Assembly: GCF_000275865.1 (NCBI RefSeq)
Contig: NZ_CM001555.1
Location: forward strand, 372,001 to 436,000
DNA from: Methanofollis liminatans DSM 4140
GTDB taxonomy: Archaea; Halobacteriota; Methanomicrobia; Methanomicrobiales; Methanofollaceae
Direction: 5' to 3'
Length of the DNA stretch: 64,000 bases
Shown here: positions 1 to 64,000 of the stretch, piece after piece
Numbering within the stretch: the stretch's first letter is position 1
How the letters are laid out: each line of letters opens with the position of its first letter
Made by a program: the position numbers and the translations under genes
The notes under the pieces: model-generated
Database searches by the model: none
Told to the model about the DNA's origin: nothing
The model's input: only the letters and a program-made list of their open reading frames with translations

Positions 1-38
1 CCGCCGCACCCGCAGGAGCAGCCTGTCTCAACGGCCAT
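1..38 (-). CDS. Start of a Cys-rich protein, cut by window edge
   Basis: Only the first 12 codons lie in the window. The predicted N-terminus is MAVETGCSCGCG, with three cysteines in six residues, which could bind a metal or Fe-S cluster. The start is supported by a strong Shine-Dalgarno sequence (GGAGG, complement of 46-50) seven bases upstream of the ATG. The gene would be divergent from the transglutaminase-like gene at 278. The family cannot be judged from so short a piece. Confidence 0.45.
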   Translation of the reverse strand, partial: MAVETGCSCGCG

Positions 39-277
39 CAGGCCGCCTCCGCGTTCAGGCTGTCGCCTGGTGCTCTCTTCATACACTCATGGTCGGTCCC
101 CAAAGATTATGCTCTTTTTCCCGGTTGTGTTCCCGGCGCCTCGCCCCTGCCTTCTGATGCCGCTCCCCCTCGCCGCCGTCGCCGTTGTGCGCCGGCACCT
201 ATCGGCATGGTTATCAGGCACACCCGAGCAGTACTTTGTACGACAGGATCCGTTCGTGGATCCGGCCCGGAGACCTC

Positions 278-1258
278 ATGGAGCGGCAGGACCTCATCTC
301 GATTGGTGCAGCGATTGCAATTGTTTTTTTTCTTGCCATTGTCGTAAAACCGGCCCTTACCGGAGGTTCGGGCGACGGCGCCGGCACGCTGCCCGCCCTC
401 TCCCCCTGGCAGACGCGGACGGCGCCGACGCCGCCGGCCTTCTCGGAGAAGGCGGAGATGATCGAGCCGGCCTACCGCTGGACCGGCATCGACGGCGGCG
501 TGCGCACCTGGACCTTCTCCGTCCCGAAAGACCTCTTCGCCTTCTATCGCGATATGCCCAGGATCCCGTACGCCTCGGCGTGGGGGCGCTACGCCCTCTC
601 CGACGCCGACCGGCCGTACCTGGAGGCCCTCGTCGAGGCCGTCGCCCCGGACCGCTTCAACTCCCCGGACACCGCCTATTACCGCGTGATGGACGTGATC
701 TTCTTTGTCCAGCAGATCCCGTACGCCTATGACAACAGCACGATGAGTTATCGTGAGGGAGCGTTTCCCCCTGCCTATCGCAGCGGTGCCGATTATCCGA
801 AGTACCCGGTGGAGACCCTGGTCGACGGGAAGGGCGACTGCGAGGACACCTCGATCCTGGCCGCGGCGATGCTCGACCTGATGGGCTACGACGTCGTCCT
901 CCTCCGCTACTCCGACCACATGGCCCTCGGGATCGAGATGGCGAAATTCTCGCCGTTTTACGCCGATTATCCCCCGAAATACTATGAATACGAGGGAAAA
1001 CGCTACTATTACGTCGAGACGACGAACTACCTCCAGATCGTCAGGATCGTCGAAGATGAATCCGATAACGCCACCGCCACCGCCACCGTGAGCCCCGAGC
1101 GCTGGGGGCGGCCGTGGTCGATCGGCAGGACTTCGGGAACCTCTCTTGCCAGTGTCCAGAAGGAGAAGCCCGAGATCATCCCCCTCCGCTACGTCGTCAG
1201 GCCGCAGTACCATACGATCTACCCGGCGCCCACCCTCTCCCTGGAGGCAGGGGAATGA
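278..1258 (+). CDS. Membrane-anchored transglutaminase-like protein
   Basis: 326 aa. An N-terminal hydrophobic segment (about residues 7-23) suggests a signal anchor with the rest outside the membrane. A transglutaminase-like cysteine-protease fold is indicated by the Cys motif GKGDCEDTS, a His in SDHMALG and a following YYVETTN strand, the usual Cys-His-Asp/Glu order. The ATG at 278 is preferred over the upstream in-frame start because it follows GGAG and directly precedes the hydrophobic segment. Its stop overlaps the start of the next gene by four bases, so the two are probably co-transcribed. Substrate unknown. A paralogue with the same Cys/His/ETT signature lies at 23834-24661. Confidence 0.75.
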   Translation: MERQDLISIGAAIAIVFFLAIVVKPALTGGSGDGAGTLPALSPWQTRTAPTPPAFSEKAEMIEPAYRWTGIDGGVRTWTFSVPKDLFAFYRDMPRIPYASAWGRYALSDADRPYLEALVEAVAPDRFNSPDTAYYRVMDVIFFVQQIPYAYDNSTMSYREGAFPPAYRSGADYPKYPVETLVDGKGDCEDTSILAAAMLDLMGYDVVLLRYSDHMALGIEMAKFSPFYADYPPKYYEYEGKRYYYVETTNYLQIVRIVEDESDNATATATVSPERWGRPWSIGRTSGTSLASVQKEKPEIIPLRYVVRPQYHTIYPAPTLSLEAGE

Positions 1259-1797
1259 AGATCGCCCTGCCCGCGAAGGTCAAACTCCCGCGCGAGGTCC
1301 TGATCGGGATCGGGATCCTCCTCCTCGTTGCCCTGCTCATATTCGCCGGGTGGAGCCTGTACAAGGAGATGGACCGGACGGCGCGGATCACTTCGTTGAA
1401 CGATGCGATCGCCGGATCCCAGGAGGTCCTCCTCCCCCTGAACGCCGACATCTCCGCCCTCCTCACCTCCCTGCCCGACCGCCCCTCGCCGGGCGAGTGC
1501 GACGCCTATATGCTCGGGCTCCGGGCGCTCTCCGACCGGGGCGTGGTGCTGACGGCGGTGCACCGTGCAGAGGTCGCCGGGGTGGACGCTCCCCTCTCCG
1601 TCGCCGGGGCGCAGGGCGCCTATCTCGACGCTCTCGACCACCTGAACCGGGCGTTTGCGTTGTGGGGCGCCGCCGCCGACGCCTATTTCAGGGACGATTA
1701 CGACGGGGCGCAGGCCTCTATCGACCGCGCCGACGGGGAATGGCAGGCCTACCTGCAGGCGATTGGAGACTACCGGCGCATCGCCGCCGGCGGGTAA
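1255..1797 (+). CDS. Single-pass membrane protein of unknown function
   Basis: 180 aa. A positively charged N-terminus is followed by one strong hydrophobic helix (IGIGILLLVALLIFAGWSLY, about residues 17-36) and an extracytoplasmic, mostly helical region rich in Ala, Asp and Leu. The start codon overlaps the stop of the transglutaminase-like gene (ATGA), which implies translational coupling, and the two proteins probably work together at the cell envelope. I recognise no family. Confidence 0.65.
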   Translation: MKIALPAKVKLPREVLIGIGILLLVALLIFAGWSLYKEMDRTARITSLNDAIAGSQEVLLPLNADISALLTSLPDRPSPGECDAYMLGLRALSDRGVVLTAVHRAEVAGVDAPLSVAGAQGAYLDALDHLNRAFALWGAAADAYFRDDYDGAQASIDRADGEWQAYLQAIGDYRRIAAGG

Positions 1798-1807
1798 AAA
1801 AGAGGGA

Positions 1808-2491
1808 TCAGACCAGATATTTCGCCGGCCCGAAGACCCTGACCGAGAAGGACTTGAGTCCGGTCGGGTGGATGACCATGTAATAGTCCCTGAACCCCTC
1901 CCTGAAGAGGAGGGCGCCTGAAGCGGTGAAGTTGGTCTCGGAGTCGTTATTGATGAAGTCCGGGCCTGATAATTCGATCCCGCCGACGTCCCGGTTCGGG
2001 TCGTTCGCATCCCTGATCTCCACCGAGAACCCCGAGTACTCGCTGTTGTAGGCGGTGGCCGTATAGTTGATCGCCCAGTACGGGAAGGGGATGTGGAAGA
2101 CCTCGGAGGCCATCACCGACCCGCTGTGCGTGGAGGCGATCTCAAAATAAGAGCCCCATACGTTCATGGAAAGCCCGGCTTCGCTGGCCGTCCCGTCCTG
2201 GCCGTATGCTACGTGGAGATCGTCGGGGGGCCGCGTGAAGGTGACGGTGGGCTCGGGGGTGGGCAGGTGATAGGTGGCCGGGTCGACGAACCCGATCTCT
2301 TTTGGTTCGCTCCCGTCCCATGCTCCCGGCGGCGTCGGCACCGGCTGTCCGACGGCGGCCTCTGTCGGTTCGGGAAGCGTGGGTGCCGGATTTTCGCCGG
2401 CAGAGGCGCTCTCGTCCGTGCATCCGCAGACGAGGACGGCTGCGGCCATGATCAGGAGACAGACGATGAGGCTCTTCGTGTGCATACCCAT
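1808..2491 (-). CDS. Secreted lipoprotein, function unknown
   Basis: 227 aa. The N-terminus carries a lipoprotein signal: hydrophobic core MAAAVLVCGC with a lipobox Cys, then a Thr/Pro/Ala-rich linker. The rest is predicted beta-rich, ending in FSVRVFGPAKYLV, and resembles the small extracellular beta domains common in Methanomicrobiales lipoproteins. It converges with the gene ending at 1797, ten bases away. No catalytic motif seen. Confidence 0.65.
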   Translation of the reverse strand: MGMHTKSLIVCLLIMAAAVLVCGCTDESASAGENPAPTLPEPTEAAVGQPVPTPPGAWDGSEPKEIGFVDPATYHLPTPEPTVTFTRPPDDLHVAYGQDGTASEAGLSMNVWGSYFEIASTHSGSVMASEVFHIPFPYWAINYTATAYNSEYSGFSVEIRDANDPNRDVGGIELSGPDFINNDSETNFTASGALLFREGFRDYYMVIHPTGLKSFSVRVFGPAKYLV

Positions 2492-2639
2492 CAGGTTAAT
2501 CGACCGCCGGTATTAAGGCATTCCGGAGCGGTGCCGGCGGGCGCCACCTTCACCTCTCCGCCACCCTGAGAACGATAAGACTAACTATATCTTTTCTGGC
2601 GTCGATCATTCTTCTGACTTTTTATATCGAGGTGCCACG

Positions 2640-3791
2640 ATGTTGGGGGAATCGGACCACTCGCTCAGGAAATTTGTCGCGCCCGAGTTCGTCTTCGGTG
2701 CGGGGGCGTCGCGCCTCGCCGGACGGTATGCCCGGAACTTCGGGGTGCACCGCGTCCTTCTCGTGAGCGACCCGGGCGTCGCCTCCTGCCCCTGGTTCGA
2801 TGATATCTGCAGGTCGCTGGACGACGCCGGGATCTCCTGGGCTCCCTTCTCCGGCGTATCCGAGAACCCGCGCTCTGCAGAGGTGATGCGGGGGGCGGAG
2901 ATCTACGAGGCCGAAGAGTGCGGCGGCATCGTCGCCGTCGGCGGCGGGAGCCCGATGGACTGCGCAAAAGGGATCGGGATCGTCTCTTCCAACAACCAGA
3001 ACATCCTCTCGTTCGAGGGCGTCGATAAGGTCAGGATGCCCGGTCCTCCGCTCATCTGCATCCCGACGACGGCAGGAAGCGCCGCCGACGTCTCGCAGTT
3101 TGCGATCATCAACGACGAGGTGCAGAAACGCAAGATCGCCATCATCAGCAAGGCGCTGGTCCCGGACATCTCTCTCCTCGACCCTCTGCCCCTGACCACC
3201 CTCCCCCCTGAGGTGACGGTGAACTGCGGCATGGACGTGCTCAGCCATGCGATCGAGGCCTATGTCTCCAATGCCAGTTCCCCGGTGACCGATCTCCATG
3301 CCAGGAAGGCGATCGACCTCATCGTCCGCTCCCTTCCCGGCGCTGTGGAACGCCCGGACGATATCGACGCCCGCTTCGCCACCATGATGGCCTCGCTCCA
3401 TGCGGGCCTGGCGTTCTCCAATGCCAGTCTCGGCGCCGTCCACGCCCTGGCGCACGCCCTCGGCGGGTATCTCGATCTCTCCCATGGACTGGCGAACGCC
3501 CTTCTTCTGGAATCGGTGGTTGCGTTCAACTACGCCGCGGCGCCGGATCGCTACGGCGAGATCGGCCGGATCATGCAGGCGCCTGCGGGCGGCGGGAAAA
3601 AGGCGCTCGTCTCCAGGATCAGGGCGTTTCGGTCCTCGCTCGGGATCGCCGGGACGATCGCCGACGCCGGCTGCGAGCGCTCGGACATACCGTCGCTTGC
3701 CGCCAGGGCGATCGCCGACCCCTGTCTGGCGACGAACCCGAAGGACATAACGCTCGAAGATATCGGCAGGATCTATGAAGCGGCGTTCTGA
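2640..3791 (+). CDS. Iron-containing (group III) alcohol dehydrogenase
   Basis: 383 aa, the usual length for the family. It has the N-terminal dinucleotide-binding region with GGGSPMDCAKG (about residues 100-110), the family motif CGMDVLSHAIEAYVS and the metal-binding His cluster HALAHALGGYLDLSHG, which together with the preceding Asp would bind Fe2+ or Zn2+. Such enzymes reduce aldehydes or oxidise alcohols with NAD(P)H. Some Methanomicrobiales grow on secondary alcohols, but those enzymes are a different family, so the substrate here is open. The 3' end overlaps the PAS gene at 3775 by 17 bases. Confidence 0.85.
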   Translation: MLGESDHSLRKFVAPEFVFGAGASRLAGRYARNFGVHRVLLVSDPGVASCPWFDDICRSLDDAGISWAPFSGVSENPRSAEVMRGAEIYEAEECGGIVAVGGGSPMDCAKGIGIVSSNNQNILSFEGVDKVRMPGPPLICIPTTAGSAADVSQFAIINDEVQKRKIAIISKALVPDISLLDPLPLTTLPPEVTVNCGMDVLSHAIEAYVSNASSPVTDLHARKAIDLIVRSLPGAVERPDDIDARFATMMASLHAGLAFSNASLGAVHALAHALGGYLDLSHGLANALLLESVVAFNYAAAPDRYGEIGRIMQAPAGGGKKALVSRIRAFRSSLGIAGTIADAGCERSDIPSLAARAIADPCLATNPKDITLEDIGRIYEAAF

Positions 3792-4860
3792 ACTCCCTGA
3801 CCGCGAGGCGTTGAGGGAACGGATCATCGGGCTTGGCGAGCGGTCGGTTCACAAGAGTTATTATCCCGAACTTCAGGAGCGGATGGGCGATCTCGAACGG
3901 TTCAGGGCGCTGCTCGACCAGAGCCACGACGCCATTTTCCTGATCGACGCCGTCGCCGGCGTGGTGGTGGATGCCAGCAGGTCTGCATGGGAGCAGTCGG
4001 GTTTTACGAGGTCGGCCGTTGTCGGCGCATATTTCCTCGACCTGATCGTGCCGGCCGATCGCGGCCGCATCTACGCCTTCATGGACAGCAGCGCGAGAGA
4101 GAAAAAGATGCCCGGGCCGCTGGTCACCTCACTGCTCAGATCGACCGGGGACCCGATCCCGGTGGAGATCACCCTGAAACTGGTCAGGTTCAGCGGGAAC
4201 CTCTATGCCGTCGCCGTGGCGCGGGACATCACCGAGCGCCAGGAGGCCGAGCGCGAGCTGCGGATCAAGGAGAGCGCTATCGAGTCATCGACCGACGGGA
4301 TTCTGATCCTGGATCTGGAGGGACGGATCATCTATGCCAACCGCGCCGCCGGCGAGATCTTCGGATGCGCATCTCCCGGGGCGCTGACCGGCCACGCATT
4401 CCAGGCGTTTCTGACAGACCCCGACGGGGCGCTTTCCGTCCTGAGGCCGCTTGCCCTCGGGCCGTCGCTCCACGGCGAGCTCCAGGGGCAGAGGCTCGAC
4501 GGGTCGGTCTTCGATCTCTATGTTTCGGGCTCCCGGGTGAAGGACGAAAAAGACCGCCTGCTCTGCCTGATGCTCATCTGCCGGGACATCAGCGACCAGA
4601 AGGCCGTAGAGGAGATGAAACGCAGGGCCTACGAGCAGCTGGAGCGAAATATCGAGCAGTTCGCCGTCCTCGGCGACCATATCAGAAACCCGCTGCAGGG
4701 GATCGTCGGGCTTGCGGCGATGATGGACGATCCCGCGGCCGGGCAGATCCTGCGGTTGTCCTACCTGATCGACGATATCATCACCCGCCTCGACCGCGGC
4801 TGGGTGGACTCGGAGAACGTCAGGCAGTTCCTGCGGCGCCGGGAGAATTTCGGCAGGTGA
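3775..4860 (+). CDS. Tandem PAS protein with H-box but no ATPase domain
   Basis: 361 aa. Two PAS domains (about residues 45-155 and 165-275) are followed by a short helical segment with a histidine-kinase-type H-box, FAVLGDHIRNPLQ (His302). The chain then ends within 60 residues in a tail of the type RGWVDSENVRQFLRR, which is common at the end of PAS proteins in Methanomicrobia. No HATPase_c N, G or F box follows, so it cannot phosphorylate itself. It may be a phosphoacceptor partner or a sensor that works through dimerisation. It overlaps the alcohol dehydrogenase gene by 17 bases and may report on its substrate or redox state (inference). Confidence 0.7.
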   Translation: MKRRSELPDREALRERIIGLGERSVHKSYYPELQERMGDLERFRALLDQSHDAIFLIDAVAGVVVDASRSAWEQSGFTRSAVVGAYFLDLIVPADRGRIYAFMDSSAREKKMPGPLVTSLLRSTGDPIPVEITLKLVRFSGNLYAVAVARDITERQEAERELRIKESAIESSTDGILILDLEGRIIYANRAAGEIFGCASPGALTGHAFQAFLTDPDGALSVLRPLALGPSLHGELQGQRLDGSVFDLYVSGSRVKDEKDRLLCLMLICRDISDQKAVEEMKRRAYEQLERNIEQFAVLGDHIRNPLQGIVGLAAMMDDPAAGQILRLSYLIDDIITRLDRGWVDSENVRQFLRRRENFGR

Positions 4861-4918
4861 CCCGCCGCCATACATAAAACCCATAACCCCACCCATCCAA
4901 TGGATACAGGATTAGTAC

Positions 4919-6208
4919 ATGCGCATTCCAATCTGTGAGGTTACCCCCGATAGCGAGCGTGCCGAAGTCGCCGGCTGGGTCCATGAGGTCCGCGACCTTG
5001 GCGGTCTCACCTTCTTTTTGATCCGCGACCGGACCGGGATCATCCAGGTCACCATCGTCAAGAAGAAGGCCCCGGCTGCGGTTCTTGAAGCCGCAAAGGC
5101 GGTTTCGAGAGAGTCGGTCGTCCGGGTCGCCGGGACCGTGAAGGCGATCGACAAGGCGCCGGGCGGCCGCGAGCTCACCCCGGAAACCTTCGAGATCGTC
5201 GCCCCGTGCGCAAGCCCGCTCCCCCTCGACGTGGTCGAGAAGGTGCCGGCCGACCTCGACACCCGTCTCGACGCCCGGTTCCTCGACGTAAGAAAGCCCC
5301 GCGTGGCGGCGGTCTTCAAGGTCAGGAGCACGGTCACCACCGCCGCCTACGAGTTTTTCACGCAGCGCGGCTTCTATAACATCACCTCCCCGAAGATCGT
5401 CGCCGCCGCCACCGAAGGCGGGACCGAACTCTTCCCGATCGCCTACTTCGAGAAGGAGGCGTTTCTCAACCAGAGCCCGCAGCTCTACAAGCAGATGATG
5501 ATGGCCGCCGGGTTCGAGAAGGTCTTCGAGATCGGGCCGATCTTCCGGGCCGAGGAGCACAACACCGTCAGGCACCTGAACGAGGCGACTTCGATCGATA
5601 TCGAGGTCTCGTTCGCCGACCACAACGATGTGATGAAGACCCTGGAGGACCTTGTCGCCTTCCAGTATGCCGCCGTCGCCGACCGTTGCGCCGACGCCAT
5701 CGCCGATCTCGGCATCGAGTTCGAGGTCCCGAAGACGCCCTTCCCGCGGCTGCCCTACGCCGAGGCGATCGAGATCGCCGCACGGAAGATCGAGGAGCCG
5801 ATCGCCTACGGCGACGACCTCTCCACCCCGGCGGAGCGGGCGATCGGCGAGGAGATGGGGGAGCATTACTTCGTCGTCGACTGGCCGAGTGCGATCAGGC
5901 CGTACTACGCGATGCCGTACGAGAACGACCCCTCGATCAGCAAGTCCTTCGATATGATGCACCCGAGGATGGAGCTCTCCTCGGGCGCCCAGCGCGTCCA
6001 CCAGCACGACCTCCTGGTCAGGCAGATCGAGGCGAAGGGGCTGAACCCGGATAGTTTCGAGTTCTACCTCCAGCCGTTTGCGTACGGCATGCCGCCGCAC
6101 GCCGGCTGGGGCCTCGGGATGGAGCGCCTCGTCATGACGATGCTCGGCCTCCAGAACATCAGGGAAGCCGTGCTCTTCCCGCGTGACCGGCACAGAGTCG
6201 TCCCATGA
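4919..6208 (+). CDS. aspS: Aspartyl-tRNA(Asp/Asn) synthetase, archaeal type
   Basis: 429 aa, typical of the archaeal class IIb AspRS. It has an N-terminal OB-fold anticodon-binding domain (about 1-100) and a catalytic core with motif 2 region FRAEEHNTVRHLNE and motif 3 GWGLGMERLVM. In archaeal AspRS, Trp and Lys at two OB-fold sites (W26 and K85 in Thermococcus) restrict the enzyme to tRNA-Asp. Here these sites are His22 (VAGWVHEV) and Pro81 (KAPGGREL), the relaxed type that also charges tRNA-Asn, so Asn-tRNA would be made by GatCAB. The stop overlaps the next start (ATGA). Confidence 0.95.
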   Translation: MRIPICEVTPDSERAEVAGWVHEVRDLGGLTFFLIRDRTGIIQVTIVKKKAPAAVLEAAKAVSRESVVRVAGTVKAIDKAPGGRELTPETFEIVAPCASPLPLDVVEKVPADLDTRLDARFLDVRKPRVAAVFKVRSTVTTAAYEFFTQRGFYNITSPKIVAAATEGGTELFPIAYFEKEAFLNQSPQLYKQMMMAAGFEKVFEIGPIFRAEEHNTVRHLNEATSIDIEVSFADHNDVMKTLEDLVAFQYAAVADRCADAIADLGIEFEVPKTPFPRLPYAEAIEIAARKIEEPIAYGDDLSTPAERAIGEEMGEHYFVVDWPSAIRPYYAMPYENDPSISKSFDMMHPRMELSSGAQRVHQHDLLVRQIEAKGLNPDSFEFYLQPFAYGMPPHAGWGLGMERLVMTMLGLQNIREAVLFPRDRHRVVP

Positions 6209-7101
6209 CCGTCATCACCCGCCTCCTGCCGACGACCGTCGTCGGGAGCTATCCGGTCGTGAAGGCGGGCGGCCTCAAAGGCCTCCTCGACCCCCTCCAC
6301 GGGGCGGTCGAGACCGCCGTCGCCGACCAGATAAAGGCCGGGATCGACATCATCTCAGACGGGCAGGTGCGCGGCGACATGATCACCGCCTTCGTCTCCC
6401 GTCTCCCGGGGATCAGGGCGCAGAAGGTGATCGGCCGCGTCGAAGCGCCCGAACGCCCGCTCACCGTCACCGATACGAAATACGCCCTCTCCAGGCACCC
6501 GAAGGTGAAGGGGATCGTCACCGGGCCCTCGACCCTTGCCCATGGATTGCGGATCGAGACCCCGCTCTATCGGGGGCGGGACGAACTGGTCCTGGACCTT
6601 GCGCAGGCCCTCGCCTCCGAGGCCAGGGCGCTCGAAGAGGCCGGCGTGGCGATGGTCCAGATCGACGAACCGATCCTCTCGACCGGCGCCGCCGACCTGG
6701 TGGTCGGGCGCCAGGCGGTGAACATGATCGCCTCGGTGCTCCGCATCCCATCGTGCATGCATGTCTGCGGCACGATCGGCGAGGCGATCGACGACATCCT
6801 CAAGACGCAGGTCTCGGTCCTGGACTTCGAGTTCTCGGAGAACCCTGAGAACCTCGAAGTGCTCTCCGAAAAGGACCTGAAAGGGCGGCTGATCGGGTAC
6901 GGCTGCGTCGCCTCGGCCGATCCCGGTGTCGAGAGCGTGGAGACGATCGAAAAGCGGATCAGAAAAGGGGTCGAGATCTTCGGCGCCGAGAACATGCTCG
7001 TCGACCCCGACTGCGGGCTGCGGATGCTCGAGCGTGACGTCGCCTTCGGAAAGTTGTCCAATATGGTGAAGGCGGCCGCCTCTGTGCGGGCCGACCTGTA
7101 A
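6205..7101 (+). CDS. Core-MetE type methionine synthase
   Basis: 298 aa, matching the C-terminal catalytic half of MetE without the folate-binding N-terminal half. The zinc site is recognisable: HVCGTI (His and Cys), the DEPIL strand and DCGLRML (second Cys). Archaeal core-MetE proteins transfer a methyl group from a corrinoid (methylcobalamin or a corrinoid protein) to homocysteine, as shown for the Methanothermobacter enzyme. The physiological donor here is inferred from the family. It is translationally coupled to aspS by a four-base overlap, linking methionine supply and tRNA charging. Confidence 0.85.
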   Translation: MTVITRLLPTTVVGSYPVVKAGGLKGLLDPLHGAVETAVADQIKAGIDIISDGQVRGDMITAFVSRLPGIRAQKVIGRVEAPERPLTVTDTKYALSRHPKVKGIVTGPSTLAHGLRIETPLYRGRDELVLDLAQALASEARALEEAGVAMVQIDEPILSTGAADLVVGRQAVNMIASVLRIPSCMHVCGTIGEAIDDILKTQVSVLDFEFSENPENLEVLSEKDLKGRLIGYGCVASADPGVESVETIEKRIRKGVEIFGAENMLVDPDCGLRMLERDVAFGKLSNMVKAAASVRADL

Positions 7102-7169
7102 ACTATTTTTTCCGGGTTTTGCGCGGGGTGATCCCGCGCCCGGTCGTATTCCCGGTTTGCCGTCCGCTC

Positions 7170-7784
7170 TCACACCACGCGTTTGGTCGTCGAGAGTTCG
7201 AGCCCTTCGGCGGTGATGTTGTAGGGCACGAGCTGGCGCGGCAGGTCGAGCCCCTTCATCTTGAAGATCCCCATCTTGCGCTCGACCTCCGAGCCCTCGA
7301 TCGTCTGTTTGAGGTCGAGGATGCCGTCCGCCGTCCTGAAAATCCGGATTTCATCTTCCGGGGCGTGGATACCTGCGTAGAGGAGGAAAAGCACGTTTGC
7401 CTCATGCTCCACGGCGAACGCCGACGCCTTCCTGACGAGTCCGAGGGCCTCTTCGATGCCGTATGCCAGGATCACGGTGGAGAGGGAGTCGACCACGACC
7501 TTCTGGCCGTGCATGAGGCCCGGGAACTGCCCGGGGTCGACGCCCCGCAGATCGGTCATGCCCTCCCCGGGTTCGGCGTCGAGCATGAGGTAGCACCCTT
7601 CTTCGGGCGTCCCGCCTTCCCCTTTCCAGAACTGCCCGGCGAAGAGGTCCAGGCCGTTTATGGCCGTGCCGGCGGCGATGATCGTCGTTCCTTTGGGGAA
7701 CCCCCCGTCGAGTGCAAGGTCGAGCCCTACAAGTCCAGTCGTCCGCCGGTTTGCTCTGTCCACGCGTCCCACCGCAGTATCCAT
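7170..7784 (-). CDS. KaiC/RadA-like fold protein with degenerate P-loop
   Basis: 204 aa. The order of elements is that of a RecA/KaiC-type ATPase: a GLVGLDLALDGGFPKGTTI leader strand, the P-loop position, and a Walker B strand KVVVDSLSTVI. The P-loop reads AAGTAINGLDLF, so the GxxxxGK[ST] motif is lost. It therefore probably does not hydrolyse ATP. Related archaeal KaiC-like proteins act in signalling or in flagellar/archaellum control, but no such neighbours are present here. TATA-like A/T sequence lies about 15-20 bases upstream of the ATG, so the transcript may be nearly leaderless. Confidence 0.6.
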   Translation of the reverse strand: MDTAVGRVDRANRRTTGLVGLDLALDGGFPKGTTIIAAGTAINGLDLFAGQFWKGEGGTPEEGCYLMLDAEPGEGMTDLRGVDPGQFPGLMHGQKVVVDSLSTVILAYGIEEALGLVRKASAFAVEHEANVLFLLYAGIHAPEDEIRIFRTADGILDLKQTIEGSEVERKMGIFKMKGLDLPRQLVPYNITAEGLELSTTKRVV

Positions 7785-7908
7785 ACCAGTCCGCAGTAAT
7801 AAATCTTTATGTGATTTTTACCGTCTCACTATTTCAATCATTCTTTTATGATGGCGTCGGCATTTCATTGTGCTGATAAAATAGAGGTTTTTTCTGGAGA
7901 ATGGGCGC

Positions 7909-9453
7909 TCAGTCCCGGGTGCCCGCGGCATGCGCCTCGCGGAGGGTGCGCCTGAGGAGCTTCCAGCCGCCGACGCGCGGGAGGTGCTCGACGACCACCA
8001 CCTCGCGGGGCACCTTGTAGCCGGCAAGGCGCTCCCTGCAGTAGGCGATCAGTTCCTCCTCTGTGATCGTCTCCCCCTCGTTCATCACCACGGCCGCCAC
8101 CGGGATCTCGCCCCGGTGCTCGTCAGGGCGGGCGAAGATGGCGACGTCGGCGATCTTCGGGTGCTCGATGATCACGTTTTCCACCTCGGTCGGGTAGATC
8201 TTCCAGCCCGACATGATGATCATGTCCTTTTTCCGGTCGGTGATGAAGAGCACGCTCTCCCCGTCCAGGTAGCCGAGGTCGCCGGTGAGGAACCAGCCGT
8301 CAGGGCGGAATACGGCGGCGGTGGCGTCAGGCATCCCCCAGTAGCCCTTCGCCACCGAGGGGCCGCGGAGGGCGACCTCGCCGATCTCGCCGGGCTGGAG
8401 CTCGCGCTCGGGGTCGTCCTCGGCGACGATCTTCACCTCGCCGTAGCCCACCGGCGCCCCGACCGAGCGGTAGCCCTGGTGGAGGGCGTAGTGGCGCGGG
8501 AGGACGACGTTTGCCGAGCCGACGACGATCGTCTCGGAGAGGCCGTAGGCGTTGACGACCGGGATCTTGAAGCGGCGATCGAACTCCTCCCAGATGACCG
8601 GCAGCAGGGGGCCTCCCCCGCTGATGACGCACCTGACCGTCCCGAGCATCTCCTCGGTGCCGGGCTTTGCGCGGATGAGGGTGTGGATCACCGGCGGCAT
8701 GGCGGCGAGCACGGTGGCGCCGTGCTCCTCGGCGAGACGGAGGTACTCCTTCGGCTCGAAGCGGTCCATGCAGACGAAGGTGCCGCCGGCCTTCAGGGCG
8801 GCAAGCCCCCAGGAGAGGCCGACATGCCCCATCGGGTAGATCCCGAGGTAGACGTCGCCTTCGACGAGGGAGAGCACCTCGGCCTCGGTCGCAAGGGCGC
8901 ATATCCAGTTGCCGTGCGTGAGCATCGCCCCTTTGGGCCTGCCGGTGGTGCCCGAGGTGTACTGGATCTGGCAGAGGTCGTCGAAGGAGCAGTTGGCCGC
9001 CCGCTCCATCGGTTCGGCCTTTGCGAGATCGTCCCATGCGGTCTCGCCGTCGGCCGCGGCACCGACGACGCAGACGTTCCCGAGCGTCCGGCACCCCGAT
9101 CTGATCGCCCTGACGCGTTCGGCCCCGTTCCCGTCGGTGATGACGGCGACGGCCCCTGAGTCGTCGATCGCATACCGCAGTTCGTCCTGCTGGTACACGA
9201 TGTTGGTCGGGACGGCCACGGCGCCGAGACGCCAGATGGCGAAGTAGGAGAGGAGATATTCGGGCGAGGTGTCGAGGTAGATGCAGACCCGGTCGCCCTT
9301 CTGCACGCCGAGCGAGGCGAGGCCGCCGGCGATGCGGCAGGCGGCGTCCCGAAGGGCGGGGAAGGTGAGGGTCCGGCCGTCCCGTCCGAAGACGAAAGCC
9401 GGGCCTTTGAGGTACCGGGCATTGACGTCGAGAAATGTGGTGATATTTGGCAT
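7909..9453 (-). CDS. AMP-forming acyl-CoA synthetase
   Basis: 514 aa, full length for the ANL superfamily. It has the AMP-binding motif YTSGTTGRPKGAML, the adenine-site region VNAYGLSET, the hinge motif GWFLTGDLGYLD and the A10-type motif YKVPREVV near the C-terminus. Such enzymes convert a carboxylate, ATP and CoA to acyl-CoA, AMP and PPi. The substrate is not predictable and could be a medium- or long-chain fatty acid or an aryl acid. The ATG at 9453 is preceded by AGGAG seven bases upstream, and a TATA box lies near 9510. Confidence 0.9.
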   Translation of the reverse strand: MPNITTFLDVNARYLKGPAFVFGRDGRTLTFPALRDAACRIAGGLASLGVQKGDRVCIYLDTSPEYLLSYFAIWRLGAVAVPTNIVYQQDELRYAIDDSGAVAVITDGNGAERVRAIRSGCRTLGNVCVVGAAADGETAWDDLAKAEPMERAANCSFDDLCQIQYTSGTTGRPKGAMLTHGNWICALATEAEVLSLVEGDVYLGIYPMGHVGLSWGLAALKAGGTFVCMDRFEPKEYLRLAEEHGATVLAAMPPVIHTLIRAKPGTEEMLGTVRCVISGGGPLLPVIWEEFDRRFKIPVVNAYGLSETIVVGSANVVLPRHYALHQGYRSVGAPVGYGEVKIVAEDDPERELQPGEIGEVALRGPSVAKGYWGMPDATAAVFRPDGWFLTGDLGYLDGESVLFITDRKKDMIIMSGWKIYPTEVENVIIEHPKIADVAIFARPDEHRGEIPVAAVVMNEGETITEEELIAYCRERLAGYKVPREVVVVEHLPRVGGWKLLRRTLREAHAAGTRD

Positions 9454-9508
9454 TGCTGGTCTCCTGATCTACGGATATAGACGATGGTGGATAACTATGT
9501 ACATCGCT

Positions 9509-9516
9509 CTATATAT
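9509..9516 (-). promoter_or_regulatory. TATA box of the acyl-CoA synthetase gene
   Basis: CATATATAG on the minus strand, about 56 bases before the ATG at 9453. The TSS would fall about 25 bases downstream, giving a short leader that includes the AGGAG ribosome-binding site. Confidence 0.5.
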
Positions 9517-9550
9517 GCGGCGCGGAATGGCGGCGGTCTGGAAAAAAAGG

Positions 9551-11968
9551 TTACTGGTATTCGGGGGGCTGCACTGCCTCGGGGAGCCCGCCCTTGAAGA
9601 AGCCCTTCACGCGCCGGTAGTAATCGACGAGCCGCTCGTTCATCGTGGGGTGGACCTTCTGCGCCGCCGCTTCGAGGTGTTTTCTGGTGACGACCTGGGC
9701 GCCCTCCCGCATCGCAAACATCCCGGCCTCCCTGCAGAGCGCCTCGAGGTCTGATCCCACATAGCCCTCGGTGATCCCGGCGATCGCCTCGATGACCGCC
9801 GTCCTCGCGGGGTCGCCGAGCTGGATGCCGCGGGCGTGGAGCAGGTCGACGATCAGCCGCCGCCGCCCGCCCGCGGTCAGCACCTCGCCCTGCCCTTTCG
9901 AGACTTTTTCCGCCGCCTTCCTGAAGGCCTCGGCCGTCAGGATCTCCTCTTTCTGGAGGGAGGCGGCGATGTCCTCGATCGCAGAGGTGTCCAGCCCTTC
10001 GGTGGCGTCGACGGCCTCGTTTATGCTCGACCCCTCGATCGGCATGGTGCGGGTGTGTATCCCCAGGATCTTTGCCCGCCCTTTGCGGTCGGGTGCGCCG
10101 ATGTAGACCAGACGGTCGAAGCGGCCGGGCCGCAGGAGGGCCGGGTCGACGATATCGGGCCGGTTCGTCGCCCCCATCACCACGACGTCGCCGCGCTCGG
10201 TGAGGCCGTCCATCTCGGTCAGGATCTGGTTCAAGACGCTCTCGATCACGTGCGACTCGGTGCCGCCGCCCCTGGCCGGGGCGAGGGCGTCGAGTTCGTC
10301 GAAGAAGATGATCGCCGGCGCCACCTGACGCGCCTTCTTGAAGATCTCCCGCACCGCCCGTTCCGACTCCCCGACCCATTTCGAGAGGAGCTGCGGCCCC
10401 CTGACCGGGATGAAGTTCGCACCCGATTCGGAGGCGACCGCCTTGGCGATGAGGGTCTTGCCCGTTCCCGGCGGGCCGTAGAGGAGGACGCCCCGCGGCG
10501 GGTTGATCCCGAGGTCTTCGAAGCGGGCCCGGCTGGTCAGCGGGTATTCGACCGCTTCCCTCACCTCCTCCTTCTCGGACTCGAGGCCGCCGACGTCGTT
10601 CCAGGTGACGTGGGAGACCTCGAGAAGCACCTCGCGCATGGCGCTCGGCGTGACGTCCCGCAGGGACTCGCGGAAGTCGGCCTCATACACCTCCATGCGC
10701 TCCAGCACTTCCTGCGGGATCTCCTCGGCGTCGAGGTCGATATCAGGGAGATAGCGGCGGAGCGCCCGGATCGCCCCTTCACGCGCCAGGGCCGCAAGGT
10801 CGGCGCCCACGAAACCGTGAGTCTGGCGGGCGAGATGGCCGAGATCGACGTCGTCGGCAAGCGGCATCCCGCGGGTGTGGATCCTGAAGATCTCGGTCCG
10901 GTCGCGCTCGTTCGGGACGCCGATCTCGATCTCCCGGTCGAAACGGCCGGGCCGCCTGAGGGCGGGGTCGATGGCGTCGAGCCGGTTCGTCGCCCCGATC
11001 ACGACGACCTGCCCCCGCTCTTCGAGGCCGTCCATCATCGTGAGGAGCTGGGCGACGACCCGCCGCTCCACCTCGCCGGTGACGTCCTCGCGTTTGGGTG
11101 CGATCGAGTCGAGTTCGTCGATGAAGATGATCGACGGGGCGTTCTGCCGGGCGTCCTCGAAGACCTCGCGCAGGCGCTGTTCAGACTCGCCGTAGTACTT
11201 CGAGATCACCTCGGGCCCGGCGATGGAGATGAAGTGCGCCCCTGACTCGGAGGCGACCGCCTTGGCGATGAGGGTCTTGCCCGTTCCCGGCGGGCCGTAG
11301 AGGAGCACGCCCTTCGGGGGGTCGATCCCGAGTTTCCTGAAGAGTTCGGGGTGGCGCATCGGGAGTTCGATCGTCTCCCGCACCCGCTGGAGTTCGTCCT
11401 TGAGGCCGCCGATGTCCTCGTACGAGATCTTCCTGACGCCGTCGAAACCGGCGACCGGTTTTTCCGAGAACTCGACCCGGGTGTTCTTCGTGATGATGAT
11501 CGCCTCCTCGGGCTCCACGACGACGGCCTTGAAGGCGACGATCTGCGGCTGCATGAAGGGCAGGCCGGCCTGGATCGGGACGGTGTCGTTTTTCAAGACC
11601 GGGAAGTCGATGAGATGGTTGGTGACGCTCTGGAAGTTGATCGGGACCTGCCGCGGCATGTCCTCGGGCGGGGCGAGGACGACCCGTTTCGCCTCGATCT
11701 CCTGCTCGATCTTCCGCACCAGGATCCGGTCCCCGACCGAGACCACGGCGTTTTCCCGGGTGAACTTGTCGATCCGTATTTTTCCCTGCTGCCAGTCGGA
11801 GACCATGGCCCGCCAGACCTTGGCGACCGTCCGGCGTTTCCCGACGATTTCGACGAGATCGCCGGGAGAGAGCCGCATCTGGAGCATGGTGTCGGGATCC
11901 AGACGCGCCTTCCCCCCGCCCTGGTCCTCGGGGTATGCTCTATCGATTTTGAGGTACATTTCGGGCAT
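9551..11968 (-). CDS. Cdc48/VAT-type AAA+ unfoldase
   Basis: 805 aa, the usual length of archaeal Cdc48 (VAT, p97 homologue). The N-terminal double-psi barrel plus four-stranded domain (about 1-180) is followed by D1 and D2 AAA modules. Each has Walker A GPPGTGKT, Walker B (IIFIDELD and IIFFDELD) and arginine-finger regions [16 protein letters not shown]. The hexamer threads and unfolds proteins for the archaeal proteasome or disassembles complexes. The start ATG lies about 28 bases from a TATA element shared with the divergent larC, so the mRNA is probably leaderless. Confidence 0.95.
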
Positions 11969-11991
11969 TCGTTACAATCATATACGCCCGG

Positions 11992-12001
11992 ATTTATAAC
12001 T
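11992..12001. promoter_or_regulatory. Shared TATA element between cdc48 and larC
   Basis: The 44-base divergent spacer contains GATTTATAACT, which reads as a TATA box on both strands (TTTATAAC on plus, GTTATAAATC on minus). The distance to the cdc48 ATG (about 28) fits a leaderless start. The distance to larC (12013) is shorter than ideal, so larC may use a different element. Confidence 0.4.
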
Positions 12002-12012
12002 ACTGCCTCAGT

Positions 12013-13197
12013 ATGCGTGTTCTTCTTCTGGATCCGTTCCACGGCGCCGCGGGCGACATGACGATCGGCGCCCTTTTAGATCTGGGCGCAGACGAGGCGC
12101 AGGTCAGGGCGGCGATGGCCTCGGTGGTGGCCGACCCGGCCTTCTCCCGGGTGACGAGGTGCGGGATCGCCGCGGTGCGGGTGGAGACCCGGTCGGGGCC
12201 GGCGCACCGCAGCCTCGCCGAGGTGATCGAGCGGGTGGAGGCGGCCGCGGCGCCGCCCGCGGTGATCGAACGGGCGAAGCGGGTGTTCCAGAGGATCGCC
12301 GACGCCGAGGAGGGCGTCCACGGCCACGCCCCGCACTTCCACGAGGTCGGGGCCGACGACGCCATCGCCGACGTGATCGGGGCCTGCACCGCTCTTGAGA
12401 GCCTGCACCTCGACGCCGTCGCCGTGATGCCGCTCGCCCTGGGAAGGGGTTCGGTCGTGGCGGCCCACGGGCGGATGCCGGTGCCGGCGCCGGCCACCCT
12501 GGGCGTTCTGAAGAATTCGGGGCTTGACGCCGTCTTCGGCGGCGGCGAGGGCGAGCTCTGCACCCCGACGGGTGCGGCCCTCCTTGCCGAGTTTTCGACC
12601 ATAAAGCCGGCGGCGATCGGCGCAGTCCGGGTGCTCGCCACCGGCTACGGCGCAGGCAGCCGCGATCCGGCGGACACGCCGAACGTCCTCAGGGCCGTCC
12701 TCCTGGAAGGGACGGCCGGTGTGCCGGGCGACGAGGTGGACATCCTGGAGACGAACGTGGACGACGTCACCGGCGAGGTGATCGCCCACTGCATGGACGC
12801 CCTCTTCGCCGCCGGCGCCCGTGACGTCTCGGTGGTCCCGGCGACGATGAAGAAGGGGCGGGCGGGCCACCTGGTCCGGGTCGTCTGCCGACCGGCCGAC
12901 TCCGCCCCCCTCTCCCTGATCCTGGCGCGGGAACTCGGCACCCTGGGGGTGCGGTGCATCCCGTCGGTCCACCGCCTGACGACCGAGCGCCGGATCGAGC
13001 GGGTGGCGGCCGAGGTGGCGGGCGTGCGCCGCGAGGTGGCCGTGAAGGTCGCCGCCATCGAAGGCGAGGTCTTCTCGGTGAAGGCCGAGTCAGACGAGGT
13101 GCGTGCGTGGGCCGAGGACCTCGGGGTGCCGGTGCGGCATGTCGCACGGATCGTCGAGGCGGCCGCATGGCGGGACCTGGGGGGCGAGGGGCGGTGA
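12013..13197 (+). CDS. larC: LarC-like nickel insertion protein (DUF111)
   Basis: 394 aa in one frame, beginning with the family hallmark LLLDPFHGAAGDMTIGALLD and containing HFHEVGADDAIADVIG and CTPTGAALL. LarC uses CTP to load nickel into the pyridinium-bisthiocarboxylate mononucleotide (NPN) cofactor of lactate racemase and related enzymes. In bacteria larC is often split by a programmed frameshift, and here it is uninterrupted. No larB or larE is in the window, so the cofactor pathway would be completed elsewhere. The stop overlaps the GTG start of radB. Confidence 0.85.
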   Translation: MRVLLLDPFHGAAGDMTIGALLDLGADEAQVRAAMASVVADPAFSRVTRCGIAAVRVETRSGPAHRSLAEVIERVEAAAAPPAVIERAKRVFQRIADAEEGVHGHAPHFHEVGADDAIADVIGACTALESLHLDAVAVMPLALGRGSVVAAHGRMPVPAPATLGVLKNSGLDAVFGGGEGELCTPTGAALLAEFSTIKPAAIGAVRVLATGYGAGSRDPADTPNVLRAVLLEGTAGVPGDEVDILETNVDDVTGEVIAHCMDALFAAGARDVSVVPATMKKGRAGHLVRVVCRPADSAPLSLILARELGTLGVRCIPSVHRLTTERRIERVAAEVAGVRREVAVKVAAIEGEVFSVKAESDEVRAWAEDLGVPVRHVARIVEAAAWRDLGGEGR

Positions 13198-13862
13198 AGC
13201 TCTCGCGCCTCTCCACCGGTTCCCCGCTCCTCGACGACCTCCTGGGCGGCGGGCTCGAGCGGCGGACGATCACGCAGATCTACGGCGAGCCCGGCAGCGG
13301 GAAGAGCACCCTCTGCATCATGGCGGCGGTCTCCTGCCTGCGGGGCGGCGAGGACGTGGTGTATATCGATACCGAGGGCTTCTCCGCCGACCGCTTCGAG
13401 CAGATCGCCGGGGAGGAGGCGGTGGCTCTGGCCGACCGCCTCTACCTCTTCGAGCCGGCGGATTTCGTGCAGCAGGGGGTGATGATCGCCGAGGCCGAGG
13501 CCCTGCTGCGCACGAAGCGGGTCGGACTGATCGTGATGGACTCGGCGACGGCCCTGTACCGCTCCGAGCTCGGGACGACGAAGGACGCCCTCCGCACGCT
13601 CTCGCGGCATATGGTGCTCCTCCTCGGGTATGCGAAGAAGTACGAGGTGCCGGTTTTGATCACGAACCAGGTGTACATGAACGTGGACACCGACGTCTTC
13701 TTCGGGCTCGGGGGGACGGCCCTCGGGCATATCTCGAAGGCGATCCTCAGGATCGAGCGGCGGGATGCGACGCGGCGGGTCGTGCTGGAGAAGCATCGGT
13801 CGCGGCCGGCGGATACGTCGTTTGATTATGTGATTGTGGAGGAGGGGATCAGGGGGGTTTGA
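13194..13862 (+). CDS. radB: RadB recombinase paralogue
   Basis: 222 aa, typical for archaeal RadB, which keeps only the RecA-fold ATPase core of RadA. Walker A is YGEPGSGKST and Walker B is LIVMDSATALY, with the RecA-family loop ITNQVYMNV. RadB modulates RadA filaments and Hjc in homologous recombination. The GTG start at 13194 is chosen because it overlaps the larC stop (GTGA), follows a GAGGGG ribosome-binding site and begins just before the conserved KLSRLSTGSPLLDDLLGGG. Confidence 0.9.
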   Translation: MKLSRLSTGSPLLDDLLGGGLERRTITQIYGEPGSGKSTLCIMAAVSCLRGGEDVVYIDTEGFSADRFEQIAGEEAVALADRLYLFEPADFVQQGVMIAEAEALLRTKRVGLIVMDSATALYRSELGTTKDALRTLSRHMVLLLGYAKKYEVPVLITNQVYMNVDTDVFFGLGGTALGHISKAILRIERRDATRRVVLEKHRSRPADTSFDYVIVEEGIRGV

Positions 13863-14117
13863 GGGGTTTTGAGCGTAGTCTATTTTCCGGGTCAGAAGGA
13901 TGGGCAGATGCCTGTTATTGTATTGTGCTAGTTACTTGAAGATGCAAATAATCCTCTTATTCTGCTTTTAAAACCAATTAAATTCATTATTATATCTTAA
14001 ATGGGCGATTACATTTAGAAAATTATATCCTTAAGTATGAACTATTCTGGTTCTATGCCAAACAGAAAATATATCTTGTTCGTATCTTTGATCTTGATTT
14101 GGGTTTCTCTGATTTGT

Positions 14118-14126
14118 GGTTGTACC
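14118..14126 (+). repeat. Target site duplication, left copy
   Basis: GGTTGTACC, identical to 15894-15902. It encodes the GCT just at the lipobox of the interrupted lipoprotein. Confidence 0.85.
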
Positions 14127-14130
14127 CTAT

Positions 14131-14150
14131 ATTCCCGCCCACTCATAACG
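14131..14150 (+). repeat. IS terminal inverted repeat, left
   Basis: ATTCCCGCCCACTCATAACG. It matches the reverse complement of 15871-15890 at 15 of 20 positions, with the inner ATAACG identical. Confidence 0.7.
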
Positions 14151-15789
14151 AGGCAGGTGGTTCCACCCCAAGATCATAATACAACTGTATTTGTTTCTCC
14201 AGCATCTCACCCACCCTGAGGGATTTCCCTGGTTGTTCAAAACACTCAATAACATCCAGCTTATCCAACAGGCCCGGTAACGTGTAGTTCTTGAGAATGC
14301 CATTCACCTGCATCTGTTTTTTGATGTACGAGAGGTAGATCAGTGCCACAAACTGTACAAACAACTTCCCATCCAGACTCTGTTCCGATGAAACCAGAGT
14401 ACGACGCATATTCAAGCGTTCCTTGAGGTTTCCAAAGGCTTTTTCAACAACATCTTTGTTGCGGTAGAGCTCAAGAGCGGTCACTGCATCCATGGTCTCA
14501 TTGGTGATCAGGGCAAAGAATCCATAATAGCGCCTGGTCTGGTTGACACTCGCCTCATTAACCTGTACGTGTGTTCCACGGCTGGGTGTCGTCTTCACGA
14601 TGAAGTACTGCTGGTAGAGCGTCTCATGTTCAGGCACACGTTTTCCTGACTCCAGCTCCTGCTTCAGTGCGATCAACCGCCGGTCAAAGTTCTTCTCGTC
14701 TTCGGCCGCTTTATCGATGTTATAATAATAGTGAATGTACATGCGGCGTGAATCCTGGAGCGTATCGCCCTTATACGGCCGTTGCTGTGAATAATTCCAG
14801 GTGGTTCGAACCGTTCGGCAATAGAGTTCGTGGTTCTCGCTGTAATGCTCGAAGCTTCGGAATGTATCGTAGATCGCATCCAACTCTTTTCGAACAAAGA
14901 CCAACGACATCTTGACGGAGACCAGAAACTTCACCCGATTCTGAAACAGGCTGTTGATGTTGTCGCGACTATAAAACCCCCGGTCCATGACCAGTTTGAC
15001 CTTCGAATACCCGAGAATATCCAGTTCATGAAGCAGATAGCGGATTGTCTTGGTATCGGGGATATTACCGGCGAGTTTTCTATAGTAGAACGGGAGGTTG
15101 GACTCCTGCCCGAAGACGAGAGCCAGATTCAGTTGAGGGAGTCGATCATGCTCCTTGTTGTGGCCATACTGTACCTGCCTGAGGGCCTGTGAATAACTGG
15201 ACAGGGTTGTTGTATCATAGGCCCAGAATTCCTTTTCCAGCCTTCTTTTTCCCTGCAATATGAAGAATCGTTGTTTGCTCTCCTCGGTGATGCTGGCGAA
15301 CAATTCGCTGCTGCGCGGTGAGGTGAGATTGTCGCCATACGGATGTTTGTGGAGAGACCCCCACTTCTCAAAACGGTAGAGGGGCGTGCTGTCTTCAAGG
15401 ATCAGATAGTATGCGATGGAGAGGATCTGCTTGTAGGTGTCAGGAAAACACTGCTTCAGATCCCGGGTGATCCTCAGTTTCTCACCGATAGCATCCAGCA
15501 GATAGGTGGCTCCGTAAAAGGAGCGGTGCACTTTCTCAGCTGATCTTGATCCGCGCTTCACGCATACCGTATCGTCGTGTGTCTTTCTGTTTCTTCCGTC
15601 GGTGGGGACGATCTCTCCTGATTCTTTATCGACCCGACCGATCAGGGTCCGCCGGGCACGAGATTGTTTCTTCTCCTTATCCCAGTACGATACAGATTGA
15701 TAGGCATAGGTGATCCCGGATCGCTTATCGGTTTGATAGACAATTGCCGCCACCGTGGGTTGCTCCTCGTTATGGATCACATCTGACAC
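14143..15789 (-). CDS. IS1634-family DDE transposase
   Basis: 548 aa. The catalytic triad is visible: first Asp in WAYDTTTLSSYS, second Asp in KLVMDRGFYS, and Glu in YRNKDVVEKAFGNLK, the Y...E......K signature of IS4-superfamily enzymes. The start is GTG (GTGTCAGATGTG). The last codons lie inside the left inverted-repeat region, as is usual for compact IS elements. It has no sign of frameshift and is presumably active. Confidence 0.9.
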   Translation of the reverse strand: MSDVIHNEEQPTVAAIVYQTDKRSGITYAYQSVSYWDKEKKQSRARRTLIGRVDKESGEIVPTDGRNRKTHDDTVCVKRGSRSAEKVHRSFYGATYLLDAIGEKLRITRDLKQCFPDTYKQILSIAYYLILEDSTPLYRFEKWGSLHKHPYGDNLTSPRSSELFASITEESKQRFFILQGKRRLEKEFWAYDTTTLSSYSQALRQVQYGHNKEHDRLPQLNLALVFGQESNLPFYYRKLAGNIPDTKTIRYLLHELDILGYSKVKLVMDRGFYSRDNINSLFQNRVKFLVSVKMSLVFVRKELDAIYDTFRSFEHYSENHELYCRTVRTTWNYSQQRPYKGDTLQDSRRMYIHYYYNIDKAAEDEKNFDRRLIALKQELESGKRVPEHETLYQQYFIVKTTPSRGTHVQVNEASVNQTRRYYGFFALITNETMDAVTALELYRNKDVVEKAFGNLKERLNMRRTLVSSEQSLDGKLFVQFVALIYLSYIKKQMQVNGILKNYTLPGLLDKLDVIECFEQPGKSLRVGEMLEKQIQLYYDLGVEPPASL

Positions 15790-15870
15790 ATAACGATGAT
15801 AAAACTTTCGCTTCGATGGAGAAGAGCTATTTGAGATTTTAAGGATGATGGAACGAGAAATTTTTGAACA

Positions 15871-15890
15871 CGTTATGGGTTACCGAGAAT
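15871..15890 (-). repeat. IS terminal inverted repeat, right
   Basis: CGTTATGGGTTACCGAGAAT, partner of 14131-14150 (15 of 20 matching as inverted repeat). Confidence 0.7.
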
Positions 15891-15893
15891 GCA

Positions 15894-15902
15894 GGTTGTA
15901 CC
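15894..15902 (+). repeat. Target site duplication, right copy
   Basis: GGTTGTACC, identical to 14118-14126. Confidence 0.85.
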
Positions 15903-16697
15903 TCATCTTCGACAAATCTAAACTCTGCAGGGATGTCACGAGATGAAATAATCTCCAGTTCTATTGAAGTGCCGTACGGGGATCTATTCCGATATAATGA
16001 AAAATATGTTGGAAAGGTTGTTCATATGAAAGGCCAGGTATTACAAGTTTCTGAAACAGGAACAGATGATTTTGTTGTAAGATTATCTACGAAAGACTCG
16101 GGATACGGTTACTATGATGACATCGTCTGGGTTGAATTCCGGAATACAAAAGAGAGGATACTCGAAGACGATATGTTAGATGTCTATGGAGAAGTCGTAG
16201 GCATACAAAAATATACGGCAGTATTAGGAAACGAAGTTTCTATACCGGCCGTTGTTGTTAAAGTTTATAGCATCGTGGATACTGGAGAGATAGCTGTGGA
16301 TCAACTATCATCTGCTACAAGCCTCTCAGTTTCAACAATGTCAAAAAATTGGGATAGTGATGCAGATGATGATGGCATAATTATCTATCCTACTATTAAA
16401 GACTCGAATGGAAACTCGATAAAATGGGCCGGTCTTGAACTCCCCGTATCTGTTAAGATTTATACAACGAATTATAATTCAAATTTCCAACAATATAAAG
16501 ACAAACTTGTTTACACCGGAACAGGGACTCTTTCAAGCTGGGAAGATGGGAATATGTTCTCTGAAGGTGGAATTAAAGTTCCATATACTCAAATAAACGC
16601 TCCCTCTGGTGAAGATTATGGGTGGACTTATGTTACGGTGACTCTCCCCGATGGAAAACAGATTGAAGGTGTTGATAAGTTTACTTCGCTACGATAA

Positions 16698-17195
16698 TTT
16701 GAAGCAGAAAAAATCTTATTTTACTCCTTATTTGCCCATTTTGATGTAATTTGAGGTGGGATAAATGCTAAAATACACATAAATATCATTATGTTATTAT
16801 CCGCAGGGTGGCATTTCACAACAATACAAAAATGTAAATATTGGTATTGTATAATCTGTGGAATGCAATGTGGAGTTGATGTTTGGGGTAGAGGTATCCT
16901 TTATCGTATCATTGATGATTTTACTAAAAATTTCAATGATGATGAAGTTGAATATTCTCATTACAACGTTTGAAGGATCTATTGGGGTGGAGGCAGGTTT
17001 GCCTTCTCCTTCAATGTTATGATCAGATACTCAAACTCTAAACAGAAGCCACCCTAATAGATCAAGGGGGGTTCGATTCCCCCGCTCCACTTATTTTGAT
17101 ATCTTAAAATTCCAAAGGAATAGTGGTACGAGGACACCTCCTACTACGATCCCGAAAAAAAGCAGATCCGACACAAATTATTTTATTGTATTCTT
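16698..17195. other. AT-rich gap with tRNA-like remnant and inverted repeats
   Basis: No convincing gene. A 60-codon open frame at 16791-16973 has no ribosome-binding site and no recognisable motif. Near the end, ATTGGGGTGG (16981-16990) pairs with CCACCCTAAT (17049-17058) around an inner hairpin (GAGGCA/TGCCTT). A tRNA 3' half follows at once (see 17066-17091). Confidence 0.5.
17066..17091 (+). pseudogene. tRNA 3'-end remnant (T arm plus acceptor strand)
   Basis: GGGGG-TTCGATT-CCCCC (17067-17083) is a perfect T stem-loop, followed directly by a seven-base acceptor strand GCTCCAC and one T in the discriminator position. Six of these seven bases could pair with GTGGAG at 16987-16992, but no D arm or anticodon arm can be built between them, so it is not a complete tRNA. 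The geometry is what an integrase leaves when an element enters the 3' end of a tRNA gene. Confidence 0.5.
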
Positions 17196-19778
17196 TTAAA
17201 TCATTAGATCCGAAGAATGACCTATAATTGCGATTTTTGGTTCATTTAGGATCTTTTCAATCAAAGGATCACGATCATCCATCTTTTGCTTAAATTCATC
17301 TTTGGAGAGGAGGATATTGTTTATCTCAATCTTAATGATATCCTGGGCTTTTTTAAGGGCATTACGAATACATTCTGGATCTGGTTCACCAATAATAAGA
17401 AGATCTAATTCTCTACTTGAATTAAAATACGTAAAAACAAAAGATCCATAAATAAACATTCCATCTATCTTTTCACTCGTCAAAAATGCGTTTTTTATAG
17501 CATTTACAACAGATAATCGCTTTAATGTGTCTTTGGCATCTTGACCGTCGTTCCATTTCTCTTTTGAATCCTCTTCTAACAATTGGATAATGGTCGGGTT
17601 TGATATTCCTTTTTTTGCAAGGGCTCGTGCAGCTCCATGGCGAAGATCGTCTCTTGATAATGCAGATTTGAGAGCACAAATTGCCTTAGGATCATCTGAC
17701 ATTCCCAAATAATGAACCGTGGCACCTTTCACACTTTTAGCTTTGTCAAATAACCTCTCCAAGATTGGTTCAATTATGAGTGGTTCATGAGATTGCCCTT
17801 TTTTTACCGTAAGTAATGATCTTATGGCCGCCTCTCTGACCGAACCATTGGTATCATTAAGACATTTAATCAAAGGCTCAATTTTTTTTGGATTATCTAC
17901 TTCAGATAAATCATATGCTGCTCTCCTTCGAACAGCAGGATCGCGGTCCATCAATTTTTGAATTAACAATTCTACTTTTTGATTCTTCTTTAGTGGATCT
18001 GTCATGATGATTTTATCATTTACAATAGATTCATCAAAAGAATTGGACAAACATCCAGATTTCTTGAGTGCCTCATAGAAGAATAATATCATATCTTCAA
18101 TTGGGGCATTTTTATCGAGTTCAGGATTACTGTACTTGTCTGGAATTGATGGATTATAGAACAAATTATGTTTTAATGTTGATTTATCCCATAGTGAGTT
18201 GAAATTAAATTGATGGGGGTGTCCCTTTAACTTAGTCCCAATATGGATATCATTTTGATAATATGCTGCTACCATGAGAGATTGAAGGATATTGTTCTTT
18301 CTTACGAAATCGAAGTGAGGTATAAGTTGTAATATTGTATCGACCGCGCATTCATAATTTCCGAATAAAAGATGCCTTTCAAGCCCGTAATAAAATATAA
18401 ATACATAACCCAGAGCAACTGGCTTTGTAATATCTCTCAACCAATTTAGATAGATATACTTTTGCTGAGGACTTAAATTTTTGAATGTAGGATAATATTC
18501 TAGAGATTCTAAGGGATCTATTTTGGGGTTCATTATAATCTTATGATTACTATATATTAGGCTGGGTTCAGTTTTTGGAACTTTTAAATTGTATTTGCCA
18601 TCTTTGAACCACAACAATTTGAGTATATTATTTGGTATTTTATAATTTTTAATATACTGTTCTACTATCATTTCAATAATGGGGCCTGATTCACTCTTTG
18701 ATTGTAATATATTGGAGTATATTTCATCATCATAGAATAGTTTATATTCAATCAATGAATCGCGTGCAGTTTCTGAGATTATAATATTGGAATCTCTGGT
18801 TAATTGTATCAATGAATCTATTACCGGACGAATCTTTTTTTGCGCTTCTAAATAATCATCATTATCTAGTTCTTCTAAATTTTCATCATCTAGATCAAAT
18901 TCAAAAAATGATGATATACTCTTTCCAATTTCCCCCAATGCTCTAATTGCACAGAGTTTTACTTTATCGTTATCAGAGTTGAGATGATGATTTATTACAT
19001 CTATCGCTGGCAAACCTATTTGACCAATGGAATTTAAAGCGTTCTCTTGAAGTTCTTTTTCGCTGTATTGAATTAAAATGTCAAAAAGAAAATTAATTGT
19101 CCACTCATTTGTAACACATCCTGAATATCGTAATATCATCGCGAGTTTACTCGTTGGTAAATCCTGAATTGACTTTAATAACTCTGAATAGGCGTATTGA
19201 CCCTGAGAAGAGAGAAAATAGATTAGGGCTTCATCACTGACTTCACTATATTCATCATTTAAAAATAGATGAAGTAGAATTTTGGCCGATTCGGGATCTT
19301 TAATCCTTCCAATTATTCCAATGATCGACACACGTTTCTTAGGATCAGCACTCCGGAGATGTTCTTCCAGTAATGGAATGATCCAATTTCCATATCCTGC
19401 AAGAGTACTAATAGCACTTTGTCTTACATGCTCGTTAGGGTCATTGAGGACAGAAAACAGATATGGAATGAATTCTTCATCTTGAAGAAAACTAAGTGAA
19501 AATATTCCACAGGCTCTACACTTGGGATCAGTATCATAAAGCAGTTCTTTTATTGAATCGATTGAAACATTTTTCATCTTCCCTAGCGCTCTTGCAGGGG
19601 GTAGTGCATCATAGAAATCATCCTTCTTTTTTATAATCGCTATTAATTGGGACGTCGTGCGGGGGTCATTAAACTCTGCAATTTTGTCTGCTATTTCTAT
19701 CTCATCTTCTTCGGGATTAAAATCGTTAGATGAAAGTTTTTCTAGTAATTTATCAACCGATATCTTATTAAAATTCAT
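17196..19778 (-). CDS. HEAT - TerB-N-like - HEAT - nucleotidyltransferase protein
   Basis: 860 aa. Residues about 25-350 are HEAT-type helical repeats (for example LNDPNEHVRQSAISTLAGYG). About 415-530 resemble the TerB-N domain of tellurium-resistance/stress systems: LSPQQKYIYLNWLRD followed by LGYVFIFYYGLERHLL. About 600-735 are more HEAT repeats (DRDPAVRRRAAYDLSEV). About 755-860 are a minimal nucleotidyltransferase: IYGSFVFTYFNSSRELDLLI keeps GS and one Asp, with Glu at the other metal site, then IEINNILLSKDEF and a DPLIEKILNEPKIAIIG ending. The ATG at 19778 follows GGAG; the longer open frame upstream is GC-rich and unrelated. AT-rich codon use marks it as acquired. Role unknown; defence or stress signalling is an inference. 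Confidence 0.75.
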   Translation of the reverse strand: MNFNKISVDKLLEKLSSNDFNPEEDEIEIADKIAEFNDPRTTSQLIAIIKKKDDFYDALPPARALGKMKNVSIDSIKELLYDTDPKCRACGIFSLSFLQDEEFIPYLFSVLNDPNEHVRQSAISTLAGYGNWIIPLLEEHLRSADPKKRVSIIGIIGRIKDPESAKILLHLFLNDEYSEVSDEALIYFLSSQGQYAYSELLKSIQDLPTSKLAMILRYSGCVTNEWTINFLFDILIQYSEKELQENALNSIGQIGLPAIDVINHHLNSDNDKVKLCAIRALGEIGKSISSFFEFDLDDENLEELDNDDYLEAQKKIRPVIDSLIQLTRDSNIIISETARDSLIEYKLFYDDEIYSNILQSKSESGPIIEMIVEQYIKNYKIPNNILKLLWFKDGKYNLKVPKTEPSLIYSNHKIIMNPKIDPLESLEYYPTFKNLSPQQKYIYLNWLRDITKPVALGYVFIFYYGLERHLLFGNYECAVDTILQLIPHFDFVRKNNILQSLMVAAYYQNDIHIGTKLKGHPHQFNFNSLWDKSTLKHNLFYNPSIPDKYSNPELDKNAPIEDMILFFYEALKKSGCLSNSFDESIVNDKIIMTDPLKKNQKVELLIQKLMDRDPAVRRRAAYDLSEVDNPKKIEPLIKCLNDTNGSVREAAIRSLLTVKKGQSHEPLIIEPILERLFDKAKSVKGATVHYLGMSDDPKAICALKSALSRDDLRHGAARALAKKGISNPTIIQLLEEDSKEKWNDGQDAKDTLKRLSVVNAIKNAFLTSEKIDGMFIYGSFVFTYFNSSRELDLLIIGEPDPECIRNALKKAQDIIKIEINNILLSKDEFKQKMDDRDPLIEKILNEPKIAIIGHSSDLMI

Positions 19779-20360
19779 ATCTCCGCATTTAACATTGAAT
19801 AATAAATTATTTTCGTATTTATCTGGTCGACTTTCCTCAGTAAGTGTTTTAGGACAGTAATTCCCATTGTGAGCGGATTCCGGTGCCTCTGGCATGGTGC
19901 GGGGCGAGCCATATCTGAACCGGCGGCGAGGGGCAAAGCGACGAAACCGCGGGCTTACCACCGCACCAGAAAAAGTCTGGAGTGAGGCTAGTGGGTGTGG
20001 TACCATTAAATCGCAGGCTCCCTCCCCTTTTTTCGCCGGGCCCCTCGACAATCGCATCTCTGATCGCAATCTCTCCAGCGGTAATGATCATAACCTCTCC
20101 GCGATTGAACATCGACCTGAACGGACCTGATAAAAGATTGGACCACTCAGTACCCGAACCGCCACTCATATGTAGTGTAGCCCAGCCACTCGATAATCAC
20201 CACGATCATCTGGATGCCCCTTCTGTTTTTACCGTGATTATCTCACGCGAAGACGCGAAAAGACGCGAACGTGCCGTAACTATCCGGGATCGCCGGTATA
20301 TGCATGGTCCTATGTCAAACTGCGCCTTCGTATGATCCGATGGGGTGCTGTATGCCCGTC
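19779..20360. other. Gap with no supported gene
   Basis: GC content jumps near 19860, which marks the right edge of the AT-rich island. Open frames on both strands (for example minus 19849-20169) have no motif or convincing ribosome-binding site. GACGCGAA recurs three times at about 20242-20268. On the minus strand near 20215-20153 a 20-codon frame (MIVVIIEWLGYTTYEWRFGY) could be a peptide or a gene scrap. Confidence 0.4.
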
Positions 20361-20447
20361 CATAACCCCCCAAACATACTTAATTTCGCCGGGTTATAAT
20401 CACTCAAAAACATACATTTATGCCAGGTTATAACCCACCAAAACTTC
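20361..20447 (+). repeat. Three 34-bp repeats forming the ATPase promoter
   Basis: Imperfect units at 20361-20393, 20394-20427 and a partial unit from 20428 run up to the start codon. Each begins with a CATAAC/TTATAA core followed by a C- and A-rich stretch, and the last junction contains the palindrome GGTTATAACC. The TTATAA cores can serve as TATA boxes, and their repetition at fixed spacing suggests a repressor-binding array. A second copy with the same 34-bp unit lies at 22491-22547. Confidence 0.6.
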
Positions 20448-21737
20448 ATGGCCGATCTCCTCGAACTCCTGGTCGCCCTCAATCCCTGGTGGAGCGGCAG
20501 GCCCTTCGACACCGGCGTCCGGCGGGACCGCTATCTCTCGACGATCAAAAAATATTGTGCGTCCGGGGAGATCGTGGTCCTCAGCGGCGTCCGGCGCTCG
20601 GGCAAGACCACCCTGCTGTACCAGATGATCGAGGATCTGATCCAGAACCGGGGCGTCGACCCGCGATCGATCCTCTTCGTCAACTGCGACGAGCCCGCCA
20701 TGGTCCACCTGGATATGCCGCTGGATGCGGTGCTCGAGACCTACCGGTCGAACGTCTGGAGCGGAGAGGGGGCATGGCTCGTCTTCGACGAGGTCCAGGC
20801 GATCGCCGGGTGGGAACGCTGGATCAAGGCGACCTATGACCGCAAACAGTTCAGGCTGGTGATCTCGGGATCTTCCTCCTATCTCCTCGATTCGGAGGTC
20901 TCGACCCTGATCAGCGGGCGCTACCTGGCGGTGCCGGTCTATCCCCTCGACTTCGCCGAGTACCTCCAGTTTCGCGGGATGGAGATCGAGCCCGAGCCGG
21001 TCGCCCTCGCCGCCAGAAAATACGACATTTTGAACCTGCTCGGGCAGTACCTCAGGGAGGGTGGTTTTCCGCAGGCCGTGCAGCAGGAAGACGAGGGCGT
21101 GAAGTCTGATCAACTCAGGGCGTACTATGACAGCATCGTCTACCGCGATATCGTCCAGGTGAACGATGTGCGCAACCAGCGAGCGCTTGCCGACCTCCTC
21201 TCCTACCTCCTGGCCAACATCGCCTCGCCCTACTCCTACCGGCAGCTGGTAGAGGTGCTGGGGATCGAGGCGGCGACGATCAGGGAGTACATCCGCTATG
21301 CCGAGATGGCGAGGGTGCTCTTCGAGGTCAGGTATTTCAGTTACTCCCTGAAGGTGCAGGCGCGGAACAACAGGAAGGTCTACTGCATCGATACCGGGCT
21401 GAGGAATGCCGTTTCGTTCACGTTCTCGGCCGATGAAGGCCGGTGTGTCGAGAACCTGGTCTATCTCGAACTCCGGCGGCGGGGCTACGACCCCTATTAC
21501 TGGAAAAAGAACGGAGAGGTGGATTTCGTCCTGAAAAACCCGGACAACACCCTGACCGCGATCAACGTCACCTACACCGACACCCCGCCTGAGCGGGAGA
21601 TGAATGCGCTCCGGGAGTTTGCCGGGGAGTTTGGCGGCCGGACAAAGGATCTGGTGCTGATCACGAAGGATATGGTGCGGACGGACGGAGAGATCAGGTG
21701 CGTCCCGCTCTGGCGGTGGCTCCTCGGGGTGGAATGA
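20448..21737 (+). CDS. AAA ATPase with DUF4143 C-terminal domain
   Basis: 429 aa. An N-terminal P-loop ATPase carries Walker A SGVRRSGKTT (about residues 46-55) and Walker B WLVFDEVQ, then sensor region VISGSSSYLL. A C-terminal part has ENLVYLELRRRG and a nuclease-like strand pattern GEVDFVL...INVTYT, as in DUF4143 ATPases, which are abundant and often variable in archaea. Function is poorly known; links to mobile elements and stress have been suggested. There is no Shine-Dalgarno sequence, and the gene sits directly on the 34-bp repeat promoter. Confidence 0.85.
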   Translation: MADLLELLVALNPWWSGRPFDTGVRRDRYLSTIKKYCASGEIVVLSGVRRSGKTTLLYQMIEDLIQNRGVDPRSILFVNCDEPAMVHLDMPLDAVLETYRSNVWSGEGAWLVFDEVQAIAGWERWIKATYDRKQFRLVISGSSSYLLDSEVSTLISGRYLAVPVYPLDFAEYLQFRGMEIEPEPVALAARKYDILNLLGQYLREGGFPQAVQQEDEGVKSDQLRAYYDSIVYRDIVQVNDVRNQRALADLLSYLLANIASPYSYRQLVEVLGIEAATIREYIRYAEMARVLFEVRYFSYSLKVQARNNRKVYCIDTGLRNAVSFTFSADEGRCVENLVYLELRRRGYDPYYWKKNGEVDFVLKNPDNTLTAINVTYTDTPPEREMNALREFAGEFGGRTKDLVLITKDMVRTDGEIRCVPLWRWLLGVE

Positions 21738-21799
21738 GGGCTGCATTGAGGGGGCTGTGCCGGGTTTTGCGTGGGTGCCTCCTCCTCCCGGCGTGGGAT

Positions 21800-21859
21800 C
21801 TTCAGCGCGGTGAAAGACTCCCTGACCTTCTCATCCGCGAAGAATAATTTCGCCTTCAC
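21800..21859 (-). pseudogene. Truncated RelE-like toxin start
   Basis: A GTG start preceded by GGGCGAGG opens a frame whose first 20 residues, MKAKLFFADEKVRESFTALK, look like the N-terminus of archaeal RelE/ParE-like toxins. After that the similarity ends in unrelated, Pro-rich sequence that reads backwards over the AAA ATPase gene. The body of the toxin is missing, so this is taken as a remnant. Confidence 0.4.
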
Positions 21860-21972
21860 CTCGCCCTCAGGTCATCGCGCCCCGGGTACCGCCGCGTCAG
21901 TTCAGGCTCGAAGATCCAGCAGACCCTCCCCCCGATGTCCCACAAGATTTTTTCCCTCTCGATCCGGTGCAT
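21856..21972 (-). CDS. 38-aa protein coupled to the toxin remnant
   Basis: Begins MHRIEREKILWDIGGRV and ends RRYPGRDDLRAR; its TGA overlaps the GTG of the toxin-like frame (GTGA), the spacing usual for an antitoxin gene before its toxin. It has no obvious DNA-binding fold and could be the C-terminal part of a larger lost antitoxin. An in-frame stop lies just upstream of the ATG. Confidence 0.35.
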   Translation of the reverse strand: MHRIEREKILWDIGGRVCWIFEPELTRRYPGRDDLRAR

Positions 21973-21975
21973 GCC

Positions 21976-22019
21976 CTTTCACCACTTTCACCACTTTCAC
22001 CCACTTTCACCCACTTTCG
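21976..22019. repeat. Short tandem repeat CTTTCACC(C)A
   Basis: Two 9-bp units (CTTTCACCA) and two 10-bp units (CTTTCACCCA) followed by a degenerate unit. On the minus strand this reads as GGTGAAAG repeats directly upstream of the 38-codon frame at 21972, where it could bind a regulator. Confidence 0.55.
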
Positions 22020-22245
22020 ACGGCGTCGAAAATGTTTCTGGGCGCATTTGTGTCTCAAATCCTGATTTCATGTCATATCCATAGATTTCAAAAATCGTTT
22101 TCACCGTCCCGAAGATCACAGTCACCCGCACCCGTATCCCCTCCAGGGTCGCCCGCACTCTGTGCTTCTTCCATCTGGTGAAAAGAGGTACATAGGTACA
22201 TATATTGATCATTAGATCTGTCCGTAATTTCCGATCCGCCGTCAT
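21997..22245 (-). CDS. Small hypothetical protein
   Basis: 82 aa, MTADRKLRTDLMINICTYV at the start, Lys/Arg/Thr-rich, no recognised family. AGAGGA stands just before the ATG and an 11-bp-arm palindrome lies 18 bases upstream, which favours a real, regulated gene. Its last codons run into the tandem repeat at 21976-22019. It could belong with the decayed toxin-antitoxin sequence downstream. Confidence 0.3.
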   Translation of the reverse strand: MTADRKLRTDLMINICTYVPLFTRWKKHRVRATLEGIRVRVTVIFGTVKTIFEIYGYDMKSGFETQMRPETFSTPSKVGESG

Positions 22246-22262
22246 TCCTCTATCCTCGCCTC

Positions 22263-22291
22263 TTTCGACAGGTGGTGAAAACCTGTCGAAA
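22263..22291. promoter_or_regulatory. Palindrome upstream of the small gene at 22245
   Basis: TTTCGACAGGT and ACCTGTCGAAA are perfect 11-bp inverted arms around GGTGAAA. The same GTCGAAA and GGTGAAA words recur at 22292-22312 and in the tandem repeat near 22000, so one regulator may bind both places. Confidence 0.45.
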
Positions 22292-22490
22292 ACGGTCGAA
22301 AATGGTGAAAATCAGGACCGCTGCCATCGGCGGCATCTCATCACCGGCCGTATTTCTCTCACTCCGGCGTCCGCCGGCACGTCGTGATCCCGGGGGCGAT
22401 GACGACCCCCGAGAAGATGAAGATCGCCGGCAGGTCCATCCCGATGAGGTGCGCCTGCCGCCGGTGTCCCACAACCTCCCCTCCCATGTT
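22292..22490. other. No supported gene
   Basis: Short overlapping frames on both strands, none with family features. A minus-strand stretch reads LIGMDLPAIFIFSGVVIAPG, which looks like a membrane-segment scrap, but without a start or continuation it is not called. Confidence 0.3.
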
Positions 22491-22547
22491 CGCGTGGTTA
22501 TACTCCATCAAAAACCCCCATGTATGCCGGGTTATAACCACGCGAAG
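22491..22547 (+). repeat. Orphan copy of the 34-bp ATPase promoter repeat
   Basis: A unit at 22498-22531 (TTATACTCCATC to ATGCCGGG) matches the 34-bp repeats at 20394-20427, and a following TTATAACC unit leads to an ATG at 22548 that opens MPDLDRV, similar to the MADLLEL start of the ATPase. The frame is soon lost. CGCGTGGTTATA (22491-22502) and TATAACCACGCG (22533-22544) are perfect 12-bp inverted repeats. Confidence 0.55.
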
Positions 22548-22870
22548 ATGCCGGATCTCGACCGCGTATACCCGGCCCGTTCCCCACAAAATCAAGAATG
22601 CCGGCCAAAAACGCCCCTCTCCACCTTTAAATTCGCGCCTCTCTCCGCCCGTTCTCCTGCCCCATCCATCCCCTCCCCGTCGCACCCCTGACAAAAATCC
22701 CGCCGCCCTCCCGCGGGGCCCCTGAGTTCCACGTGAAACGGTGCGCCTTCGCCTCCGTTCCGCCCGAAACCCCACCGATATCCAGATCTGAATCAAAGCC
22801 CGTTCTTCCCTTATTAGGGCGCTTAAAATAGAAAATTGGGCCTAAATTGGCCTTTTTCCCCCGGGGGGGT
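22548..22870. other. C-rich gap, no supported gene
   Basis: After the orphan promoter repeat the sequence is C-rich on the plus strand with many short frames and no motif. It ends in an A/T stretch and a C8G7 run at the 3' side of dapF. Confidence 0.35.
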
Positions 22871-23692
22871 TCACCCCTCGATGACGCCCGAGAAGACCGT
22901 CTCGGCCGGCCCCCGCATCAGGGTCCGCTCGCCGCAGACGATCACCAGGGGGCCGCCGTTCGTCTCGATCGCCACCTCGGCCTCGACCAGGCCCAGGCGG
23001 TGGGCGATCGCCGCCGACGCCGTCGCCCCGGTGCCGCAGGACTCGGTCTCGCCCTCGACGCCCCGCTCGAAGGTGCGGATCCGGATCGAGGCCTGGCCGG
23101 TGACCTCGACAAAGTTCACGTTCGCTCCCCGCGGGAAGGAGGGGTGGCGGCGGACCTGCGGTGCGGCGGCAACCACGTCGATCGCCTCCACGTCCTCGAC
23201 GAAGATCACCGCGTGGGGGACGCCGGTGTTCGCGGCATAGACCGTGAAGGGCCCGATCTGCTCTTTGTATTCGCCCTCTCCGATTGCCGGGATCGCCGAT
23301 CTCTCATAGGCCGGGTCCACCATCTCGATCTCGGCCCAGAACTCGCCCTCCTCGTCGTATCCCATCGAGACCGGCATCGTCCCGGCCATCGTCTCGACGG
23401 TGCAGGTCTCCTGAACATACCCGGTGTCATGGGCGTACTTCGCCAGGCACCGGATCCCGTTCCCGCACATCTCGGCCTCGCTCTCGTCCTGCTGGAAGAG
23501 GCGCATCCGCACGTCGGCGGTCTCCGAAGGGAGGAGGAAGAGGACGCCGTCGCCGCCGATGCCGAACCGGCGGTCGCAGTACAGGGCGGCGAAACCGGGT
23601 TTCATCTCTTCGGGGATGACCGTTCCCGCCGTCTCGTCGATCAGGATGAAGTCGTTGCCGTTGCCGTGCAGTTTGGTGAACGGGATGTGCAT
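22871..23692 (-). CDS. dapF: Diaminopimelate epimerase
   Basis: 273 aa, normal for the family. The two catalytic cysteines are in EMCGNGIRC and ESCGTGATAS, and the N-terminus IPFTKLHGNGNDFILID is diagnostic. It converts LL- to meso-diaminopimelate in lysine biosynthesis. The ATG at 23692 is chosen because the conserved sequence begins immediately after it; the upstream extension of the frame is not conserved-looking. Other lysine genes are not nearby. Confidence 0.95.
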   Translation of the reverse strand: MHIPFTKLHGNGNDFILIDETAGTVIPEEMKPGFAALYCDRRFGIGGDGVLFLLPSETADVRMRLFQQDESEAEMCGNGIRCLAKYAHDTGYVQETCTVETMAGTMPVSMGYDEEGEFWAEIEMVDPAYERSAIPAIGEGEYKEQIGPFTVYAANTGVPHAVIFVEDVEAIDVVAAAPQVRRHPSFPRGANVNFVEVTGQASIRIRTFERGVEGETESCGTGATASAAIAHRLGLVEAEVAIETNGGPLVIVCGERTLMRGPAETVFSGVIEG

Positions 23693-23833
23693 ACCGTATC
23701 GTATGGTAGTCGGATCATTTCTCTCTAACTGTCGGCGGTGGGGAGCGACTGTGGTTGATGAGATGCACGATGCCGGTTGTGTGTCTTCCGGGTCGCCGAA
23801 AAGAATACGTGACAGAAAAATTATTTCCTGTAT

Positions 23834-24661
23834 GTGTCTGCAACGGTCCGGCCCGTCATCTGGCTCCTCCTCTTCCTCTCCCTGGTTGTCATCGGGACAG
23901 TGCTGCTTTCGATTTCCGGCCTGATCCCGGTGAGGGAGAACATCTATCCCGGGATCGTCCCCGGCGACGAGAGCGGTGTCCGGGATGTCACCCATCGGTT
24001 TTCTTACTGCTCACAGGACCACGCCGTCACGGTGCCCGTGGAGACGGCGGTGTACCTGGGGGCGAAGCGTTCCCCGAAAGAGGCACGGATGTATTCAAAA
24101 ATGTCGCCTGAAGAGATGATGCAGGAATATTATTCTGCATTCATCTTTGACGGCTGCCAGGAGGGCCTGTATGGAGAGATCCTTGCCGATCTGAGGTCTA
24201 TCCGCGATGAATCCGGGCTGGACGACGACGAATACCTCGAACTCCTTGCCGTATTCGTCCAGTCTCTCCCCTTTGAAGGGGAATTCAATGAGACGGGCGT
24301 AAAATTCCCCGTGGAGACCATCGTAGAAGGGGGTGACTGCGACGACAGGTCTGCCCTGCTCATCGGCCTCATGACCCGGGAGGGCTATGACGCCGCTCTT
24401 CTGGTCTTCGACGGTAAATTCCATACTGCCGTCGGTGTCAGGGACGGGTCCGGCGCCGGAGAGTATGGGGGATATGCCTATATCGAGACCACCGTCGTCA
24501 TGCCGGTCGGCGTGAAGGCGGTGGCGCTTGCAAACGGCGACGTCCTCGACATCGAACCCCTTGTCATCCGGTTCGGCGACGGCACGAGATGTTATCATGG
24601 CAGGGGTGAAGACCCCGGTCAACGGCGAGCAGGAGAGGGACCGCAGGGTATCGTCCCGTAG
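23834..24661 (+). CDS. Membrane-anchored transglutaminase-like protein
   Basis: 275 aa with a GTG start. An N-terminal hydrophobic anchor (VIWLLLFLSLVVIGTVLL, about 8-25) precedes an outside domain with the transglutaminase-like triad: Cys in EGGDCDDRSALL, His in GKFHTAVGV and YAYIETTVV. It resembles the protein at 278-1258 in the region before the Cys as well (KFPVETIVEG versus KYPVETLVDG). No partner small membrane protein follows here. Substrate unknown. Confidence 0.7.
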   Translation: MSATVRPVIWLLLFLSLVVIGTVLLSISGLIPVRENIYPGIVPGDESGVRDVTHRFSYCSQDHAVTVPVETAVYLGAKRSPKEARMYSKMSPEEMMQEYYSAFIFDGCQEGLYGEILADLRSIRDESGLDDDEYLELLAVFVQSLPFEGEFNETGVKFPVETIVEGGDCDDRSALLIGLMTREGYDAALLVFDGKFHTAVGVRDGSGAGEYGGYAYIETTVVMPVGVKAVALANGDVLDIEPLVIRFGDGTRCYHGRGEDPGQRRAGEGPQGIVP

Positions 24662-24712
24662 GCGTATTCTCCAGACCCCTGGTCGATTCAACAGGGCCTC
24701 TTCCCCGCCGGC

Positions 24713-25966
24713 TCAGGGGAGATAATCGTCGACATACTCTAAGAACCGCTCCACGGTCTCCGGTGCATACGGTCCTTCCTCATAGGCCGAGGCGATCGTC
24801 ATCGCATCCCTGAAGGTGGAGAGGGACATGAGAAACCCGTACGGCCAGCAGACGCAGGGGAGGAGAACAACCTCCCGGAGGTCGAGGGGCCGCCCCTCCT
24901 TTCCCGCGAGCGGGAGGGCGATCCCGGCGTCGATCACCCCGATGTTGGAGAAGACCGGGTTTTTCATGCCGCTCTCCTGGTAGCGCCCCATCATCCCGTC
25001 GAAGAACGCCTTCACCGCAGGCACGCCGCCCGCATAGATCTCCTCGTAGAACCCGATGCACCCGAGCCCAAGGCCGTTTGCCTTGCGCCGTTTCGTCGCC
25101 GCCGCCACCTGGCCGACGACATCCTCCAGCCGCCTTCCCTCACCGGCAGAGACCGCCACCTCGTAGGCGATGGAGAGGTTTGCCGGCGGCACCGGGCGGT
25201 CGAGGTAGCGGCGGAGATCGGCCGAGGTGAGCACGGACCTGGGGGCCTCCAGATCGGCGGGGTCGTCCCTGATCTCGAGCATCGCCAGGAAGAAGGCGGC
25301 AAGCACGACGTCGTTCACCGTGGCGCCGTGCATTTTGCCAAACGCCCTTGCCCGCGCCAGCCGTTCTGGTGCGAGCGTCCTGAGAGCGACCCGCGGCGCC
25401 CCCCGCCCGGTCCGCTCCACCGGGAAACGCCATCTATCGACGAAGGGCTCTTCGGCCTCGCAGGCCCCTTCGATCTCCGCCGCGGAGAAACGTGCGAGGA
25501 CCTGGCCTGTGCTCCGGTCGTATAGCCCGGTGGGGGCCGGAGGAACCCCCCGGCAGGCGGCGAAGAGATCCCGCGCCAGGTCGAGGAGGCCGCGGGCGTC
25601 GCAAAAACCGTGGTGGCAGGTGACGACCACCCGGTCGCCTCCCTCCTCCCGGCAGAGGCCCACCCGCACCTGCGGCCCCCTGCGGACGTCCAGGGGGGCC
25701 GGCGGCATCGTCGCTCCGGGGGGGAGCACCTCGAAGCCCCGCTCCCGCTCCTCCTCCGGGATCTCCTTCCAGACCGGTGCGCCGCCCTCTAACGCGAACC
25801 GGCAGCCGAGATAGGGGTTTGCGGCGATCAGGCGAAGCGTCGCCGCCCGCAGGACGTCCTCATCGAGCGCCCCGTCGAAGGTGAAGACGAGGTGCATCGT
25901 CGGGTCGTAGATCTGCTCGAAATAGACGTTGAAGAGGTCGAAGGGTGGGGCCGGGTGGAGGGTCAT
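24713..25966 (-). CDS. Condensation-fold acyltransferase
   Basis: 417 aa. The catalytic motif HHGFCD (about residues 119-124) is the HHxxxD of the CoA-dependent acyltransferase/condensation superfamily (PapA, wax ester synthase and NRPS C domains). A second half with LTSADLRRYL and the tunnel-side NIGVID region fits the two-lobed fold. It could acylate an alcohol or polyketide-like acceptor; no NRPS or PKS is near. It lies alone, divergent from the methyltransferase at 26109. Confidence 0.65.
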   Translation of the reverse strand: MTLHPAPPFDLFNVYFEQIYDPTMHLVFTFDGALDEDVLRAATLRLIAANPYLGCRFALEGGAPVWKEIPEEERERGFEVLPPGATMPPAPLDVRRGPQVRVGLCREEGGDRVVVTCHHGFCDARGLLDLARDLFAACRGVPPAPTGLYDRSTGQVLARFSAAEIEGACEAEEPFVDRWRFPVERTGRGAPRVALRTLAPERLARARAFGKMHGATVNDVVLAAFFLAMLEIRDDPADLEAPRSVLTSADLRRYLDRPVPPANLSIAYEVAVSAGEGRRLEDVVGQVAAATKRRKANGLGLGCIGFYEEIYAGGVPAVKAFFDGMMGRYQESGMKNPVFSNIGVIDAGIALPLAGKEGRPLDLREVVLLPCVCWPYGFLMSLSTFRDAMTIASAYEEGPYAPETVERFLEYVDDYLP

Positions 25967-26108
25967 GTCACTGATACTCTTGATCCGCCCGGATTATGGT
26001 TTTTTGCTATCTGGCGGTCGATCTGGATGCCGCCTTATCCCGGCCGTTTCAGCAGCATTGTGTGCACCGGAGAAATATTGAAATGGACATATCCCGGGAG
26101 GGTCTGAT

Positions 26109-26657
26109 ATGGGGGAAAAAGACGCGGGTTTGATCTCCGACCTTGGCTTTCGGGCCATGGCCTTCTTGATCACGCAGATCCGGGACCGTATCCACCATCC
26201 CGGTCGGTTTCTTGAGAGGATCGGGATCGAACCCGGCATGACGGTCGTCGATTACGGGTGCGGACCGGGCAGTTACGTCAGGGCGGCCTCCCGTCTTGTG
26301 GGAGAGAGGGGGCATCTCTATGCGGTGGACATCCATCCGCTCGCAATCGAATCGGTTTCCAGGATCATCGAGGCGGATGGGCTCGCAAACGTGACGCCTG
26401 TGCTTGCACAGGGCTATGACTCCGGCCTTGGCGATGGGGTCGCCGACCTCGTCTATGCCCTTGACATGTTTCATATGGTCGGGGACGCCGATGCGTTCCT
26501 GAAAGAACTCGGCCGGATCGTGAGGCCAGGCGGGATCCTTGTCATCGACGACGGCCACCAGCCGAGGAAGGCGACGAAGGAGAAGATCCTGCGGTCCGAG
26601 ATCTGGACGATCGAGAAGGAGACCGACGCCTACCTGCGGTGCCGGCGACGGAGATGA
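26109..26657 (+). CDS. Class I SAM-dependent methyltransferase
   Basis: 182 aa. SAM-binding motif I is VVDYGCGPGSY, motif II acidic loop YAVDIHPLAI, motif post-II DLVYALDMFHMV and motif III PGGILVIDDG, the pattern of the UbiE/Methyltransf_11 group. The ATG is preceded by GGGAGGG. The short length leaves little substrate-recognition region. Substrate unknown. Confidence 0.8.
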   Translation: MGEKDAGLISDLGFRAMAFLITQIRDRIHHPGRFLERIGIEPGMTVVDYGCGPGSYVRAASRLVGERGHLYAVDIHPLAIESVSRIIEADGLANVTPVLAQGYDSGLGDGVADLVYALDMFHMVGDADAFLKELGRIVRPGGILVIDDGHQPRKATKEKILRSEIWTIEKETDAYLRCRRRR

Positions 26658-26675
26658 ATATTCAACCGGTCCGGG

Positions 26676-26693
26676 AAAAAGAGAAAAAAATAA
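26676..26693 (-). terminator. U-rich terminator after the RuBisCO gene
   Basis: The minus strand reads a T-rich tract (TTTTTTTCTCTTTTT) 14-31 bases past the rbcL stop, the sort of U-stretch that ends transcription in archaea. Confidence 0.5.
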
Positions 26694-26706
26694 TCTGATA
26701 TGGCCT

Positions 26707-27909
26707 TCAGCGATTCCCCCACCGCTCCAGGGCCCGCGCCAGTTCGCGGTGGTCCTTTGCGTACTCCTCCGCGGAGACCCCGGCCATGAAGGCGTCGGCC
26801 GCCTGCCGCATCGCCCGCGCCCCGGCCTCGGTGCCGTCAGGGTGGCCGTGGATCCCGCCGCCGGCCTGCAGCACGATGTTCGTGCCCAGGTTTTTGAGTT
26901 CGGCCGCCACCTTGCCCGGGTGCAGCCCGCCGCTCGCCACCGGGAAGGTCGGTTTGAGCCCGTAGTACGGGTCGGTGAGGGCGGCGTTGTCCCCGCGGAG
27001 TTCGGAGACGTCGTGGCTCATCTTCCCGGAGACCGTCCCGGTGTGGAGCTGGTCGCCGCCGAGCATCCGGACGATCCGGGCGAGCGGGCGCATCGCGATC
27101 CCGTGCTCCGGGTTCCTGGTGATCGCCCCGTGCATCGTCCGGTGGACGTGGACCGGGACGCTCACCGACGGCGCCTCGGCCAGGGCCTGGAGGGCGGTGA
27201 ACCCGCAGGTGATCACGTCGATCATCACCATGTTCGCTCCGAGATCGATGGCGTGCTCGGCCCGCTCCACGATATCGTCGGCACGCGCCGAGATGTTCAC
27301 CGCGTACAGCACTTCCTGCCCGGTCTCGCTCTTCGCCTCGTCGAGTTTCGCCATCACCGCCTGGAGGCGCTCGTCCATCGGGCAGAAGGTCTGGTCGGTC
27401 AGGGTCTCGTCGTCCTTGATCAGGTCCACCCCGCCGATCGCCGCTTTATAGGCGACCTCTGCCGTGTCTTTCGGGTTCAAGCCCACCTTCGGCTTGATGA
27501 TCGTCCCGACGTGCGGCCGGTCGGTCGTCCCGATCAGTTTCCTGACGCCCTCCATCCCGAACTTCGGCCCGGTAAAGGGGACGAGTTCTTCGGGGAAGTC
27601 TACGTCGAGGAGGCGGACCGCTTCCAGGCGCCCGAGCCCGAAGAGGTTGCCCGCCACCACCGAGAGGTACTGCGGGATGTTTCCGGCCTCGAAGATCTCG
27701 GCCGGGTAGCGGAGCCGCGTGACATACCCGTTCCCCGAGGGCTCGAGAGAGAGCACCTCGCCGTCGAGGCGGCGGACATAATCGGTCGTGGTGGTGATAT
27801 CGGTCCACGTCCCGGTCGTCTCCTCCTCGACGATCGCCTGCGCCGCCGCCTCCGGGGTCGTGTCGGACCGCGGGCGGAAATAATAGGTTGCAACAACGTC
27901 TTTCGTCAT
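26707..27909 (-). CDS. rbcL: Form III ribulose-1,5-bisphosphate carboxylase
   Basis: 400 aa. Catalytic Lys139 in GTIIKPKVGL, carbamylation Lys165 with metal ligands Asp167 and Glu168 in VDLIKDDETL, plus VHVHRTMHGA, HTGTVSGK and SGGLHPG, are all present, so it should be an active enzyme and not a RuBisCO-like protein. In archaea it fixes CO2 onto RuBP formed from AMP, giving 3-phosphoglycerate. The ATG at 27909 is chosen over an in-frame GTG six bases upstream because AGGAG is correctly spaced for it. It starts two bases after the stop of the R15P isomerase gene. Confidence 0.95.
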   Translation of the reverse strand: MTKDVVATYYFRPRSDTTPEAAAQAIVEEETTGTWTDITTTTDYVRRLDGEVLSLEPSGNGYVTRLRYPAEIFEAGNIPQYLSVVAGNLFGLGRLEAVRLLDVDFPEELVPFTGPKFGMEGVRKLIGTTDRPHVGTIIKPKVGLNPKDTAEVAYKAAIGGVDLIKDDETLTDQTFCPMDERLQAVMAKLDEAKSETGQEVLYAVNISARADDIVERAEHAIDLGANMVMIDVITCGFTALQALAEAPSVSVPVHVHRTMHGAITRNPEHGIAMRPLARIVRMLGGDQLHTGTVSGKMSHDVSELRGDNAALTDPYYGLKPTFPVASGGLHPGKVAAELKNLGTNIVLQAGGGIHGHPDGTEAGARAMRQAADAFMAGVSAEEYAKDHRELARALERWGNR

Positions 27910-27911
27910 GA

Positions 27912-28874
27912 TCACTCCTGTATTCTCTCGTCTATCTCAAATGCCTTGTGAAACTCCCCAATTCCCCAGCCGAGATGGTCCCTGATGATCATATAGGCCA
28001 TCGCCGGCGGAATCGCCCCGATCTCGGTCACGATCAGGTCGACGTAGCGCCCCGGCGTGACGTCGAAGGCCGGGTTCCTGACCCGCACATGCGGCAGGCC
28101 CGCGGCGATCGCCGGATCGAGCACCTCGGCGGTTTCCCGCTCCTCGATCGCGATCCGCTCCCCGAGAATCGTCCTGGGGGCGAACTTGTAGGTCTCGGCG
28201 GCGACCAGCATCGGCGTCCTCGCCTCGTGGGCGGTGAGGGCGATCTGGGCGGTGCCGATCTTGTTCACCACCGCCCCGTTCACCGTGATCGCGTCCGCCC
28301 CGGTGATCACCAGGTCCACATCGTTGATATAACTCCTCACCGCCGAGTCCACGATGAAGTTCGTCGGGATCCCGGCGTCGTTTAGGGCCTGGATCGTCAG
28401 GAGCCCCTGGTTTCTCGGCCGAACTTCAGTGGCGAAGACCTCGATCGCCTTTCCCTCCCGGTGGGCGGTGAGGATGCAGGAGAGCGCCGCCTCTGAGTTG
28501 CAGTGGGTGAGGATCACGTCGCCGTCAGAGATATGGCGGGCGCCGATCTCGCCGATCCATTCAACTGCATGCCTGGACGAGAGGATGAACGAGTCCGAAG
28601 CCGCTTTTATCGCCGCCCTCCCCTCTTCGACGCCTTTCACGCCTTCGAGCGAACGCATCACCGCCTGCACGGCGTTCGGGAGAGAAACCGCCGTCGGGCG
28701 GGTGGCGACGAGGAGGTCGGCCGCCTCCTTCATGGAGCGGAGAAAGGAGGCGGTATCGGAAGTGTCCAGCCCGGCCGCATGGTCCCTGAGGGCGGCGACC
28801 GCCGACCGGGCGATCCGGCCCGCCCCCCTGATCTCCATGCTCCTGATCTGTTCTGCGGTTTCATTCAGCAACAT
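27912..28874 (-). CDS. Ribose-1,5-bisphosphate isomerase
   Basis: 320 aa, eIF2B-alpha/MTNA-like fold. Motifs LTHCNSEAAL, FATEVRPRNQG, VITGADAITVNGAVVNKIG and the C-terminal NPAFDVTPGRYVDLIVTE are typical of archaeal R15P isomerase, which makes RuBP for form III RuBisCO. It is immediately upstream of rbcL in the same transcript. The AMP phosphorylase that supplies ribose-1,5-bisphosphate is not in this window. Confidence 0.93.
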   Translation of the reverse strand: MLLNETAEQIRSMEIRGAGRIARSAVAALRDHAAGLDTSDTASFLRSMKEAADLLVATRPTAVSLPNAVQAVMRSLEGVKGVEEGRAAIKAASDSFILSSRHAVEWIGEIGARHISDGDVILTHCNSEAALSCILTAHREGKAIEVFATEVRPRNQGLLTIQALNDAGIPTNFIVDSAVRSYINDVDLVITGADAITVNGAVVNKIGTAQIALTAHEARTPMLVAAETYKFAPRTILGERIAIEERETAEVLDPAIAAGLPHVRVRNPAFDVTPGRYVDLIVTEIGAIPPAMAYMIIRDHLGWGIGEFHKAFEIDERIQE

Positions 28875-28928
28875 ACTTTAATGGAGTAGATGAATACCCG
28901 ATCACATAAGCGTTACCTGTGTGCATCC

Positions 28929-29756
28929 ATGACCGTCGCAGTGGTATTTGACAGTGCCGGCACGCTCCTGCGGAGCTACCGGACAGCACGGGACGTCCGC
29001 ACTGGTGAGATTCTCTCAGACGTCGAGACGACCCTCCTCACCTGCCTGGACCGGGCGCGGGTGCTCATCGCCCTCAACGCCCATTCCAGGGACGTGATCG
29101 GAGCGCCGCCCGACCAGCTCCTCTCCTCGTACCTCTGTGCGCAGAATATCGGTTTCGGCGTCTCATGTCTCCGCCAGATCACGCCCCACGAAGACCTCGC
29201 ACGGATCCTCTACTCCGACACAAACGCCATGGTCGGCGATCTCCAGGCCTGCATCAGGGACGTTTGGGGGACCCTGAAGGAAGAATCGCTGGTGGTGATG
29301 GACTCCGGGGCGATCCTCAACCTCACCATGCCGGGGATCGAGTTCACCGTCACCGCGGGTGGTCGCCCCTTCGAGGGGGCGAAGGAGGCGATCGCCGATC
29401 TCCACGCGATGGGGGTCGCCACCTTCATCGCCTCGGGCGACCGGGCGGCAAAACTCGAACGGATCGCCGACCACCTGGGCATCCCGCGTGACCAGGTGCA
29501 CGGCATCGCCACGCCCTCGATCAAGGCGCAGATCGTCGACGACCTCAAAAAATGCTATGACGCCGTGGTGATGGTCGGGGACGGCATCAACGACCTCCAG
29601 GCCTTCAGGAAGGCGGATGTCGCCATCCTCTCAGAACAGCAGTCGAAGGAAAAGCCTCTTGAACTCTGCAAAGCGGCGGATTATATTGTCGGGAGTGTCA
29701 GGGAAGTTGTCCCCATCATCAGGGACCTCTCGGGAGACGCAATTGTCCCGATATAA
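28929..29756 (+). CDS. Soluble HAD hydrolase of P-type ATPase type
   Basis: 275 aa from the ATG directly before VAVVFDSAGTLLR; an upstream ATG at 28890 behind GGAG would add 13 residues. Motif I is FDSAGTL, with the nucleophile Asp but Ala at Asp+2, as in P-type ATPases (DKTGT) where the second Asp is absent. Motif II is FIASGD and motif IV MVGDGINDLQAF, again like P-type ATPases. Membrane helices are missing, so it is a free catalytic domain. It lies between RuBisCO and the Mcr activation operon, divergent from the former. Confidence 0.7.
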   Translation: MTVAVVFDSAGTLLRSYRTARDVRTGEILSDVETTLLTCLDRARVLIALNAHSRDVIGAPPDQLLSSYLCAQNIGFGVSCLRQITPHEDLARILYSDTNAMVGDLQACIRDVWGTLKEESLVVMDSGAILNLTMPGIEFTVTAGGRPFEGAKEAIADLHAMGVATFIASGDRAAKLERIADHLGIPRDQVHGIATPSIKAQIVDDLKKCYDAVVMVGDGINDLQAFRKADVAILSEQQSKEKPLELCKAADYIVGSVREVVPIIRDLSGDAIVPI

Positions 29757-29810
29757 AGGATAATATGATCTGACCTCTACACTACCCTTTAGGTATTAAC
29801 GGAGTATATT

Positions 29811-31421
29811 ATGACCGCGCTTATCACAGTCGAGAACCTCTGCATGGATTTTGGCGGGAAACGGGCTCTCAACAATATAAATTTTGAAGTCGCAGAAGGG
29901 GAGATCGTCGGTATCATCGGGCGGAGCGGCTCTGGAAAGACCGTTCTCCTTCACCTGATCAGAGGTGTCGACCAGCCGCCGACGAGCGGACGGGTGATCT
30001 ACCACGTTGCGGCGTGCGAGGGGTGCGGCTGGGTGGACGTGCCGAGCGCAGCCGGAAAAACGTGCCCGAAGTGCGGCCAGACCCTGCAGCCGACCGACTT
30101 CGATCTCTGGGACCCCTCGAACGAGACGATGAAGCGGCGGATCATGGCGCGGACGGCGATCATGTTCCAGCGGACCTTCGCCCTCTACGGAAACGACCGG
30201 GTGATCGAGAATGTGCTGCACGCCCTCGAGGACATCAACTATCCCTCGAGCAAAGCGGTGAACCGGGCCGCCGATCTCCTCGACGAGGTCCGTCTCTCCC
30301 ACCGCATGATGCATATCGCCCGCGACCTCTCGGGCGGCGAGAAACAGCGGGTGGTGCTCGCCCGCCAGCTCGCAAAGGAACCGTTCGTTCTCTTTGCCGA
30401 CGAACCCACCGGCACCCTCGACCCGGGCACCGCCAACCTCGTCCACTCCATGCTCAACGAGGCCGCCAGGAATAACGATATGGGCATGATGGTCACCTCG
30501 CACTTCTCGCAGGTGATCGAGGACGTCGCCGACCGGGCGATCATGCTGAAAGACGGCGAGATCGAAGCGATAGGGTCGCCCCAGGAGGTCATCGCCCACT
30601 TTATGGAGGGGATCTCAGACGCAGAGACCTACACCAGGACCGACCTCGGGGCGAACGTCCTGATCGCCCGCGACGTGATCAAGCGCTACCTCTCGGTGGA
30701 CCGCGGTATGGTGAAAGCGGTCAACGGCGTCTCCTTCGAGGTTGCGGAGAAGGAGATCTTCGGGATCATCGGGAAGAGCGGTGCGGGCAAGACCACGCTC
30801 TCGCGGATGATCTCCGGGATCATCGAACCGACGAGCGGCGAGATGAACGTCCGGATCGGCGAGGAATGGGTGGACATGACCAAGCCCGGCATCGAGTTCC
30901 GCGGCCGGGCGAAGGGATATATCGGGCTTCTGCACCAGGAATACGACCTCTTCCCCCACCGGACGGTCCTGGACAACCTCACCGATGCGATCGGGCTCGA
31001 GTTCCCGAAGGAGCTCGCGATCAGGAAGGCGGTCATCACCCTCCGCATGGCCGGTTTCACCGAGGAGAAGAGCCGGGAGATCCTGGACCGAAAACCGGGC
31101 GAACTCTCCGAGGGCGAGCGCCACCGCGTCGCCCTTGCCCAGGTGCTCATCAGGGAGCCCAGGATCGTCATCCTGGACGAGCCCACCGGCACCATGGACC
31201 CGATCACGAAGATCGACGTGAAGCACTCGATCATGCACGCCCGCGAGCAGATGGACGAGACCTTTATTGTGGTATCGCACGATATGGAGTTTGTGCGAGA
31301 TATCTGCGACCGGGTCGCCCTGATGCGGGGCGGAAAGATCATCGCCCTCGGCACGTCTGCCGAGGTGCTGGCGCGTCTGACCGACGAGGAACGCGAGATC
31401 ATGGGGAAACCCGGCGCGTGA
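29811..31421 (+). CDS. atwA: Mcr activation component A2, double ABC ATPase
   Basis: 536 aa with two ABC ATPase modules. Module 1 has Walker A GRSGSGKT (37-44), a four-Cys zinc-ribbon insertion (Cys69, 72, 85, 88) and signature LSGGEKQRV; module 2 has GKSGAGKTT and signature LSEGERHRV. No membrane partner is present. Component A2 supplies the ATP-driven step in reductive activation of methyl-coenzyme M reductase to Ni(I). GGAG precedes the ATG. It heads an operon of six marker genes with gaps of 15 bases or less. Confidence 0.95.
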   Translation: MTALITVENLCMDFGGKRALNNINFEVAEGEIVGIIGRSGSGKTVLLHLIRGVDQPPTSGRVIYHVAACEGCGWVDVPSAAGKTCPKCGQTLQPTDFDLWDPSNETMKRRIMARTAIMFQRTFALYGNDRVIENVLHALEDINYPSSKAVNRAADLLDEVRLSHRMMHIARDLSGGEKQRVVLARQLAKEPFVLFADEPTGTLDPGTANLVHSMLNEAARNNDMGMMVTSHFSQVIEDVADRAIMLKDGEIEAIGSPQEVIAHFMEGISDAETYTRTDLGANVLIARDVIKRYLSVDRGMVKAVNGVSFEVAEKEIFGIIGKSGAGKTTLSRMISGIIEPTSGEMNVRIGEEWVDMTKPGIEFRGRAKGYIGLLHQEYDLFPHRTVLDNLTDAIGLEFPKELAIRKAVITLRMAGFTEEKSREILDRKPGELSEGERHRVALAQVLIREPRIVILDEPTGTMDPITKIDVKHSIMHAREQMDETFIVVSHDMEFVRDICDRVALMRGGKIIALGTSAEVLARLTDEEREIMGKPGA

Positions 31422-31435
31422 AGGGGTGAAAGACG

Positions 31436-32971
31436 ATGCACGTCCTCCTTGACGGCAGACGGGTGGAGGTTGCCGCGGGAGCGACGATCGGCGATCTCCT
31501 CCCCGGATGGGACACCACGACCGTGGTGGCGGTGATCCGCCCCGCGGCGAAACAGGCGGCGCAGACCGGGCATATCAGGCTCTCGACCACCGCGGGCGAG
31601 GTGGTGATCGAGACCACCCCCCTTTTTGCAGCCGTTTTCGGCGACGATATCGATATTTTTAATGGGGAACTCTCTCTGCGGTGGAACGACCGCTATGCCG
31701 CGGCGTTCGGGCCGTTTCCATCGGCGATCCTCCCGGACCGGACACCGCACCGCTACGGGCGCGGCGACGTGGTCCTGGGCTGCGCCGGCTACGACCCCTC
31801 GCGTTCGGTGCTGATCTTCTCCCGCTCTGATCACCGGGCCGATTTCGGGGCCGCAAAGGACGGCGGCGTCGTTGCGCGGGTCGTCTCAGGGCGCGGGGTC
31901 CTCGACCGCTGGGCCACCGGCGACGCGATCACCGGGGCCGAGCGGGTGCTCTCCTGGGCCGACCGCTCCACCTCGTTCACGACCGCCGACCCGGCGACGC
32001 CCCTTGAGGAGGGGGCCGAGATCGTCACCAGGGTCGAGATCGCCGCCGAGGGCTATGGCGAGGGGGCGGTGGACACCACGACCGCCCGGTCGGTCGAGCA
32101 CCTCCTCCTCTCGATGGAGAAAGGGACGTTCGTCATCGGGCGGGCGGCCTCCACCTTCATCAGGGACGAATCGATGATCCCGATGGAAGTGCCGGCAGAA
32201 CTGAAACGGCCGCGGCGGGAGGGTGCGGTCACCGTCAGGGCGACCGGCGGGTCGGTCGGCGGGATCTATATCTACCGCGAGGAGATCCCGGCCCACCCGG
32301 CCCACACCCTCGCCGGGCAGGTGGTCCACGGGTTTGAGATCGTCAAACTCGCCGACTCCGGCCAGCGCTTCTCGGTCTCGGTCGCCCCGCCGCGCTTCGA
32401 CCTGGTGGGAATGCCGCTTGCAGCGGCAGAGGCCGTTGCCAGGGAGCGCGGCGTTTCCCTGGTGCTGGAAGGCGACGGGGAGGACCTGATCGTCGTCGGC
32501 CAGAAACCGGCCACGACGCTCGAGGCCCTTGCCGCGGGTGCGGTCACCCTTGCCGTTCTTCCGGCGGCGCAGGTGATCTCCATCACCCTCGACGACGAGA
32601 ACGCCCCCAATACCTGCGACATCTTCAGGCGGGCGACCGGTCTGCGGACCCATATGGTCGGCTCGATGCCGGTGCTCTTCAAGTTCGAGGACGTCAGCCT
32701 CTTCCAGCCCTCGATCAAGAAGAAGATCAATATCCTGCCCGAGAACACCCCGAAGGACGTCGTCCCTGCGGGCTCGCTTGCGATGACGAACGAGTCCAGA
32801 AAGGGCGTCGGCATGGTCGGTGTTCGGGTGACCGACAACTCGGAGTTCGGGCCCACCTCCGAGCCGTTCGAGGGGACGAACCTCATCGGCCGGGTGCTCG
32901 ACCTGGACAAACTGGCGGGCCTGAAAGAAGGCGGGACCGTCTATGTGCGGGAGGTGCGAAAGAATGGCTGA
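31436..32971 (+). CDS. mmp3: Methanogenesis marker protein 3
   Basis: 511 aa, UPF0288-type. The N-terminus MHVLLDGRRVEVAAGATIGD reads like a small ubiquitin-like domain, followed by long beta-rich modules and the conserved region PNTCDIFRRATGL. Marker 3 is reported as a subunit of the Mcr activation assembly with McrC, A2 and markers 7 and 17. It is 14 bases downstream of atwA and overlaps mmp6 by eight bases. Confidence 0.9.
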   Translation: MHVLLDGRRVEVAAGATIGDLLPGWDTTTVVAVIRPAAKQAAQTGHIRLSTTAGEVVIETTPLFAAVFGDDIDIFNGELSLRWNDRYAAAFGPFPSAILPDRTPHRYGRGDVVLGCAGYDPSRSVLIFSRSDHRADFGAAKDGGVVARVVSGRGVLDRWATGDAITGAERVLSWADRSTSFTTADPATPLEEGAEIVTRVEIAAEGYGEGAVDTTTARSVEHLLLSMEKGTFVIGRAASTFIRDESMIPMEVPAELKRPRREGAVTVRATGGSVGGIYIYREEIPAHPAHTLAGQVVHGFEIVKLADSGQRFSVSVAPPRFDLVGMPLAAAEAVARERGVSLVLEGDGEDLIVVGQKPATTLEALAAGAVTLAVLPAAQVISITLDDENAPNTCDIFRRATGLRTHMVGSMPVLFKFEDVSLFQPSIKKKINILPENTPKDVVPAGSLAMTNESRKGVGMVGVRVTDNSEFGPTSEPFEGTNLIGRVLDLDKLAGLKEGGTVYVREVRKNG

Positions 32972-33404
32972 ATATACTCCTGCCTACGTCGGCACGGTCA
33001 CAAAATATGTTTTTATCGAGTCTCCTCACCTGACCCCGAAGGACCTCGCCCTCAGGGCCTACGAGATCTCGGGCGGCGTCATGATCAAGGAGACCTGTTT
33101 CGGGATGCAGGTGACCGGGAAACCCGACGAGGTCGAGACCTTGATCGCCCGGATCCGCGAGTTCGACCCGTCCCATATCTATGTGAAGGACCGGGGCTTT
33201 CCGCCCGGCGACGAGCGCCGGTGCCGGGCGAATCTCGGCGGGGCGCGGCCCGGATACCTGGGCCACGAGTTCGAGATGGGCCGGATCCGCTATATCGCGC
33301 GGGGGCTCGAAGCGGCGGCGACGGCGGTGCCGGCCGTTCCGGAGCGGGGCAGGCCTCTCGACGCCCGAAAACTAAAAGAACTGATGGAAGCAGAGGAGCC
33401 GTAA
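32964..33404 (+). CDS. mmp6: Methanogenesis marker protein 6
   Basis: 146 aa. The sequence AEYTPAYVGTVTKYVFIES and the later IRYIARGLEAA fit the marker 6 family, which is confined to methanogens and their Mcr-bearing relatives. The ATG at 32964 overlaps the mmp3 stop, so the two are translationally coupled. No enzyme motif is seen. It probably belongs to the Mcr activation or assembly complex. Confidence 0.88.
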   Translation: MAEYTPAYVGTVTKYVFIESPHLTPKDLALRAYEISGGVMIKETCFGMQVTGKPDEVETLIARIREFDPSHIYVKDRGFPPGDERRCRANLGGARPGYLGHEFEMGRIRYIARGLEAAATAVPAVPERGRPLDARKLKELMEAEEP

Positions 33405-33407
33405 ATC

Positions 33408-33860
33408 ATGGTGAAAGTCTTTATCTATCCGGCAACGAGCCTCATCCTCTCCGATATGGTCGCCCGGTTCGGGCACGAGCCGATCGGGTCGGCCCTGGGG
33501 ATCCGCGAACGTATCCAGACCCCTGGTTTTGAGAGCCCGCCCCTCCAGATCACCCCCGAAGAACCGAAGAAGGGGCTGAAATGGGCGGCGGTCGAGGTGC
33601 CCTCGGGCGTTCGCGGCCGCATGGCGATCTACGGCCCCCTCATCGAGCAGTCCGAGGCGGCGATCATCATCCGCGAGGCGGACTTCGCCTTCGGGTGCAT
33701 GGGGTGCGCCCGGACCAACGAACTGATCCAGTTCAGTCTCCGCCATAGGGGCATCCCGGTCCTCGACCTTGAATATCCGTCGTCAGACGAGGAAGGCGTC
33801 GCTTTCGTCGCCGCCATCAGGGCGTTTCTCGCCGGTCTCACGAAGGAGGAGGCCGCATGA
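33408..33860 (+). CDS. mmp5: Methanogenesis marker protein 5
   Basis: 150 aa. Conserved features include [37 protein letters not shown] and the CMGCART motif, whose two cysteines could bind a metal or an Fe-S cluster. It overlaps mmp15 by four bases. Function not established; the operon places it in Mcr maturation or activation. Confidence 0.88.
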
Positions 33861-35095
33861 CCGAAAAAGTGCGGATCGCCCAGCTCTCCTGCGGGCCCGA
33901 ATACTCCGGCGTCCAGAAGGAGATCGACGAAGCCGCCGCCATGGTCGACGCCGAGATCTTCTTCCCTGACATCATGCTCGCCGACGTCCGGAAGGGCTTC
34001 GAAGAATTCGGGCTCGACGTGCGGAGCCCTGACTTAAAACTCGCCATCGCCCGGGCGAGGGCGCTCGTCGACGGGCGGATCGACGCCGACGCCGTCTTCA
34101 TCGCCACCTGCTTCAGGTGCGCCGAGGCGGCGATCGTCAGGAACGAACTGCGCCGCTACATCCACGAGAACTCCGACCTTCCGGTCGTCTCCTACTCCTT
34201 CACCGAACGCACGACGGCCGGGACGCTGCTCACCAGGATGGAGGCTCTGACCACGATCGCCCGCCGCCGCGCTCTTCTCGCCCGCGAGACGCAGGAGGGG
34301 ATCACGATGGGGATCGACTCGGGGTCATCGACGACGAAGGCGGTCGTGATGAAGGACAACGAGATCGTCGGCACCGGCTGGCTCCCGACGACCGAGGTGG
34401 TCAGGAGTGCGGAGGGCGTCGTCGAACTCGCCCTGCAGGAGGCCGGCCTCTCGATCGGGGATATCGAGGCGATCGGGACGACCGGATACGGCCGGTACCT
34501 GATCGGCAAACATTTCAACGCCCAGCTCGTGCAGGAAGAGTTGACCGTCAACTCGAAGGGCGCCGTCTATCTTGCCGGCGCTCAGCACGGCCCGGCGACG
34601 GTGATCGACATCGGCGGCATGGACAACAAGGCGATCTCGGTCCAGGACGGCATCCCGGGCACCTTCACGATGGGCGGGATCTGCGCCGGCGCCTCAGGGC
34701 GGTTCCTCGAGATGACTGCAAAGCGCCTGGGCATCGACATCACCGAGCTCGGCCCCATTGCGATGAAAGGGATGGGCGACCGGGTGCCGATGAACTCGTA
34801 CTGCATCGTTTTCGGGACGCAGAGCCTGGTCAACGCCCTGGCCGCCGGGAGCACCCGCGAGGACGTCGCCGCCGCCGCCTGCCACTCGGTCGCCGAACAG
34901 GTCTTCGAGCAGCAGCTCCAGGAAGTGGACATCAAGGAGCCGGTGATCATGGTCGGCGGCACCTCGCTGATCCAGGGGCTGGTGTACGCCATGGGGCAAC
35001 TCCTCCAGACCGAGATCGTGGTCCCGCACCACTCGCAGTACATCGGTGCGGTCGGGAGCGCCCTTCTTGCATCGGGTTTTGTCAGGGGAGAGTAG
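33857..35095 (+). CDS. mmp15: Methanogenesis marker protein 15, BadF/HgdC-type ATPase
   Basis: 412 aa. An N-terminal methanogen-specific domain (about 1-150, with SCGPEYSG and CFRCAE cysteines) is fused to an ASKHA ATPase of the 2-hydroxyacyl-CoA dehydratase activator type: phosphate-1 motif [12 protein letters not shown], adenosine region [10 protein letters not shown] and [14 protein letters not shown] with the bridging cysteine of such [4Fe-4S] activators. These activators use ATP to push an electron to low potential, which is what Mcr Ni(II) reduction needs (inference). Confidence 0.9.
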
Positions 35096-35098
35096 GAG

Positions 35099-35686
35099 AT
35101 GGCTGCGCTTGAGTACTTCACGGTCGAGTGTGTCGAGGAGAAGGGCCGGGAGGTCTACGAGCAGATCGCCTCGGACGTCCTCCTTGACCTCGACCTCCTC
35201 AGGGTGGTCGAGAAACTCCATATCTTCATCGACCCCCGTGTGCCGGTCTTCGTGGCCGTCGGGACGACCCGGCGGAGCGGCGGGCTCGTGCGGATCAGGG
35301 ACTTCGCCGATGTGATCGTCGAAGAGGGGCGGGCCACCCTCTCGATCGGGGACGAAACCTACCTCGCCCCGATGCTCAGCATTCTCTGGGGGCGCTACGG
35401 CAAGGATTCTATCGACCAGCCGGACCGCTTCTCGGTCGTCGTCCACCTTCCCGAAGGGGAGGACCCGCGGGAGATCGAGGAGATCGTCGTCGCCGATCCC
35501 GAAGAGGGGCTGTACCGCGACCTGATCTACGCCCTCCAGATCGTCGCCCCCGAGGGCTTCAAAGTGCGGCGGCAGTACCATGCCGGCGGGGTGTTTTACT
35601 ATGTCGCAAGCGAGAACACCCTGCCCCAGGAGATCGTCGATACGCTGGTCGCCGAAAAACTCAACCTGATCGGGGTGACGCTATGA
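35099..35686 (+). CDS. mmp17: Methanogenesis marker protein 17
   Basis: 195 aa. Recognised by the family pattern around LHIFIDPRVPVFVAVG and LSILWGRYGKDSIDQPDRFSVVV. It is one of the proteins reported to copurify with the Mcr activation complex. It begins three bases after mmp15 and overlaps mmp7 by four bases. No catalytic motif is visible; a structural or cofactor-holding role is likely. Confidence 0.9.
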   Translation: MAALEYFTVECVEEKGREVYEQIASDVLLDLDLLRVVEKLHIFIDPRVPVFVAVGTTRRSGGLVRIRDFADVIVEEGRATLSIGDETYLAPMLSILWGRYGKDSIDQPDRFSVVVHLPEGEDPREIEEIVVADPEEGLYRDLIYALQIVAPEGFKVRRQYHAGGVFYYVASENTLPQEIVDTLVAEKLNLIGVTL

Positions 35687-36621
35687 TCTTTGTCCCCATC
35701 ACCTACAAGGGCGGGGTCTACCGCCATGACGAGATCGTCGACCTCATCGAGGATCTCGGGGGCTATATCGTCCAGAAACACATGATCGCCCAGGATGTCG
35801 TTCTCCAGTGCCTGGTGCCGAAGGACGACGTCGAGTTGATCCGCACGATCGGTCGCCCCCTGGGCGGCGAGGTGATCGTCGCCCCGCTCGTCGGCACCGA
35901 GATCGCCGTCGTCTCGCCCTCCCTGGAGATCCATCATCTCCCGCACTCCTCCTGCGACGTGGCCGAGTACCTCAGGAGGGCCGGGGCGAAGACGAACATG
36001 GTCGGGCTGGCGCGGGGGTTCGGCAAACGCATTGCAAACCTCAATGTCGAAGAGCGGGACACGATCAACGAGCACGACCTCGTCGTCTATGTGCTCGGCA
36101 ATTTTGAGGTCTGCATCGAGGAGAAGTTTCCGGCGCTCCGCCGGGGCGTCCACATCCCGATCGTGGTCACCGGCGCCCCGTCGACCGAAGCCCTCAGGCG
36201 GGTCATCGATCCCCCGGTGGAGGGGTATGTCGGGAATATGGGGCGGTGCATGCACCGGACGAAAAAGCCCGAGGAACTCGCCACCCTGGACGCGATGGTC
36301 GATGAAGTCTCCCGGGTGCTCGACGAGAAACGAGTGGAAATCGCCAAAGATCCCCTTTCGGTCTCGCCGGCGCGGTTGATGAAGGTGATCGAGGAGAAGG
36401 TGGAGGCGGTCCACATGGTCAACCACCCGACGCCGGTGACGGTCCAGATCGCCGGCCTGCGGGTGAAGATCCCGTACGAGATCTATGCCCCCGAGATCCG
36501 CGCCCTCGAGATCGAAAACGGCGTTACGGTGGGCGACGTCGCCGAAGTGCTCCCTTCAAAGATGCGCAACTACATATGGCTCAGGATAAAACCCTTCTCT
36601 GAAACCAATATCATGGTGTAA
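35683..36621 (+). CDS. mmp7: Methanogenesis marker protein 7
   Basis: 312 aa, beginning MIFVPITYKGGVYRHDEIVD and containing HHLPHSSCDVAEYLRRAGAK and GNMGRCMHRTKKPEEL with conserved cysteines and histidines that could hold a metal cluster. Marker 7 is a subunit of the Mcr activation complex, in which complex Fe-S clusters related to nitrogenase precursors have been reported. It is coupled to mmp17 by ATGA. Confidence 0.92.
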   Translation: MIFVPITYKGGVYRHDEIVDLIEDLGGYIVQKHMIAQDVVLQCLVPKDDVELIRTIGRPLGGEVIVAPLVGTEIAVVSPSLEIHHLPHSSCDVAEYLRRAGAKTNMVGLARGFGKRIANLNVEERDTINEHDLVVYVLGNFEVCIEEKFPALRRGVHIPIVVTGAPSTEALRRVIDPPVEGYVGNMGRCMHRTKKPEELATLDAMVDEVSRVLDEKRVEIAKDPLSVSPARLMKVIEEKVEAVHMVNHPTPVTVQIAGLRVKIPYEIYAPEIRALEIENGVTVGDVAEVLPSKMRNYIWLRIKPFSETNIMV

Positions 36622-36624
36622 TCG

Positions 36625-37083
36625 ATGAACTTTGAAGAGAAACTCGCCACCATTCTGAAGGAGGGCACCGGCACGGTCTCGGCCCGCTGGCTCAGGGAGA
36701 TCGAGGAGGAGTTCGGCCGCGCACCCCTGATCCAGACACGGATGGGGGAGCGGCCCGAGGTGCTCGTCTCCCATCTCCTCTACCGGGATGCGATTTTTGA
36801 GACGAGCCACCTCGACCCGAAATATATCGAGCTGATCAGCCTCGCGGTGGGCGCCGCCCTGAAGTGCCGCCACTGCGTGGACTACCATATGCAGGCGGCG
36901 ATGGCGAAAGGGGCGACCAGGGACGAGGTCCTCGAGGTGATCCTGATCGCGGGCCTCGCCTCCAACGCCTCGGTGCTCGCCGACGCCTACCGGGTGATGG
37001 ACGAGACGAAAACGGACGAGCCCTGCATCTCCTGCGATATCCAGGGGACGAACGGCGTTTCAAAGGACGATAGCGGCGCCTGA
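36625..37083 (+). CDS. AhpD/carboxymuconolactone decarboxylase-like protein
   Basis: 152 aa. A single CMD/AhpD helical domain has the redox motif KCRHCVDYH (CxxC plus His), as in AhpD peroxidase partners, and a C-terminal extension with a second CxxxC-like pair (CISCDI). It starts three bases after mmp7, so it is expressed with the Mcr activation genes. A role in thiol/disulfide relay or in protecting the oxygen-sensitive complex is an inference. Confidence 0.8.
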   Translation: MNFEEKLATILKEGTGTVSARWLREIEEEFGRAPLIQTRMGERPEVLVSHLLYRDAIFETSHLDPKYIELISLAVGAALKCRHCVDYHMQAAMAKGATRDEVLEVILIAGLASNASVLADAYRVMDETKTDEPCISCDIQGTNGVSKDDSGA

Positions 37084-37110
37084 TCGTCAGTATATATTTT
37101 CAATGCAATC

Positions 37111-37118
37111 TATATATT
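37111..37118 (+). promoter_or_regulatory. TATA box of the glycan operon's first HAD gene
   Basis: TATATATT about 56 bases before the ATG at 37171. A second A/T box (TATATATTTT, 37091-37100) lies just upstream and follows the end of the Mcr activation operon. Confidence 0.45.
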
Positions 37119-37170
37119 ATTTCGAAAACCTCTATTGCCTCCCCGGCCGACCCTTCCGGGAGGGTGGCCC

Positions 37171-37833
37171 ATGGGTATTCCTGACAACGTCCAGGCCGTA
37201 TTCTTTGACTGCTACAACACCCTGATCGAGATTGGCACCGACGAGGACGACCCGCTGACCTGGCAGATGCTGAGTTCGTGGCTGTCCTATCAGGGCGTCG
37301 CGATCGGAGCGCGGGACCTGATGCACGAGTACAGGCGGACCTGCCGCGAGCAGGCCGTGAGACGGGGAGAATCATACCCCGAGATCGATGTGGAGGCGGT
37401 CTTTGTCCAGATCTGCCGGGACCATCGCCTCTGGGATCTCGATGCGCGCCGGGTCGGCCGCCGGGCTGCACGGACCTTCCGGGCGGCGTCGGTACGGAGA
37501 AAAAGGGTTTTTCCCGAGAGCCTGCGTCTGCTCGAGCACCTCAGGGGCCTGCCGCTGGGCATCGTCTCCAACGGCCAGCGGGTCTTCTCCGAGCACGAAC
37601 TCCGCCACCTCGGTCTCAGGGGGTATTTCGACGTGCTCGTCTTCTCCTCAGACCTCGGGTTCAAGAAGCCCGACCCCAGGATTTTTGTGTATGCCCTGGA
37701 GAAACTCGGGGTCGATCCGGAAAACGCCCTGTTCATCGGGGACTCGTACCGAAACGACATCCTGGCCCCGCGGGCAATCGGGATGCACTCGATGTTTATC
37801 AGGGATGCCTGGGGCCTGCCTGATCGTTCGTGA
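37171..37833 (+). CDS. HAD phosphatase, glycan-cluster copy 1
   Basis: 220 aa. HAD motif I is FFDCYNTL (nucleophile Asp, Tyr in place of the usual second Asp+2 residue), motif II IVSNGQR, motif III Lys in GFKKPDP and motif IV FIGDSYRND. A helical cap sits between motifs I and II. The ATG is preceded by GGGAGGG. It is a clear paralogue of the HAD protein at 44383-45024, and the two bracket the glucan genes. The substrate may be a sugar phosphate made or released in that pathway (inference). Confidence 0.8.
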   Translation: MGIPDNVQAVFFDCYNTLIEIGTDEDDPLTWQMLSSWLSYQGVAIGARDLMHEYRRTCREQAVRRGESYPEIDVEAVFVQICRDHRLWDLDARRVGRRAARTFRAASVRRKRVFPESLRLLEHLRGLPLGIVSNGQRVFSEHELRHLGLRGYFDVLVFSSDLGFKKPDPRIFVYALEKLGVDPENALFIGDSYRNDILAPRAIGMHSMFIRDAWGLPDRS

Positions 37834-37861
37834 GCCGGCATCATATATGCCGGCTTTTTTC
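37833..37861 (+). terminator. Hairpin plus T-tract after the first HAD gene
   Basis: AGCCGGCAT and ATGCCGGCT form a 9-bp perfect stem with a five-base loop, followed by six T. It lies immediately after the TGA, so the first HAD gene may be transcribed separately from the GH57 gene. Confidence 0.6.
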
Positions 37862-37956
37862 TGAGAAAATTATTTATTCCGCGTCCCGAAAGAGGGTGGT
37901 GCTACGGTGCGGTCTTTCCGGAACGGTAAGACGGCACCGTTGCGAGGGGGGGTATC

Positions 37957-39390
37957 ATGGCAGGTATCTGTCTGGGATTCGAGGTGCATCAACCGTTCCG
38001 CCTGAACCCTTCGTTCAGGCCTGAGGCGGCGAAAGGGCGGCGGGACCTGAAGAACCACTACTTCGACCCGGGGAACCGGGCGATCCTGAGAAGGGTGGCC
38101 GAACGCTGCTACGTCCCGGCCACAGGGCTGCTCATCGACGCCCTCGACGAGGGGCTGCGGTGTTCGTTCTCGCTTTCGGGCGTGCTCGTCGAGCAGCTCG
38201 AAGCGTGGTGCCCCGAGGCCCTCTCCCTCTTTGTCGAGGCGGGCTCCCACCGGAATGCCGAGGTGCTCGCCCAGACCTATTACCACAGCCTTGCCGGCTT
38301 TTTTGCCGACCGGGACGAACTCGCCGCTCAGATCGGGATGCACGCCGATCTGATGGCCGAGCTCTTCGGCCGGCGGCCCCGCGTGGCCGAGAACACCGAG
38401 TTCTCTCTCGACCCGGGCATCGCCGCCGCCATCAGGGACCTCGGCTTCTCGGCCGTCTACACCGAGGGGGCCGACCGCATCCTCCTGGGAAGGACGCCGA
38501 ACGAGACCTACACCTGCGAGGGCATGCCGGTGCTCCTCCGCAACTGCCCGCTCTCAGACGACATCGCCTTCAGGTTTTCATGGAAGGGGTGGGACAAACA
38601 GCCCCTGACCGCCGGGAAGTACGCCGCCTGGATCGCCGGATCGCCTGGCCGGTGCGCCCACGTCTTCGTGGACTTCGAGACCTTCGGCGAGCACCAGCCC
38701 GCGGGGAGCGGGATCTTCGGCTTTCTCTCAGCCCTGCCCGCCGCTCTCGACAGGGCCGGGGTTGCGTGTGTTCTTCCCTCGGAAGCGGCGGCGCACCCGC
38801 CGGCAGGAAGGATCGAGATCCCTGATCCGGTCTCATGGGCCGACCTGGAAAAGGACACCTCGGCATGGCTCGGCAACCACCTCCAGAGGAGCGCCTTTTT
38901 CGCCCTCGAGCACTCGCCGGCCCGCACGATGCGCCCGGAACTCTGGCGGTACCTCGGCACGAGCGACCACTTCTATTATCTTGCCTCGAAGGACGGGTCC
39001 TGCGGCGAGGTCCACCGGCACTTTTGCCCGAACGGCAGGTTCGAGTCCTACGAGGCCTTCATGCAGGTCCTCTCCCACCTCGAACGGCGCTGCCTCCCGA
39101 GAGCGAAACACTCCCTCGTCTCGCTCCCGGCGGACCGGGCCTTCCACTTCTCCTTCCCGGACGGCACCTATGCCGGGTGGTCGGCCCACAGCCTCCGCGA
39201 GTTCGAGGAGGCGCTCGATCAGGCGCCTGCGGCCGCGGTGGACCGCCACCTTGCCCGCGGCGACTTCGCACGCTGGATCGAGGGATCGTTTGGCGAACGC
39301 CGGCTTGCCCGGGAGGTCGCGGCCTGCGAGACGGTCGATGCGGTGAAGAAGGCGGTGCGGGAACGGAGGTGCAGGCTGTGCGCCCGCTGA
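37957..39390 (+). CDS. GH57 family alpha-glucan hydrolase
   Basis: 477 aa. GH57 regions are visible: HQPFR near the N-terminus (11-15), nucleophile Glu148 in VAENTEF, and the acid Asp239 in VFVDFETFGEH. This subgroup is annotated as alpha-amylase, but some GH57 members are branching enzymes or 4-alpha-glucanotransferases, so the exact reaction is open. No signal peptide, so it acts on an internal glucan. AGGGGGG lies upstream of the ATG, and an A/T box near 37866 may be the promoter. Confidence 0.85.
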   Translation: MAGICLGFEVHQPFRLNPSFRPEAAKGRRDLKNHYFDPGNRAILRRVAERCYVPATGLLIDALDEGLRCSFSLSGVLVEQLEAWCPEALSLFVEAGSHRNAEVLAQTYYHSLAGFFADRDELAAQIGMHADLMAELFGRRPRVAENTEFSLDPGIAAAIRDLGFSAVYTEGADRILLGRTPNETYTCEGMPVLLRNCPLSDDIAFRFSWKGWDKQPLTAGKYAAWIAGSPGRCAHVFVDFETFGEHQPAGSGIFGFLSALPAALDRAGVACVLPSEAAAHPPAGRIEIPDPVSWADLEKDTSAWLGNHLQRSAFFALEHSPARTMRPELWRYLGTSDHFYYLASKDGSCGEVHRHFCPNGRFESYEAFMQVLSHLERRCLPRAKHSLVSLPADRAFHFSFPDGTYAGWSAHSLREFEEALDQAPAAAVDRHLARGDFARWIEGSFGERRLAREVAACETVDAVKKAVRERRCRLCAR

Positions 39391-40511
39391 AGATCGCCTT
39401 CTTCTGCTGGGAGTCGCTCCATGCGGTGCGGGTCGGCGGCCTTGCCCCGGCCGCCACCTGTCTTGCCGAGGCCCTCGCCCGCCGCGGCCACGAGATCCAC
39501 TTCTTCACCCGCGGCCCGGGCCCTGACGAGAGAAACGGCGTGCGCTATCACTACTGCAGCCCGCAGGGAGGAAACATCGTCGATTACTGCCGTGACCTCT
39601 CTCTCCAGGCCGCCGCCCTCTTCAGGGGGGAGGACTCGCCGCCCTTCGATATCCTGCACTTTCACGACTGGCACTTTGTGGAGGCGCTCCACCTCTTCCG
39701 GGACCGAAAGACAGTGCTCTCCTTTCACTCGACCGAATACGGCCGGAACGGCAACCAGAGAGGGGGATGGTGGGAGTTCGGCGAGATCTCCGGGAAAGAG
39801 TGGTATGGCGCCTATATTGCAAAGCGGGTCGCGGCGGTCTCCCGCACCCTCAGGCAGGAGGTGATGGGTCTCTACAATGTCCCTGACTGGAAGATCGACG
39901 CCGTCCCGAACGGTATCGATCCCGACCGCTATTATATGCCGGTCGATGCCGGGGCGGTGAAAGAGGAGTACGGCGTCCACCCGTACGCCCCGCTCGTCTT
40001 CTTCGGCGGGCGTCTCGCCTACCAGAAAGGTCCCGACCTCCTCCTCAGGGCGGTGCCCGCCGTCCTGAAAAATCGCTGGGACGCTCACTTTCTCTTTGCC
40101 GGGGAGGGGGACATGCACGGCGTGCTCTCCCGCCGCGCCGGGGGGATGCCGGTGCGCCTTCTCGGCTATCTCGACGAGCCCGCCTATATCAGGCTCATGA
40201 ACGCCGCCGATATCGTCGCCATCCCGAGCAGGAACGAACCTTTCGGGCTGGTCCTCACCGAGGCGTGGAGCGCCGGCCGCTGCGTTGTCGCTTCAGACGT
40301 CGGCGGCCTCTCCGAGAACATCGACCAGTTTGTCAACGGCGTGAAGGTGCAGCCGTCCGCGAAAGGGATCGCCGACGGGATCAACGCGGTCATCGGCGAT
40401 CACGGGCTCTGCTGCGCCCTCGGCAGGCGCGGCCGGGAGAAGGTGGAGCGCGAGTTCCGCTGGGAGGCGGTCGCCGGCGCGATGGAGCGCCTCTATGAAC
40501 AGGTGCTCTGA
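39378..40511 (+). CDS. GT4 glycosyltransferase (glycogen synthase-like) 1
   Basis: 377 aa, GT-B fold. The N-terminal acceptor domain begins PLKIAFFCWESLHAVRVGG and includes FHDWHFVEAL; the C-terminal donor domain has FFGGRLAYQKGPDLLL and the nucleotide-sugar motif PSRNEPFGLVLTEAW. The GTG at 39378 is chosen because GGAGGTG lies six bases upstream. It overlaps the GH57 gene by 13 bases. Probably adds glucose to an alpha-glucan. Confidence 0.85.
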   Translation: MRPLKIAFFCWESLHAVRVGGLAPAATCLAEALARRGHEIHFFTRGPGPDERNGVRYHYCSPQGGNIVDYCRDLSLQAAALFRGEDSPPFDILHFHDWHFVEALHLFRDRKTVLSFHSTEYGRNGNQRGGWWEFGEISGKEWYGAYIAKRVAAVSRTLRQEVMGLYNVPDWKIDAVPNGIDPDRYYMPVDAGAVKEEYGVHPYAPLVFFGGRLAYQKGPDLLLRAVPAVLKNRWDAHFLFAGEGDMHGVLSRRAGGMPVRLLGYLDEPAYIRLMNAADIVAIPSRNEPFGLVLTEAWSAGRCVVASDVGGLSENIDQFVNGVKVQPSAKGIADGINAVIGDHGLCCALGRRGREKVEREFRWEAVAGAMERLYEQVL

Positions 40512-41746
40512 TGCGGATCGCCTATTTTCTCGATGAGTTCCCGCCGTTTTTCAGGGGGGGGCTCGGCACCTATGCCCTGGAGGTTGCGCCGCGGCTCGCG
40601 GCGGCAGGTCACGCCCTGAGCGTCTACGCCTGGTTGAGCGAGGGCACGGCGGCCGAAGAGATCGGGGGGGCGATCACGGTCAGGAGACCGGCGATCCCTG
40701 ACCCGCGCCCCCTCCTCCCGATCCTCCTCCCGCAGGAGGTGGCGGGCTGGCCGCCTGACTCGCAGCGGTTCTTTGCCGAATACCAGTTCTTCTCGATCCT
40801 CTCCGCCGGCGACCTCCTCGAGCGGGGCATGGGTCACGACCTCGCCGTCGCCCACGACTGGCTCGCGGCCCCGGCCGGCATGCTCGCCGCGGCGAGTCTG
40901 AATATCCCGTTTGTGCTTCACGTCCACTCCACCGAGGCCGGGCGGTCGGCTGGCGGGGGGTCGCCGACGATCAGGGCGTTAGAGGCGCGGGCTGCGGAGC
41001 GTGCGGATGTCGTCGTCACCGTGAGCCGGGCGATGCAGGACGAACTCGTCTCCCTGGGCGTTCCCCGGGAAAAGATCCGGGTGGTCTACAACGGGGTCGA
41101 CCCGGCGAAGTACGATCCCGGCCGCGTTTTGGAGGCTGACGTCAGGGCGTTCCGGGAGCGCCTGGGCCTGGGCGACGACCCGGTGATCCTTTTTGTCGGG
41201 AGGCTGACCAGGGTGAAGGGCGCCGACACCCTGGTCAGGGCCTTCCAGTACGTCCTCCAGGACGTCCCGGAGGCGCGCCTCGTCGTGATCGGGGTCGGCG
41301 AGACAGAGGACGAGGTGCGCCACCTCGCGGAGATGAAAGGGGGGGGGAGAGTTCACCTGCTCTTCTCGGTGCTCCCTGAGGAGGAGCGGATAATCGCCTA
41401 TGCTGCCGCCGACCTCTGCGTCTTTCCCTCGAACTACGAGCCCTTCGGCATCGTCTGCACCGAAGCGATGGCGATGGCGAAACCGGTCGTCGTCGGGGCG
41501 CAGGGCACCTCGGGGATGCGCGAGCAGGTCGTCCCCTCGGGGCCGGGGATCTGCGGTTTTCATATCGACCCGTACGATCCCCGGGACATCGCCATCTATA
41601 TCTCCCTGATCCTGCGGGACGCCGCTCTCAGGGAGACGATGGGCAGGAACGGGAGGGCGCGGGTGCTCGCACTGTTCACCTGGGAAGGCGCCGTCGAGGC
41701 GACGCTGGCGGCGTACGAGGAGGCGTGCCAACGGAGGGGCGGATGA
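40511..41746 (+). CDS. GT4 glycosyltransferase (glycogen synthase-like) 2
   Basis: 411 aa. Same GT-B layout as the gene before it: MRIAYFLDEFPPFFRGGLGT with the GGLGT donor loop, VAHDWLAAPAGML, then FVGRLTRVKGADTLV and PSNYEPFGIVCTEAMAM. It is closer than its neighbour to archaeal glycogen/starch synthases by the GGLGTYALEV start. Overlaps the preceding stop by one base (TGATG) and the debranching gene by four. Two synthases in a row suggest distinct donors or acceptors. Confidence 0.87.
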   Translation: MRIAYFLDEFPPFFRGGLGTYALEVAPRLAAAGHALSVYAWLSEGTAAEEIGGAITVRRPAIPDPRPLLPILLPQEVAGWPPDSQRFFAEYQFFSILSAGDLLERGMGHDLAVAHDWLAAPAGMLAAASLNIPFVLHVHSTEAGRSAGGGSPTIRALEARAAERADVVVTVSRAMQDELVSLGVPREKIRVVYNGVDPAKYDPGRVLEADVRAFRERLGLGDDPVILFVGRLTRVKGADTLVRAFQYVLQDVPEARLVVIGVGETEDEVRHLAEMKGGGRVHLLFSVLPEEERIIAYAAADLCVFPSNYEPFGIVCTEAMAMAKPVVVGAQGTSGMREQVVPSGPGICGFHIDPYDPRDIAIYISLILRDAALRETMGRNGRARVLALFTWEGAVEATLAAYEEACQRRGG

Positions 41747-43440
41747 TCGCTTTCGGGCCCGAAGTGCGGGACCGGAGGTTCGCACGGCGAAAAGAGTTCC
41801 TGCTCGTCTGCAACGGGGCGTGGTCCTCCTCCTCCCTTGCCGGGAACACCCGGAAATATCACGGTCTGCTGGTGGCCGGGGGCCGCGTCCTCCTCGCCTC
41901 GCTGGACGAGCACCTCAACGGCGAGCCCCTCACCCCGGCGGCCTACGCCGGCGGGACCGACGAGCGCGGTCTCGCCCGCCTGTACGGCGTTTGCCTGGAT
42001 CCCGATCCCGTGTTTTCCTATGCGGCAGGCGGCGCCTCCCTCAGAAAACGCATCTCGTTCGACGGCGCCCTCACGGTCAGGTACGATCTCGCCGGGCCTG
42101 GCGAGGTGCGGGTCGTCCCGCTCGTCGCCGACCGGGGGATCCACGAGACCAGAACGGCGTACGACCTCACGGCGACGCCTATCCCCGGCGGGGTTCGGAT
42201 CGGGCCGCTCACCCTGCGGTCGGAGGAGATGGCCTTCACCCCGGCGCCCTGCCTCTACCGCGACCTCCTCTACGAGGAGGACAGGGAGCGGGGGTATGCG
42301 CACCAGGAACACCTCTACGCGCCGGGCGCGTTCACCGCCGCCGGCGAGGACTGCACCTTCACCCTCACCGCCGAGGCCGCCGGCGTGCCCCGCTCTGCCG
42401 CACGGCCCGGTCGGGGAGACTGGCTCGAACAGGCCGCGGATTCGTTTCTCTGCGGCGACGAGATCCTGGCCGGCTATCACTGGTTTGCCGAAGGCTGGGG
42501 GCGGGACACCTTCGTATCGCTCCCCGGCCTCCTCCTCTCGCGGGGGAGCTATGCAGAGGCCCGCCGGGTCTTTGCCCGCTATGCCGGAAGGTTGAAGGGC
42601 GGCCTCATCCCGAACCGGATGCCCGACGACTACGCCTCAAGCGACGCCCCGCTCTGGTTTCTCCATGCCCTCGAACGCTACCGCGCCTGCTCCCGTGACG
42701 ACCGGTTTGTGGCGTCCATGAGGCCGCATATCGAGGCGATCCTCCGGGAGTATCCCGAAAGCGCCGTGGCGCATCTCGACGGCGGTCTCATCGCCGTTGC
42801 GCCGCGGAGCACCTGGATGGACACGCCCCATACCCCGCGGGCCGGAAAACCGGTGGAGGTGAACGCCCTCTGGATCGCCGCCCTCAAGTTCGCCGAATCC
42901 CTCGGGATCGAGGGGCCGGTGCCGGCGTATACGGCAGAGAACGCCTTCGCCCGGTTCTGGAACCAGGATAGGGGTTGTTTCTTCGACCTCCTCGACCCGG
43001 CCGATCCTGCAGTCCGCCCGAACCAGGCGATCGCCCTCGCCCTCGGGCTCGCGCCGCCCGAAGAGGGGCGCCGTGCCCTCGGCGTGATCCGGGAGGAACT
43101 GCTCACGCCCTTCGGGCTGCGCACCCTCTCGCCGCGCGAGCGCGGCTATGCCGGCCGGTTCGCAGGCGACGCCACCTACCACAACGGCACGGTCTGGCCG
43201 TGGCTCCTCCCCTTTTACATCGACGCCCTGCGCATCTACGCACCGGGCGCCGACCCCGCCGTCCTGCTCGCCCCGCTCTTTGCCCACCTTGCCGACGCCG
43301 GCCTCGGCACCGTCTCGGAGTGCTTCGACGGCGACCCGCCGCACCGCCCCCGCGGCTGCATCTCCCAGGCCTGGAGCGTCGCCGGGGTGTTGCGGGGATA
43401 CCGCGGCCCGCCCTCGGGGGGTGACGCCGGTGCGGCATGA
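41743..43440 (+). CDS. Glycogen debranching enzyme (amylo-1,6-glucosidase)
   Basis: 565 aa. N-terminal beta domain with SSLAGNTRKYHGLLV, typical of bacterial/archaeal GDE_N, and a C-terminal (alpha/alpha)6 barrel with EGWGRDTFVSLPGLLL, NRMPDD, STWMDT and VEVNALW, the GH133-type catalytic face. It removes alpha-1,6 branches from glycogen-like glucan. The ATG at 41743 overlaps the GT stop and follows CGGAGG. Confidence 0.9.
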   Translation: MIAFGPEVRDRRFARRKEFLLVCNGAWSSSSLAGNTRKYHGLLVAGGRVLLASLDEHLNGEPLTPAAYAGGTDERGLARLYGVCLDPDPVFSYAAGGASLRKRISFDGALTVRYDLAGPGEVRVVPLVADRGIHETRTAYDLTATPIPGGVRIGPLTLRSEEMAFTPAPCLYRDLLYEEDRERGYAHQEHLYAPGAFTAAGEDCTFTLTAEAAGVPRSAARPGRGDWLEQAADSFLCGDEILAGYHWFAEGWGRDTFVSLPGLLLSRGSYAEARRVFARYAGRLKGGLIPNRMPDDYASSDAPLWFLHALERYRACSRDDRFVASMRPHIEAILREYPESAVAHLDGGLIAVAPRSTWMDTPHTPRAGKPVEVNALWIAALKFAESLGIEGPVPAYTAENAFARFWNQDRGCFFDLLDPADPAVRPNQAIALALGLAPPEEGRRALGVIREELLTPFGLRTLSPRERGYAGRFAGDATYHNGTVWPWLLPFYIDALRIYAPGADPAVLLAPLFAHLADAGLGTVSECFDGDPPHRPRGCISQAWSVAGVLRGYRGPPSGGDAGAA

Positions 43441-44371
43441 ACGGCATCTCGCCACCCTGCACCAGGGCGATCCGTTCAGGGACTGGCTCGTCTCGGTGCT
43501 CGACGGCCGCCTGCCCGACCCCTCGGCCCCGGCCGAGGTCTCCCTGATCAGGCCGGCCTCGCACACCGTCTGCCGCTACCGCTTTGCCGGCGGACCGGCG
43601 GTGGTCGCAAAGTTCTTCGCCGAACCGACCGGAGCGAACCACTGCTACGACCCGGAGAAGGCGATGAAGTCCGAGTTCCGTCTGCTCAGGCGGGCGGGAA
43701 AGGTGGTCCGGGTCGCCGAACCCCTTGCGATGAGGCGGGAGTTCAACTGCGTCCTGGTGACCGCCTTCGTGCCGGGCACGCCGCTCTCCGCCTGTCTGGG
43801 GGACGATCCTGCCCTCTACGGTCGCCTGACCGGCGTCGCCACCCTGCTCAGGCGGCTCCACGACCTGGAGTCGTCCCGGTACCGCAAGGAGCGGGAGTTC
43901 TCGAACGTCCATGACGTCCTCGACCAGAACCGCCTCTCCGGGGAGGAGCGGGAGTACTTCAACCGCCTGCTCGGGGAATGGTGGCATTCGGGCGCCCTTG
44001 ACCGCGACCGCGGCTGCATGATCCACCGGGACGCCACGCCGGCAAACTATCTCTTCACAAACGACGGCGTCGTGGCGATCGATTTTGAATCCGCATGGAC
44101 CGATGCCCACCCGGCCCACGACCCCGGGATCTTCTGCGCCGAGATGAAATTCGCCTTTCGTCGTCGCTGCGGCAACCCCGACGCCGCCGAGCCCTATATC
44201 GGCCACTTCCTCTGGAACTATGCCCGTTCCCCTGAGGAGTTTGCGTACATCACCGGGTGCGTCCCGTTTTACATGGGGCTCGGCTATCTCAGGATGGCGC
44301 GCCTGGCGCCCCCGCGGGAGGAACGAAACTGGCTTTTACAGGAGGCGATGCTCTGTCTGAGGCGCCGGTAG
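43430..44371 (+). CDS. APH-fold kinase in the glycan operon
   Basis: 313 aa. The catalytic loop MIHRDATPANYLF (HxDxxxxN) and metal-binding VAIDFES are those of aminoglycoside/choline-type phosphotransferases; the N lobe contains AVVAKFFAEP as the ATP Lys strand. The GTG at 43430 is preceded by a GGGGGGTG ribosome-binding site six bases upstream and lies within the debranching gene. A sugar or maltose kinase role is suggested by context only. Confidence 0.75.
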   Translation: MRHERHLATLHQGDPFRDWLVSVLDGRLPDPSAPAEVSLIRPASHTVCRYRFAGGPAVVAKFFAEPTGANHCYDPEKAMKSEFRLLRRAGKVVRVAEPLAMRREFNCVLVTAFVPGTPLSACLGDDPALYGRLTGVATLLRRLHDLESSRYRKEREFSNVHDVLDQNRLSGEEREYFNRLLGEWWHSGALDRDRGCMIHRDATPANYLFTNDGVVAIDFESAWTDAHPAHDPGIFCAEMKFAFRRRCGNPDAAEPYIGHFLWNYARSPEEFAYITGCVPFYMGLGYLRMARLAPPREERNWLLQEAMLCLRRR

Positions 44372-44382
44372 ACTTCTCACGG

Positions 44383-45024
44383 GTGCAGGGGATCTTCTTC
44401 GACTGCTACGACACCCTGCTCGATATCAGCATCGACGAGCGGAGTCCCGGGCCGTACCGGACGCTCAGCTCCTGGCTTGCCTATCAGGGGGTCAGTATCA
44501 CGCCCGAAGACCTGCAGGCGGCATACCGAAAACGGATCAGGGACGAGATGCAGGTGAGGGGCGGAGCGCACCCCGAGGTGCGGGTCGAGGAGGTCTTCGC
44601 CGGGATATGCCGGGACCATGCGGTCTGGCCCATTGATTTCACGGCGCTTGGCGTCCTGCTCGCCCGCTCCTTCAGGGCGGCGACCGTCAGGCGTATCTGC
44701 GCATTTCCCAGCAGTCGCCGCCTGATCGCCGCCCTCAGCGCATACCCCCTCGGGGTCGTCTCCAACGGCCAGCGGGTCTTCTCAGAGATCGAATTGCGGA
44801 TGTTCGGCTTCTACCCGTTCTTCCAGACGGTCGTCTTCTCCTCTGACGTGGGGTGCAAAAAACCCGACGAGGCGATCTTTCGTGTGGCGCTCGAACGGAT
44901 GCATCTCGAGCCCGAGCATGTTCTCTTCATCGGCGACTCGCAGAGCAACGATATCATCCCGTCGCGCCGTCTCGGGATGCAGGCCCTGCACATCAACGAG
45001 GCGTGGGCCCTCTTTTCGGTCTGA
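44383..45024 (+). CDS. HAD phosphatase, glycan-cluster copy 2
   Basis: 213 aa from GTG 44383. HAD motifs: FFDCYDTLL, VVSNGQR, CKKPDE and FIGDSQSND. It aligns with the protein at 37171-37833 along nearly its whole length (for example LSSWLAYQGV, SNGQRVFSE). The start is uncertain: the GTG has no ribosome-binding site, while GGAGG at 44341 is spaced for an in-frame CTG at 44353, which would add ten residues and match the paralogue's N-terminus better. Confidence 0.75.
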   Translation: MQGIFFDCYDTLLDISIDERSPGPYRTLSSWLAYQGVSITPEDLQAAYRKRIRDEMQVRGGAHPEVRVEEVFAGICRDHAVWPIDFTALGVLLARSFRAATVRRICAFPSSRRLIAALSAYPLGVVSNGQRVFSEIELRMFGFYPFFQTVVFSSDVGCKKPDEAIFRVALERMHLEPEHVLFIGDSQSNDIIPSRRLGMQALHINEAWALFSV

Positions 45025-45036
45025 AAAAAAGTTGTT

Positions 45037-45603
45037 TCAGGCCCGGGTCTTCTCTCCCCGCAGGGAGATCCCGGTGATGATGGAGATGATCCCGTAGGCG
45101 ATCGCAAACACGCCGAGGTACAGGGCGACGAACACCAGGCCGCCGAAGATCGGGAATGCCATGAAGATGCCGCCGATGACGACGGAGAGCGCCCCGGAGA
45201 TCCCGAGGAGCAGGCGGTTCCCGGTTCCCTCCACGGAAAAGATCGCAAGGGCGATGTCAGAGAGGCCGATGACGATCGAGAGGGCCGCAAGGAGGGTGAC
45301 CAGGGCGGCCGCCATGAGCCAGGGCCAGACGATCGCCGCAATGCCGAGGATGGCCGAGAGGACACCGAGGAGCATGGCGAGGGTCGTGCTCGTCCTGCCG
45401 ACCGGCTGCGTCGATCCGAAGACGACGAGCATGACGCCGTAGATGAGCGCCATCGCCCCGAAGAGGTACATCAGGATCTCGAGGGTGAGCCCGGTCCAGA
45501 GGAGGACGACGATACCGACGAGGAGGGCGGCGATGCCGCGCACGACAAAGGGCCCCCATTCGCGGCTGCTTCTCATCTCAATGATGATTTCTGTCTCTTC
45601 CAT
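45037..45603 (-). CDS. HdeD family membrane protein
   Basis: 188 aa with six predicted membrane helices in three pairs, the DUF308/HdeD pattern (GIAALLVGIVVLLWTGLTLE and two related copies). HdeD proteins are linked with acid resistance in enterobacteria, but archaeal copies have no known role. Converges with the HAD gene at 45024. Confidence 0.8.
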   Translation of the reverse strand: MEETEIIIEMRSSREWGPFVVRGIAALLVGIVVLLWTGLTLEILMYLFGAMALIYGVMLVVFGSTQPVGRTSTTLAMLLGVLSAILGIAAIVWPWLMAAALVTLLAALSIVIGLSDIALAIFSVEGTGNRLLLGISGALSVVIGGIFMAFPIFGGLVFVALYLGVFAIAYGIISIITGISLRGEKTRA

Positions 45604-45625
45604 GCACTCAAAGAACGAAAAGACG

Positions 45626-46342
45626 TTATTTATCTCTTCCGAAATGCGTGTTATTCACGTCCGCCTCGTTATTCCGGATCCTGTGCGCAACGACCGCCGC
45701 TAAAAAGACCGCAAAGATGCCGGTGAGAAAGATGCCGTCGAATACTCCGGCCCCCCCGATGGAGAGGACGGCTGCTTTTCCCCCGGCGATATGGGCGACC
45801 GTTCCCGGCGTGAGGAGATGGAAGATGTCCGCGCCGAGCAGGGTGCCCATCGTCCCGCCGATGTATGCGGTGCCCGCGGCGGCGATCCCGGCCCTGGTGA
45901 AGAGGATGCCGGCGAACGCCCCTGCGAGCGGGGCGATATAAAAGGGCATCAGGATGCCTGCTCCTGGCGTCGGCACCGAGAAGTAATACGAGATCGCCGC
46001 CACCAGCAGGACCGAGAGGAGGGCCGGCCCTTTTTCGACCCGGTCCCTGGCGAGGAGTTCGGCCGAGATCAGGAGTGGGATCAGGCACCCGCCGGCGTTC
46101 ACGGCGAGGGTGACGCCGTCGATCGTCATGAACGGGATGTCGATCAAACTCCCGGCAAGCGCTCCCAGGGTCATCAGGAGGGCCGCCCACGCCTTCAATC
46201 CCGCGAGTTCGAACGCCTCTTCGCTGACGACGATGTAGAGGTAGAGGAGGAGGACCGGGACCATCAGGAGCCCGAGCACCAGGATCATATCAGTTGAGAA
46301 GAAGGGTATGAAGGCGATCGCCGGGAACGACGCAGGGGTCAT
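45626..46342 (-). CDS. DUF1614 membrane protein
   Basis: 238 aa from the ATG at 46342, with about seven helices. The conserved stretch NAGGCLIPLLISAELL and GTAYIGGTMGTLLGADIFHL mark DUF1614, a family of archaeal membrane proteins without assigned function. A longer start at 46375 is possible, but GGAGGT abuts that ATG with no spacer. A paralogue is at 63395-64000. Confidence 0.7.
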   Translation of the reverse strand: MTPASFPAIAFIPFFSTDMILVLGLLMVPVLLLYLYIVVSEEAFELAGLKAWAALLMTLGALAGSLIDIPFMTIDGVTLAVNAGGCLIPLLISAELLARDRVEKGPALLSVLLVAAISYYFSVPTPGAGILMPFYIAPLAGAFAGILFTRAGIAAAGTAYIGGTMGTLLGADIFHLLTPGTVAHIAGGKAAVLSIGGAGVFDGIFLTGIFAVFLAAVVAHRIRNNEADVNNTHFGRDK

Positions 46343-46425
46343 CACGCTATTGTATCGCGGCCACGGGATAAACATACCTCCGGGTGCCGACACCGTTTTC
46401 ACCTCTCCCTGCCGACCTCCCTCCC

Positions 46426-46839
46426 ATGCGTGGAGCGTGGGCATGTGCCGCCCTCGCCGCTCTCGTCGTTGCGGCGCTGAGCGGTGGGTGCACCGGCGGC
46501 GAAGAGCCGACGACAGTACGGGACCTCTCTGTCGAGGAGGCGCACGCCCTGATCGAGGAGCGGGGAGACGACCCTTCGTTTGTGATCCTGGACGTGCGCA
46601 CGCGTGATGAGTATGTGGCCGGGCATATCGAGGGCGCCATCAATCTCGACTATTATGACCGGTCGTTTGCCGCCGCGGTCGGGGCACTCGACCCCGGCGA
46701 CACCTATCTGGTTTATTGCCGGAGCGGGGTCAGGAGTGCGGCCGCCATTGACATCATGGTGAAAAAGGGTTTTTCAGATCTCTACAACCTTGAGGGCGGG
46801 ACCGTTGCATGGACGGCGGCGGGCTACCCCCTGGCCTGA
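46426..46839 (+). CDS. Rhodanese-domain lipoprotein
   Basis: 137 aa from MRGAWACAALAAL, the start that leaves a correct lipoprotein signal (lipobox LSGGC). A single rhodanese domain has the active-site loop VYCRSGVRS with catalytic Cys and the CDC25-like VILDVRTRDEYVAGHIEGA. It would act outside the membrane in sulfur transfer or as a binding domain. No thiosulfate-pathway genes are near. Confidence 0.8.
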   Translation: MRGAWACAALAALVVAALSGGCTGGEEPTTVRDLSVEEAHALIEERGDDPSFVILDVRTRDEYVAGHIEGAINLDYYDRSFAAAVGALDPGDTYLVYCRSGVRSAAAIDIMVKKGFSDLYNLEGGTVAWTAAGYPLA

Positions 46840-46849
46840 TCCCCTTCTC

Positions 46850-47254
46850 TCAGATTTCCCCCGGGGTGAGGGTGGTCGTCGAGGTGTGCACGGTCCTCCC
46901 CCAGCGGTCATAGATGGCGATGCTGACCGTCACCGGGACGCCGGGCTCGGCGGCCGCCGCCGGGAGTTCGATCGGCCGTTCTGCCGAGATGTTCGTGTAG
47001 TGCCTGCCGGCGACGGCATCCGCTGTCGTACCGCCCCTTCTCATCTCGAAGGTGACCGTGTAATCAGACGGTTCGGTGCTGTTCGGATAGTACCTGACGA
47101 GGAGTTCATCAGGATCGCCGCCGGTGTGGACCACCTCGCCCCTGAAGGTGACTGCAGGCGGGAGATTGCCGTCGGGCGTGGCGGTGCAGCAGGCGGCGAT
47201 GCCGGCGGCGCCGACGAGAGAGAGGCAGAGGAGTGCCAGGACCTGTGCGTTCAT
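46850..47254 (-). CDS. Small secreted protein, probable lipoprotein
   Basis: 134 aa. Signal sequence MNAQVLALLCLSLVGAAGIAA followed by Cys-Cys that can act as lipidation site. The mature part is beta-rich (TVSIAIYDRWGRTVHTSTTT) and resembles archaeal FxLD-like or Ig-like envelope modules. Converges with the rhodanese gene, ten bases away. Function unknown. Confidence 0.6.
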   Translation of the reverse strand: MNAQVLALLCLSLVGAAGIAACCTATPDGNLPPAVTFRGEVVHTGGDPDELLVRYYPNSTEPSDYTVTFEMRRGGTTADAVAGRHYTNISAERPIELPAAAAEPGVPVTVSIAIYDRWGRTVHTSTTTLTPGEI

Positions 47255-47300
47255 CCTGTTCTGTCAGGGTGCGGAGGTTGCATAAAGGTATCTCCTTTCC

Positions 47301-48287
47301 TCACTTCTCGGCCCAGTAGTCCCTTTCCTTGTGGGAGATGTCCCGCGCCACCTCCATCAGGTCGGACGGGAACGGGTTGAAGAATGTCTGGTTCGCAAGG
47401 TAATCGTTCCCGAACCTGACGATCCACGAGCGGAAGACGGCGAGGTTCGGGCAGACGGTCGAGCGGTCCTCGCGGTAGCGGTGGAGGCTTTCGAGGAAGA
47501 ACGCCTTTTCTTCGTGCGAGAGGCTGTCCTTGAAATAGCCGAGGGCGTGCATCAGGACGTTGATCGTGGCGGTGTAGGTCGGCGCCCGTGAAAGCGCCCT
47601 GGAGAAGTGCGCTCCGTAGGCGTCCGCGACCTCGTTGAAGCCGCGTTTTTCATGGTTTGCAACGATCCTGCTGAGCTCCTGCAGTTCTTTCTGGCTGTAG
47701 GCCATCAGGAGAAACTTGTTTCTCTGATGAAACGCTGTGAGTTCGCGCATCTCTCCAGATCCTCTGGCCTTTCGGAACGAGGCACCGGCGAAGATGCGGG
47801 TGAGGAAGTGCTCCTTGATCCGCCTGTTCCTCAGGCGCCCCTCGTCCTCGACCGGGAGATAGGGGAAGCGTTCCATCAGCCTGGCCGCAAAGATCCCGGC
47901 CTCCTTTCTGGCGGTATCCGGCGACTCCAACCCCCGGTAGACCTTCACGTCTTTTATCCCGCAGGACGGCGAGCGCGATTTTAAGATGAAGCCGTCGAGA
48001 TCCCCGGCGGCGTCGAGGGTGCTGTCCGCGAAGGCGATCATGCGATCGGTGACGTCGAGGTTGGTCTCGTGCTGGATCAGCCGCGTCGAACCGTTGATGT
48101 CCACGAGCCTGACCGGTTCGCGCGGCACGCCCAGGCCGATCTCCATCTCGGCGCAGACCGGGATGAAATCTGCATACTCCTTCAGGGCGTTGACCGTGTT
48201 GCTCGTGATCCGGTCACCGTTCCAGCGGCAGTGATCGAATTCGATGCACCTGCTCGAGAGGATCCGCAGCCGTTCAAAGGTGTTCAT
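47301..48287 (-). CDS. DUF523-DUF1722 (YbgA) fusion protein
   Basis: 328 aa from MNTFERLRILSSRC. The N-terminal half is DUF523, with cysteine motifs SSRCIEFDHCRW and SPSCGIKDVKVY; the C-terminal half is DUF1722/YbgA (HQRNKFLLMAYSQKELQ). Bacterial homologues occur next to photolyase genes or near tRNA thiolation functions, but the reaction is not established. It is divergent from the prenyltransferase at 48382. Confidence 0.8.
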   Translation of the reverse strand: MNTFERLRILSSRCIEFDHCRWNGDRITSNTVNALKEYADFIPVCAEMEIGLGVPREPVRLVDINGSTRLIQHETNLDVTDRMIAFADSTLDAAGDLDGFILKSRSPSCGIKDVKVYRGLESPDTARKEAGIFAARLMERFPYLPVEDEGRLRNRRIKEHFLTRIFAGASFRKARGSGEMRELTAFHQRNKFLLMAYSQKELQELSRIVANHEKRGFNEVADAYGAHFSRALSRAPTYTATINVLMHALGYFKDSLSHEEKAFFLESLHRYREDRSTVCPNLAVFRSWIVRFGNDYLANQTFFNPFPSDLMEVARDISHKERDYWAEK

Positions 48288-48381
48288 GGTGCTCAGGAGC
48301 AGGGATGTGTTGACCGGCAATAGATGTTTCCCCGCGGGTCTGACCGCCAGATTTATCAGGGCTGCCTCTCTCTTCCTGAGC

Positions 48382-49293
48382 ATGAGGGGGATCGGCCTTT
48401 CCCAGCAGACCGGGACACTCTGTGCCCTGCTCAGGCTGTGCCGCCTCCCGTTTATCCTCGGGGGGCTGCTGCTCTTTCTCCTGGGCGCATATACCGCAGG
48501 CGATCCCTTCGCAGTGCCGGACCGTCTTCTCCTCTGCTACCTCGTCCTTGCCGCCGGGCAGGTCTCGGTCAGCCTGAGCAACGACTACTTCGACCGGCAG
48601 GCCGACCGCCCGGGGATGCGCACGCGCATATCGGGCGGGAGCGGCGTCCTCATCTCGCGGCCCGATCTCGCCGGGGCGGCCCGTTCGCTCGCCCTCGTAC
48701 TCATCGGGATCTCCCTCGCTCTTGCCCTTCTCTGTGCGATCTTCTACCCGCTGCCCCCCTATTTCCTCCCCTTCGTCCTCGCCGGGAACCTCGTCGGCTG
48801 GTACTATACTGCCCCGCCCCTCTCCCTCGCATACCGCGGTCTCGGCGAGGCGGCGACCATGCTCACCTTCGGTTTTTTCATGCCGGGTACCGGTTATCTT
48901 GCGGCCGGCGGGCTGTTTGACCTCTCTTTCGCCCTCTTCATCCTCCCGCTTCTCTTCGCCGGGCTTTTTTTCATCCTGAGCGTGGAGATGCCTGACCGCG
49001 AGGGCGATCATGCTGCCGGAAAAGAGAATTTTGTCGTGAGATCTGGCAGAAGAAATGCGTTTATAGCGATGTTTCTCGCCGCCGCCGCCATATCCCTTCT
49101 CCTCCCGGCGGCCTGGAGCGCTCCCCCGCAGGTGCTGGCGGCCTCGTTACTGCCGGTGTTCGCCGGGGCCATCCCTCTGCTTCACCCCCCCGTCGACCGG
49201 CGAGAGATCATCTGTGCCGCAGAACTGAACCTCGCCGCTCTCATCGCCTTTATCCTGGTCGCATGCCTCGCTGCTGCAGGCGTATTTGCCTGA
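48382..49293 (+). CDS. UbiA-family prenyltransferase
   Basis: 303 aa with about nine membrane helices. The first Asp-rich motif is NDYFDRQAD and the second is EMPDREGD, where UbiA/MenA enzymes bind Mg-diphosphate of the prenyl donor. Methanogens of this order lack menaquinone, so the aromatic or polar acceptor is unclear; archaeal lipid or methanophenazine-like products are possible but not shown. Confidence 0.85.
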   Translation: MRGIGLSQQTGTLCALLRLCRLPFILGGLLLFLLGAYTAGDPFAVPDRLLLCYLVLAAGQVSVSLSNDYFDRQADRPGMRTRISGGSGVLISRPDLAGAARSLALVLIGISLALALLCAIFYPLPPYFLPFVLAGNLVGWYYTAPPLSLAYRGLGEAATMLTFGFFMPGTGYLAAGGLFDLSFALFILPLLFAGLFFILSVEMPDREGDHAAGKENFVVRSGRRNAFIAMFLAAAAISLLLPAAWSAPPQVLAASLLPVFAGAIPLLHPPVDRREIICAAELNLAALIAFILVACLAAAGVFA

Positions 49294-49297
49294 GCAC

Positions 49298-49876
49298 CTA
49301 TTTCCCTTTGCGGAAGTATTTGAGGAGACGGATATCGCGCCGCTGGTACATCGCCTGCGGGAATGTCCCTTCGGCCGCATGGCGGACGTCTTCCACCGAG
49401 TAAAACGCCTTCGGGGAGATCTCGTGCACCTTCCTGACCACGTCAGGGACATTTTTCCGCCGCACGACGGTGAAGATCACCTTGCCGGGGCCGGCCATGC
49501 CCTGGGCGTCCATGACGGTCACGCCATAGCCTGAACTCCTGAGCGTCCCTATGAGCGATGTGGCGTCCCGCTGGGTGATGATCCGCACGACGGCCAGGCC
49601 CATGGCGATCTTCTCCTCGACCAGGATCCCGATGTAGTTGCCGGCCGCAAAACCGGAGGCGTAGGCGACATAATTGACATAGTTTGTGACGTTCGAGAAG
49701 ATCTGGCCGATTGCAAGGAGCCAGATCAGGATCTCGAAGAAGCCGAGCGCCGGGGCGGCATATTTCATCCCCCTGTTCACCAGGATGATCCGCATCGTCC
49801 CGAGGGTCACATCGGCGATCCTCGCGAAGAAGATGAAGAGGGGGAGGAGCACGCTTGAAAAGACCCAGGCATCCAT
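49298..49876 (-). CDS. DUF2179 (UPF0316) membrane protein
   Basis: 192 aa. Three N-terminal membrane helices (for example [20 protein letters not shown]) are followed by a cytoplasmic DUF2179 domain with [12 protein letters not shown] and [10 protein letters not shown]. The ATG at 49876 follows GAGG and starts at the first helix; the longer frame upstream belongs to the overlap with the peptidase gene. Function unknown; the domain is thought to bind small ligands. Confidence 0.8.
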
Positions 49877-49886
49877 CGCTCTTTCC

Positions 49887-51089
49887 TCACTCGGGCGGGG
49901 CGCATGCGATGGCGGCGACGGCGAGAACGATCGCCCCGGTCTCGACGGCGGCCTCGGGCCGGGGGGCAAACCGGGAGGAGTGGAGGTATGCCCCGCCGTC
50001 GCCCGCCTCTTTAGTTCCGATCCTGAAGTAGGCGAGCGGTATGCCCTCCTCTCCGAAGACCGCAAAGTCCTCGCTCCCTGAGAGGGGCGGGATCTCGACC
50101 GTGCTCTCCGCTCCCAGGCATGCCCTGATCGCCGCGGCGCACCCTTCGGTCAGGGCGGTGTCGGTGTAGAGGGGCGGTGCCGATTCGCCGATCACGCTGA
50201 TCGTGGGCATCAGGGCCGGAGGGATCCCGGCGGCGACGGCGGTCCCCTCGGCGATCCGCCGTATGGCGGCGAGGCCCTGTTCCTGGACGGTCCGGGTGTG
50301 GTAGCGCATGCTCATCTTCAGCACGACCTCGTCCGGGATGGCGTTGTGTTTTCTCCCGCCGTGGATCGCCCCGGTCGAGAGGATGAAAAACTCGTTCGGA
50401 TCGATCTCGCGGCTCCTGATCGCCTGCAGGGCGAGCACGGTCTGGGCGGCCAGGAGGATCGGGTCGCGGGCCCGGTCCGGGTGGGCGGCATGCCCGCCGA
50501 TACCCCTGACGACGAGGTCGATCGACTCTCCGCCTGCCGAGAGGATGCCGCCCCTGCTCCCGACCGTCCCGACCGGGAGGTCAGGGCCGACGTGGACGGC
50601 GACGGCGCAGTCGGGTCGCGGGAACCGGGAGAAGAGGCCGTCGGCGATCATCAGGCGCGCCCCGGCCGCGATCTCCTCTGCCGGCTGGCCGACGAAGAGC
50701 ACCGTCCCGCGCCAGCGCTCTTTTGTGGCGGCGAGGAGGCGGGCGGCCCCGACGAGGGCGGTCATGTGGACGTCGTGGCCGCAGGCGTGCATGACGCCCG
50801 GGCGCTGGCTTGCGTACGGGAGGCCGGTCTCCTCGGCGACCGGGAGGGCGTCCATGTCGGCCCTGAGCATCACCACCGGGCCGGCGCCGTTTTCGAGCAC
50901 GCCGACGATGCCGTGGCCGCCGATCCCGCCGGTCACCCTGCACCCTGCGGCAGAAAGGGCGGCAGCGAGCCTCCCGGCCGTTTCAGCCTCTTCGCCCGAG
51001 ATCTCGGGGTGGGCGTGGAGGTCTCTGTACAGGGCGAGCAGCGAGGGGAGGTCTGCCCTGATCAGTTCGCGGATCCTTTCGGGTAGCAC
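49887..51089 (-). CDS. M20 family amidohydrolase
   Basis: 400 aa, the M20D (hippurate/IAA-amino acid hydrolase) type. Metal ligands appear in [30 protein letters not shown] and the C-terminal [10 protein letters not shown] lid domain lies between. It removes N-acyl groups from amino acids or related amides. Ten bases separate it from the downstream DUF2179 gene on the same strand, so they may be co-transcribed. Confidence 0.9.
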
Positions 51090-51116
51090 AGTACTCCGGT
51101 GGACGGGGAATGGTTT

Positions 51117-52037
51117 ATGAGTATCTGTGGCGACACCGATCCGATGGCAGACAACGGCGTGATGATCGGCGGCGTCCCCCTGGAGAACGTTCTCATCTTC
51201 ATCCTCCTCTTTTTTGTATTCATCTTTGCCGGAAACCTCTGCTATGCCCTGGTCAGGCGAGCCCTGGACCCCGTACTCCCGCGCGGAAGCGCCAGGTTTT
51301 CCGCTGCCCTGGTCCAGTATGCCGTCATTTTCGCCGGGATCTATTTCAGCGCCCTCGTCATCCTCGATTTTGATCTGACGGCCTTCTCGGCAAGCCTGGG
51401 GATCCTCAGCATCGTCGTCGCCTTTTCCTCGGCCCAGATCATTCAGAACGTCCTGGCCGGGCTGCTCATTGCCGTGAACCGTCCGATCGGGCTCGAAGAG
51501 TGGATCGCCGTCGGCGGGGCGCCTGAGACCGGCATCGTCAGGGTCAAGGACATCGCCCTGACAACGACGACCCTGCGCGGCCAGAACGGGAGGCTGGTGA
51601 CGATGCCGAATTCCGCCCTGCTCAACACGAAGATCGTCAACTACACACGCTCAGGGTTCATCAGGGTGCGCCTTGCCCTCGTTGTGCCGCGCACCATTCC
51701 GGTGGAGCGTGCGAGGGGTCTGGTGCTCGCCGCCGCAGACCGCGAGCCCGAGATCCTCCCGAATGTCTGGGGAGAGGAGAAAAGCCTCTTCGATTCCCTG
51801 CTCCAGCTCCCCTCGATGCGCCGGCTGTATGCGGAAACGGTCGATCTCTCGCTTCTCAGCCCGAAGGTGCTGGTCTCGGGCGCCGGCCCCGACACCCTGA
51901 CCCTGAGCATCGGGTTCTGGATCCAGCGGATCGATCACCGGGACGAGATCGTCTCCTCGTTTCTCCTTGCGATCCTCTCCGCCCTCGAGGAGGATGGGAT
52001 CACCGGGGTGCAGATCCGTGAAGATACATCGGCATAG
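51117..52037 (+). CDS. MscS-type mechanosensitive channel
   Basis: 306 aa. Three N-terminal helices lead to the pore helix LGILSIVVAFSSAQIIQNVLAG and the beta domain with PIGLEEWIAVGG and GRLVTMPNSALLNTKIVN, which is the MscS signature. The cell would use it to release solutes on hypo-osmotic shock. The ATG at 51117 is chosen; a GTG 18 bases upstream is also possible. Confidence 0.9.
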   Translation: MSICGDTDPMADNGVMIGGVPLENVLIFILLFFVFIFAGNLCYALVRRALDPVLPRGSARFSAALVQYAVIFAGIYFSALVILDFDLTAFSASLGILSIVVAFSSAQIIQNVLAGLLIAVNRPIGLEEWIAVGGAPETGIVRVKDIALTTTTLRGQNGRLVTMPNSALLNTKIVNYTRSGFIRVRLALVVPRTIPVERARGLVLAAADREPEILPNVWGEEKSLFDSLLQLPSMRRLYAETVDLSLLSPKVLVSGAGPDTLTLSIGFWIQRIDHRDEIVSSFLLAILSALEEDGITGVQIREDTSA

Positions 52038-52064
52038 GTATGCCCGGGATCCCGTTTTCGTCGG

Positions 52065-52535
52065 TCACTGCCCGGTCACGCACGCCTGTATGCGGCAGAA
52101 GGCCTCCTTCACCTGCGCCTCGTCACCGCTCCTGAGGGCGGACCTGAGGTCGGCGACGTCATAACCGCGGTCTTCAAGACCGGCGATCTGCCGCAGGACG
52201 CTGGCCGCGTTCCGGCGCATCCCCTCGCCGTGATCGGCCTCCCTGTTCTCCTCCACATACCGGACGATATGCTGCTCTCTGATCTCATCAGGTGCCGGCG
52301 TTTCGTCTCCCGGGGTCGTGATGCCGTCCACGACGATATCAGCCGGATGTGGGGTCGTATTCGTTGCTGCGAGACTGTCCTCATACGGCCGTGCGTCGTC
52401 GGCGGCGGCCGGGGACACCGTCAGCAGCAGGATACAGAACAGGGCGAGGGCAGCCTGAACGCTCCCCCGAAACCTCGTCCCCCACGCGGGCCGGGATGAG
52501 GCGTCTCTCTGTTTTTTTCTCCGCAGTTCTGACAT
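52065..52535 (-). CDS. Secreted protein of unknown function
   Basis: 156 aa. A basic N-terminus (MSELRRKKQRD) and hydrophobic core AALALFCILLLTVSPAAAD form a Sec signal peptide. The mature part is acidic and helical with a C-terminal pair of cysteines (AFCRIQACVTGQ) that may form a disulfide. A perfect 14-bp palindrome lies 37 bases upstream of the ATG. Confidence 0.6.
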   Translation of the reverse strand: MSELRRKKQRDASSRPAWGTRFRGSVQAALALFCILLLTVSPAAADDARPYEDSLAATNTTPHPADIVVDGITTPGDETPAPDEIREQHIVRYVEENREADHGEGMRRNAASVLRQIAGLEDRGYDVADLRSALRSGDEAQVKEAFCRIQACVTGQ

Positions 52536-52571
52536 GCTATAGCGTTTTTCCCGGTCATATGAACTTTTATC

Positions 52572-52585
52572 GAACCGATCGGTTC
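52572..52585. promoter_or_regulatory. Palindromic operator-like site
   Basis: GAACCGATCGGTTC is a perfect 14-bp palindrome in the promoter region of the secreted-protein gene (start 52535). Its symmetry and length fit a dimeric HTH repressor such as a TetR or MarR-type protein. Confidence 0.5.
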
Positions 52586-52624
52586 ATTCCGGGAACCGGG
52601 CGCGGGGATCGTGCCTCCCCCGCC

Positions 52625-53455
52625 TCACTTCTTTTGCCAGCGTATCATCGCCTGCCGCCGCCGTTTCCGGTGGAGATACCCCCCGGCGCCGTCGGGCTCG
52701 AGCATTGCGGCGAAATGTTCGGCGACCGTCCCGAGGCTCTCTTCGGGGGCCTCGTGGAGCGTCGCCCACTCCTCTGCGGCCTCTTCGGGCGAGGCGTACC
52801 GGTTTGTCAGCACGGCCTCGTAGACCGTCACGTCGGCGTAGATCTCCCTGTCGTGGAGGATGTTTATGATGTAGGAGTAGTCCGGGTAGCCCACGTCCTC
52901 CCCCTCGCCGCCGAACACCGCCTGCCTGAGGGCGATCTCCGCCGGCGTGCGCCACTCTCCCGCGTGCCAGAAGAGGCAGACAGAGCGGCTGGCGGCGGCG
53001 TCGATCTTCTCCAGCGCCGCCCCGAGGTCGTAAAAGCCCAGGGAGTATGCGGCGACCACGACGTCGTGCTCCTCGACGTTCTCTCCGATCGCTGCATCCT
53101 CCCACCGCATCCTGATGCACGAGTAGTTCGTGAGCCCTTTTGCCGCCATGCCGGCCGCGAGCTTCTCAAGCATCCGCTCAGACGGGTCGAGGGCGGTCAC
53201 GTGGGCGGCGACCTGTGCCATCGGGACGGCGAGGCGACCGGTTCCCGCACCCATATCGAGCACCCGGTCGCCCGGGAGGAGGGCCATCATCCCGACCTCC
53301 TGCGCCGCGATCGCCGCCTCGTCGTTCACCGCCCGTTCATAGGCGGCCGCTTTTTTGTCCCAGGCGCTGCCGGGGTCCAGATCTTTCTTTTTTCTGAGGG
53401 GTGAAGCGGCATAGACTGCCTTCCAGAGTTCGTTCCAGTCGATGATCCGGTGCAT
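52625..53455 (-). CDS. Class I SAM-dependent methyltransferase
   Basis: 276 aa from MHRIIDWNELWKAV. SAM motif I is RVLDMGAGTGRLAVP, followed by VTALDPSERML and DVVVAAYSLGFYDLG. The N-terminal LWKAVYAASPLRKKK and the C-terminal half are like methyltransferases found beside siderophore or corrinoid genes in methanogens, but no partner gene is seen here. Substrate unknown. Confidence 0.8.
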   Translation of the reverse strand: MHRIIDWNELWKAVYAASPLRKKKDLDPGSAWDKKAAAYERAVNDEAAIAAQEVGMMALLPGDRVLDMGAGTGRLAVPMAQVAAHVTALDPSERMLEKLAAGMAAKGLTNYSCIRMRWEDAAIGENVEEHDVVVAAYSLGFYDLGAALEKIDAAASRSVCLFWHAGEWRTPAEIALRQAVFGGEGEDVGYPDYSYIINILHDREIYADVTVYEAVLTNRYASPEEAAEEWATLHEAPEESLGTVAEHFAAMLEPDGAGGYLHRKRRRQAMIRWQKK

Positions 53456-53510
53456 AGCGGTGGATGGGCCGCAGGGGTTGATAAGCGATATGGAGGGGCG
53501 GCGGTCTTCC

Positions 53511-54365
53511 TTAACCGGCGGCGATCCCCGGAGGCTCCTCGCCATCCCCTGCGACGGCCCTGAAAAAGGTGTAGGTGAAGGTCCCGTCCTCTTCTTCCGT
53601 TCTCCTGAGGGCCGCGATGCCGCGCTCCCACTCGCCGGGCGTCACCATTCCGGCGGCGAGCGCCCGCTCCCTGACCCCTTCGATCATCGCGATGAAGGTC
53701 TGTTCGGTGAACCCCTCGATGAGGTGGGGGGTCCCGGCATTGACGCAGACCGGAAGCGCCTCAACGCCGATATCGGCGAACCCCGCCTCCCTGAGGAGCG
53801 GGTAGAGGCGGCGCCCGATGCATGCGTCGCCCCCGTCCTCCGCCTGCAACTCGACGAGGCACCTGACGACCCGGTCGGCGTCAGGGCTCTGCGGGTAGGT
53901 GAGCGTCGATCCGTGGTCCCCTTCGATGACGGTGATCGTGCCGCCGGGCCGGAGTCTGCCGCGGAGGTGGTTGAGGGCGGCGACCGGGTCGGCCAGGTGT
54001 TCGAGGACGAAGCAGACGAAGATGTGGTCGAAGGATTCGGGGGGAAACGGCAGGGCCCCGATCTCGGCCCGGACGAAACAGGCCCTTTCCCGCCCGTCCT
54101 CGCCAGCCCGCTCCCGGGCACCCAGGACGGCTTCCGCGGAGATGTCGACCGAGACGAAGCGGGTTTGAGGGTTGTTTTTCAGGAGGATGGCGGTCTGCGC
54201 CCCTACCCCGCACCCGGCCTCAAGGACGCAGGAGCCCGGGGGGTACCGGACGGTTTCGTGCAGCAGCGTCTCCAGGGTCGAGGCCTGGTCGCTCAGACGG
54301 GTCTGTTCTTCGCGTGAATGTCCGTGCACATAGGCATGGCTGCCCGGTTGCCGCAGGGGTGTCAT
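53511..54365 (-). CDS. Class I SAM-dependent methyltransferase
   Basis: 284 aa from MTPLRQPGSHAYVHGHS, where the family's HGYS-like start begins; an ATG 12 bases upstream is an alternative. SAM motif I is VLEAGCGVGAQTAILL, with VSVDISAEAV, FVCFVLEHLADP and RPGGTITVIEGDHG. It resembles the UbiE/arsenite-like Methyltransf_25 group. Tandem with the methyltransferase at 52625 on the same strand, 55 bases apart. Confidence 0.8.
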   Translation of the reverse strand: MTPLRQPGSHAYVHGHSREEQTRLSDQASTLETLLHETVRYPPGSCVLEAGCGVGAQTAILLKNNPQTRFVSVDISAEAVLGARERAGEDGRERACFVRAEIGALPFPPESFDHIFVCFVLEHLADPVAALNHLRGRLRPGGTITVIEGDHGSTLTYPQSPDADRVVRCLVELQAEDGGDACIGRRLYPLLREAGFADIGVEALPVCVNAGTPHLIEGFTEQTFIAMIEGVRERALAAGMVTPGEWERGIAALRRTEEEDGTFTYTFFRAVAGDGEEPPGIAAG

Positions 54366-54632
54366 GGTAGTGTACATACCTGGTTGTTTCTGCACATATT
54401 TGTGCTCCTCTATTCGGGCCTCGCTCGCTGCGGCAGGACGGGTGCCGATCGCTCCTGAACGCCCGCCCCTCTCAATTTTCGATGAAAATAAAAAAGCAAA
54501 GAGTTTTTCATGGGGGAAAACCGAGCCATTGTACAGAAAATGCGTCGGTTTGCGAGAGTGAAGCGTTGTGGGGGCCAGGGCGGCGGTCTGCCGCAGAAAG
54601 AAACGCCTCCCGCCATCGTCGGGTGATCGGCC

Positions 54633-56357
54633 ATGCCTGCGATACCCCCGGATGCACTCGCCGTTCTTGCCGGTTTCTGCCTTCTCTGCGCGCTCATCAC
54701 CTGCGGGCTTGGCTTCTTCGTCTACGCGCAGAAGCCTGCATCGACGGTCCACCGCCTCTTCCTCGCCCTGATGCTCGCCGCCACCGCCTGGGCCCTCGGG
54801 GAGTTTTTCATCTGGCAGGCCGGCACCTATGACGGCGTTCTCTTCTGGTTGAAGGCGAGCTCGTTCTGGACCGTTGTCATCGCACTCACCGTCCATTTCG
54901 TCCTCGTTTTCACCGGCACCATGCCGCGGGGAGGCGTGCGCCGCCCTCTCCTCCTCGCAGCCCTCTATCTGCTGGCCGTCGCCTTCGCTCTCGTCGAGAT
55001 CTTCACCGACTGGATCTATGTCGTCGCCTACGAGCCCGGGGTCGGGTATGTCTACCTCCCGGTGCAGGGGCATCCGGTCTACCTGCTTGAGACGGTCTGT
55101 GTCGTCCTCGTGATGCTCCAGGCGTCCTACGCCAGCTTCGCCTCCTGGGAGCGGGCGCCCCGCGAGAGGATCCGGCGCCAGAACCGGCTTGTCTGCGTCG
55201 GCCTCGCCACGGTCCTTATATTCGGCGCCCTATCCGGGGCGATCCTTCCGCTCTATGGCATCCATACCCCGAACCTCGTCTTCATCGGGCTTGTCATCTT
55301 CTCCCTGCTCATCGCCCATGCGATCCGCCGGTACGGGCTCTTCGCCCTGAGCCCTGAAACGGCGGTCCCGGAGATCCTCAGGACCATGCCCGACGGCGTG
55401 GTGCTGGCAGACCCTGACGGGCGGATCGTTGCGGCAAATGCATCTGCTTCAGGGATCTTCGGTGGTGCGGAGGCCGGTCTTCCGGGCCGGTCGGTCGGTT
55501 CGCTCATACCTGAGGAGGACTATCGCTCAATCAGGCAGGCCCTTGACGGGCAGGGGAGAGTATCGTATTCCGAGGCGCGGATCGGTCATGAGAACCCTCG
55601 CGTGGTCAGTATCGCGGGCTCGACGGTCAGGGACCGGGACGGGGAGCCGGCCGGCTTCGTCCTCATCGTCCGGGATATCACCGGCCGGAAGGCATCGGAG
55701 ACCGCCCTCAGGATTGCGAACGAGAAGATCTCGATGCTCTCGCAGCTGACCAGGCACGATATCGGCAACCTCGTCACCGCCCTCTCCGGGTATCTCTCCT
55801 TCCTCGAAGAGGACCCAAACGGCCCGAACAGCGGGCGATATCTCTCGCTCTCGATCGATATCGTCCAGAAGATCGTGCGCCACCTCCAGTTCTCCCGGGA
55901 ATACCAGGAGATCGGGTCGAATAAGCCTGTCTGGCAGCCCATCGCGCCGATGATCGAGCGTGCGGCTGAGGGCCTCCACCGGGATGGTGTCGAGATCGAG
56001 GTGCGGGTCGCCGGGGCGGAGATCTATGCGGATCCCCTCTCGGTTAAGGCGGTATATAACCTGCTGGAAAATGCGATCCGCCACGGCGAAACGCTCACGC
56101 GCCTCGTCGTCTCTACCGGGGAAAGGCCCGACGGCACGCTGGTGCTGGCTTTCGAGGACGACGGCGTGGGCGTCAGGGATGAGGAGAAGGAGCGGATCTT
56201 TCGGTACGGCTACGGGAACAACACCGGCTTCGGGCTGGCCTTCTCCCGCGATATACTCTCGGTCACCGGGATCGGGATCGCCGAGACCGGGAGGTTCGGG
56301 AAGGGGGCCAGGTTTGAGGTCCTGGTCCCGGGCCAGGCGTGGCGGCGCCTGGAATGA
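54633..56357 (+). CDS. 7TM sensor histidine kinase with PAS domain
   Basis: 574 aa. Seven membrane helices (about 8-235) of the histidine-kinase N-terminal type, a PAS domain (about 245-350), the H-box LTRHDIGNLV (His375) and an HATPase domain with N box LLENAIRHG, G1 box DDGVGV and G2-like GFGLAFSRDIL. All parts needed for autophosphorylation are present. No response regulator gene is in the neighbourhood, so it would signal to an unlinked partner. The ligand bound by the membrane region is unknown. Confidence 0.88.
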   Translation: MPAIPPDALAVLAGFCLLCALITCGLGFFVYAQKPASTVHRLFLALMLAATAWALGEFFIWQAGTYDGVLFWLKASSFWTVVIALTVHFVLVFTGTMPRGGVRRPLLLAALYLLAVAFALVEIFTDWIYVVAYEPGVGYVYLPVQGHPVYLLETVCVVLVMLQASYASFASWERAPRERIRRQNRLVCVGLATVLIFGALSGAILPLYGIHTPNLVFIGLVIFSLLIAHAIRRYGLFALSPETAVPEILRTMPDGVVLADPDGRIVAANASASGIFGGAEAGLPGRSVGSLIPEEDYRSIRQALDGQGRVSYSEARIGHENPRVVSIAGSTVRDRDGEPAGFVLIVRDITGRKASETALRIANEKISMLSQLTRHDIGNLVTALSGYLSFLEEDPNGPNSGRYLSLSIDIVQKIVRHLQFSREYQEIGSNKPVWQPIAPMIERAAEGLHRDGVEIEVRVAGAEIYADPLSVKAVYNLLENAIRHGETLTRLVVSTGERPDGTLVLAFEDDGVGVRDEEKERIFRYGYGNNTGFGLAFSRDILSVTGIGIAETGRFGKGARFEVLVPGQAWRRLE

Positions 56358-56417
56358 ACCCTGTCCCGGTGCGGCGGGGGAATATGCCTCCCCTTAAACC
56401 GGATTCCGGCAGACCGC

Positions 56418-57251
56418 TCAGGGCTTTGCCCTGAAGGTGAGGGCCCGGACGCCGCTCTCGTCGAGGAGGTCGAGCCGGTCGCCTTCGATGGCGTACCTCT
56501 TCACGTCCCCGAGGAGGTTGAGGTACGTGGTCTCCTGCTCCATGATCCCGTCCGCGGTGCAATGCATCTTCGTCGACCCGATCTGGCCGATCGAGAGCGA
56601 GGCGCCCGAGAGGGTGCAGGTGGCGAAGTAGCGGTTGCACCCGGCCGAACCGGTGAGGTTCCCGTCCTCCCCGAAGACGGCGGTGATCATTGAGCCTGCG
56701 ACGACCGAACTGACGGTGTCGCCGGCGTGGAGAGATTCAAGAGTCCAGGTTGTCCCGATGAGGGGTGCTGGCTCGGACGGTGTGGCCTTCTCGAATACGA
56801 GGGTGACGGTGCGGTTTATGTCCCTGAGGGTCAGGGTATCGCCCTCGATCGCAAAGGACGCCGCTGTGTCGAGGAGCCCGAGGTAGGCGCTCTCCTGCTC
56901 CATCACGCCGGGCGTCTCGCAATACATCAGCGTCGAGACGGCCGGGCCGATGGCGATCGCCGTGCCCGTTTCCGTGTACCGGGCAGAGTAGTGGTTGCAC
57001 CCGGCCGAGCCCGAGAGGGTGGTGTTGTCGGTGAAGATCAGGGTGACCGTCGTTTCCTCGAGGGCATCCTTCATCGAACCGTCCTGTTCGTACGAGAGGA
57101 GGTTCCAGGCCGTGCCGTCCAGCACGGCCGTCGGAGCGGTGGCGTTGCCCTCCCCGCCTGGAGCCTGCCCGGTGCATCCGGCGGCAAGGAGGCAGGCGGC
57201 GAGGACGACGGCCGTCGCCGCGAGGGTCAGGGTGTATCTTCGTGGTCGCAT
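56418..57251 (-). CDS. Lipoprotein with two META (HslJ-like) domains
   Basis: 277 aa from MRPRRYTLTLAATAVVLA, with lipobox LLAAGC. Two META domains follow (about 55-155 and 165-277), each with the pattern SGSAGCN, a YCETPGVMEQE or HCTADGIMEQE strand and LTL/LDL ending, so an internal duplication is clear. META proteins are linked with envelope stress and heat resistance (HslJ), with no known enzyme activity. Confidence 0.85.
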   Translation of the reverse strand: MRPRRYTLTLAATAVVLAACLLAAGCTGQAPGGEGNATAPTAVLDGTAWNLLSYEQDGSMKDALEETTVTLIFTDNTTLSGSAGCNHYSARYTETGTAIAIGPAVSTLMYCETPGVMEQESAYLGLLDTAASFAIEGDTLTLRDINRTVTLVFEKATPSEPAPLIGTTWTLESLHAGDTVSSVVAGSMITAVFGEDGNLTGSAGCNRYFATCTLSGASLSIGQIGSTKMHCTADGIMEQETTYLNLLGDVKRYAIEGDRLDLLDESGVRALTFRAKP

Positions 57252-57452
57252 GCTCAGGGATGGGCGGCGTGCAGAGATATAGGATCCCATGGCTGCGGGA
57301 ATATTCGCAGTTATACGGGCCCTGAATTGCGATTCGTGGCCGATTTTTATTTTTCATGGGTGTGGGAGGCCGAGCGGGAGGATCAGGGGTTCGCGGGTCC
57401 GGGCGGTGGAGAGAGAGACGGTTGCCGGGACAGCAGTCGAAGACAGAGTCGG
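57252..57452. other. No supported gene
   Basis: Promoter region of the META lipoprotein gene and flank of the MITE-like element. An open frame starting at 57289 crosses into the element and has no family features. Confidence 0.4.
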
Positions 57453-57460
57453 AAAAGAGC
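57453..57460. repeat. MITE target site duplication, left
   Basis: AAAAGAGC, repeated exactly at 57832-57839. Confidence 0.7.
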
Positions 57461-57831
57461 GGCTTTGTAGAAATCATCACTTTTCCGGATGCGAGCGTGA
57501 TTCATTCGCTTTCCCCCCATCTTCGCGCCGGGGGTTGCACCCCCGGACCCCTGCATACGATTGCCCCGAATATGCGGGGACGGGAGGGGCGGAGCATCTG
57601 TCGATGAAAACTGATGGATCGGCGAGTCGGCATATTTTTCCCGTCCCCGCCCCAATCGCAGTTTTGCGGGGCACTGATCCCGCATCTGCTCCCGGAAACT
57701 GCCGGGGGAATGGCTTCGTCCAGACCATCCCGTAGCCTGGTTCCACGATAAAGGGAAGATCTATCATACCCTCACCGAAGCACCTTCCGGCGATCTCAAT
57801 CGCTGTTGGAGGGGAGCTTTTCAACAAAGCC
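57461..57831. mobile_element. MITE-like non-autonomous element
   Basis: 371 bp bounded by 13-bp inverted repeats GGCTTTGTAGAAA and (complement) GGCTTTGTTGAAA, one mismatch, flanked by a perfect 8-bp direct repeat. No transposase is encoded. The ends resemble those of IS6- and IS5-type elements, which end in GG-CTTTGTTG-like sequence, and an 8-bp duplication fits IS6. A GC-rich hairpin CCGGGGGTTGCACCCCCGG sits inside. Confidence 0.7.
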
Positions 57832-57839
57832 AAAAGAGC
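57832..57839. repeat. MITE target site duplication, right
   Basis: AAAAGAGC, repeated exactly at 57453-57460. It lies 22 bases beyond the 3' end of tRNA-Ser. Confidence 0.7.
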
Positions 57840-57861
57840 ATACATTGAACATTTTTTAAAA

Positions 57862-57946
57862 CGCTGAGGGGGAGATTTGAACTCCCGAGGGGCTCAACGC
57901 CCCACGGGCTTTCCAGGCCCGCGCCATACCACTAGACTACCTCAGC
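57862..57946 (-). tRNA. tRNA-Ser (anticodon GGA)
   Basis: 85 nt. Acceptor GCTGAGG pairs with CCTCAGC, discriminator G73 as usual for serine. Anticodon stem CGGGC/GCCCG encloses CTGGAAA, giving GGA. A long variable arm (GGGGC...GCCCC) and the T arm GGGAG-TTCAAAT-CTCCC are present. CCA is not encoded. No intron. Confidence 0.93.
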
Positions 57947-58044
57947 ACTGCGCCTTTAACTATTCGCTTCCCCTTTTTTTAATCCTATCCCCGCGGCCGT
58001 GCCGGCAGGCCCCCTGCCGGTGGGAGTGCGGGCGGGCCAGACCC

Positions 58045-59646
58045 TCACGCTTTCTTCTGGCCGGTCTTCTTCGTCCAGCCACGGGGGTAGGTGCCTGCCG
58101 CCATCATCACGGCCTTCGGCGCGAGCACCAGCCCGGTATCGCCGGGTTTGTAGGCCTCTGCATCGACGAGCGCCTCGCCCAGGCAGACCAGTTCGTCTTT
58201 CTCTGAGAGCACCGCCACGAGATCCCCTTTACGGTACTTCGTCTTCGAGAGCACGCCGACCCCGGCGAGTTTCGCCCCGTGGCAGATGGCGTCGATCGCC
58301 GCGTCGCGCACCACGATCCTGGGCATCTCGCCGACGCCCAGCACCGGCGGGAGGATGATCCCGCTGAGGGCCGCCTCATCGCCCGCCGCCGCGGCGACGC
58401 AGGCGTCCCTGATCGCGTGGAGCGTCAGGGCCTTATCCTCGGTGAACAGGCCTGACCTCGTCCGCCTCAGTTCCTGCATATGAGCGCCGGTCCCCAGGGC
58501 GAGGCCGAGGTGGTGGCAGAGCGACCTGATATAGGTGCCCGCGTCGCAGACTACCCTGAAGAGCACGACCCGCCCGTCGACGTCGAGCACTTCGAGGTCG
58601 TGGATCTTCCTGATCCGCAGCGACCGCTTCACGGCGCTCCGCCGTGGCGGGCGCTGGTAAATCCGGCCGACGAACTCCCGTGCGGTCTCCTCGATCTGCG
58701 CACGGTCGGCGTCGCCGTGGATGCGCATGGCGCAGACGTACTCCTTCTGCTCCCGCAGGAGCACCGGGGCGAGGCGCACCGCCGGGCCGAACATCACCAC
58801 GAGCACCCCTGAGACCTGCGGGTCCAGGGTGCCGGCGTGCCCGACCTGCACCCCGAGCATCTCGCCCACCCATGCGGCGACCTGGTGGCTCGACGGCCCA
58901 CGCGGTTTGTCCACCACGACAAGCCCGGCCTGCGGCACGCCGGGCAGGTGTTCGGTCGCCGCTCTCTTCCCGCCCCTGAGGTCCAGGGCCGCAAGCGTCC
59001 CGGTAAGAGAACCGTCCCCGACGACATCGGGAACAACGCCCGCCGTCTCCATCGCCTGCGCCGTCACCCTCCCGATGGCGATGACGATCTGCCCCTCACG
59101 CCGCTCCCACCGCGCCGTGGTAAACGACGAAGCGCTGGTGAAGAGCACAGCGTCGGCGCGGCCGGTGTCGAGGGGTTCGCCCGAGGGCACCAGGTCGTAG
59201 ACCTGGTACTCGCAGGCCTCTCCTCCGGCGTCCGCGATCGCCTGGAGGAGGGCCGGGTTCGGCACTGCCGCTCTCGGGATTCCGACTCGTTTGCCCTGCA
59301 GCCATGCCCCCATGTGCGGGGCGAAATCGGCCGAGTAATAGGTGGGCAGGGTCTCGGGCTCAAGGCCGCTCTCTTCGAGGGTTCTGGCCGTCTGCGGCCC
59401 GATGGCGACGATCCGGGCCGGGCGCGGGAGATGAAGGCGCGGGGCGACGACCGCCGCGGGCAGGGCGCTCGTGAAAAAGATGCCGTCGAAGGCCCCGGCG
59501 TTTGCGTCCTCTACAAACCGGCCGACGGCCTCTTCTCGGAGGTCGGCCCTGAGGGGCGAGACCGTATAGCAGGTATGGCCGAAGCGGGCGCAGACATCGG
59601 CGTCGTTCCCCGCCTTCTCTGCCAGGCGGGTGATCGCAATCAACAT
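58045..59646 (-). CDS. Fused HemD (uroporphyrinogen-III synthase) and Cbf5
   Basis: 533 aa in one frame. Residues about 1-225 are uroporphyrinogen-III synthase (start LIAITRLAEKAG, VAIGPQTARTLEESGL, ADAVLFTSASS, VIAIGRVTAQAME). From about 240 it is the H/ACA RNP pseudouridine synthase Cbf5/TruB-like: GLVVVDKPRGPSSHQVAAWV, catalytic Asp in HAGTLDPQVSGVL, CDAGTYIRSLCHHLG, and a C-terminal PUA domain. No stop codon separates them. Either the enzyme pair is physically fused or Cbf5 also starts at an internal GTG near PQAGLVVVD. The two jobs, tetrapyrrole (F430, corrinoid) synthesis and rRNA modification, are unrelated. Confidence 0.8.
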   Translation of the reverse strand: MLIAITRLAEKAGNDADVCARFGHTCYTVSPLRADLREEAVGRFVEDANAGAFDGIFFTSALPAAVVAPRLHLPRPARIVAIGPQTARTLEESGLEPETLPTYYSADFAPHMGAWLQGKRVGIPRAAVPNPALLQAIADAGGEACEYQVYDLVPSGEPLDTGRADAVLFTSASSFTTARWERREGQIVIAIGRVTAQAMETAGVVPDVVGDGSLTGTLAALDLRGGKRAATEHLPGVPQAGLVVVDKPRGPSSHQVAAWVGEMLGVQVGHAGTLDPQVSGVLVVMFGPAVRLAPVLLREQKEYVCAMRIHGDADRAQIEETAREFVGRIYQRPPRRSAVKRSLRIRKIHDLEVLDVDGRVVLFRVVCDAGTYIRSLCHHLGLALGTGAHMQELRRTRSGLFTEDKALTLHAIRDACVAAAAGDEAALSGIILPPVLGVGEMPRIVVRDAAIDAICHGAKLAGVGVLSKTKYRKGDLVAVLSEKDELVCLGEALVDAEAYKPGDTGLVLAPKAVMMAAGTYPRGWTKKTGQKKA

Positions 59647-59705
59647 TGCTGGAATGTTCGGTGCGGGAGGGATATCACGGTTTCCCCCGGATCGATTGCG
59701 CAGCA

Positions 59706-59712
59706 TATATAT
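59706..59712 (+). promoter_or_regulatory. TATA box of a leaderless TctA-like gene
   Basis: ATATATA centred 26 bases before the GTG at 59735, the distance expected when transcription begins at the start codon itself. Confidence 0.55.
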
Positions 59713-59734
59713 CGGGCCGGGCCGATCTTCCCGT

Positions 59735-60943
59735 GTGATCGTCCCCCTCATCGTCGGCACGCTTGCGGGCGTCGCCCTCGGGATCGTCAGCGGGCTCGTG
59801 CCCGGCGTGCACGCCAACACGATGGCCGGCCTCCTCCTCTCGGTCGCCCCCCTCCTGGTCGGGACCCTCGGCACCCCGGTGCTCGCCGCGGCGCTGGTGG
59901 CGGCCCTGATCACCCACACCTTCCTGGACTGCGTGCCGTCCACCTTTCTCGGGGTGCCCGACGCCGACACGGCAGTGATGGTCCTGCCGGCGCACGCCCT
60001 CTGCCTTGAGGGGCGGGGCGCCGAGGCGGTGCGGATCTCGGCCTTCGGCAGCGCCAGCGCCGTCGTATGGGCGCTCCCCTTCTGCCTCCTCTTTCTCGTC
60101 GCCCTCCCCGCCCTCCAGCCCGCGATCGACTGGGGGATCGGCCTCCTCCTCCTTGCGGTCGCCTGCTACCTCGTCGTCTTTTCGGAGTCGCCGGAATGGG
60201 CCGCCGGGGTCTTTCTCGTCTCCGGACTCCTGGGTCTCTTCACCTTCAGGTACGCTTTTCTCGCCTGGAACGGCGGCGACGCCGTGCTCATGCCCCTCCT
60301 CTCCGGGCTCTTCGGCGTCGCCGTCCTCCTCTCGGCCGCGGGCGGTGCGATGCCCCCGCAGAAGCAGGGTGGCGCCGTCCCCCTGACGCGTTCGTTCGTC
60401 CGCTGCTCGTGTGCGGGTTCGGTCGCCGGGGCCGTCGTCGGGTGGCTGCCCGGGCTCTCCAGCGCCACCGCAAACGCCGTCCTCGCCTCGGCGATCGACT
60501 ACGGCGACGACCGCGCCGGGTTCATCCTGGCCACCAGCGCCGCAAACACGGCGAATGCCTTTCTCGGCCTCGCCGCCCTGTACGCCCTGGGGCGGATGCG
60601 CAACGGGGTGATGGTCGCCCTCGGCACCCTCGATCTCCCGCCGTTCTCGTTCCTTCTCTTCGCCGCCGTCCTCTCGGCGGCCGTCGCCTTCGGCGTCACC
60701 ATGCTCTTCTCCGGGACGGCCGGCATCTTTGCCCGCGTCCCCCTCGGGCCGCTGAACGCTGTGGTGATCCTCTTCGTCACCCTCCTCTCGTTCATCCTCT
60801 GCGGCCCGTTCGGGCTCTTCATCCTCGCTGCGGCGACCCTGCTCGGCCGCGTCCCGGCGCTCGTCGAGGTCAGGCGCGTCTATTGCATGGGGGCGATCAT
60901 GGTGCCGGTGATCCTCTCCTCGCTCGGGGTCCCGGTCCTCTAG
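59735..60943 (+). CDS. TctA/DUF112-like multi-pass membrane protein
   Basis: 402 aa, about ten helices. The two related halves each carry a glycine-rich loop (GLVPGVHANTMAG and GWLPGLSSATANAV) as in the large TctA subunit of tripartite tricarboxylate transporters. No TctB or TctC gene is nearby, as is common for archaeal members of this family. The GTG start is favoured by the TATA box at 59706. Substrate unknown. The stop overlaps the convergent exchanger gene by four bases. Confidence 0.75.
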   Translation: MIVPLIVGTLAGVALGIVSGLVPGVHANTMAGLLLSVAPLLVGTLGTPVLAAALVAALITHTFLDCVPSTFLGVPDADTAVMVLPAHALCLEGRGAEAVRISAFGSASAVVWALPFCLLFLVALPALQPAIDWGIGLLLLAVACYLVVFSESPEWAAGVFLVSGLLGLFTFRYAFLAWNGGDAVLMPLLSGLFGVAVLLSAAGGAMPPQKQGGAVPLTRSFVRCSCAGSVAGAVVGWLPGLSSATANAVLASAIDYGDDRAGFILATSAANTANAFLGLAALYALGRMRNGVMVALGTLDLPPFSFLLFAAVLSAAVAFGVTMLFSGTAGIFARVPLGPLNAVVILFVTLLSFILCGPFGLFILAAATLLGRVPALVEVRRVYCMGAIMVPVILSSLGVPVL

Positions 60944-61854
60944 ATCATCCCGAAGATGAAGGCGATATACACCGCATAGGCCGCCATCAGGCCGACCGCC
61001 CAGAGCCGCGTCCAGCGGTCGCTGCCCAGGAAGAGGGGGATGACCGCCACGGAGAAGGCGGCGACGATCAGGGTGTCGGTGAGGTTTGCCACCGGCACCG
61101 GGCGGATCAGCGCCCCGATCCCCATCACGAAGAGGAGGTTGAAGATATTGCTCCCGAGCAGGTTTCCGACCGAGATCCCGTCCTCCCCTTTCATGATGGC
61201 GACGAGCGAGGTCGCCAGTTCGGGCAGGGAGGTCCCGACCGCCACGATCGAGAGACCGATGACGAAGGTGGGGATCTGGAAGAACCCGGCGATCGCCACC
61301 GCCCCGTCGATGACGAGCTGGGAACCGATCACCACGGCGGCAAGTCCGCCGACCGTGAGGAGGATATCCCGGCGGCCGTGGCTCCTGATCACGCCCTCCG
61401 CGATCGCCCCGCCGCCCCGCGTCATGATGAAGAGGATCACGGCAAAGGTGGCGAGCATCACGAGTCCGGCCGGGAGGTCGAGGACTCCGCGCAGGGCGCA
61501 GAGGCAGAAGACCCCGGTCGCCGCCAGCATGAGGGCGGTCTCGCGCAGGTTTGCCATGCCGCCGCTGACGAGCGCCGGCCTGATAAAGGCACAGAGGGCG
61601 AGCACGAGGGCGATATTTGCGATATTGCTCCCGAGGACGTTTCCAAGGGCGATTCCGGTGTCGTTTGCGATGACGGCGTTGACGCTCACCACGAATTCGG
61701 GAAGAGAGGTGCCGAATGCGATCACCGTGAAGCCGATGATCGCCGGGGAGACGCCGAACCGCGCCGCAAGACCGCCGCCGCCGCCGACGAAAAGGTCGGC
61801 GCCCTTGATGAGGAGGGCGATTCCTGCGAGAAACAGAATTACTTCGAGGATCAT
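60940..61854 (-). CDS. Ca2+/cation:Na+ exchanger (CaCA family)
   Basis: 304 aa, ten helices in two inverted halves. The alpha-1 and alpha-2 repeats read FTVIAFGTSLPEFVVSVNA plus LGNVLGSNIANIAL, and LSIVAVGTSLPELATSLVA plus VGNLLGSNIFNLLF, with the conserved acidic residues that bind Na+ and Ca2+. Like the Methanocaldococcus NCX homologue whose structure is known. Probably exports Ca2+ at the expense of Na+. Confidence 0.93.
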   Translation of the reverse strand: MILEVILFLAGIALLIKGADLFVGGGGGLAARFGVSPAIIGFTVIAFGTSLPEFVVSVNAVIANDTGIALGNVLGSNIANIALVLALCAFIRPALVSGGMANLRETALMLAATGVFCLCALRGVLDLPAGLVMLATFAVILFIMTRGGGAIAEGVIRSHGRRDILLTVGGLAAVVIGSQLVIDGAVAIAGFFQIPTFVIGLSIVAVGTSLPELATSLVAIMKGEDGISVGNLLGSNIFNLLFVMGIGALIRPVPVANLTDTLIVAAFSVAVIPLFLGSDRWTRLWAVGLMAAYAVYIAFIFGMI

Positions 61855-61926
61855 TGTGAGTTCCCGTTCTTATGGGGCTTCGCGCCTGATATGTTAATGC
61901 TCCCTGCGCCCCAACACCTACACACG

Positions 61927-62772
61927 ATGGAGCGTTACTGGTTTGGGGAGATCGAAGGGGGGCAGTGCCGGCCTATCGCTGCCGATCCTGCGGCGGTTGC
62001 CCGCCGGCTTGAGGAGCTTAGGCCCTCCCTCCTGCGGCCCGACTGGACGCTGGCGCAGTCCTGCGGCGTGGTGGAGGACCGGGCCGGCTACATCGCCCTG
62101 CTCGGCCGCTCGTGCATCGAGCTGGCGCGGGCGCAGGTGGCGACCGAGCTCTCGGGTCCCGATGTCGAGCTCCTGCAGATGGTCAGGACGCTCGACGAGA
62201 CCGATCATGTGGTCAACCTCCTGCTCGAACGCGCCGTCGACTGGCAGGCCGTCCTCGACCCGGGGTTCACGCGAAAGTACCGGCAGGGGGGCAAGGCGCT
62301 CGCCGGGCGGATCCGGCGGAGCCCGTCGCCGGCTCTCAGGCAGGTCGGCGCCGAGATCGAGAGCCTCGGGGAGATGCGGACGCGGCTGATGCGCGAGGTC
62401 TCCCGCCGGGCCGATCAGGTCATGCCCAATACGAGCGCCCTGGTCGGCGGGCTGGTGGCGGCGCGGCTGATGGCCGAGGCCGGGGGGCTTCTGGCGCTGG
62501 CCAGGATGCCGGCCGGGACGATCCAGGTGCTCGGAGCGCGGACGGCTCTGTTCTCGCATATCCGCGGCGGGGCGCCGTCCCCGAAGCACGGTGTGATCTT
62601 CCAGCACCGGCGGGTCCATAATGCGGGCAAAGAGGTGCGGGGCCGGGTGGCGCGGGTGCTGGCGGCGAAACTCGCGATTGCCGCACGGATCGACCTGTAC
62701 CGCGGGGAGCTCGACCCTGCATTCATCGACCGGGCACAGGCGCGCATCGACGCCGCGGGGGTGGAGGGATGA
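61927..62772 (+). CDS. nop5: Nop5/Nop56, C/D-box RNP core protein (short form)
   Basis: 281 aa, shorter than the 370-420 aa of many archaeal Nop5 proteins. The Nop domain is clear: MPNTSALVGGLVAARLMAEAG, IQVLGARTALFSHIR and SPKHGVIFQHRRVH, which bind L7Ae and the guide RNA. The N-terminal domain that holds fibrillarin is short, and the Lys-rich tail is missing. Overlaps flpA by four bases (ATGA). Confidence 0.92.
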   Translation: MERYWFGEIEGGQCRPIAADPAAVARRLEELRPSLLRPDWTLAQSCGVVEDRAGYIALLGRSCIELARAQVATELSGPDVELLQMVRTLDETDHVVNLLLERAVDWQAVLDPGFTRKYRQGGKALAGRIRRSPSPALRQVGAEIESLGEMRTRLMREVSRRADQVMPNTSALVGGLVAARLMAEAGGLLALARMPAGTIQVLGARTALFSHIRGGAPSPKHGVIFQHRRVHNAGKEVRGRVARVLAAKLAIAARIDLYRGELDPAFIDRAQARIDAAGVEG

Positions 62773-63374
62773 TCCGGATCGGCGGCGTCCTCGTCTCCCC
62801 GGGCGAGGGAGGCGTCTACGGCGAGCGGATGATCGGGAGCTACCGGGTCTGGGACCCCCGCCGCTCGAAGCTCGCCGCCCTCGCCCTGCTGGGAAGCGAG
62901 ATCGATCTCGCCCCTGAAATGCGGGTGCTCTACCTGGGGGCGGCGAACGGCACCACCGTCTCCCATGTGGCCGACTATGTGGAGGTGGTCTATGCGGTCG
63001 AGTTCGCCCCGCGCCCGATGCAGGACCTCCTGGAGGTCTGCCGGAGGCGGCGAAACATCGTCCCGATCATGGCCGACGCCGGGCGGCCCGAGCGCTACGC
63101 CGGGATCGTGGAGGAGGTGGACCTGCTCTACATGGACGTGGCGCAGCCCGACCAGGCCGGGATCGCCCTGCGGAACCTCCGTTTCCTGCGGAAGGGCGGC
63201 ACCCTCGTGCTGATGCTCAAGACGCGCAGCGTCGACGTCACGCAGAGCCCGCAGGACGTCCTCGAAGAGACGGTCCGCACCCTCACGGCCGGGGGGCTTT
63301 CTATCAGGGAAACCCGGTGGCTTGAGCCCTATCACCGGGACCATGCGGCGATCGTCTGCGAAGCCATCAAATAG
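62769..63374 (+). CDS. flpA: Fibrillarin, rRNA/tRNA 2'-O-methyltransferase
   Basis: 201 aa. SAM motif VLYLGAANGTTVSHVAD, acidic YAVEFAPRPM, DLLYMDVAQPDQA and catalytic Lys in LVLMLKTRSVD are standard for archaeal fibrillarin. With Nop5 and L7Ae it forms the C/D-box RNP that methylates ribose at guide-selected sites. Translationally coupled to nop5. Confidence 0.96.
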   Translation: MIRIGGVLVSPGEGGVYGERMIGSYRVWDPRRSKLAALALLGSEIDLAPEMRVLYLGAANGTTVSHVADYVEVVYAVEFAPRPMQDLLEVCRRRRNIVPIMADAGRPERYAGIVEEVDLLYMDVAQPDQAGIALRNLRFLRKGGTLVLMLKTRSVDVTQSPQDVLEETVRTLTAGGLSIRETRWLEPYHRDHAAIVCEAIK

Positions 63375-63394
63375 AATCTCTCCCTCTCCTTTTC

Positions 63395-64000
63395 ATGGGC
63401 AGATGCATCTTCAACCCGTTCAGCCTCATCATGATGGCGTTCCTCTTCGCCGTCCTCATATTTCTCATTCCGCTGCTGTTCCTGAGCGTCATCGGGGGGG
63501 CGTTTGCGAAACTCGGCTTTCAGCCGTGGACCGTTCTTTTGATCCTCCTCTTCACGCTCTTCGGCAGCCTCGTCAATATCCCGCTCACCACCGTCCAGAG
63601 CGGGCCGGTGCGGATGGAGAAGACCTATAATCCCTTTTACGGCTGGGTCTACCGCATCCCCGAGGTGGCGCCGGAGACGACGGTGGCGATCAACCTGGGC
63701 GGGGCGCTGATCCCCCTCTTGATCTCGCTCTACCTGATGGCCGAGTCGGTGATCCTCTCGGGCGGCTATACGATCCTGGCGCTGGCGCTCGTCGGCACCC
63801 TGGTCGTGACCCTGGTCACCAACCGGGTGGCGCGGCCGGTGCCTGGCCTCGGGATCGCCACGCCTTTCTTTGTGCCGCCGCTGGCCGCCCTGATCGTGGC
63901 GCTCATCCTCTCCGGGTTCGCCGGCGGATCAACGGTCGCCGTGATCGCCGCCCCGGTCATCGCCTATATCTCGGGCACGCTCGGGACGCTCATCGGCGCC
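63395..64000 (+). CDS. DUF1614 membrane protein, cut by window edge
   Basis: The frame opened by the ATG at 63395 stays open to the last base (202 codons). It begins MGRCIFNPFSLIMMAFLFAV and has several membrane helices, with INLGGALIPLLISLYLMAES and YISGTLGTLIGA matching the DUF1614 protein at 45626-46342. The conserved DIFHL-type end falls outside the window. Function unknown. Confidence 0.75.
   Translation, partial: MGRCIFNPFSLIMMAFLFAVLIFLIPLLFLSVIGGAFAKLGFQPWTVLLILLFTLFGSLVNIPLTTVQSGPVRMEKTYNPFYGWVYRIPEVAPETTVAINLGGALIPLLISLYLMAESVILSGGYTILALALVGTLVVTLVTNRVARPVPGLGIATPFFVPPLAALIVALILSGFAGGSTVAVIAAPVIAYISGTLGTLIGA

Follow-up and report, generated by a model that had tools for sequence, protein, structure and literature searches.

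An 860-codon gene was identified on the minus strand of a 64 000-nucleotide stretch of the genome of Methanofollis liminatans DSM 4140 (hereafter the window), representing positions 372001–436000 of the single 2.48 Mb contig that makes up this genome. The open reading frame is uninterrupted; its ATG is closely preceded by GGAG, which resembles a ribosome-binding site, and the frame stays open further upstream, giving 957 aa with a TTG start. GC content at the codon positions was 0.44, 0.29 and 0.27, a clear codon-position bias, the other frames across the gene contained 41–101 stops, and the probability of a stop-free stretch of 860 codons based on composition alone was ~1e-30. The gene is a real coding sequence. 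It is AT-rich, with a GC content of 0.25–0.38 over the tabulated segments compared with ~0.6 in the surrounding region, and stands alone, both as previously described; an operon was considered and rejected, as no partner gene lies beside it.

Table 1. Features of the 860-codon gene and of the slot in which it lies (window coordinates)
Feature	Position	Strand	Basis
860-aa gene	17196..19778	(-)	ATG at 19778, stop at 17196; uninterrupted ORF
N-terminal HEAT solenoid, residues ~1-345	18744..19778	(-)	Pfam HEAT_2/HEAT; AlphaFold model; Foldseek
TerB_N region, residues 384-530	18189..18629	(-)	PF13208, SngA profile, AlphaFold model
TerB_N Pfam core, residues 402-478	18345-18575	(-)	PF13208, 47.2 bits
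Second HEAT block, residues 591-735	17574..18008	(-)	HEAT_PBS, HEAT_2 and Cnd1 matches (Pfam); low model confidence
Degenerate MNT, residues 751-860 (G778 S779 ... E790-L-D792 ... E818)	17199..17528	(-)	PDC-M05A, family alignment
Glu790 codon, first metal-binding Asp position	17409..17411	(-)	Asp in 29/29 relatives
Variable slot, radB to AAA ATPase	13873..20383		blastn vs four same-genus genomes
IS transposase (DDE_Tnp_1) inside small exported-protein gene	14143..15789	(-)	Domain match
tRNA/tmRNA-like stretch (T-arm and acceptor end)	16984..17092	(+)	Rfam tmRNA 21.6 bits, under gathering score 47

The slot containing the gene lies between radB, which ends at 13862, and a gene encoding an AAA_14/DUF4143 ATPase at 20448; both flanks are collinear with their counterparts in the closest same-genus genome. 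It measures 6.5 kb in the window versus ~3.1 kb of other DNA in this closest relative, where two transposase-like genes were recognised by reading, and it differs again in three further same-genus genomes, one of which has a gene for an Mrr-type endonuclease. The slot is thus variable from species to species; these comparisons do not show it to be a defence island. The preliminary description had put an IS-hit gene on one side of the gene and a tRNA scar on the other, a placement that needs correction, since both are downstream on the same side and the other neighbour is the ATPase gene. ORFs 14037–14219 and 15864–16697 appear to be the two halves of the gene split by the IS, and a simple scan for IS terminal repeats at 14037–16697 found none. 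The product of the split gene (~14037–16697) is small, exported and possibly lipoprotein-like. The tRNA/tmRNA-like stretch folded better than all except one of 200 shuffled sequences; it was rejected as a proven att site, a search of the same genome for a second copy with up to three mismatches having found none.

Profile searches upheld the proposed domain order, HEAT–TerB_N–HEAT–minimal nucleotidyltransferase (MNT), with the qualifications that only the first half of TerB_N is represented and that the Pfam Polbeta match at the C-terminus (16.6 bits) is under the cut-off of 26.9. HEAT repeats, with a HEAT_2 match at 1e-42 (Pfam), flank the TerB_N match on both sides. An AlphaFold model of the full protein, built with 16 relatives, supported the first solenoid (block pLDDT mostly 74–82 over residues 100–280), and its Foldseek matches were HEAT/alpha-Rep solenoids; past residue 525 the model is poor because none of the relatives used cover that part. 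A search of NCBIfam returned mainly HEAT-type lyase families, none close to cut-off. The second HEAT block is 41% identical over ~139 residues to HEAT proteins of related methanogens; unlike the window protein, no archaeal HEAT-repeat protein in the genomes searched is joined to TerB_N or MNT.

Similarity to TerB_N, on which the preliminary reading depended, is present at profile level, the PF13208 score of 47.2 bits exceeding the curated cut-off of 25. The match spans profile positions 29–107 of 207, that is, the front part of TerB_N and not the whole domain. Structure modelling, as proposed in the preliminary description, gave a confident TerB_N core (pLDDT 85–93 over residues 431–490), and a PDB sequence search with the TerB_N region found no convincing match. 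All 43 TerB_N proteins collected match PF13208. HEAT repeats occur in the window protein only (0/42 of the others), and no nucleotidyltransferase (NTase) family was found in the other 42 among the 25 of 29 families listed. The closest likeness is to free-standing TerB_N proteins, archaeal or phage-borne, that match PF13208 but have no TerB or TerB_C; the core is 47–54% identical to the nearest archaeal ones over 95–140 residues, and an alignment of the TerB_N region with the nearest of them gave 47–49% across the segment aligned. These proteins carry more of TerB_N and no HEAT repeats, and many end in a zinc ribbon, TPR or Mu_F tail. Aligned with them, the window protein is without ~24 residues ahead of EPSLI, their conserved SFQSYS is missing or unrecognisable and the later part could not be aligned; the core retains the residues that are invariant among its relatives.

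The genomic surroundings of free-standing TerB_N genes were also inspected. One gene adjoins an S24 repressor gene with an integrase farther along, others lie in clusters of phage tail genes, as judged by reading the sequences, another is located between terminase and portal genes, and three of the proteins are fused to Phage_Mu_F. Some archaeal TerB_N genes adjoin genes judged McrBC-like by reading, for which profile searches gave weak restriction matches only. Free-standing TerB_N is thus a recurrent phage or prophage cargo (L039:5929-7389, L050:7728-8849, L083:5353-7194, L041:4908-6434, L058, L064 and L076). At L018:7142-11649 an archaeal TerB_N gene is directly followed by a TIR-nSTAND gene, for which ThsB-like and PDC-S60 matches were obtained; the two genes are a candidate defence unit. 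The human-feces phage record at L041 and the Alkalibacterium contig at L079 have an equal length of 57209 and an identical TerB_N tail sequence and may be a single contig recorded under different names.

TerB_N is also part of SngA (TerB_N-TerB-TerB_C) of Shango, an experimentally demonstrated anti-phage system (PMC10250203). The PADLOC SngA profile matched residues 341–489 of the window protein at 6.3e-11. In contrast to SngA, the window protein has no TerB and no TerB_C match (Pfam), and neither an SngB ATPase nor an SngC helicase gene lies beside its gene, the neighbours being those described above. In relatives, complete TerB_N-TerB-TerB_C proteins are accompanied by an ATPase and a helicase, and these triads match SngA, SngB and SngC (PADLOC). 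A Shango-like set of TerB_N protein, ATPase and helicase was observed in the M. liminatans genome itself, at L020 (G000:C1:1263000-1277000, ~C1:1270000). The 860-aa protein might act through its TerB_N as an accessory to, or decoy for, this distant system of its own host, homologous triads of which match SngA/B/C in relatives. We regard this as very unlikely, given that the two TerB_N sequences share only 33% identity over 66 residues, that TerB and TerB_C are missing from the window protein and that its gene is unlinked to the Shango-like set.

The C-terminal region was assigned to the MNT of the PDC-M05 lineage, the PADLOC PDC-M05A profile matching residues 753–858 at 2.7e-14. Together with the SngA match, this bears out the link to defence families suggested earlier. 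A PF01909 scan of the genome matched 19 other NTases and missed the window MNT. The window MNT is most closely related to archaeal wHTH-MNT proteins, the majority of them 187–230 aa long, the better matches being 26–35% identical. A model of the MNT alone, built with 12 generic MNTs from viral contigs, had the expected a-b-a-b-a-b topology at low confidence (pLDDT 62.9); the best true NTase match of this model in Foldseek (probability 0.57, E 0.79) was below significance, and those of its PDB matches with the better probabilities, also non-significant, were to LinB, HEPN-MNT and MNT antitoxin crystals. The predicted NTase fold is therefore based on sequence profiles and not on the model, and a PDB sequence search with the MNT found no convincing match. 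In viral contigs, family patterns found no member of the lineage and a looser pattern recovered generic MNTs only.

The loci of MNT relatives differ from that of the window. In 25/29 of them a short gene follows directly downstream; two of these genes were examined, both of them PF05168 HEPN (Pfam), and one of these two MNT and HEPN pairs matches PDC-M05A and PDC-M05B. PDC-M05A/B, a PADLOC candidate system of wHTH-MNT and HEPN that is kin to the HEPN-MNT type VII toxin-antitoxin, thus resembles the window protein in its MNT domain; it differs in having a winged helix where the window protein has HEAT repeats, in its first metal-binding Asp and in its HEPN gene. No HEPN gene lies beside the window gene, and a search with PF05168, one of two HEPN families (the other being PF01934, DUF86), found no match in the whole genome compared with matches in 6/14 control genomes.

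The replacement of a metal-site Asp by Glu reported earlier was confirmed by the family alignment, in which the first metal Asp is conserved in the MNTs of all 29 relatives' loci and the window protein reads GS-X10-E790-L-D792. In place of the GSX10DXD active motif of HEPN-MNT/PDC-M05 it has GSX10ELD. Further departures from the family consensus (A781V, G783T, S789R and R817I, in addition to D790E) fall at positions conserved in 27–29 of the 29 relatives, and 16/32 near-invariant positions are kept compared with 24–32 in other members, whereas G778, S779, D792 and E818 are retained. The single exchange D48E was enough to abolish HEPN AMPylation by a Legionella MNT (PMC11586414), and Shewanella MntA D39E/D41E lost AMPylation yet still bound HepT as an octamer (PMC7641770). 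Judged from the sequence, Glu790 and the altered G-loop, together with the inactivity of these mutants, make it likely that canonical AMPylation has been lost.

The preliminary description had proposed a regulatory or anti-phage switch that nucleotidylates a target; in such a switch, the HEAT and TerB_N parts would sense a signal and the MNT would modify the target. The superfamily-wide NTase motif [DE]h[DE]h permits Glu at the first metal position (PMC4125220), and the window MNT carries the superfamily motifs hG[GS], [DE]h[DE]h and h[DE]h (YGS, ELDL and IEI, respectively); it keeps the GS as well as the second Asp and third acidic residue, and its sister MNTs in the lineage are predicted to be enzymes, with HEPN genes as their partners. 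These features argue for an active switch. The permitted Glu and the retained residues also count against a non-catalytic reading, since some activity on another substrate may remain. The same-position exchange that kills the Legionella enzyme, the double mutant that kills MntA, the altered G-loop and the lack of a partner gene, with no PF05168 HEPN across the genome, argue against it, so that the proposal of target nucleotidylation is weakened and we consider an active switch improbable.

No second protein with the order HEAT-TerB_N-HEAT-MNT was found when 394 genomes of the phylum were searched with the TerB_N segment or with the HEAT-MNT half (E<=1e-15), in the viral contigs searched, or in the phages and plasmids searched. 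A scan for F[IV][FL]YYGLE in one genome per species of 84,980 species, which would miss relatives in which the motif is altered, did not find the order either. The combination is real and so far unique in the sets searched, consistent with the earlier statement that no system with this order is known to have been described.

A unique protein with half a TerB_N and a degenerate MNT, located next to a gene broken by an IS, might also be non-functional or decaying cargo, a product of recombination that has persisted by chance in a variable slot. This is a serious rival, if an unlikely one: 860 codons have stayed intact in DNA that is AT-rich, the codon-position bias is clear, the start codon has the GGAG ahead of it and the TerB_N core retains the invariant residues of its relatives.

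The explanation that we favour, tentatively and at somewhat less than even chance, is that of an orphan, fast-evolving chimeric cargo protein that acts by binding, with an MNT that is probably non-catalytic and a presumed part in phage or mobile-DNA conflict. A HEAT solenoid bears the front half of TerB_N mid-chain and the MNT at its end; the MNT would derive from the wHTH-MNT/HEPN (PDC-M05) lineage, its DNA-binding domain having given way to the HEAT scaffold. With Glu for Asp at the first metal ligand and the further G-loop changes, the MNT has probably lost canonical catalysis and would likely serve as a protein- or nucleotide-binding module, by analogy with MntA-D39E/D41E, which binds HepT without modifying it, while the solenoid and TerB_N would dock a partner or ligand. 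We infer both the non-catalytic action and the defence role; the latter, directed at phages or mobile DNA of other kinds, is suggested by where the two domains come from and by the variability of the locus. This explanation is strengthened by the TIR-nSTAND, McrBC-like, repressor/integrase and phage tail genes that adjoin TerB_N relatives; it is weakened by the low model confidence for the MNT and the second HEAT block and by the non-significant NTase matches in Foldseek. A bolder version, in which the protein would represent a single-chain archaeal defence architecture comprising a HEAT solenoid, a TerB_N sensor and an MNT effector with a Glu-Asp metal site that operates independently of HEPN, seems quite improbable.

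The window protein shows that insertion of TerB_N, a domain of Shango and Ter systems, into a HEAT solenoid alongside an MNT is possible and, if it works, would offer a compact means of studying what TerB_N recognises. The free-standing TerB_N proteins of prophages are a better route to the function of TerB_N than this singleton fusion.

Follow-up and report, generated by a model that had tools for sequence, protein, structure and literature searches.

Why would a run of archaeal glucan genes end in a small-molecule kinase and a protein of the HAD family? The question is raised by the window analysed here, a stretch of 64,000 nucleotides of DNA from Methanofollis liminatans DSM 4140. Our best reading as a whole, to which we give a probability of roughly 0.4, is that positions 37957-45024 constitute one alpha-glucan (glycogen) operon and that its last two genes, for the kinase and HAD2, are a module serving glucan metabolism. 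The Pfam matches and coordinates (Table 1) confirm the seven + strand genes that an earlier note had placed here, with E-values as low as 1.9e-36 for GT4-type Pfam families in the GT4 genes of the locus. From GH57 to HAD2 six genes overlap in a run, and the gaps are -22, -1, -4, -11 and -19 nt with the starts used here, lengths that depend on the chosen starts, as alternative ones are possible for the locus genes. HAD2, for instance, starts with CTG at 44353, a codon that is ATG in the majority of congeners, and the next listed in-frame start is GTG 44383. The overlap in series already described for GH57, both GT4 genes, the debrancher and the kinase is therefore real and includes HAD2 as well. 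The gene layout brings a glucan synthase-like glycosyltransferase, a GH57 protein and a debrancher together in one transcription-like unit, which is the arrangement of an alpha-glucan operon.

Table 1. Features of the glucan locus and its surroundings, in window positions.
Feature	Positions	Strand	Match or statistic
HAD1, HAD-family protein, motif I D-C-Y-N-T	37171..37833	+	PF00702 4.6e-27
Terminator-like hairpin + T run, between HAD1 and GH57	37832..37856	+	10 pairs, z=-4.06
GH57 glycoside hydrolase	37957..39390	+	PF03065 1e-59
GT4a glycosyltransferase, glycogen-synthase-like	39369..40511	+	PF13692/PF00534/PF08323
GT4b glycosyltransferase, glycogen / maltose-1-phosphate-synthase-like	40511..41746	+	TIGR02149 158 bits (cut-off 302)
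Archaeal glycogen debranching enzyme (GDE)	41743..43440	+	PF06202 8e-80, PF12439 1.3e-23
APH-fold small-molecule kinase	43430..44371	+	PF01636 2.9e-11
HAD2, HAD-family kinase partner, motif I D-C-Y-D-T	44353..45024	+	PF13419 4.5e-17, PF00702 6.2e-17

The GH57 protein is the sole GH57 match in its genome and carries HQP, AENTE and DFETFGEH stretches of presumed motif role; phmmer found no PDB match for it at E 0.01, and by its sequence amylase, glucanotransferase and branching are candidate activities. The nearest solved chain of GT4a, which often neighbours GH57 across the order, is GlgA 3fro (3.5e-22), and the best ones of GT4b are 6kih (Tll1590, 5.5e-27) and the alpha-maltose-1-phosphate synthase 6tvp (9.3e-26). 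The debrancher scores 211 bits with TIGR01561, below the cut-off of 364, and an alpha-glucan phosphorylase gene lies elsewhere in the genome, outside the operon. Archaeal and methanogen glycogen sets (GH57, GT4/GT5 synthase, GDE, phosphorylase) likewise have adjacent GH57, GT4 and GDE genes and the phosphorylase elsewhere; such genes of Methanohalophilus are described in the available text of PMC6491703, which reports glycogen enzymes in that genus for M. mahii and M. halophilus alone. The operon differs from these sets in its end, formed by the genes of an APH-fold kinase and of a HAD with the DxYxT motif, and in that no GH13 branching enzyme was found in this genus.

The earlier note saw the operon as bracketed by twin paralogous HADs. 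The paralogy is evident (52% identity over 210 aa, E=1e-79), but the bracketing does not hold, as HAD1 is divided from GH57 by 123 bp with a 10-pair hairpin and T run, also present in a further genome (G003), and among 10 congeners with the kinase, 7 yielded no intact HAD1, the gene being absent or disrupted. The terminator scan found 5 such sites against 5.0 expected, and therefore only the strength of this hairpin is notable, not its occurrence. In the tree HAD1 branches outside the group formed by HAD2 and the HADs of Methanoculleus and Methanosarcina (fork support 92/82, midpoint root); a recent tandem duplication yielding HAD1 and HAD2 is unsupported by this tree, in which several forks are weak. 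HAD1 is probably an accessory paralogue with its own transcription unit. A role in defence, for the pair or for HAD1, was considered and dropped, since a PADLOC search gave no match at all for the kinase and HAD2 and 19.5 bits for HAD1.

The conserved unit is a two-gene module of the kinase and one HAD. Across the 199 genomes that represent the order, strong kinase matches and strong HAD matches pick out an identical set of 45, and in all 20 Methanomicrobiales loci inspected a HAD of this family stands directly downstream of the kinase, within 1 kb and on the same strand. The same holds, at less than 1 kb, for 34 of 48 kinases in a second set, where the 14 without a downstream HAD are mostly extra copies, and for 6 of 9 in distant relatives; the pair reaches Methanosarcinaceae and beyond. 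A check for HADs lying elsewhere in relatives, suggested earlier, was consequently passed by the HAD2 type and failed by HAD1. Among open-licence PMC papers, searched by title and abstract start, we found none on the pair.

Co-occurrence and repeated clustering support the tie of this module to alpha-glucan metabolism. A glucan GH57 is present in 43 of 45 kinase-bearing genomes of the order (Fisher 1e-13), in 62/62 strong-kinase genomes of a phylum sample of 364, and in 16/16 genera with a strong kinase (P=4e-8 if genera were independent). In family f2 both kinase and GH57 are found in 3 of 28 genomes and neither in the other 25, and a 99% complete genome of Methanofollis (G009) gives a weak match for the HAD and none for the kinase, GH57, GT4a, GDE or phosphorylase. 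The pair clusters with GH57/GT genes in family f1 and in g13 of family f2, and with glucan genes in two Methanohalophilus genomes (G209 and G276) and on one Methanolobus contig, where carotenoid/prenyl-type genes precede it on the + strand, with the glucan genes on the opposite strand. In one f10 genome (G259) the pair and the glucan genes share a 24.6-kb contig.

One would argue that the kinase and HAD are an independent unit, serving metabolite repair or the salvage of some other alcohol or sugar, which the glucan operon captured in some lineages. In Methanoculleus and Methanosarcina the pair is indeed apart from the glucan genes; of the 17 f8 genomes with the kinase and the best GH57 match on one contig, 15 (counted by eye) have more than 0.4 Mb between them. 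The neighbours examined at such places are unrelated, namely HemD, radical SAM and tRNA synthetase genes, and CBS and MscS types in Methanolobus; two Methanoculleus-type neighbours (L051, 6721-7893 and 9509-10477) have no Pfam match. The glucan pathway does not need the kinase, since 56 of the 99 genomes in the order that bear GH57 are without it. Nevertheless, the presence of GH57 in every strong-kinase genome of the phylum sample and the recurrence of clustering in separate lineages speak against independence, which we consider somewhat unlikely.

The nearest folds of the kinase could also be taken to favour an independent unit, as methylthioribose kinases come first (VIA Z 21.0-22.3, 12-14% identity), followed by choline, fructosamine and other kinases. 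The fold search singles out no substrate: methylthioribose, PsiK, choline, fructosamine and maltose kinases all have Z of about 19-22. Membership in the APH fold itself is clear, with 44 bits for PF01636 against a cut-off of 23.2 and a structure model of pLDDT 91.5. K61, H199, D201 and D218 are kept in 115/115 rows of the alignment and N206 in 114/115, and E82 is conserved too. A PDB search with the kinase profile matched amicoumacin kinase alone (E=3e-4).

A more specific proposal, offered as an example in the earlier note, was a maltose-phosphate step. In a pathway of the GlgE type the kinase would serve as a maltokinase, with the GT4 proteins making or using maltose-phosphate. The solved synthase 6tvp is the second PDB hit of GT4b (94 bits), and TIGR02149 is the best NCBIfam hit of both GT4 proteins, below its cut-off. 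Actinobacterial maltokinase (Pep2/Mak) and GlcN kinase share with our kinase the APH-type fold and the link to glucan, and maltokinase 4u94 superimposes on it with VIA Z 19.5 and rmsd 3.8 over 277. According to the available text of PMC6520443, maltokinase has an N-terminal cap and the catalytic loop HxDxHxxQ with a sugar-binding D-x-H. The loop of our kinase is HRDATPAN, of the HxDxTxxN type. Among 142 kinase stretches, of which 115 are distinct, none has HxDxHxxQ, the loop of maltokinase and GlcN kinase, and none has the GlcN-kinase signature Q-x(2)-RE-x(2)-YA-x(3)-LP-x-W; the D-x-H half is found in 7 of the 142, none from Methanofollis. The match to 4u94 begins at its residue 94, and so the maltokinase cap is left unmatched. 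A loose maltokinase string, E-x2-Y-x7-W, is present near W184, ahead of the catalytic loop (the single match, L111, is our own locus), and was rejected as a sign of maltokinase, which has it in the C-terminal helix. Finally, no GH13 (PF00128) was found in our genome and 11 congeners, in a search whose control succeeded for 13 of 14 genomes, hence no GlgE or TreS. Weak GH13 matches near GT4a in four relatives (G004, G006, G008 and G010) could have been GlgE; the protein tested from G004 is GlgB, and so is one from G034, an identification that covers these two proteins. The maltose-phosphate proposal is therefore unsupported, and we reject it as very improbable.

The description of the HADs as phosphatases did not fare much better. 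In HAD phosphatases, motif I is DxDxT and its Asp+2 acts as general acid/base, as stated in the available portions of PMC8069645 and PMC4081830. All 118 aligned HADs (sequences over 190 aa) have Tyr (Y19) at this position, which makes the phosphatase label doubtful for both HADs; the lone Asp+2 comes from G021, whose frameshifted HAD1 is below the length limit of this set. The other superfamily residues, an Asp nucleophile, a Ser/Thr in motif II, a Lys in motif III and the acids of motif IV, are in place (D17 117/118, S137 118/118, K170 118/118, D195 115/118). At position 200, 94 sequences have Asp and 23 have Glu, and the HAD2 model has pLDDT 94.3. The fold with a C1-type cap is shared with L-2-haloacid dehalogenase and other subfamily I HADs; unlike the dehalogenase, our HADs score 61.2 and 46.3 bits with TIGR01428, below the cut-off of 125.4, and motif IV of HAD2 is GDSxxND, which would fit a Mg2+-binding phosphotransferase type. 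ZgHAD 7arp, with a motif I that we take to be DxYxT, superimposes on the HAD with Z 18.3 and rmsd 1.8 over 127.

These features bear on the idea of a phospho-glucan cycle, in which phosphate added to glucan by the kinase would be taken off again by the HAD, so that solubility or turnover is controlled, as starch dikinase with SEX4 or laforin does elsewhere. The tight, glucan-linked pairing of the two proteins and the duplication of HADs more than once within their family, as seen in the tree, would agree with such a cycle. However, APH kinases are known for small-molecule substrates, Pfam finds no carbohydrate-binding domain in kinase or HAD, and the HADs are without Asp+2, which makes the idea improbable. 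At similarly long odds, the pair may run a cycle specific to archaeal glycogen in which phosphate is written and erased, or transferred onward. The kinase would mark either free malto-oligosaccharides or the ends of glucan, and the phosphate would be removed or relayed by the HAD, perhaps holding a long-lived aspartyl-phosphate because the general base is absent. If true, this would be a methanogen glucan control device unrelated to laforin, SEX4 and GlgE. Even less probable is a primer or cap route, in which the GT4 proteins would be supplied with a phosphorylated starter, e.g., of glucosylglycerate type, prepared and completed by kinase and HAD. The GT4 pair in the operon and a MOFRL-family gene, presumably glycerate-kinase-like, in the f10 glucan contig are in its favour, but this neighbour is seen in one contig only, and no GpgS-type (GT81) Pfam match exists among the seven locus products.

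We thus return to the sugar kinase with a HAD partner, acting, as we predict, on a glucan-derived sugar, the reading that we hold at somewhat less than even odds. The GH57, two GT4 and debrancher proteins would build and trim the glucan, and the kinase would phosphorylate, via a nucleotide triphosphate, the glucose or short malto-oligosaccharide freed by GH57 or debrancher. HAD2 could provide a brake or a repair step, with the product of the kinase or some related phosphoester as its substrate. The analysis shows the genes and their overlaps, the pairing of kinase and HAD, their co-occurrence with the glucan GH57, the clustering in separate lineages and the conserved kinase residues, and we infer what the kinase acts on, which way the flux runs and any activity of the HAD. 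A sugar-kinase role by itself leaves the presence of the HAD unexplained.

In this genus the kinase may stand in for the ADP-dependent glucokinase/phosphofructokinase family (PF04587), which was not found in 12/12 genomes of the genus. In family f5, 13 genomes encode this sugar kinase immediately ahead of GH57 or GT4a; counted by eye over the order, 17 genomes pass the cut-off, and in 13 of them its gene is on the strand of GH57 or GT4a and no more than 2 kb away. Our kinase belongs to another protein family, the likeness being one of working only. Three g13 genomes carry both, therefore simple replacement of one by the other is weakened as an explanation and is not general. The kinase-HAD pair is a concrete candidate for the re-entry of glucose from glycogen without an ADP-glucokinase in this genus. 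Methanosarcina, whose species have genetic tools, carries the pair, which makes the question directly testable.

The seven genes that an earlier note had described as a glucan operon flanked by two HAD phosphatases were all recovered at their coordinates (table) and belong to the families assigned to them, and the HADs are indeed paralogues with 52% identity. The serial overlap described there extends from GH57 through HAD2 (22, 1, 4, 11 and 19 nt between consecutive genes, with the starts as used here) and does not include HAD1, which is separated from GH57 by 123 bp. This gap holds a strong hairpin with T residues after it, which is also found in the near relative G003. Our argument rests on the strength of the hairpin and not on the number of sites, because the terminator scan over all sites gave a count not above that of shuffled sequence. 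HAD2 apparently starts at CTG, with AGGAGG seven bases upstream; most congeners have ATG. The genome measures 2.48 Mb and forms one contig. Elsewhere in the window, a segment with a DDE transposase gene has a GC content of 0.35-0.47 versus ~0.65; it also encodes a 957-aa HEAT-repeat/TerB_N protein with weak matches to the PADLOC models PDC-M05A and SngA, and is probably a small mobile island.

Coordinates of the features in the window and in related sequences
Feature	Sequence	Position	Strand
Low-GC segment with DDE transposase gene	window	14143-20069	
HAD1	window	37171-37833	plus
GH57	window	37957-39390	plus
GT4a	window	39369-40511	plus
GT4b	window	40511-41746	plus
GDE (debrancher)	window	41743-43440	plus
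APH-fold kinase	window	43430-44371	plus
AGGAGG upstream of HAD2	window	44340-44345	
HAD2 (apparent CTG start at 44353)	window	44353-45024	plus
tRNA-Ser (GGA)	window	57861-57947	minus
Alpha-glucan phosphorylase	C1, own genome	307.4-309.5 kb	
Frameshifted HAD1 of Methanofollis G021	locus L034	1884-2425	
Phosphoribulokinase/uridine-kinase-family gene of G011	locus L174	12557-13510	

Within the order Methanomicrobiales the kinase was found in 45 of 199 genomes, and HAD2 matches with E < 1e-38 occur in exactly these 45, the best match elsewhere among the 199 being 2.7e-15. The phylum sample yielded kinase matches in 68 of 364 genomes (62 strong), distant relatives of families f10 and f14 included, and a contig scan with two kinase peptide patterns returned 58 loci, every title archaeal, with Methanosarcina, Methanolobus and Methanomethylovorans among them. 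A kinase in the fetched loci was counted as paired if a HAD gene on its strand followed it within 1 kb. Such pairing was observed for 20 of 20 kinases in Methanomicrobiales loci, 34 of 48 in a second set (largely from f8, whose named members are Methanosarcinaceae), 6 of 9 in f10 and f14, and 50 of 57 in a set of named records that partly overlaps the others. Twelve of the 14 misses in the second set are extra copies in genomes also holding a paired one, L161 is situated at a contig end and L159 has its HAD upstream of the kinase; four of the seven misses among named records have less than 400 bases of contig remaining. Multiple kinase copies, two or three per genome, occur in some Methanosarcinales-type genomes (L126, L135, L137-L139), several of the copies lacking a downstream HAD. 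As far as our literature searches reached, no characterisation of the kinase-HAD module was found.

The pair also accompanies glucan genes among relatives. HAD2 follows the kinase in ten Methanofollis genomes, counting our own; all ten have GH57-GT4a, which precedes the pair on one contig in nine, the cluster of G057 being divided between two contigs. The clusters of G015 and G027 lack GT4b and GDE, and GDE was not found genome-wide in either. HAD1 is intact in three of the ten (own, G003, G057), frameshifted in G021 with the remainder of the cluster intact, and without a strong match in six. Operon-like clustering is seen in Methanofollis and in genus g13 of family f2, where the order is GH57-GT4a-GT4b-kinase-HAD-HAD and one genome (G019) has a third, degenerate HAD. 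In Methanohalophilus G276, two copies each of the kinase, the HAD, a GT4a-like gene and GH57 are grouped with GH15 and GDE in a 17-kb stretch; in G209, also Methanohalophilus, a 13-kb stretch contains a kinase, HAD and GT4a together with GDE and two GH57. On Methanolobus contig L080, GDE, GT4a and two GH57 occupy the opposite strand no more than 9 kb from the pair, the upstream neighbours on the pair's own strand being carotenoid/prenyl-type genes. A 24.6-kb contig of f10 genome G259 carries the pair and, ~11 kb or more from it, genes of the GH57, GT4a, glycogen synthase and nucleotidyltransferase types. In f4, whose named records include Methanoculleus, the pair stands on its own in the inspected loci and GH57-GT4a lies elsewhere (~0.93 Mb away in G034, together with GlgB); of the 17 f8 genomes that have the kinase and the best GH57 match on one contig, the remaining 15 have them >0.4 Mb apart, as read by eye.

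Across the order, window-type GH57 (E 1e-20 or better) is present in 43 of the 45 kinase genomes versus 56 of the 154 others, the two exceptions being 84% and 80% complete. In the phylum sample (E 1e-10 or better) it is present in 62 of 62 strong kinase genomes versus 143 of 364 overall and, by genus, in 16 of 16 kinase genera versus 49 of 128; P values for co-occurrence count genomes or genera as independent, though they are not. The most telling evidence for the glucan link is the contrast within families: three of 28 f2 genomes have both kinase and GH57 and 25 have neither, and congener G009 (99% complete, one contig) gave no kinase, GH57, GT4a, GDE or phosphorylase match and a weak HAD match. 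Counter-evidence is provided by the 56 genomes of the order with GH57 and no kinase, among them G004 and G010 of f4, each 99% complete.

The HAD2 model has a HAD fold (pLDDT 94.3), close to both HAD phosphatases and L-2-haloacid dehalogenases. Among 118 aligned rows the nucleophile Asp is kept in 117, the motif II Ser in 118, the Lys in 118 and motif IV D195 in 115; D200 is kept in 94 and replaced by Glu in 23. Motif I reads DxYxT, with Tyr at +2 in all 118; Asp at this position, the general acid/base of HAD phosphatases according to PMC8069645 and PMC4081830, was seen in one HAD only, the frameshifted copy of G021, too short for this set. In PDB alignments the position is Asp in PH1655 and Val in PH0459. 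With the nucleophile and metal site intact but Asp+2 missing, these proteins are HADs that differ from standard phosphatases; some activity is likely.

The kinase is modelled as an APH-type kinase (pLDDT 91.5), with K61, H199, D201 and D218 invariant across the 115 rows and E82 and N206 conserved in 114. Among solved structures, methylthioribose kinases come closest in fold (Z 21.0-22.3; rmsd 3.8-4.3 for 274-295), followed by choline kinases and maltokinase (Z ~19-20). The fold does not reveal the substrate, because identities are just 11-16% throughout and Z is similar among several kinase types. The maltokinase and GlcN-kinase motifs, as given in PMC6520443, are absent from the kinase. GH13 enzymes were not found in the own genome and 11 congeners, hence neither GlgB nor GlgE of this family was found in these 12, and the maltose-phosphate step once proposed is not supported. 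A phosphorylated intermediate, as suggested in the earlier note, may exist, its phospho-glucan example being hypothetical. The own genome encodes an alpha-glucan phosphorylase, and ADP-PFK/GK was not found in it or in the 11 congeners. Among the 199 genomes of the order, 17 have an ADP-PFK/GK match over the cut-off, and in 13 of these, all of f5, its gene lies within 2 kb of GH57 or GT4a on the same strand. By analogy, we favour a putative sugar kinase, mainly because f5 has a kinase of another family in the slot neighbouring the glucan genes; this argument is limited, since three g13 genomes carry both kinases. In f5 genome G011 the gene immediately after the debrancher belongs to the phosphoribulokinase/uridine-kinase family, possibly joining the methanogen RuBisCO/PRK pathway (described in PMC5241800) to the glucan operon. 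The operon itself looks ordinary for methanogens, and the real finding is the kinase-HAD module at its end, which is conserved and linked to glucan metabolism.
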